A stretch of 28,109 nt of DNA. It comes from Prasinococcaceae sp. CCMP 1430. Lineage: Eukaryota > Prasinodermophyta > Palmophyllophyceae > Prasinococcales > Prasinococcaceae. The notes below the pieces were generated by a model that saw nothing but the letters and a program-made list of their open reading frames with translations, had not been told where the DNA came from and ran no database searches. How positions within the stretch are numbered: position 1 is the first letter of the stretch; each line of letters opens with the position of its first letter. Below, in pieces: positions 1-28,109 of the stretch. The stretch covers positions 1 through 28,109 of the forward strand of contig RQSC01000003.1 in NCBI GenBank assembly GCA_013416795.1. Direction: 5' to 3'. The translations under genes and the position numbers were made by a program.

Positions 1-540
1 GCGCGCTCTGCCGTGCGTGCGCGCGCGCGGGCCCGCCCGGCCAGCGCGCGAATCCGCAAATCCAATCCTCCACCCGGCGCACTCTTCCGAAATGCCCGTC
101 GACTCGCATCAAATCATTCAAATGTTCAAATCCGAAGCCCCCCGCCCGGGCGCCCCGCCCCGCAGACAGACAGACAGCACCCTCCGACCGCCCGAGGCGA
201 TTCGCGCACGTTGGCAGCGTTTGGGTTCAATCCGCGGTCGACGCCTCGAGTGAGGGTTCGTGATGGGCGGATGGATATGGATCGAGGCTCGTCGAGGATG
301 GAGATAGAGACCCTGACCCTGCCTGCAAATGTGTGTGTGGGGAAAGGAAGATTTATCCGCTGGGCGCACGCGCGTGTGCTGCGATTGTGAGATTGTGCGA
401 TGGGTGGGAGGGAGTCGCGCTCGGCGCGCACCCGCGGTGCGGCGCCACACGCGCGGCGCGGGGCAGGGGGCGCGGTCGGCAATTTCAGTTTTGGCCGGGC
501 GCCGCGCAGCGCAGCCACCGGCGGCGGCGGGGACAGCGCC

Positions 541-654
541 GCTCAGGGTGCCTTTGCCACCGGCGCGCTCGCCGCCTTTGTCGCCACACCCTGTTCGGGA
601 CCGTTTCTGGGCGCGGCGCTGGGTGCGACGCTGGCGCTGCCGGCATGGGCGGCG
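541..654 (+). pseudogene. DsbD/ScsB-type membrane-domain fragment
   Basis: Read in the frame starting at base 541, this short stretch gives a peptide with the core FATGALAAFVATPCSGPFLG followed by AALGATLALPAW. It closely resembles the conserved transmembrane segment of DsbD/ScsB thiol:disulfide interchange proteins, where an ATPC-xx-PFLG motif carries a redox-active cysteine. The rest of that family's domain is not visible on either side. The segment is preceded by CTCAG (542-546) and contains GTGCGA at 623, the donor form used by other introns in this window, so 547-622 could be a lone 76-bp exon. It directly abuts, in another frame, the start chosen for the TPR/HAT gene. It could be a gene remnant, an exon of a gene mostly outside the window, or a chance resemblance in GC-rich sequence. 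Confidence 0.35.
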
Positions 655-3140
655 CGCGCGGCATTGCAGCGGCGCGCGTGCGCCTCCTCGCTGCGGCGGA
701 AGCTGCGCGCATGCGTGGCGGCGCCGGCGGCGACGCTGGCGCTGACTGCGAGCGCGTTGCCGCGGGCGCGCACGCTGCACTGGGCAAGCTCGAGATGCTG
801 TGCGGCAACGATGCCGCTGCGCAGGCGCAGTACGAAGCAGCGCTGCGCGCGTTTGCAGCGCATGCACCCGCGAGGTTGGGTCTCGCACAGCTGCTTGAGG
901 CGCGCGGCGATGCCGAGGGCGCCGCGCGTGTGCTCATGCCAGTGAGCGACCGTCGTGGTGGCGGCGGCGGCAGCAGCAATAGCAGCAGCAGCAGCAGCAC
1001 CACCACCACCACCACCACCAGCAGCGGCAGCACTGCTAGCAGCAGCAGCACTGGCGGCGCGAGCGACCACGCCGATGTTTACAGCGCAAGTAGCGTCACC
1101 CTGGGCCCCGACCGCGACCGCCTGCTATCCGCAGCTGGGGCGCTGGCGGAGCGCCGCGGGCGCGCGGCGGACGCTCGCTCGCTCTTCGCCGCCGCGACGT
1201 GCGTCGCACTGCGCCCTCCAGCTACATGCGCGGCCAAGGGCAGTGGCAGCAGTGGGAGAGACAGCGACGGCGACAGCAGCGGCGAGGGCGAGACTCTCTC
1301 GCTCCCTGACGGCGCCGAGGGGCCTCTCATCGCATGGGCGCAGTTCGAGTCGCGCGAGGGCCGCCACGCGTGCGCGCGCGCGCTGCTCGAGTACGCGCAG
1401 GCGCGGCTCGGCGGCCCTGCTCGCGCTCGGCGCTTGGGCGCTGACTCCGGGGCCGTCCTGGATGTCGAGCTTAATGAGATCGGTGGGATCGATGGGAGCG
1501 GCAACGAGATGGAAGGTGGGCAGGAGGGGACGCTGGTGGTGGTCGAGGAGCCCCGCGAGCTGCTGCTGCAGGAGGATTCCGTGCCGGGCGCGCGCGTGGG
1601 CGCGCTGCGCGCAGGCGGCGCGCGCGCAAACAGGCGGCGGCGAGCGCTTGGTCGTGTGCTCAGCGCGCGTGCTGCGGTCGAGCGAAGAGCGGCCGATCAT
1701 GGTGATGCTTCGCCGATCGATGGTTCTGTTGCGGAAGGCGATGGCAGCGCTGCCGCCGCTCGCGCTTACTACCGAGCCGCCGCCGAGGCCTCGGGCGCGG
1801 TCGACCCGCGCGTGTGGACCGCGTGGGCAAGGGCAGAGCTGAGTCACCTGACCTCCAAGGCGACGCGCGATCGCGGCACCTCGGCGGGTCGCCGCAATGG
1901 CAAAGGGGCGCGCACACCCGGCGCTGGAAGACGCGCGGAGGATGCGGTCGTGAGCGCGTCTGGGGGAGACGCGCGGCTGAGCCGCGCGCAGGCACTCGAG
2001 GGAACGCGGGCGCTGCTTGGGCGTGCACTGTCATTGGACCCGAGCGACGAGCAGGCGCTGCACACTCTGGCGCGTCTGGAGCGCGCCTCTGGCGGCGGGC
2101 GCGGCGCGGGGGCTGCGGCCTCGGAGCGTGCGCTGCGCATGCTCGCCACTGCCAACCCGCGCTCGCCGTACGCCTGGCACGCGCTGGCGAGTGCCTTGCG
2201 CGCAAAGGGTGACCGGCAGGGCGCGCGAGAGTGTCTCGTGCGCGGCTTCAAGTACGGCGGCGCGCACGCTGGCAGCAGGAGTGTGGCGGCCTCGTGCGGC
2301 GTTGACCTCGCCAGGCACTACTTGAGCGAGAGGTCCGAACGCTTGGCGACGTTCCAACGTGCGGCGGCATTGGACGCCACCTCACCGCGCGCGCTGCTCG
2401 CGTGGGCGCGCTTCGCCAGTGACAGCGGAGGTGGTGACTGCCGGGATGGCAGCCGACGCGTAGGGGTTGACGCCGACATCGAAACCTCTGCCGACGAGCT
2501 CTACGCACGCGCCGCGGACCGCTATCCCACCGAGGGGCGCGTGTGGATAGAGTGGGCGGCCCACGCGCAGAGGGAGCGCGGAAGTACAAAGCGCGACGGC
2601 ATCATCGGCGACGCAGCAGCTGAACGGGGCGCTGGTGCGTGCGCCGGCTCCTCTGCCAACCCTCGCGCGGTGTACGCCGCAGGCCTGTCGAACCTACCCG
2701 CGTGTGCCGAGCTCTGGGCGGCCGCAGCCGCCTACGAGGACGCCTGCGGCGACTGCACGCGCGCTCGCGAGCTACTGGCGCGCGGAGCAGCGCTCTGTGG
2801 CGCGGAACCGCTGAGCGGCGATGATGGCTCCTCCTCGAGGCCGCCTCGGCGCAAGGGCGAAGCTGACGCGGCAAGCCTGTGGACGGGCGCGGGCATGCTG
2901 GCTGCGAGGGATGGGTACGCCGCCGAGGCCAGGGGCCACTTCAAGAGCGCGCTCGCGGTGCACGCGCAGGCGGGGGATCCCCCTGGCCTTGCCGAGCGCG
3001 CGGGCGGGGCGGCCGCGTCGCCCACGGCGGCGCCTGAGTACGCGCCCGCCCTTCGCGGCTGGGCGCAGCTCGAGGTCGACTGCGGCAACTTCAGGCGCGC
3101 CAAGAAGCTCAAGGCGCGCCTGCGGCGCGCCCTCGCGTGA
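645..3140 (+). CDS. TPR/HAT-repeat helical protein
   Basis: A single open frame encodes about 831 residues of tetratricopeptide or half-a-TPR type helical repeats. Recurrent units have a Trp-Ala pair and a following helix, for example LIAWAQFESREG, ALLAWARFASDSG, VWIEWAAHAQRERG, LWAAAAAYEDACGD and ALRGWAQLEVDCGN near the C-terminus. Such arrays are protein or RNA scaffolds; the HAT pattern recalls RNA-processing proteins such as HCF107/MBB1 or Prp6-like factors, but I cannot assign a specific function. Upstream of 645 the frame stays open but becomes Arg/Cys-rich and unlike protein, so I start at the ATG at 645; ATG 711 is an alternative. Glycine, serine and threonine homopolymers interrupt the repeats at about residues 105-145. 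No intron is needed. It is followed by IPP isomerase on the same strand, 337 bp away. Confidence 0.75.
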   Translation: MGGARGIAAARVRLLAAAEAARMRGGAGGDAGADCERVAAGAHAALGKLEMLCGNDAAAQAQYEAALRAFAAHAPARLGLAQLLEARGDAEGAARVLMPVSDRRGGGGGSSNSSSSSSTTTTTTTSSGSTASSSSTGGASDHADVYSASSVTLGPDRDRLLSAAGALAERRGRAADARSLFAAATCVALRPPATCAAKGSGSSGRDSDGDSSGEGETLSLPDGAEGPLIAWAQFESREGRHACARALLEYAQARLGGPARARRLGADSGAVLDVELNEIGGIDGSGNEMEGGQEGTLVVVEEPRELLLQEDSVPGARVGALRAGGARANRRRRALGRVLSARAAVERRAADHGDASPIDGSVAEGDGSAAAARAYYRAAAEASGAVDPRVWTAWARAELSHLTSKATRDRGTSAGRRNGKGARTPGAGRRAEDAVVSASGGDARLSRAQALEGTRALLGRALSLDPSDEQALHTLARLERASGGGRGAGAAASERALRMLATANPRSPYAWHALASALRAKGDRQGARECLVRGFKYGGAHAGSRSVAASCGVDLARHYLSERSERLATFQRAAALDATSPRALLAWARFASDSGGGDCRDGSRRVGVDADIETSADELYARAADRYPTEGRVWIEWAAHAQRERGSTKRDGIIGDAAAERGAGACAGSSANPRAVYAAGLSNLPACAELWAAAAAYEDACGDCTRARELLARGAALCGAEPLSGDDGSSSRPPRRKGEADAASLWTGAGMLAARDGYAAEARGHFKSALAVHAQAGDPPGLAERAGGAAASPTAAPEYAPALRGWAQLEVDCGNFRRAKKLKARLRRALA
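960..1065 (+). repeat. Coding trinucleotide repeats (GGC/AGC/ACC)
   Basis: Runs of GGC, AGC and ACC triplets follow one another inside the TPR/HAT gene. In the gene's frame they encode Gly, Ser and Thr homopolymers, a flexible linker between helical repeats. The pattern is typical of replication slippage and is likely polymorphic. Confidence 0.8.
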
Positions 3141-3288
3141 GCGCGCACCCACCAATTAAGAAGCGTTCCGCATTCGCCAAACACGTCGCGGCCGTGCCAA
3201 CTCGCCCGGCACAACAACAAATCTGCGCCACCCATAGCGGGCCTCTGGCGGTGGGGGCGTTTTTGGGTTGGGGAATGTTGAAGTTTCC

Positions 3289-3306
3289 GATTGGCCCAAT
3301 CCCAAT
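3289..3306 (+). promoter_or_regulatory. Clustered CCAAT boxes upstream of IPP isomerase
   Basis: An inverted CCAAT (GATTGG, 3289-3294) is followed by direct CCAAT motifs at 3296-3300 and 3302-3306. The first pair forms the inverted repeat GATTGG-C-CCAATC. They lie about 170-190 bp upstream of the IPP isomerase start codon, a plausible distance for an NF-Y-type element. Functional use is inferred from motif and position only. Confidence 0.3.
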
Positions 3307-3477
3307 CCGCTTTGCCACCCAAATCCCCGCCCCGCAAATTCGCGCGGGCGGCGGCGGTGGCGGCAGTCAGCGCGCCCCCGCGGCCGCACATCCCGCGCCC
3401 CTCCCGTCCACCCTCCCCCCCCCGCCCCCCCTCGGGGCGCGCAGAGCGGCTCGCGCGCCCCCCCGCGAGCCGCCGCG

Positions 3478-4533
<1,056 letters not shown>

Positions 4534-6841
4534 TTCACCATAGTTCCGAAAATCTCGCTACCCTGACATGTATGGTACTTTGTTACAGTACAGCGCCTCG
4601 CGCGTGCTGGCCGGCATGCTCGCCGCCTGTCGAGCGGCGGTGGCCGTTCGCGTAAGTGTCAGCGTCGAGCACCACGGCAGTCGCAGCCGCCGCGTCTGCC
4701 GCGAGCGTTCTCCGTCAGACAGCCAAGGGAAATGCGGTATAGTAATCACGCTCAGTACGAAGATGTACGAGCAATCAGAAACTCTAGTCCTTCTATACCA
4801 TAGAATATCGTCACCGGAGGGGCCTGGGGCGAGCGACGGAGGGATTGCGCATCGCCAGTGGTGACGTACCTTGTCTGCGCTCACTCCTGCGGGGCAGACG
4901 ACGCCGCGCGATGGCAGTTGCATTCCTGGCGGAGTGCAATAGAGAGGATGTCGCACGCGCGCATACGCGGGAGGCGCTTGCTGGTCAGCAATCTCTTGCA
5001 CGAGCAACAAGGGCGATCGGAGCCTCATGCGGGCGACATCGAGCCAGTCCTCAGGAGCGTAAGTACGTTTCTCAGCAGGGTTTATCTCAGGCGGTAATTC
5101 CAGTCTAAGTATTTGTGTCATCTTTGGTCTGGCTCGAAGCCTCGGCGCGGGCGCACGACACGTCGCATGCAGCGGATCGCACCTTCAAATTTCGGGAGTG
5201 CAGCCATCGTCCTGTGGCGAGACACGGCAGCAGATCCGACGAGCGCCTTGATAGCGCGGCGGGCCACGCGGGAAGGGCAGAGCCCCCAGTGTCAGCGGCA
5301 GCGCATTCCCGGCTTTGTTGTGCTCAGCATGCACGCGTGAAGGCGGGCGTTCCTCGGGCACTGTGCAGTGTCGCATCACGGTAGAGGATCAGAAGATGGC
5401 AACAGGATTATACTGCAATGTCGTCCTTGGGCGTCCCTCGTGTCTCGCGCCACCACAAGCGGAGCGTCGGCGATGGCGCCACTCACCTGCAGAGGGCGCA
5501 GACCGCGCGCGTGCCCGCGTGTCAGCGTCCAAGCTCCATGAGCGCCCGCAATCGCGACGTGCGCGTGCGCGCCCAGCTCCCAGTCCCCACGATCGCTGGC
5601 TCTGCCGCACAGAGTGCGGCAAGGCCAGGTTCCCTCAGTACTTCTTAGAGATTGATCCCACACTGCTTTACAGGCTTCGGTGGATTGACAGATAAAATTC
5701 GTCGTCCCAGGGGGAGAACAGCGAGAGCAGAGGCGCACGGCGCGTATCGCACACGCGGCGCGGACCCGCACACATGCGCGTGCGTGCACGCGTGCACACG
5801 GACACACGGAGAGCGCGGTAGCGATGGCCAGGCGGCTGCCGCGCGCGCACGCACCGTGTGCCTCTCTGTGTCCCATGGAGAGCTTCCCCAAAACAGCCGA
5901 CGCGCCGAGCCGCAGCCTGCGCGGATTGTCGCCGGAGGGAGAATGCGAGGGCCTGGGTCAGCGCTGTGCCACGCACCATCGCGCGGTGCATCGTCGAGGT
6001 TCGGGGCGCAGCGCGATGTGCGGTGCTCCTTTCAGATATGGACCCTGTGTGTAAGCACAGCGGGCGGCCGTGGCCGCCAGCTCAGACGGCACTTCCTGTT
6101 CTAGCACAAGGCTAAGGATTCATTTCATCAGCAAGGGCTGGCCGCGCCGTCGTCGCAAGGCTTGCACGGCGCGCAGGGCAAGCGCTGGAGAGGCGCCGAG
6201 GGGCAGAGCCCCACGCGCGGCGAGGGCAGCGACCGCTGCGAGCGCGCGGCGTCCGCTGCCCGCAGCGTCTCCGGTGGCTTTTTAGGGCGCGCACACACTG
6301 CCAAACCCCGGCTGCCAGCCGCCGCCGCGCGCCGCCTCCTCCTCGGGCTCCCCGCCGCGCGCGTCGCGCTCGCGTCGCGCGGCGGCCGCCTGCGCCCCCA
6401 GCACGCCAAAGGCGTAGCTGAGCTGCTCCTGCAGCCCCATTTCGCCGCGAGCCCCCGCTGCCCGCGCGGGATGGCCCCCTCCCCCGCCCTCGCGCCAAGG
6501 GGGTTGCGGGGGAGGGGCGCCCGCGCGCGCCGCACTGGCGCGCCCCCCGGGCGAAGACCACACACTCCCTGCCTGACGACGTGGCGGCGGCCATCAAATC
6601 CAATCGGCCACCGCTCCCTTCCACGCCGGTGCTCGCCGTGCCACGAGGCGACGTCACACGTCAAAGAGCACGCCGACGCGCGCGCCAATCCTCACCCCAA
6701 AACAACATGATTTGAGGTTAGATACCACAGTAGGGTCCAGATAAGAAGCAGCCTCTCTCTAGCTAGCTAGCTCTCCAGCTGGAGCCTCATGCACGGCCTC
6801 GCATCCGAGGATTTCATTCGGGGCTGTCACCAGGGGATCGA
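4534..6841. other. Gene-free intergenic segment, about 2.3 kb
   Basis: No reading frame here resembles a known family or keeps protein-like composition. Roughly 4540-6060 looks less GC-rich than the flanking genes and contains many stops in all frames. GTAAGT occurs at about 4652 and 5060 without recognisable exons beside it. From 6110 the sequence becomes GC-rich again. A short CTAG repeat lies near 6757-6770, just before the TMEM87-like gene. I recognise no tRNA, snRNA or transposon ends. It may hold regulatory sequence, an unrecognised ncRNA or decayed elements. Confidence 0.5.
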
Positions 6842-8665
6842 ATGGGAAAGCCGGAACGCGCGCCGGAGATGGTCTTTGCGCACAGGCTTCGGCGGGGACC
6901 AACCAAAGGTCGACGAAGATGCGTTGCGAGGTTTTCGGCGGAGACCGGCCCCGAGGGCGAGCGCTGCTTCCGCGGGCGTGACGGCGATCGAGCGGCGGGG
7001 GCGCGCGTGGCCCAAGGGGCGGGACGGGGGGTGAGAGGGAGGGGGGGCGCGGCACACGGTGCGCGCGCGGCGCGCGCGCTCGCGGGCGGGTCGGCGCTGG
7101 CGGCGGCAGCGGCGGTCGCGCTGCTGCGCGCCCCGCAGGCGCTGGGCGCCATCCACAGGTACAACGGCGAGCGCTTCTTCGAGGTCGGCGACGCGTTCAT
7201 CTTCCGTGGGGGGCGTGAGGGGCTCGTGGCGCGGTCGAACGCGGCGGACCTCGCCGACGAAGAGGCGGCCGCGACGGCCGCGACGGCGCGCGTGGGCAGA
7301 AACGTAGGCAACGGCAACACCTTCATCCGCTTCTCCAAGGTGCACTTCCACCGGACGCAGCAGGTCGCCAACGAGTACGCCGCCGGCCGCGTCACCAACG
7401 GCAAGCAGAACTACGTCGGCATGGTGCAGGCCGTCGTTTTCGAGGTCGGCGACCGCGATCGCATCGGCCACGTGATGCCCGACGGCCGCACGCGCCGCTT
7501 CTGCTGCACCCCGACGCTGCAGGCGCAGACGGGCTGCGAGGCCGACCGTCTGATCGTCAAGGAGCGCGAGGACGAGCCCGGCTGGCCGTGGGTGACGGAA
7601 ATCTTCTACGAAGACAACGCCACGGTGGCATACGCGGTCGACGACGCCGTCGTCATCGACAGCACCGGCATGTACTACCTGTGGTTCGTGGTGTGCGACC
7701 CCAACCTCGCTGGCGTGTCCATCGACGGCCAGACGACGTGGAAGAACCCCACAGGCTACCTGCCAGGGATGATGGCGCCGAACCTCGACCTCTTCATGTG
7801 GATGAGCATCGCCTACGGCGTCCTGGCCGCCGGCTGGCTGCTAGCGTACGCCGTGCACTGGCGCCACATCATGATGCTGCAGCACTGCATCAGCGCCGTC
7901 ATCTTCCTCTCGCTGGTGGAGATGTCGGCCTGGTACTTCGACTTCGAGAAGTTCAACATGACTGGCCTGCGCCCCGAGGGAGTCACCGTCTTCGCGGTGC
8001 TCGCCGGAGCGGCGCGCAAGAGCGTCTCGCGCCTCCTCGTGCTGGTGGTTTCCATGGGGTACGGCGTCGTCAAGCCCACGCTGGGCGGCATCACGCAGCA
8101 GGTGTTGTCCCTGACGGCCGCATATGCCGTCGCGACCGCCGCGCTGGACATCATGACCAACGTAGGCACGGTTGATGACCTTGATTCGGGCCTGCGCGTC
8201 ATCCTGGTGCTCCCGGTGGCCGTCCTGGACGCCGTCTTCATCCTGTGGATCTTCACGTCGCTCAGCCGCACGCTCGCCCAGCTGCAGGCGCGCCGGCAGA
8301 GCGCCAAGCTGGACATGTACCGCAAGTTCACCAACGCGCTGGCGTTGATGGTGCTCTTCTCGATCGCTTTCATCGTCTACGAGATGATGTTCAAGATCAG
8401 CGACAAGTACAACGAGCGCTGGCAGGAGGATTGGATCACCACGGCGTACTGGCACGTGCTCTCGTTCGTGCTGCTGCTGATTATCTGCGTGTTGTGGATG
8501 CCGCGTGAGCACTCGGTCAAGTATGCGTACCACGAGGATGACGTGGCGGAAGTTTGGGACGAGGTGGACGTTATCACCGAGAACTTCGGCGACGACACCG
8601 GCAAGGCCATCGCTGCGGACGTGTTCGCCCTCGAGGAGGAGGACGGCAACGCCAAGCTTGAGTAG
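6842..8665 (+). CDS. TMEM87-like seven-transmembrane GOST family protein
   Basis: The frame encodes up to 607 residues. After a hydrophobic signal-like segment (about residues 78-103, ending ALGA) comes a luminal domain of roughly 210 residues with GERFFEVGDAFIF and FIRFSKVHFHRTQQVA. Seven hydrophobic helices follow (about 315-560), then an acidic C-terminal tail. The segment SRLLVLVVSMGYGVVKPTLG matches the conserved GYGIVKPxLG motif of TMEM87/lung-seven-transmembrane proteins, which have a luminal GOLD-like domain and act in Golgi trafficking. A substrate or ligand cannot be deduced. The start is uncertain: ATG 6842 and ATG 6869 both leave the signal-like segment 70 or more residues inside a basic leader, so a missing 5' exon or a non-AUG start is possible. 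The 3' end converges on CWC2 with an 81-bp gap. Confidence 0.8.
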   Translation: MGKPERAPEMVFAHRLRRGPTKGRRRCVARFSAETGPEGERCFRGRDGDRAAGARVAQGAGRGVRGRGGAAHGARAARALAGGSALAAAAAVALLRAPQALGAIHRYNGERFFEVGDAFIFRGGREGLVARSNAADLADEEAAATAATARVGRNVGNGNTFIRFSKVHFHRTQQVANEYAAGRVTNGKQNYVGMVQAVVFEVGDRDRIGHVMPDGRTRRFCCTPTLQAQTGCEADRLIVKEREDEPGWPWVTEIFYEDNATVAYAVDDAVVIDSTGMYYLWFVVCDPNLAGVSIDGQTTWKNPTGYLPGMMAPNLDLFMWMSIAYGVLAAGWLLAYAVHWRHIMMLQHCISAVIFLSLVEMSAWYFDFEKFNMTGLRPEGVTVFAVLAGAARKSVSRLLVLVVSMGYGVVKPTLGGITQQVLSLTAAYAVATAALDIMTNVGTVDDLDSGLRVILVLPVAVLDAVFILWIFTSLSRTLAQLQARRQSAKLDMYRKFTNALALMVLFSIAFIVYEMMFKISDKYNERWQEDWITTAYWHVLSFVLLLIICVLWMPREHSVKYAYHEDDVAEVWDEVDVITENFGDDTGKAIAADVFALEEEDGNAKLE

Positions 8666-8746
8666 CGAGTAGCCGCAGACTCGTGTGCCAGGGCGCGCTT
8701 GATCGACAATGCACGCACGCTATTATTTTAAGAATAGTATTAGGCG
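8666..8746. other. Convergent 3' spacer, AT-rich core
   Basis: The 81 bp between two facing stop codons contain an AT-rich core (about 8718-8742) with a small inverted repeat, CTATT and AATAG flanking TATTTTAAG-like sequence. It must serve 3'-end formation for both genes. No canonical AATAAA is present. Confidence 0.35.
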
Positions 8747-10216
8747 CTAGGCGCTCTCGGAGTCACTGTCAGAGCCGTACGCCCCCAGCAGGGTCAGTGC
8801 CTCGGCGCTCTTGGGAGACGGCCCCTGCGCTCCCGCTGCAGGGGCGACTGGCGCGCCGATTGGCCCAGCAGCCGGCGCGACAGGCGCGGCAGCCGGCGCG
8901 ACAGGCGCGGCAGCCGGTGCGACGGGCGCGACCGGCGGCGCTCCCTCCTCGACGCGTGTCACCTCGCAACACACGTCCTCGTACTCGTCTGGGTCAAAGC
9001 TCACCGCGCCCGCGGGCCGCTGCGGTCCTTCGACGCTGCCGAGCGCAGCTGCGAACTGCGCGGATGTGTCCGGGTACACGCCGTGCTCGGTCGCCAATCG
9101 TCGCATCTGTATGGCGCGCAGGGCTTCCGGGGGCATGTCCGCCGCCCGCTTTGAGCGCGCGGCTGCCACTGCCTCGCGCACGATGCCCTCCTCGCGGCGC
9201 TTGGACATCGGGTTGGGGTCTTCGTGCGCCCACTTGATGACAAGTGGATCGGCGTCAGCGGGCACCGCAGCACCCATCAGTCGGCGCCCAGACAGCGCTT
9301 CCAAGGCGAACTCGGCTGAGCAGCGCCAGTGGTAGCGCACGAAGAGGAGACACTGTTTGCATCGACGCGAGCGACAGCAGCGTCAGGTGATGCACACGCG
9401 CGCGCGCGGATCAGGTGGCGGCGTTCGCTACTCCTATTCTCTAGAGCGCGCGCTCGAGCGAGCGAGCGCACCTTGGTGGGCACTACATGGATTCCAGCGA
9501 CGGGCCCGAACTCCTTGAAGTTGTCCAGAGCGATGGCCTTGACCGCCTCCGCGGGCGTGGGTCGAGCCGTCCTGCCGCCCGCCTGGTGCGCGCGCGCGCG
9601 GCGCGTTAGAGCGCTGCTTGCCAAGGGGTACTGGCGCCGCCGACCGCGAGCGCAGGCCGAACACAGGCAGCGCGCTGTGCGCATCGTCGCGCACCTTGAA
9701 GGTGCCCTCGTAGTTGACATAGAGCGACCTGTTCGGGAAGAGGACGCACCCCACGCCACCCATGTCATGCCTCTGCGTCGCGTGGCGATTGCGGCCGAAG
9801 CAGTCGACGCCATTGCCCAGCCGCCTCTCATCGGCGCCGAGCGGAAGGCGGTGCAGGAACGAACAGCGCGCCCCTGCGGAGCAGCAGCCGCCGGCGAAGT
9901 ACGTGCAGATGGAGGCTGTCGCACTCCCCTCGGAGGCAAGGGTGTCGCCTGAGTCGACGGCCACATCGACGCGCGTGTCGACCGCGATACGCGGCGCGTT
10001 CCGGCCGCGGCGCGCGTGGTCACCGATGCGTCCGCCATGCCACAGGTTGATCTCCGCATCGCGGTTGGCCGAGCGCATTGGGCCGCTCGCGCGTTGCTGG
10101 CGCGCCGGCCGGCCGCGGTACGGCGCGACGCTCGCCGCCTCGAACGCGCGCGCGACCTCGGCCGGCGCATCGCCGGCAAGCACGCGCGCGTCCCACGGCG
10201 GGACGACCAGCGCCAT
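8747..10216 (-). CDS. CWC2: Pre-mRNA-splicing factor CWC2 (zinc finger and RRM)
   Basis: CWC2 belongs to the Prp19-associated (NTC) complex and contacts U6 and the intron at the spliceosome active site. Three exons on the minus strand, 10216-9695, 9582-9472 and 9352-8747, give 412 residues, all junctions in phase 0. Visible elements in order: a CCCH zinc finger C104-x7-C112-x5-C118-x3-H122 followed by LHRLP; DCFGRNRHATQRHDMGGVG, typical of the CWC2 Torus region (about 138-156); an RRM starting NRSLYV (162-167), continued by exon 2 (AIALDNFKEFGPVAGIHVVP) and exon 3 (CLLFVRYHWRCSAEFALEAL); then IKWAHEDPNP, a CWC2 hallmark. A degenerate Pro-Ala-Val repeat and an acidic SDSDSES tail end the protein. 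Introns of 112 and 119 bp begin GTGCGC; the first has a canonical CTAAC. The start MALVVPPWDA is the first ATG giving protein-like sequence. Confidence 0.9.
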
Positions 10217-10799
10217 CGCGCAGAGCGCGCCCGCGCCACGAAGGGCGGGCGCGCCACTGGCGCAGTGTGGCACACCCGAGGGGTGCGCGCGCGCGACAAC
10301 CCATGCCAGCAATGGAAAATGGGTGCATTTCGACGTGGGGCTTGCGCGCGTGCACCCGCTCGTCCGGTGACACCACATCTGGTGCCTCGTCCTGCCGCCG
10401 CCCCGTCGTGCGCTCGAAAGCGGCGACGCGGCATGCACGCGTCGCTCTAGCTCGCTCGGGTGGGGGCACGTCGCGCTGCGACCTCGCAGTGGTGGTGCGA
10501 GTAGACCACAACAACGTGTTGCGTTGGTGCTACGATATGCGTGCCCGCCGCCGTTCGCTGCTAGTCGCGAGTAGTACTACCAGCTGCTAGCTACGAGATC
10601 TCAAAAATATAGTGAGTTGGGCGTCCGTTCAGATGTGGAGGATGTCCAGAGGATGTGTCACGGGTCCTTCCAAGCGCGAGGCTCTTCGTCCGTCGTGGAC
10701 TGGAGCCTTGGACGGTTGCCGACGGGGCGTTGCTGTGTACACGTCGCCCCGTCCGTCCTACTCGCCTGCATCACCTCTGTCTGCCAAAGAGCCGCGCTA
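10217..10799. other. Intergenic region upstream of CWC2
   Basis: The 583 bp between the CWC2 start codon and the ERG4 stop codon contain the presumed CWC2 promoter and ERG4 3' flank. The part around 10500-10620 is less GC-rich. I see no gene or clear motif. Confidence 0.4.
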
Positions 10800-12405
10800 T
10801 CAGATCACGTAGGGCACGAAGACGTACGGGACCCTCCTCTTGTACTCCTCGAAGGCGTGGCCGTACTTCTTTTGCAAGCGCGCGTCGTCGCGCGCGAGGC
10901 GGTGCAAGATCATGGTCGTAAAAAAGACCGAGTAGAAGTACGGCAAGACGTCGCCAAAGCCACATGCGAGGCCCCAGACGAGCGCCATGACGATGTCGCA
11001 CGTGTAGTGCACCTTCCGTGCATATGCGTACCAGCCGCTGACGAGAAGCTGAGAGCTTGCATTGCCGGTCGCAACGATGACCATGGGATCCTGCAGCGTG
11101 CCCCACGGAAGCTGTGGGAACGCCCACTCTCGGGGGGCGTACGTGCCGCGGAGCTGGGCTTTGAAGCGGTTCTTCTGGCTGTTGCAGGTGTCCCACACGT
11201 AGTACGTGACCAAGAGCACCGCGGTCAGGACTGCGGTGTAGGCATGGCTGTGCTCTTGCTTGCCCAGCTTAGTCAGGATATAGTATGGCTGGTACGAGTA
11301 CACCAGAGGGACGCCAGCGGCGTTCCAGAAGATGAGCATCCAACCCCATTTCTCGTAGAAGACATCCCATGTAGTGGTGACGCACTCCTCACCCTTGACG
11401 CAGGCGTTGGTGTACAAGAAGTGCGCGCAGAGCAGGATCGCCATTGGCCCCGAGATGTTCCCATGCACTTCCGCCTGCTTGACGGCGGCTGACAGAGTGA
11501 GCAGGAAGAGGCCGATCCAAGCCACCCTTATCTCGAACTGCGCGATGTCCAGCGCGGTGTCAGTCAGGGACGTCGGACGGCCGCGCGCGCTCACGACTCG
11601 AGCACCCTTGGCAGACGCGCTAGTGCTGGCGCGCGGGCGCGCGCCTTGAAGATCGCACCATCATTTTGAGGTCAACGCCCAGAATCCTCGGGTTCAGCCA
11701 GGCGCCCATGAAGTAATCGTAGGCCGGGTTGTGGCTCATGCGATGCGTCGCCTTAGCGCCAAAGGCCCCGAGATACACAGCAAGAGACAGGGCGTCTCCG
11801 AAGAGCACCGCGATGGTGGTCAAAGGGCCCAGTTGGTCTGCCACGGTGGCCAGCGAGAAGACGTCGTAGTAGTGAGCGATCGCAAGCGCGGCCAGCGTCA
11901 CCCACCACGTGGACAACGAATTGCAATTGTAGGTGAGGACTCGAAAGCCCTCCGAAGGCACCGGCAGTCCGCTGGACTTCACACCTGGCATGAGGCTGGT
12001 CGCCGAAACAAACATCCAGCCCATGAAGCCGAAGAATATGCATGCCGCCGTGGTGTTGGGCGCGCAATCGCGCGCCAACCTCCTCACCAGGGCGCGCGCC
12101 CATGCAGCGGCGCTCTCCCCGGGCCCGGGAGCTGGCAGCCCGCCATCGTAGTACGCGTTTGAGGCGTAGAGGAAATACACGATGACGTGAGACACGACCA
12201 TGATAAATGTCGCTCCCCACGCTCCTCCGAACTCTTTGACGACCTCGGCGTCAAGCTCGATCGCGCGCTTGCGCGACCTGGTGGCCGCGCCCTTGGCATG
12301 CCCCGCCGGTTTCGACGGCAGCACCGCCGGCGGGCTCGCGTACTTGGACCGCCGCGTGTCGCCCGAGCGGGTATGGATCATGCTGCCGCGCGTCGACACC
12401 GTCAT
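10800..12405 (-). CDS. ERG4: C-24(28) sterol reductase, ERG4 family
   Basis: This family reduces the C-24(28) double bond of sterol side chains with NADPH, a late step of ergosterol-type or phytosterol synthesis at the ER. Two exons, 12405-11659 and 11537-10800, give 494 residues, typical for ERG4/ERG24 proteins. Exon 1 holds EFGGAWGATFIM and the NPAYDYFMGAWLNPRI motif. The phase 0 junction rebuilds the family sequence LKMM-FEIRVAWIGLF. Exon 2 carries LYTNACVKGEECVTTTWDVF, EKWGWMLIFWNAAGVP, GWYAYARKVHYTCD and the C-terminal YKRRVPYVFVPYVI, which favour ERG4 over delta-14 or delta-7 reductases. Multiple hydrophobic helices are spread throughout. The 121-bp intron starts GTGCGA, has CTGAC near its 3' end and ends GCAG. 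The first 45 residues are basic and variable. It is divergent from the NAD(P)HX dehydratase gene. ERG4 is best; another sterol double-bond specificity is possible. Confidence 0.88.
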
Positions 12406-12811
12406 CGCGCCGCCACACGCGCACTCGTCGCGACACCAACCGCGCCAAGGAGCACCGATCAGTCCTCCGTCCGCCGCGCTGGGCTACGCCCTGCCCGGGC
12501 GCCTGCACGCAGCACTTACGTACTGCCGCGCCACGGCGCTGTCGCCGCTCCCTCCGCCGCGCGCCGCACCGCGAGTCCGCGACACGCCGCACGCGCACGC
12601 TGTGCCCCCGCCTCCTTCCCCCCTCCTCTTGCCGCCTGCCGCACTGCCCCCGTCGCTGCCCTCGTTGCCGCACGCCTGTGCCCCGACCCCAGCTGCCACA
12701 GGCAGCGGGGCGCCTGCGCTCCCCCCGTGGTTCGAAAGGCGCGCGGCGCGCCACGCGCGCCGGGACTGCTTCAACACCCGCGTGCGCGCGCGCGCTTCGC
12801 ACAGTGCGCAC

Positions 12812-12840
12812 GTTAGGGTCAGGGTTTGAGGCAGGGTTAG
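12812..12840 (+). repeat. Short interstitial telomere-like motif
   Basis: Three degenerate units, GTTAGGG, TCAGGGTTTGAGG and CAGGGTTAG, lie close together in the ERG4/NAXD intergenic region. They resemble TTAGGG or TTTAGGG telomere units but are imperfect and few. They could equally be a Myb/telobox-type promoter element. Confidence 0.3.
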
Positions 12841-12912
12841 ATCGAGGCCATGATTCAGGCCATGCGAGACACACGATTGCTGCAGCAGGCACAGTGAGCG
12901 CGCGGAGCGCCT

Positions 12913-12942
12913 CCCCCCCCCCCCACACACACACACACACAC
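12913..12942 (+). repeat. C-tract and CA microsatellite
   Basis: A run of about 12 C is followed by about nine AC dinucleotides, then GACCCACCCAC. It lies roughly 110-140 bp upstream of the NAD(P)HX dehydratase start. Confidence 0.8.
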
Positions 12943-13053
12943 CGACCCACCCACGTACCTCTGCGTGCGCGCGCGCGGCTCTCCGCCCGTCCGCCTGCCA
13001 GCACGCCCGCCCGTCCGCGCTCCCAGCTTGTTCGCGACCCCCGCCGGGTGCCG

Positions 13054-14246
13054 ATGGCGATTGCGGGCGCGGCGGCGGCGGCGCTGCGCGCCGCGCGGCT
13101 GCTGGTGCCGCCGCTAGGCACACCCGGCCAGTACAAGGGCGCAGCCGGCGGCAAGGTGGGGGTCGTCGGTGGGTGCGCAGAGTACACCGGCGCGCCCTAC
13201 TTCGCAGGCATGTCGGCCCTGCGCGCAGGGGCCGACCTCGCGCACGTGTTCTGCGCAGAGGAGGCCGCTGCAGCGATCAAGGCGTACAGCCCCGAGCTCA
13301 TTGTGCACCCGGCGCTAGCGACCCGGTTTGACGGCAAGGCTTCCAGCGCGGGCGCGGTTCGCGAGAGCGTGCCTGTCCGGACGCGCGAGGCACTCGACGC
13401 GTGGGTGCCGCGCATGGACTGCCTCGTCATTGGGCCAGGCCTTGGGCGTGACCCGGCCATGCTGGCAGGCGCGCGTCACGCGCTACTTGCCGCGCGCAGC
13501 AGTGGCGTGCCCGTCGTTGTCGATGCCGATGCACTCGTGCTCGTCGCCAGCGAGCCCGCGCTGCTGCAGGCGGGTGGCGTCGCAGGCAGTGGAGGCCCAC
13601 CGGTGGTGCTCACCCCCAACGCGAACGAGCTCGGTAGGCTGGTGTCTGCGCTGGCGCCGGCAAGTGACGCGGCGAGACGAGCTGCTGAGACTGGCGCCAA
13701 GCCAGCACCTCGCGACGGCGCGCAGGCTGTCGCTGCGGTGCTAGCCGGGCCTGTCGTTCTTGCAAAGGGCGCCGAGGTGCGCGGGCCCAGCAGACGCTGC
13801 GTAGGGCGCGTGTGCGCGAGTGTGCGCGAGTGACCGTCGCCCACAGCGCTGACACAGCTCGCCCGTCGCTGCTCCTGCGCGCGCCGTAGGACGTCGCCAT
13901 GATGCTCGGGAGCGGTGGCGCCGGCGCAGAGTCGCGCTTCGTTGCGTGCGACGAGCCGGGAGCGCCGCGGCGATGCGGCGGGCAAGGCGACGTGCTGGCG
14001 GGCACGCTCGCCACATTTCTCGCCTGGGCGCACAGGGGGCAGGGGGGGGCCTCCGGCCCAGGCGATGACCACGAGTCCGACGTGGACGTGGTCGCGCTGC
14101 CCCCGCAATTGGCTGCCGCGTATGGCGCGTGCCTGATAACGCGGCGCGCGGCGCGTGCCGCGTTTGCCAAGCGGAAGCGGTCAATGATCGCCGGTGACCT
14201 CATCGAGGAGCTGGGCGGCGTTGTTGACGCTTTCGCCCCGTGCTGA
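13054..14246 (+). CDS. NAXD: ATP/ADP-dependent NAD(P)HX dehydratase
   Basis: This metabolite-repair enzyme of the ribokinase-like fold (YjeF C-terminal/CARKD family) dehydrates the damaged S-form hydrates of NADH and NADPH back to active cofactors. Exons 13054-13776 and 13890-14246 join in phase 0 to give 359 residues, the usual length. Visible motifs: KVGVVGGCAEYTGAPYFAGM (about 34-53), the nucleotide-site VIGPGLGRDP (125-134), VVVDADAL (154-161), LTPNANELGRL (187-196), KGAEDVA across the splice junction, and the CGGQGDVLAGTL loop (270-281), whose aspartate is the family's catalytic residue. The 113-bp intron begins GTGCGC, ends GTAG and holds GCTGACAC. ATG 13054 gives a short Ala-rich leader that could be a weak organelle signal. 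The C-terminus is divergent but contains the expected AYGACLITRRA helix. Confidence 0.92.
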
Positions 14247-14432
14247 GATATCACACCGTCAGACTGTGCCGTGCCTCCCGACCAATCAGATGCGCGCCGG
14301 CCGCGCGCGCGTGCGCGAGGTCACGCGCGAGGATACACAATGATGATACTGTACAGATCAGAACGACCGCGTCGCCATCTCGTCCGTGCGCGGGGTGAGC
14401 GACCCACAGCCGCCGGCCACGCGGCCGCCTCT

Positions 14433-17400
14433 TCACTTGGCAGACTTTTTCTTGGCCGTCTTCTCCCGCGGCGCGTCAATGAGGCCCACAGCCTGCGCGG
14501 TCGCGTTACTGGCGTCCTTGATGAGCTGCGAAAGCGACGCGTCGTGCTTCTCCGCGATCTCGGTAAATGTCTTGGATTTGTCGCCCTTGCTCATGACTGC
14601 CCCCGTTCGCGGGCCCTTGTATATCCTCAACAGGTCGTCCTCCACCCACATTGGCATGCTGAGCGTGTCGTTGAAGGCGGGAATGGCGAATTCCTGCGCG
14701 CGCTGCGCGTCTCCCAAGCGGCACACGACCGCTGACTCGGCCCAGTGGAGCTGCTTTTCGCGGAGCGCCGTCCGCACCACGTGCGCCATTTCGATGGGCC
14801 CGCGCGCCCGCTGCAACTTGGCGAGCACGTCGATCGGCACGCTGCCGTGAAAGAGCGGAAGGATGTAGTGCGCAGAAGCGACGAATTCATCGCCCTCGTG
14901 CTCAGTGTCTGGGTCGCAAAACACGTTCACGAAGCTCCAGCCGTACGACACGACCTTGCGCTTGTTCTCGGTGAGCGGATGGTCAATGCGCCGCACGTCG
15001 ACGACGTACACGAGGCTGGGGTCAACCCCTACGCCCGGGTGATACACCACGCCATCGAGGAAGCGCGGATTGAAAGCAGTGCTCTGTTGCTCGAGCTTCC
15101 TCGCCAGGTTGACCGTCTCGAGCAGCCGCATGTCCGCGCTCGAGGTCTGGGCAATGTCCTCGCTGTAGAGCCCGCCGGGCGGTGACAGGGAGTGCACCAC
15201 GCACGTGGCGTGGCCCGCGGAGGCGATGAAGTCCTTGAGCCCGCCAAAGATGCCCCTGCTGCGCTTCTCCTCGTCGACCAACCCCCCAGTGACATTCAGC
15301 ACGCCGTCGACGCTGACGATGATCCCCAGCTGGTGCACGTACCCGCTGGCGAGGCGATAGTCAAGCATGGGCATCTGGCGGCGGCGCGGCGAATTGTAGG
15401 CGTTTGCCCGCTCGTCGGTCTTGAGCACCACCTTCGCAAACTCGGCGAGCGCCTCGTCCGAGGCGACGTCGACCTCGCCGCTGGCGACGAGTCCGTACGC
15501 GCCCGCCAAGGCTGCCGTCTCCTCGCGGATGGCGGGCGCAGGCCACTCGAGGCGCCGGGCATACACGCGACGCTCCACCGGATCAGGGTACGACCCGGTG
15601 CTGGCGTACACGCCGTCCTCGTAGCGCGGCAGCAGCGAGGTACCCAGGGCGGAGTCCGCAGCGCGCGACACGATGCGGAAGAGAGCGGTCGCGCACGGCA
15701 CACGCGGGAAGGCGCGCACCTCCGCCGCGCTGAATCCCTGGACTCTCAGTGGCAGTGACGTGTGGAGCGGGAGCTGGAAGGCACCCTCGTTGAGCACGTA
15801 CGCGCGCGCCCCTTCCGGCGGCGGCGCGCGCGCCTCGAAGTCTTCTGCGCTCTCGCGGCTGACGAAGAGGTTGATCGCGGCGTAGCCTATCACACATGGC
15901 GAGCTGTGCCGATCGGCAGGGTGCAGCACGCTTGGTCGCTCGATGGTCTCCATCTGAATGAGCAGCGAGGCCTGCGGCATGTCGTCAGGCCACTCAGACG
16001 TCTGCACGACTACCCGCATACCCAGCTCCGGATGCAGCGCGCTCGAGCCCATGCGCGCGACGCTCCTCGAGAGCGGCGTCAGGCGGTCGAAGGACGTGCT
16101 CATCACGCATGCCGTGACCTGCACCACCGTGGCGTTCCGGGGCGCGAATCGCAAGCCGTCCACGTAGATCACGAAGCTCTCTCCGAGCTGGAAGGGGCGG
16201 TTCTGAGGGGAGGGCTGACCGACGTGCATCCACGCGGCGCGCGGCACTCCAGGCACGTCCTCTGCGCTCTCCTCGGGCAGCTCATCGTCGTGGCCAAGAG
16301 CGGCCCCGTCGCCACCTTCGCCATCGGCGTCGTCGCTCTCGTCGTCCGAGTCCTCAACCGGCGACACGTCCACGGCGAAGTCGAGCTTGGCGCCGTCGAA
16401 GGGCAGTCGTGCGCCCAGCGCGCCGTCAAGCAGCAGGGGTAGGCGATGGACGTCGAGCGTGTGCGAGCCGTGCAGCGCCCTGCCGGACTTGCCATCTATC
16501 AACGGAACGGATGCCCAGCCGACCGTCTCCTCACGAACGGCCCCTCCTCCCACGCTCGCCGCGCGCCGCTGCCTCTGCCAGACGATCTCGAACACGAGGG
16601 TCGTCGCGTCGCTGACCTCCACCGAATTCATTTCAATCACCTCGTCGAAGTCGTACTCGTGCATGCCGGGCACGGACGCCATCTCGCCGCTCGCCGCGCG
16701 GGTCATTCGCCGCGCATCCTCGTCTTCGTCCGGCACGATGCCCCTGTACAACGACGCCACCACGCGCGTCCCGCCGGCGAGCGAGATGGGCCCCAGCGTC
16801 TTCACGCGAATAGCAACATCGAACAGGTCGGGCTCGTAGGAGCCATCCGAGGTGCCGTCGTCCTCGTCCAGTGGCGCGAGCGTCGGGAAGCCCTGCGGCG
16901 TCCCTTTCGGGGAGCTCTTCCTCGAGTTTTCTCGCGAGGCGCGGCGCGAGTGCTCCTGTGCGGATCGCGGCGTGGCAAAGTCGGGCTCTTGATGTGCGTC
17001 GCTGCGCCGACCTGCCGAGCCGTACCCTTGCTGCTCTGGGCGGCCATGCCCGCTGCGCACGGACGCGTTGTCGGTGCGAGGCGTTGGATCGACCCCCAGC
17101 ACGCTCCCGCCGTGTACGCTCCCGGCAAGGCTGGCGCGCTCGGCTCGCGTCTTTTCGATTTCATTCTCGCGCCGCTCGCGCTCCAGCTGCTGCTTTAGGT
17201 GCGTCATTTCGCGCACGTGCTGCTCGTGCTGGCGCCGCATTGCGTCGTCCCCGGCGAGGGCCTCTGGCAGAGGGCTCACGCCAGTCGGCGGGCGCTCCTG
17301 CTGCTCGACTCTCCTCTGGGGGCGCTGCCCACGATGGGGGTGGGGTTGTTGCTGCTCGTGCTCCTGCTGCCGGGGTGGCGGCTGCTGGTTTGGCTGGCGG

Positions 17401-18437
17401 GGATACGCCCCAGGCGCCGCAGCGTCCGCGGGCGGAGCGCCAGGGTAGTGAGGCGGCGGCGGGGGATACTGCGCCATGTGAGGAGGATACGGGTATCCGT
17501 ACGGCATTGCGGGCTGCTGCGGATACCCATACGGGCCGATGTGGGGGTGGGGTGGGTAGCCATACGGAGGGTGCGGAAGGCCGTAGGGCGGAGCGTCGTG
17601 GAGATGGCCATACGGCGGTGCGCCAGCCTGCGGCTGCGCGCCAGCCAGCATCTCGGTGACCCTCGCGAGCTTCTCCTCCAGCGTGGCGATGGCGGCGTCC
17701 TTCTCCTGCTTCTTCGAATGGGCCGGCTGCTCGCCAGCCCGCGGCGCGCCCGCGGTGCCGGGCGTCGCGCCACGCGACGCGCCCATGGTGCGCGCCTCGC
17801 TCGCGCCAGTGGGCGGGCGCGACCGTTGCGCGTCGAACAACTCCACCGGGGCTCCGCCGTCGTAGCCCATCACTTTGTTTTGTCCCTTGCCTTGAGCCGC
17901 GTGCGCCGCGGACACTCCGGGAGCCACCGAGCCAGGCGCGCGGAAATTCGGCCGCGCGGGCTCCTGCTGCGCGGCGGCAGCCCTCGCCGCGGCGGCGACG
18001 GCTGCCTCGCGCCCCTTGACCTCCTTCTCTGCGACGTCGTCGGCCTCGCGCTCCGCGACCGACGGAAGCTTGCCTGCCTTGAGCGCTCGCAGAAGGACCT
18101 GATCGCGCGTGCGGGAGGCCACCGCGGCTGCGACCGCGTCGGCGATCCTCTTGTCCCGCACGGCGCTCTTCGGCTGCAGCGCCACGTTCGCCCGCGCCTG
18201 GTCCATGGCCGACAGCCTCTCGTGCAGCCTGCGCACGTCCGCATCGGCGGCGGCGGCCGCCGCCGCGCGCTGCTTGCGTCGCTCGGCAGCCTCGGCGTCG
18301 CGCGCCTCGGCCGCGGCGCCCTTCTCACGGCGCGCTCGCTCGCGCAGCATGTCGAGATCGGCCTGGGCCCTCTTGTGCGCCTCCTCTGCGACCTGGAGCG
18401 CCGAGCGCAGCTCTGGGGTCTGCGGTATGCCGCTCAT
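14433..18437 (-). CDS. Large coiled-coil and C2-like protein, CCDC17-like
   Basis: One uninterrupted frame of 1,334 residues starts at ATG 18437 (MSGIPQTPELRS). In order: an Ala/Arg/Glu-rich coiled coil (about 5-130); a low-complexity Pro/Tyr/Gly region with PPYG and PYGYP units (about 265-345); a second coiled coil (about 390-440, MRRQHEQHVREMTHLKQQLE); a beta-rich C2-like region from about 530 (DVAIRVKTLGPISLAGGTRV, VGWASVPLID); an acidic spacer; PFQLGESFVIYVDGLRFAP; VIGYAAINLFVSRES with NEGAFQLPLHTSLPL; FPRVPCATALFRIV; and a C-terminal domain with YGWSFVNVFCDP and YILPLFHGSVPIDVL. The arrangement resembles CCDC17-type proteins found in ciliated eukaryotes, so a flagellar or basal-body role is plausible. 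Nephrocystin-4 or another C2/coiled-coil family remains possible. The tail is Lys-rich. It converges on the NAD(P)HX dehydratase gene. Confidence 0.6.
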   Translation of the reverse strand: MSGIPQTPELRSALQVAEEAHKRAQADLDMLRERARREKGAAAEARDAEAAERRKQRAAAAAAADADVRRLHERLSAMDQARANVALQPKSAVRDKRIADAVAAAVASRTRDQVLLRALKAGKLPSVAEREADDVAEKEVKGREAAVAAAARAAAAQQEPARPNFRAPGSVAPGVSAAHAAQGKGQNKVMGYDGGAPVELFDAQRSRPPTGASEARTMGASRGATPGTAGAPRAGEQPAHSKKQEKDAAIATLEEKLARVTEMLAGAQPQAGAPPYGHLHDAPPYGLPHPPYGYPPHPHIGPYGYPQQPAMPYGYPYPPHMAQYPPPPPHYPGAPPADAAAPGAYPRQPNQQPPPRQQEHEQQQPHPHRGQRPQRRVEQQERPPTGVSPLPEALAGDDAMRRQHEQHVREMTHLKQQLERERRENEIEKTRAERASLAGSVHGGSVLGVDPTPRTDNASVRSGHGRPEQQGYGSAGRRSDAHQEPDFATPRSAQEHSRRASRENSRKSSPKGTPQGFPTLAPLDEDDGTSDGSYEPDLFDVAIRVKTLGPISLAGGTRVVASLYRGIVPDEDEDARRMTRAASGEMASVPGMHEYDFDEVIEMNSVEVSDATTLVFEIVWQRQRRAASVGGGAVREETVGWASVPLIDGKSGRALHGSHTLDVHRLPLLLDGALGARLPFDGAKLDFAVDVSPVEDSDDESDDADGEGGDGAALGHDDELPEESAEDVPGVPRAAWMHVGQPSPQNRPFQLGESFVIYVDGLRFAPRNATVVQVTACVMSTSFDRLTPLSRSVARMGSSALHPELGMRVVVQTSEWPDDMPQASLLIQMETIERPSVLHPADRHSSPCVIGYAAINLFVSRESAEDFEARAPPPEGARAYVLNEGAFQLPLHTSLPLRVQGFSAAEVRAFPRVPCATALFRIVSRAADSALGTSLLPRYEDGVYASTGSYPDPVERRVYARRLEWPAPAIREETAALAGAYGLVASGEVDVASDEALAEFAKVVLKTDERANAYNSPRRRQMPMLDYRLASGYVHQLGIIVSVDGVLNVTGGLVDEEKRSRGIFGGLKDFIASAGHATCVVHSLSPPGGLYSEDIAQTSSADMRLLETVNLARKLEQQSTAFNPRFLDGVVYHPGVGVDPSLVYVVDVRRIDHPLTENKRKVVSYGWSFVNVFCDPDTEHEGDEFVASAHYILPLFHGSVPIDVLAKLQRARGPIEMAHVVRTALREKQLHWAESAVVCRLGDAQRAQEFAIPAFNDTLSMPMWVEDDLLRIYKGPRTGAVMSKGDKSKTFTEIAEKHDASLSQLIKDASNATAQAVGLIDAPREKTAKKKSAK

Positions 18438-18483
18438 GGCGGCGGTTTGGCCCCGCGGGAGGGGGGGAGGGCCGGGGGGGGGA

Positions 18484-18573
18484 GCCACGCGCGTGCGATT
18501 GAGTGGATGCGTGGGCGGATGTGGCGCGCCACAGCGCGCGCACGCGTGGCGGTGCCACGCGCGTGCGATTGAG
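18484..18573 (+). repeat. Two exact 20-bp direct repeats
   Basis: GCCACGCGCGTGCGATTGAG occurs at 18484-18503 and again at 18554-18573, 70 bp apart. Between them lies CACGCGTGGC, nearly an inverted copy of the repeat's first part. The pair is 47-136 bp upstream of the CCDC17-like start codon, so it could be a promoter element or a duplication remnant. Confidence 0.6.
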
Positions 18574-18732
18574 AGGGGGGGGGGGAAAGAGAGAGAGCGA
18601 GCGCTTGTGTGTTGGGGCTGGCGGCGACGTCGGCGGCCGAGGCGGCGGCGGCGGCGCGCTCCGGGGGGCTGCCGCATCCGCAGCTCCCTCTGGCGCCCCG
18701 TGCGCGAGGCACATGTGGGCGTAAGTGGTCGT

Positions 18733-18762
18733 GGGGGGTTGGGGGGGTTGGGGGGGAAGGGG
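18733..18762 (+). other. G-quadruplex-capable G-run cluster
   Basis: Four G runs of 6, 7, 7 and 4 bases are separated by only two bases (TT, TT, AA). This fits the usual G4 sequence rule. It lies in the region upstream of the CCDC17-like gene. Confidence 0.6.
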
Positions 18763-19266
18763 CGCCGCCGGGCCGCTCGCGGCCGTCTGCCTGTCCCCGC
18801 GGCTCGGATGGACGGACGGAGGTCCCCCCGGGGAACGCGTGGTGCCGGCGCCAATCGGGCCGAGCGCGGTGCGCCCGAATCGTACCGGACAAAAACACGC
18901 GCATGCGTTCTGATTGAATTCTCACGAGGTCAGACTCGCCCGTGGGTAAAAACCCTCCGGCCGCGGGGGACCTATTCCGGACGCACCCCCCAACAAACAG
19001 CCGTTGGCAGCAGGCACGCACGCAGCGCGCGGGAGTTGAGGTTTTGGGGTTCTATTTGAGGTAGGGTCCTTACATGCGGCGCCTCGCGTGCGTTTTGACC
19101 ACGGCGGCGCGCGCGGTCGTGGGTGTTGTTGACCCGTTCGCGCGCGCGGGATGGGGCGCGGCACCCTTCGAACGGGCGCCATCAGAACGCATTCGGGGCG
19201 TCGCCCGCTCGCCGCGCGCGCGCTGTGTGTGCGCGGGGAGGGAGGGGGGCGGGGCACGCGGCGTGA

Positions 19267-20211
19267 AGTGACGCCGGCGCGCTGCACGCCCGCGACACGG
19301 CCGCGGCAGCGTATGAGGCGGCTCTCGGCGAGGGCACGGCGTCCCTGCGCCAGCTCGCCGCTGCGCAGACGGCCGCCGCCAGAGCGAGCGCGAGGCCCGC
19401 ACCTTTCATCAAGCCGCCGGCCGACCCCAATACGCTCCCGCCGGATGCGGCCGCGCTGGCGCGCCGCGCTGCTGGCATCTCACAGCTCGCCGTCGTGCAG
19501 GCGGCTGCCGAGGCGGCCGCGAGCTGGGAGGCTGCAAGCGCCGCCGAGGCCGCGCCGAAGAAGCCCGCGAAGAAACCGAAGCGCACGAAAGGCGTCGCGC
19601 ACCCCTCGCCCGCACCGCGTCACATGACTCTCGCGGACTTGGAAAGCAGCGGGGAGAATGGGCTGGTGTCTTTTGCCGTGGAGAAAGGGGTGCAGCGCGC
19701 GCTGGAGCTCTTGGCGGCTGGTGGGGTTGAAGGTGACGAATATATTCGGGCGCACACTCTCTCGCCACCCGAGGCGCGGGTGGCGCCCCCGGCCGCCGCG
19801 GTCAAGGCCGCGCGCGCGGCCGCGTCCGCTGCGGCGGTCGCTGCGGAGCGCGCGGACGCGTCGTGGGGCGACAGCGTGCTCGCAGCGGCGCTGGGCACCG
19901 CGCGCGACGAGCTCGTGCAGATCAAGGGCAAGGCGAAGGATGACGTTCTCGGTGGAAAGGAGACAGATGAGGCGATGGATGGGGGCGGGAAAGACGCGCG
20001 TGTCGCAGCGGGCGTCGCTGCGTCCGCGGCAGGCGCGCGCGTCGCCGCGGGCGAAGCAGCGGCGGTGCCGTCGGCCGATGCGGTCGTCGTCAGCGAGGGG
20101 GCGATGAGGACGGCTTGGGAGGCAGCTCGGGGGTTTTCGAGGGATGAGGAGGAGGTGGTAGGAAGAGAAGGGGGCACGGCGGCGGCGGGCAAGGTGGTTG
20201 GGGGGGGGTGA
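19267..20211 (+). CDS. Ala-rich protein of unknown function, 5' end unresolved
   Basis: From an in-frame stop at 19264-19266 the frame stays open to TGA at 20211 and has protein-like character: DTAAAAYEAALGEGTASLRQLAAAQTA, then PFIKPPADPNTLPPDAAALARRA, a basic stretch APKKPAKKPKRTKG, then MTLADLESSGENGLVSFAVE and long Ala-rich helices ending GKVVGGG. I recognise no family. No ATG suits the left end; the first in-frame ATG is at 19624 (MTLADLE). A spliced first exon is likely, perhaps from ATG 19074, whose product MRRLACVLTTAARAVVG resembles a mitochondrial presequence, but I could not find a junction that keeps phase. The left boundary is therefore the limit of the open frame, not a start. 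GC-rich Ala coding could also inflate this frame. Confidence 0.45.
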   Translation, partial: SDAGALHARDTAAAAYEAALGEGTASLRQLAAAQTAAARASARPAPFIKPPADPNTLPPDAAALARRAAGISQLAVVQAAAEAAASWEAASAAEAAPKKPAKKPKRTKGVAHPSPAPRHMTLADLESSGENGLVSFAVEKGVQRALELLAAGGVEGDEYIRAHTLSPPEARVAPPAAAVKAARAAASAAAVAAERADASWGDSVLAAALGTARDELVQIKGKAKDDVLGGKETDEAMDGGGKDARVAAGVAASAAGARVAAGEAAAVPSADAVVVSEGAMRTAWEAARGFSRDEEEVVGREGGTAAAGKVVGGG

Positions 20212-20230
20212 TGAGCCTCTGACGAGCCGA

Positions 20231-20260
20231 GAACCGGCGAGAGCCGAACCGGCGAGAGCC
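20231..20260 (+). repeat. 15-bp tandem duplication
   Basis: The unit GAACCGGCGAGAGCC occurs twice head to tail (20231-20245, 20246-20260), followed by a partial third copy. It sits just left of the 47-bp repeats. Confidence 0.75.
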
Positions 20261-20270
20261 GAACATGCGG

Positions 20271-20411
20271 CCTGATCGGTTACATGGCGCGTGCCGTCGC
20301 TCGAGGAGATGGCGTCGCCTGATCGGTTACGTGGCGCGCTCCGCCGCTCGAGCCAATGGCGATGCCTGATCGGTTACATGGCGCGCTCCGCCGCTCGAGC
20401 CAATGGCGTCG
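20271..20411 (+). repeat. Three tandem 47-bp repeats
   Basis: Copies start at 20271, 20318 and 20365, each beginning CCTGATCGGTTAC and ending in ATGGCGATG or ATGGCGTCG. Copies 2 and 3 are almost identical; copy 1 diverges in the middle. They overlap the tail of a minus-strand open frame, and since 47 is not a multiple of three each copy changes the frame. Confidence 0.85.
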
Positions 20412-20549
20412 TCTCCGAGCGCGCTCCGCCGTGTCCCGCTTCTTTTGGTGTGAGAGCATTGCGACCTTCTGCTGTGCCGTCATCCTTTGGAGTCGCGCTT
20501 CCTCTGCTCGCCAGATGCGCTCGACGCCGCGCTCAACGGCGTCGGTCAT
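20280..20549 (-). CDS. Helical, charged small ORF downstream of the zinc-ribbon ORF
   Basis: An 89-residue frame begins MTDAVERGVERIWRAEEARL and continues as an amphipathic, Gln/Arg/Glu-rich helix to about residue 50. It then runs into the 47-bp repeat array, where the composition stops looking like protein. Its ATG overlaps the stop of the zinc-ribbon frame as ATGA. I recognise no family. Most likely it is the second half of a once continuous gene that was frameshifted, or a downstream frame reached by splicing. An independent protein is less likely in a eukaryote. Confidence 0.3.
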   Translation of the reverse strand: MTDAVERGVERIWRAEEARLQRMTAQQKVAMLSHQKKRDTAERARRRRHWLERRSAPCNRSGIAIGSSGGARHVTDQATPSPRATARAM

Positions 20550-20776
20550 TGCCTCTTAGGAAGTTGCCAAGAGTACCCACACGTGGCCTCAGGGCAGCAC
20601 ATGTGATCCACATCCTCATCACCACGCGGAGCTCTCATAGTGAGTATGGGTGGGCGGTATTCGCGACGTGGGCACCATGGGCACCACCATTGGCCATCCT
20701 CCAACACAGGAAGTGGCTTGCCTCTGTTGAGGTCATCAACAACGTACGGGCTGAGCACCTCATCTGGCGGGCGCAT
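20546..20776 (-). CDS. Small zinc-ribbon protein or gene fragment
   Basis: The 76-residue frame MRPPDEVLSPYVVDDLNRGK continues to CPWC (Cys 32 and 35), then DHMCCPEATCGYSW (Cys 60, 61 and 66). Spacing of CxxC and CxxxxC about 25 residues apart fits a zinc ribbon like those of transcription or replication accessory factors, but I cannot name the family. An in-frame TGA lies nine codons before the ATG, so either translation starts here or an exon junction lies in between. The stop overlaps the ATG of the next frame. It could be a decayed gene, part of a mobile element or virus-derived sequence, or a real small gene. Confidence 0.4.
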   Translation of the reverse strand: MRPPDEVLSPYVVDDLNRGKPLPVLEDGQWWCPWCPRREYRPPILTMRAPRGDEDVDHMCCPEATCGYSWQLPKRQ

Positions 20777-20836
20777 GCTACAGGAGGCCGTGGATGATGT
20801 TCAGGGCGGGAATTATGGCTTGCCCTCCGCTGCTTC

Positions 20837-20880
20837 ACCCCCACCCACCCACCCACCCACCCACCCACCCACCCACCCCA
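20837..20880 (+). repeat. CCCA tetranucleotide repeat
   Basis: About ten consecutive CCCA units occur here. The minus strand is a TGGG array able to form G-quadruplexes. Confidence 0.9.
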
Positions 20881-21207
20881 TCGTCTGCGGCGGCGCGCGC
20901 GCGCGTAAATGTTTCACGAGGGCGCGCTGCGACGCGACAGCCGGTGACATGGGCCGGCCGCGCGCGCGCTGCCGCCGGCCCGTGGTTGCAGCCGCGCCGC
21001 CATTTCGTGCCACGCGAAGCAGCCCGGCTTGGTCGGTCGGTCGGTCGATCGGCGGAGAGTACATAGAGGTTTTGGTGAATACCTCTGTCCATTAAAAAAA
21101 GTAACTCTTTCGTTTTGATATACGGATAGGGTCTTACCCCAATGGTGCATAAATTTTTGTGTGATAGGTCACTTCTAATCTGTGTAGCTATGGAGGAGTT
21201 TTTGGAC
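20881..21207. other. Transition zone into the cytosine-poor block
   Basis: Composition changes abruptly here. Until about 21055 the DNA is GC-rich and ends with a GGTC tetranucleotide run (21029-21050). A small hairpin, AGAGGT and ACCTCT around TTTGGTGAAT, lies at 21065-21086. After it the sequence turns A/T-rich. No coding sequence is seen. Confidence 0.5.
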
Positions 21208-22598
21208 GGAGATTGTATGGTAAAATAGGAGGGAGATAGTGATATGGAGATATAATATGTTTGTGGTGGAGTGAGAAGGGAGATGATGTAGTTGTTGGAG
21301 TTAGAGTGGAAGATGGAATGATGTTTGTGTAGGTGTGGATGTGGTGTGTGGGTTTGTGTAAGTATTGGTGAGTTAGAAGAAAGAGAGATAGGTGGAGAGG
21401 GTGTGAGGGTAGTGGTAGGGAGGTGGGGTTAAAGGGGAGGTGGGGATGTCAGGACAGTATAGTAGAGGTGGATGAAGGGGGTGAGGGGAGTGAAGGGGAG
21501 GTGGGGATAAGAGGGAGGTGGGGATGTATGGAGATTGTGGTAGATGTTGATGATTGGGATGTGGATGAAGGAGGTTGTTAGAGTGGGTGGGTGATGTTAA
21601 GTTGGAATGATGTTTGTGTAGGTGTGGATGAGGTGTGTGGGGTTGTGTAAGTATGGTAGAGGTTGATGATGGGGATGTGGATGAAGGAGGTTGTTAGAGT
21701 GGGTGGGTTAGATAAAGTGGGATTGATGATTGTGTAAGTGTGGATGAGGTGTGTGAGATTGTGAAAGTATGGGTGTGTTAGAAGAAAAGAGGTTTGGGGT
21801 AGGGTGTGAGGGTTGTGTAAGGGAGGTGGGGATATGGGGTTGAAGAGGAGGTGGGGATGTATGGAGAATGTGGTAGAGGTTGATGATGGGGATGTGGGTG
21901 AAATGGGGATGTGGATGAAGGAGGTTGTTGTGTAAGTATGCGTGTGTTAGAAGAAGAAAGGTTTGGGGGGTAGGGGATGAGGGTAGTTAAGGTGAGGTGG
22001 GGTAGGTTAAAATGGAGATGTGAATGTATGGAGAATGTGGTAAAGGTTGATAATGGGGATGTGGATGGGGATGTAAGGAGAGTAGGGTAGAGGTGGATAA
22101 AGGGGATGAAGGTAGTGAATGGGAGGTGGGGTTAAAGGGGGAGTGGGGATGTATGGAAAAGAGGTTGGTGGGTAGGATGTGAGGGTAGTGATGGGGGAGG
22201 TGGGGATGTAAGGAGAGTATGGTAGTGGTTTTGGTGAATTTTATTGTAATATGTGGAAAATGGTGGGAAATGGGTGGAAATTAATGAAAATAATTGAAAA
22301 TTGAGGAAATGTTTGGATGTGTTTTGGGTAATATTGTTGGAATATTAGTATTATTGAATTTTGATGTAATATTTGTGTATTTTGATTAATATGTATGTTA
22401 AAATGTATGTACTGTATATTGTAAAGTTGGTGTAATTTAAAAAGTAGTTTTGATTAAAATATTAGTGAATGTATTTTGATATTGAAATAAAAAATAGGAT
22501 ATTTTGGAATATTATTTGAAATTTTGTGTTTATTGTGTTAGTTAAAAAAATTTGGATTATATTGTTTAGGGTTAGGGTTTGTATTGTATATTAAAATG
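21208..22598 (+). repeat. Nearly cytosine-free degenerate repeat block
   Basis: In 1,391 bases the + strand contains only four cytosines (21450, 21455, 21941, 22412). Up to about 22225 it is G-rich and built of degenerate recurring phrases such as GTGGGGATGTATGGAGA, GGTTGATGATGGGGATGTGG, GATGAAGGAGGTTGTTAGAG and GTGTGGATGAGGTGTGTG. From about 22240 it is A/T-rich but still lacks C. Stops are frequent in all frames and no gene is visible. Many GGGG runs give G-quadruplex and R-loop potential. It ends about 15 bp before a tRNA gene. It looks like a satellite or subtelomere-type repeat, but I know no named family with this composition. Confidence 0.85.
22564..22580 (+). repeat. Telomere-like TTTAGGG/TTAGGG motif
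   Basis: GTTTAGGGTTAGGGTTT contains one TTTAGGG and one TTAGGG unit followed by a partial third. It lies at the right end of the cytosine-free tail, 33 bp from the tRNA gene. It is too short to be a telomere and may be a healed-end or subtelomeric relic. Confidence 0.4.
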
Positions 22599-22603
22599 CA
22601 TGC

Positions 22604-22609
22604 AAAAAA
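22604..22609 (-). terminator. Pol III T6 terminator of tRNA-Glu
   Basis: On the minus strand TTTTTT follows the discriminator base after only three nucleotides (CTC). This is the standard RNA polymerase III stop and supports the gene being transcribed. Confidence 0.8.
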
Positions 22610-22623
22610 GAGTTACCGCGCCG

Positions 22624-22634
22624 GGACTCGAACC
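22624..22634 (-). promoter_or_regulatory. Pol III B box
   Basis: GGTTCGAGTCC in the T-arm matches the B-box consensus GGTTCGANTCC exactly. Confidence 0.85.
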
Positions 22635-22666
22635 CGGGTTTGGAGAGTGAGAGTCTCCTGTGATGA

Positions 22667-22678
22667 CCACTTGAGCTT
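22667..22678 (-). promoter_or_regulatory. A-box-like element across the tRNA intron 3' boundary
   Basis: AAGCTCAAGTGG matches the A-box consensus TRGYNNARNNGG at 11 of 12 positions. Ten of its bases belong to the inserted segment and the final GG to the exon. The insertion splits the natural D-arm A box, so this copy would restore the promoter at normal spacing to the B box. Confidence 0.5.
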
Positions 22679-22714
22679 CTGAATCAAGGGATGCAGATAC
22701 TACACTACGCAGTA

Positions 22715-23265
22715 CGCGTTCTTTTTTTTGAACGCTGTTGATGTGACCGCTAACAGGCCAGTATACATACCATACAGACAATGCAGAGAGACGTTTGCGT
22801 TCATTTTGATATGCACATGCTGTAGTCGCCGCCGTTCCAGTCCCCCATGTGATATCCACCCGGACGCAGGTGCAAAGGAAACACTCTCTCGATCGATCAA
22901 ACGAACGAAGCCCGAAGTTACATTCGATATTGGTATCATCGCGAACATCAAAATTCACAGCACTTCGCACGAGCCTACGGCCCGGTTTCGCGGCGGCGGG
23001 CGCCCCGGGCGGTGGGGCGCGCAGGTGCCGCGCGGGCCGTTTTGCGGTATGGGGCACGCGCAGCCTTTGCAATCCGCGAAATTTACTCGCGACAGACACA
23101 CAGGCCCACCCCGCGCCGGCTATTCGGCCAACAGCCGGCGCGGCGGCCGGCAGAGCCTCACGTCGCTCGCAGGCCGCGCGCGGCGCCACTCGGCGGCGCG
23201 TACGCTGGCCTCCCTGGCCTCCCGCCACCGCCGCCGCCGCCGCCACCGTCGCCGCCTCCACCACG
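22715..23265. other. Region upstream of the sugar-nucleotide transporter
   Basis: This 551-bp region separates the minus-strand tRNA gene from a plus-strand transporter gene and should contain the transporter promoter and 5' UTR. A T8 run at 22731-22738 lies near the left end. GC content rises sharply after about 22980. The frame upstream of the transporter ATG stays open but lacks protein-like character. Confidence 0.4.
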
Positions 23266-24533
23266 ATGGGCGAGTCTTCCATCCACTCCCTCTCCAGGCG
23301 CACCCTCGTCCTCATGCTCACGTACGGCATCGCCTCGGCGTCCATGCTCGTCGTCAACAAGGCGGCGATCACCATCATCCCCGAGCCGAGCCTGCTGTTG
23401 CTCACCCAGGTGGGCTCCACCGCGCTGCTCGTGGCCATCCCGGCCTCGATGGGCATCACGCCGTCGGCGGTGCGCCTCGTCCCAGACGCCGCCACGGCGA
23501 AGGCGTACTTCATGGTGGCGCTCGTCTTCCTCGCCACCATCTACTGCAACATTCGCATGCTGCAGTACGTCGGCGTGAACGCCTTTGTCGTCATGCGGTG
23601 CAGCACGCCGCTGGTGGTCTCCGTGCTGGACTACGTGCTCATGGGCCGCGAGCTGCCCAGCCGGAGGAGCGCCGCGGCGCTCGCCGGCGTGCTCGCCTGC
23701 GGCAGCCTGTACGTCCTCCTGCGGATGCGCGCGGCGACGGGGGCGGCGAGCGCGGGCGACGGCGACGCGGGCGGCCGGGTCGCGGCCGCGGGGATGTTCT
23801 GGTCTGCGGGTGCGTGCGGAGCCGTCGCAGCAGCAGCAGCAGCAGCACGAATACCGCCCCTGCACCTCATCGCCCCCCCGAGCACTCCCGCTGGCTGGCT
23901 GGCTGACTGGCTGACTGACGCTTGCAAAACCTCCGCCTTCCCCGCAACAACAACAACAACAACCCCCCCCACACACACACGCACACGACCAAAATTTTTT
24001 GTTGTTGTTGCTCCATCACAAAAAAAGCGTGGTTCGTCTCCTTCCTGACGGACATGCTCTTCGTCAAGCACGTGTGTGACACGCACCCCGCCAACGGCAT
24101 GGAGCGCACCCTCTACCAGAACGCGCTCGCGACGCCCGTGCTCGCGCTCGCGCTGGCCGTCGGCGCCGACGGGAGCGGCTCGGCCTCCGAGGCGGCCGGC
24201 ACTCTCGTGAGCGAGATCACCGGCCTCGCCATGGTGCTCGCCTCGTGCCTGGCGGGGCTCTGCCTCAGCTACACGGGGCTTTCGCTGCGCTCGGAGGTCA
24301 GCTCGACCGCCTTCGCCGTGCTGGGCGTCGTGTGCAAAATGGGATCCATCATCCTCAACGAGCTCTTCGTGGACCCCGAGAGGGACCTCTTCAGGCTGCT
24401 CGTGGTGGTCGGCGTGATCGTGTGCAGCTCGCAGTACTCGCAGGCCCCCAAGCGGCCCACGGAGCCGCAGCGGCTCGTCGAGGTCGAGCTGGCGGACGAC
24501 GAAGAGCGCGGCGCCGGCGGGAGCGACAAGTAG
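23266..24533 (+). CDS. Nucleotide-sugar transporter (DMT superfamily, GDP-mannose type)
   Basis: These Golgi proteins exchange cytosolic nucleotide sugars for luminal nucleoside monophosphate to supply glycosylation. Exons 23266-23809 and 24028-24533 join in phase 1 to give 349 residues with about ten hydrophobic helices. Visible features: SMLVVNKAAITIIPEPSLLL in helix 1 (the VNK motif of the family); ATIYCNIRMLQYVGVNAFVV and MRCSTPLVVSVLDYVLMGRE, the substrate-site half-repeat; FWSAAWFVSFLTDMLFVKHV across the junction; and EVSSTAFAVLGVVCKMGSII in the second half. The C-terminus is acidic and cytosolic. GDP-mannose (VRG4/GONST) is the best guess, but the classical GALNK motif is not present as such, so the sugar is unsure. 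The 218-bp intron starts GTGCGT, contains CAG, CTGG, CAA and CA simple repeats, and ends AAAG. ATG 23266 follows a GCCACC-rich leader. Confidence 0.82.
23836..23995 (+). repeat. Simple-repeat cluster inside the transporter intron
   Basis: CAG triplets (23831-23848), CTGG/CTGA tetramers (23889-23920), CAA triplets (23944-23961), a C8 run and CA dinucleotides follow one another within a single 218-bp intron. Such stacking suggests slippage-prone expansion. The intron lacks the CTGAC close to the acceptor seen in the shorter introns. Confidence 0.75.
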
Positions 24534-24870
24534 AGGTGGGGGCAGGCAGGCCAGCGCGAGGACGAGCACCACCCGGCCGCGCCCCCGCCCCGCCGCGCGC
24601 GCGCCACTTGCCGGCAGCGGAACCCGCGATGTAATGTGTACACTAGTACTACGAGTCCACACTAGAGTACTCTAGAGTCTGTCCGAGACCACAGGAACAA
24701 CATCGTCTCTAGCTGCACTACTAGAGTCGTGTGGTGCTCGTGTGAGGTCCGGTGTGTTAAAGTAAATAATGGCGCCGCCGCCGCTGGCTGGCTCGCTCGC
24801 TCGCTCGCTGGCTCGCTCGCTCGCTGGCTGGCTCGCTCGGCGGCAGGTGTACAACAATGTATGTTTCCCA
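24534..24870. other. Convergent spacer between transporter and Hsp110
   Basis: The 337 bp between facing stop codons include a perfect 14-bp palindrome, CTAGAGTACTCTAG (24662-24675), and a CTGG/CTCG tetranucleotide tract (24783-24840). No gene is visible. Confidence 0.5.
24783..24840 (+). repeat. CTGG/CTCG tetranucleotide repeat
   Basis: Alternating blocks of GCTG/GCTC-type units occur over about 58 bp in the 3' flank of Hsp110. The same CTGG unit occurs in the neighbouring transporter intron. Confidence 0.8.
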
Positions 24871-27309
24871 TCAATCCAAATCGTCCGCGGTGCCCTTCGT
24901 CGTCGGAGGAGCCTCCCCCTCGGTCTCCATGGGGGCCTCGCCGTCGGCGGCCGCGGCGGCGGGCTCCTCGGCCGCCTTGGGGGCCTCGACCTTGGGCTTG
25001 GGCTTGTCCATGATGGGCCCGCACACGCGCCTGAGCGTCTCCTCCTTCTTGGAGATCTCGTGCGAGAACAACACCGGGACGGCCGTCTTTGCCATTCCCG
25101 CCTGCTGCGCGGTCTTGTCCTCCAGCCACGCCTTGGCTGCCGCGCACTCCTTCACCATCGTGTCCTTCTCCTCCTGCTCCAAGTGGGCGTACCTCGCCTC
25201 GCCTCCGACGGCCACGCCCTCGAAGAGCGCGACGGCCGCCACCAGGCCGGCCGCCGCCTTGGGGCGCCTCTCCGCCTCGTCGTAGCGCTCCACCACCGGG
25301 TCGGTCACCGCCCTCAGCTCGTCGAGCTTGGCCACGTACACCGCCTTGGTCTCGTCCTCGCCCTCGTCGTACAGCCAGTCCTCCAGGTCGTCGAGCTTCT
25401 TGAGGAAGTCGGGCTTGCCGGCCTCCTCCATGTACTCCGAGTACTTGCCGCCGCCCAGCGCGGTGCGCATGCTGTACACGTACTCCTCGAGCGCGTTCTT
25501 GCGCTCGGCGGTCTCCTCCATGAGCGTGTCCTGGTCCTTCATGCGCTGCTCCGCGGCGACCCACTCCGCCACGGTCGCCTCGGCGTTGCCGAACACGCGC
25601 GCCGTCGACACGGGCACCTCGGTGCGCTTGATGCGCTTCTTGGTGACGAACTCCGGCGCGGCGGCGGCGGCGGCGTCCTCCATGGGCGCGTCCCCCCCCT
25701 CCTTCTTCTCGGCGGCCGTCGCGGGCGGGTCGACCTTGACCTGGTACTCCTCCTCCTCCACCATCTGCGCGCCCTCCACGGTGACCACGCCGTGCAGGTT
25801 GAGCTTGACCTTGACCTTGATCTTGGGCTTGGCGCCGGCGGCCAGCGCCGTGGTGGGCTTGGGGATGGGGCCCACGGAGAACGTGGCGAGCTCGCGCGCG
25901 GCGTCGCCGATGGGCGCGGCCTCGGTGTAGCGCGCGTCGAGCGCGAAGGTCTCGTCGCGGAAGAAGGTGAGCATCTTGGTGGAGGGCGTGGGGTTGTACG
26001 CCGAGAAGACCTCCGCGCCGGCGGCGGTGCCCGCGGCGCCGTCCTTGGAGCCCTCGGTCTCCACGGTGGTGTCCTCGCCGCCGGCGGCGGGCGCCCACGA
26101 GAGCGACACGGGGAAGGGGAAGACGTCCTGCACGTCGAAGTCGCGCACCTTGAAGACGGGCGACAGCATGGCGCACTGCAGCGCGCAGCCGCGCGCCACG
26201 CACTCCGAGGCGTTGAGCGTGCGCGAGATCTCGCGCTTGAAGACGTCCTGCAGCGTGCCGCAGATGGCCGGCACGCGCGAGCCCGAGCCGACCACCTCGA
26301 GCGAGGCGATCTTGTCGACGGCCACGCCCGCGTCGGCGAGCGCCTTCTCGCACGGCGCGCGCACGCGGGCGAGCGTCTCCGCGCAGATCTCCTCGAACTC
26401 CTCGCGCGTGATGTGCGCCCTGACGTCGATGTCGTTCGCCAGGCACTCCACGTTCATGGTCGCCTCCGGGTTGGCGCTCAGGATCTTCTTCGTCTTCTCC
26501 ACCTCCTTGCCCAGGCGCAGCATCGCCTTGTTGTTGCCCAGCACGTCGCCGAGCCCGGGCTTCTCGGCGGCGAACTTCTTGGCGAAGTGCGTGGCGATCG
26601 CGCGGTCGAAGTCGCGGCCGCCGAGGTTGGCGTCCCACGCGTGCGACAGCACCTTGAGCTGGCCCTTGCGGAACGCCACCACGCACACCTGCATGGAGCT
26701 GTGGCCCACGTCGACGAACGCCACGTTCGTGTCCTCCTTCTCGGGCAGGTCGGTCTTGAAGATGCCGTACGCAAGCGCGGTGGCGGTGGTCTCGTGCATC
26801 AGGCGCAGGCAGTTGAAGCCCGCGATCCTCGACGCGTCGAGCACCGCGCGGCGCTGCGCGTCGGTGAAGTACACGGGCACGCCCAGCACGACGTCGGTCA
26901 CCTTGGAGCCCTGGTCCTTCTCGGCGATGCTCTTGATGTCGCCCATGACGATGGCGAGCAGCTGCTCGGGCGTGAGCTTGGTCGCCTTGCCGAGGTACTT
27001 CACCTCGACCTCCACGCCGCCGTCGGCGCGCTCGCTGATGGGGTACATCGCGCGGGCCGCCTCGGCCTGCACGATCGGGTCGGAGAACTTGCGCCCGATC
27101 AGGCGCTTCAGCTCCTTCACCGAGTTCTTCACGTTCATGTTGACCTGCGCCTGGCCCGCGCAGCCCACGAAGCGGCGCGTGGGCGTGAAGCCCGCGACGG
27201 CGGGCGTCTCGCGCGCCGACTCGGAGTTGAGGATCATGTCGATGCCGCGCTTGCGCGCGAGCGCCACCAGCGAGGTGGCGTTGCCCAGGTCGATGCCGCA
27301 GACCGACAT
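24871..27309 (-). CDS. Hsp110/SSE-family chaperone
   Basis: Hsp110 proteins are Hsp70 relatives that act as nucleotide-exchange factors for cytosolic Hsp70 and hold unfolded proteins. One exon encodes 812 residues from ATG 27309. The ATPase domain (about 1-385) begins MSVCGIDLGNATSLVALARK, with VLGVPVYFTDAQRRAVLDA (141-159), LMHETTATALAYGIFKTDLP (170-189), VAFVDVGHSSMQVCVVAF (196-213, the Hsp110 form of phosphate motif 2) and VVGSGSRVPAI (339-349). A beta-sandwich domain follows (about 390-590), interrupted by an acidic Ala-rich insert, then a helical domain with EEYVYSMRTALGG and LDDLEDWLYDEGEDETKAVY, hallmarks of this family. The C-terminus ends DDLD without a cytosolic EEVD. The frame is open further upstream, but only this ATG matches the family's start. 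An HSE lies about 410 bp upstream. One ambiguous base at 27435 is in the leader, outside the CDS. Confidence 0.93.
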   Translation of the reverse strand: MSVCGIDLGNATSLVALARKRGIDMILNSESARETPAVAGFTPTRRFVGCAGQAQVNMNVKNSVKELKRLIGRKFSDPIVQAEAARAMYPISERADGGVEVEVKYLGKATKLTPEQLLAIVMGDIKSIAEKDQGSKVTDVVLGVPVYFTDAQRRAVLDASRIAGFNCLRLMHETTATALAYGIFKTDLPEKEDTNVAFVDVGHSSMQVCVVAFRKGQLKVLSHAWDANLGGRDFDRAIATHFAKKFAAEKPGLGDVLGNNKAMLRLGKEVEKTKKILSANPEATMNVECLANDIDVRAHITREEFEEICAETLARVRAPCEKALADAGVAVDKIASLEVVGSGSRVPAICGTLQDVFKREISRTLNASECVARGCALQCAMLSPVFKVRDFDVQDVFPFPVSLSWAPAAGGEDTTVETEGSKDGAAGTAAGAEVFSAYNPTPSTKMLTFFRDETFALDARYTEAAPIGDAARELATFSVGPIPKPTTALAAGAKPKIKVKVKLNLHGVVTVEGAQMVEEEEYQVKVDPPATAAEKKEGGDAPMEDAAAAAAPEFVTKKRIKRTEVPVSTARVFGNAEATVAEWVAAEQRMKDQDTLMEETAERKNALEEYVYSMRTALGGGKYSEYMEEAGKPDFLKKLDDLEDWLYDEGEDETKAVYVAKLDELRAVTDPVVERYDEAERRPKAAAGLVAAVALFEGVAVGGEARYAHLEQEEKDTMVKECAAAKAWLEDKTAQQAGMAKTAVPVLFSHEISKKEETLRRVCGPIMDKPKPKVEAPKAAEEPAAAAADGEAPMETEGEAPPTTKGTADDLD

Positions 27310-27590
27310 GGCCGCCGGCGGGGGGTCGCTGCGCAAACCCGTAGCTCGTACCGCCGTACCAGTGGTCTGGTTCCATGGTCTGCTCGCCCAGAAGCGTGCG
27401 GTTGACGCGCGTACCAGCCCTAAAGTTGCCATTCNCGCGCAGCCGCCGCGCGCGCGCGGCGGCGGCTGCGGGCGCCCGGTACGCCTGCCCCCTCGTTTGC
27501 CCCCGCCGCAGACCCGCCCGGCAGCCCAACCAACCAAAAAGCAACCGGGGCTTTTACTGTACCATCGCGCCCTGCATTCGGGGGTTTTGA

Positions 27591-27598
27591 TTCGAGAA
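27591..27598 (-). promoter_or_regulatory. Two-unit heat shock element half
   Basis: TTCGAGAA fits TTCnnGAA, the minimal inverted pair of heat shock element pentamers. It lies about 280 bp upstream of the Hsp110 start codon. Confidence 0.35.
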
Positions 27599-27718
27599 GC
27601 GCCCCACCGACCGCGCAGCCGCTTGCGGCGGAGACGCCATCCCGGATCAAATTCTTCGGTATTGCGCTCAATCGGCGAAGGCGCGGCGGCCGACGGAGGA
27701 GGCGTCGGCACGCGCGGC

Positions 27719-27731
27719 TTCCAGAAGCTTC
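27719..27731 (-). promoter_or_regulatory. Three-unit heat shock element
   Basis: TTCCAGAAGCTTC is an exact TTCnnGAAnnTTC, three alternating nGAAn pentamers, the canonical HSF trimer site. It is about 410 bp upstream of Hsp110 and in the shared region before the gene at the right edge. Stress induction of Hsp110 is a reasonable inference. Confidence 0.55.
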
Positions 27732-27738
27732 GTCGTCG

Positions 27739-27763
27739 CTCGTTCGTTCGTTCGTTCGTTCGT
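27739..27763 (+). repeat. TTCG tetranucleotide repeat
   Basis: About five TTCG units follow directly after the heat shock element. It is a simple slippage repeat. Confidence 0.8.
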
Positions 27764-27970
27764 CGTCGGCACGCATTGTGCTTTACGCACGCATTCATCG
27801 ATCAAGCAATCGATGCGCGGTGGTGCGAGTTTCGGTTGGAAACGCGATCTGATAAGGGTTGGGTGTTGCGCATCCATGGGGAGGGTTTGGTGCTCTTTTT
27901 TTTTGGCGGGAAACGGCGTGCGTCTGGGGGCGCGCGCGCGCACGCCCATGACACACACCACCACAACGAC

Positions 27971-27994
27971 ACCACCACCACCACCACCACCACC
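27971..27994 (+). repeat. ACC trinucleotide repeat
   Basis: About eight ACC triplets lie about 80-100 bp upstream of the putative start codon at the right edge. Confidence 0.8.
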
Positions 27995-28070
27995 GGGTTG
28001 TGCTCGCTTTGCAGCCTCCTGGCGGCCACAGCGCACACGGGGGGCGCCGCGCCCGCTCGCCGCGGCCGCG

Positions 28071-28109
28071 ATGCCCGCTGTCAAGCGCGGCGCCGCCGCC
28101 GCGGGCCTG
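28071..28109 (+). CDS. Possible 5' end of a gene running off the window
   Basis: An ATG in GCCGCGATGC context opens a frame reading MPAVKRGAAAAGL to the window edge. Position, orientation (divergent from Hsp110) and start context suggest a gene start, but 13 codons allow no identification. Confidence 0.3.
   Translation, partial: MPAVKRGAAAAGL

Follow-up and report, generated by a model that had tools for sequence, protein, structure and literature searches.

A kilobase-scale block of DNA almost without cytosine on one strand, next to a tRNA gene in Prasinococcaceae sp. CCMP 1430

Strand-asymmetric minisatellites, such as the human hypervariable ones, are built of imperfect G-rich tandem repeats, so that one of their strands is G-rich and C-poor. 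Immunoglobulin switch regions and other GC-skewed R-loop regions carry a G-rich strand with repeats on the kilobase scale, and they contain C throughout, in the target motifs of a deaminase. The tRNA genes of yeast are replication pause sites, where head-on forks stall on the 3' side of the Pol III gene; we know of no compositional block of the present kind reported at them. Finally, C is lost through RIP and through the decay of methylated DNA, both of which affect the two strands alike.

The locus described here resembles each of these systems in part. It lies in a window of 28,109 bases, the whole stretch of DNA that was analysed, which forms the beginning of scaffold C64 (295,816 bases) in an assembly of 24.5 Mb and 145 contigs. 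The TTTAGGG arrays and the green-type plastid genes of this assembly point to a small green alga as the likely source. Unlike the minisatellites, the anomalous block of the locus is practically without C both in its repeats and in flanks that are mostly non-repetitive and differ in G content. The switch regions have no counterpart to its AT-rich tail. It shares the loss of C with RIP and methylation decay, but its other strand keeps 566 C. A search of a single open-access library turned up no description of a C-free block like it.

The block and its surroundings

By direct count, the plus strand of the block (21208-22598, 1,391 bases) contains 384 A, 4 C, 566 G and 437 T. The four C sit at 21450, 21455, 21941 and 22412, and leave C-free runs of 242, 485, 470 and 186 bases. 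Elsewhere in the window no C-free run exceeds 36 bases. The window has 67% GC, and C makes up about 34% of it once the block is excluded. The first-pass annotation had reported four C in 1,391 bases, with runs of 485 and 470, in GC-rich surroundings, and these figures are exact. Its claim of strand asymmetry is likewise borne out by the count of 4 C against 566 G (40.7% of the block) on the plus strand.

G does stay high over the first kilobase, as had been noticed: it makes up 47.5% of the first 1,020 bases (21208-22227) and 21.8% of the last 371. The head of the block is 73% purine. Plain C-to-T conversion, which the same annotation considered insufficient, was rejected as an origin, because ordinary local DNA converted in this way cannot give so purine-rich a composition.

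The features of the locus are as follows.

~21080..21200, plus strand: dispersed-repeat fragment, MITE-like, 84-92% identical to its copies
21208..22598, plus strand: C-free block, 4 C in 1,391 bases; minus strand correspondingly G-free
21208..21310, plus strand: left edge of the block, C-free, ~100 bp, outside the repeats found by the tandem-repeat finder
21310..22220, plus strand: G-rich imperfect tandem repeats, ~0.9 kb, periods of ~78, 116, 167 and 47 bp
22228..22598, plus strand: C-free tail rich in AT (A 34%, T 44%, G 22%, a single C), for the most part non-repetitive
22564..22581, plus strand: degenerate telomere-like motif GTTTAGGGTTAGGGTTTG; TTTAGGG is the unit of the telomere arrays in this genome
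22605-22610, minus strand: Pol III terminator, a T run 3' of tRNA-Leu(CAA)
22612..22714, minus strand: tRNA gene, best read as tRNA-Leu(CAA) by ARAGORN with introns allowed; long variable arm, 6-nt intron

The block appears to be intergenic. Among the nearby genes are those of a TPR protein and a GOST-family membrane protein; another, at 24871-27801 on the minus strand, encodes a protein of the Hsp70 family. Protein coding by the block itself was rejected, with stops in all six frames and no convincing product. On its left, the dispersed repeat has further copies on five other contigs (C84, C105, C79 twice, C2 and C101). Homology to the family is gradually lost where the 3' part of the fragment enters the block from the left.

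Chance was modelled by a first-order Markov chain trained on the flanks, for both strands of the whole genome. Under this model, which underestimates short C-free runs in a genome where simple repeats are frequent, 0.47 C-free runs of at least 35 bases are expected genome-wide, and 1e-45 of at least 242. The composition of the block is real, very unusual in this assembly and far beyond chance.

Repeats, rarity and chromosome position

Tandem repeats span about two-thirds of the block. TRF reports periods of 78, 116, 167 and 47 across 21390-22108, and the units are imperfect and lie head to tail, as in a minisatellite. It is possible that the block is an ordinary strand-asymmetric minisatellite, in which short C-free seeds were recently expanded by slippage and unequal exchange, and that the tail is another such C-free island that lies beside it by chance. 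Short C-free tracts resembling minisatellites occur elsewhere in the genome, for instance a 93-bp GGGATGTGGGATGT array on C86. Complex C-free islands of 36-60 bp and matching composition (A 25, G 38, T 37) are also scattered in it.

Comparison of the repeat copies with one another speaks against this. Self-BLAST of the block gave few copies, and seven pairs with 605 aligned sites were compared. They show 80 mismatches (~13%), namely 32 A/G, 24 G/T, 19 A/T, 3 C/G and 2 A/C; since the pairs overlap, these counts are not all independent events, and their direction is clear. The five mismatches that contain C all derive from the three C residues at positions 21450, 21455 and 21941, and T/C accounts for none of the 80. 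If ordinary mutation had followed duplication, T/C differences would be expected in number, like A/G, so simple amplification is insufficient. Homogenisation of a C-free unit does not, on this comparison, explain copies that have diverged and yet remain three-letter.

The anomaly also extends past the repeat array, as the ~100-bp left edge and the 371-bp tail share a single C. Because repeats, edge and tail are all C-free despite their differing composition, a single repeat unit cannot explain the block. Of the strand-biased repeat origin that the first-pass annotation had put forward, one part stands: the repeats account for part of the block, but its edge and its mostly non-repetitive tail are equally C-free. 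Minisatellite expansion alone does not account for the origin of the one-strand bias.

Other C-depleted blocks, for which a genome search had been suggested, were sought by four word samplings of the assembly within C-free 35-mers (ATGAT, GGATG, AATGT and TTTGGA; about 100 of 104 matches were listed for one of them). Among the matches listed, many fall in the block and in a copy of it on scaffold C11, and the others are isolated or in simple repeats. Shorter islands thus exist, but the four samplings of the 24.5-Mb assembly, which could overlook a block of several hundred bases with a very different composition, revealed, besides the C11 copy, no further complex C-free block as large as this one. 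The longest C-free tract among the complex ones measured elsewhere is 116 bp, and some of the short tracts sampled are known only over the matched 35 bases. Among the matches listed, C-free 35-mers genome-wide look dominated by homopolymers and dinucleotide runs, and only such runs approach the length of the block among the other C-free sequence found. A long G-free run on C62 (~329605-329852) proved to be a poly-C homopolymer of ~250 bases. One exact match of 33 bases links the repeat region (21407-21439) to C73:431875-431907 (minus strand).

Three further observations were made among the short tracts. Many of the complex AT-rich C-free islands of 34-59 bp in GC-rich DNA (eight loci and others) carry AGGGTT, which is the plant telo-box on the opposite strand, and they are possibly promoter elements. 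A motif close to TCCCGTGGGTA, or its complement, recurs at seven loci beside tRNA genes and C-free islands, and looks like the end of a short dispersed repeat. An identical C-free 35-mer is present at C1:37740 and C76:605941, perhaps in another duplicated stretch of the assembly.

The low GC of the block (35-48%) within a region of 67% GC would suit a centromere, a replication origin or another chromosome landmark made of AT-rich strand-asymmetric DNA. This is highly improbable. One such block in 24.5 Mb was found by the four samplings, whereas a landmark would be expected to recur on each chromosome, although others could be unassembled. The centromeric or origin role proposed by the first-pass annotation is unsupported for the same reason: a centromere is expected once per chromosome and, unassembled parts aside, only a single locus and its C11 copy were found. 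Nor is a telomere-proximal position supported. The search for TTTAGGG arrays showed none on C64, where there is only the degenerate GTTTAGGGTTAGGGTTTG at 22564-22581, and the end of the scaffold, 21 kb away, may or may not be a chromosome end. G-quadruplex potential, which the annotation expected to be favoured, is not above that of the composition: G4-capable runs cover 202 bases in the block and 228 +/- 75 in shuffled sequence. A viral origin was rejected on the absence of an exact 21-mer of the block from viral contigs, which is a weak test.

Soundness of the assembly

Window positions 21497-23200 are identical (100% over 1.7 kb) to C11:138925-140628, where the identity ends at a gap. On its left, the C11 copy is flanked by a minus-strand reading frame for Sortilin/Vps10, present in single copy. 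Its left junction falls inside the repeats and differs from that on C64. Because the identity stops at a gap and the differing left junction lies within repeats, the C11 copy is probably an assembly duplicate; a recent genuine duplication is possible as an alternative.

An artefact of assembly or library, with wrong sequence or wrong junctions, is an unlikely explanation of the block. The assembly is visibly faulty in places, as the identical 1.7 kb at the C11 gap, joined 5' of the Sortilin/Vps10 frame, illustrates. Arrays of TTTAGGG lie well within scaffolds (C43:417093-417265, C52:428598 and 734120, C75:1107978 and C76:618515), and represent either interstitial telomeres or scaffold misjoins. 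A 476-kb contig, C136, holds two versions of chlI, atpB and psbA between 218143 and 466433, with one set AT-richer; these different green plastid gene sets suggest either two joined green plastid genomes or a mixed culture.

Against an artefact, the C-free run reaches the same tRNA gene in both C64 and C11, and the left flank of the block is a typical dispersed nuclear repeat. A bisulfite-like conversion would not end sharply at both edges. We know of no artefact whose product would be C-free DNA that has diverged repeats and four real C and is flanked by normal sequence.

The tRNA terminator and a proposed loss of C from one strand

The right edge of the block, at 22598, lies six bases from the T run (22605-22610) that follows the minus-strand tRNA gene. 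This gene had an alternative reading as tRNA-Glu(CTC) with a D-loop insert, which was dropped in favour of tRNA-Leu(CAA) with its long variable arm. It may be diverged, because its Rfam tRNA score of 25.8 bits falls below the gathering score of 29 bits.

The 3' flanks of seven nuclear tRNA genes were read (on C64, C11:237510, C43, C105, C75, C82 and C78). In two of the seven a C-free strand begins at the terminator: the C64 block, and a tract of 116 bp at C105:20392-20507 that word sampling also found, independently of the tRNA search. The other five flanks are not C-free, so a tRNA gene is not sufficient for such a flank. No other complex C-free tract measured in nuclear contigs is as long as these two, and their polarity is the same, the sense strand of the tRNA being G-free in both. 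With two cases, a link between tRNA terminators and C-free tracts is suggestive.

This shared polarity, together with a leader poor in G that precedes the Sortilin reading frame on C11, could also point to a selected non-coding RNA or transcription unit, whose unstructured transcript, G-free from the minus strand or C-free from the plus strand, would owe its composition to selection. Such an explanation is very unlikely. The block matches no Rfam RNA family at E values up to 5, neither strand has a convincing long open frame, and it is hard to see why 1.39 kb would have to be wholly free of G.

The tentatively preferred explanation is that strand-specific mutation at the 3' end of the tRNA gene removed C from one strand of non-coding nuclear DNA, within which a G-rich C-free minisatellite expanded. 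Four observations argue for a strand-biased mutation: the sharp edge at the tRNA terminator; the position of the two longest complex tracts, both abutting a terminator with the sense strand G-free; the absence of C across repeats, edge and tail of unlike composition; and the lack of T/C among the 80 mismatches between copies.

We infer each step of this process, as follows. The plus strand downstream of the terminator would repeatedly be left single-stranded, most plausibly through the stalling of head-on forks at the Pol III complex, which would uncover the lagging-strand template. On the strand so exposed, loss of C would then outpace its gain, through spontaneous deamination to U that is read as T and fixed. 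G-rich C-free units would be amplified by slippage or recombination at the stalled forks. Later T-to-C changes would be erased by the same loss of C, and diverged copies would stay C-free.

The T:C ratio of 437:4 would require a roughly 100-fold bias of C loss over C gain. Deamination in single-stranded DNA exceeds that in double-stranded DNA by a factor of the order of 100. The depleted plus strand is the template strand of the tRNA gene, and also the lagging-strand template for a fork that meets the gene head-on. Simple read-through R-loops are disfavoured, since they would expose the sense strand of the tRNA, which keeps its C.

Fork pausing at tRNA genes, stronger when the encounter is head-on, and damage from R-loops are established in yeast (PMC5413955). 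Deamination of C occurs mainly on single-stranded DNA, and that by APOBEC targets the lagging-strand template (PMC10030826). For bacteria, more C deamination is reported on the leading strand (PMC10030826), which leaves the assignment to the lagging-strand template insecure. Confidence in this mutational explanation, which takes C-to-T change from the assembled sequence rather than from ancestral or allelic sequence and assumes the direction of forks at this locus, is low to moderate.

Two observations bear against deamination as the sole process. The purine-rich head cannot result from C to T alone, and an expansion of purine-rich repeats is also needed. In addition, the left repeat fragment lost C to A and G as well as to T: compared with its family, in an alignment that is partly poor, the lost C became T in five cases, A in three and G in three.

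The block itself is probably without function. It is doubtful that a locus-specific process on one strand, anchored at tRNA terminators, nearly eliminates one base over more than 1 kb and keeps diverged copies three-letter, which would make the block a record of persistently single-stranded nuclear DNA. As no more than a minisatellite, the block would be a curiosity, and a caution for read mapping and bisulfite analysis. If strand-specific loss of C is genuine and still under way, the block would be a natural recorder of chronic single-strand exposure, and what transcription-replication conflict at tRNA genes costs in mutations would be readable from sequence alone.
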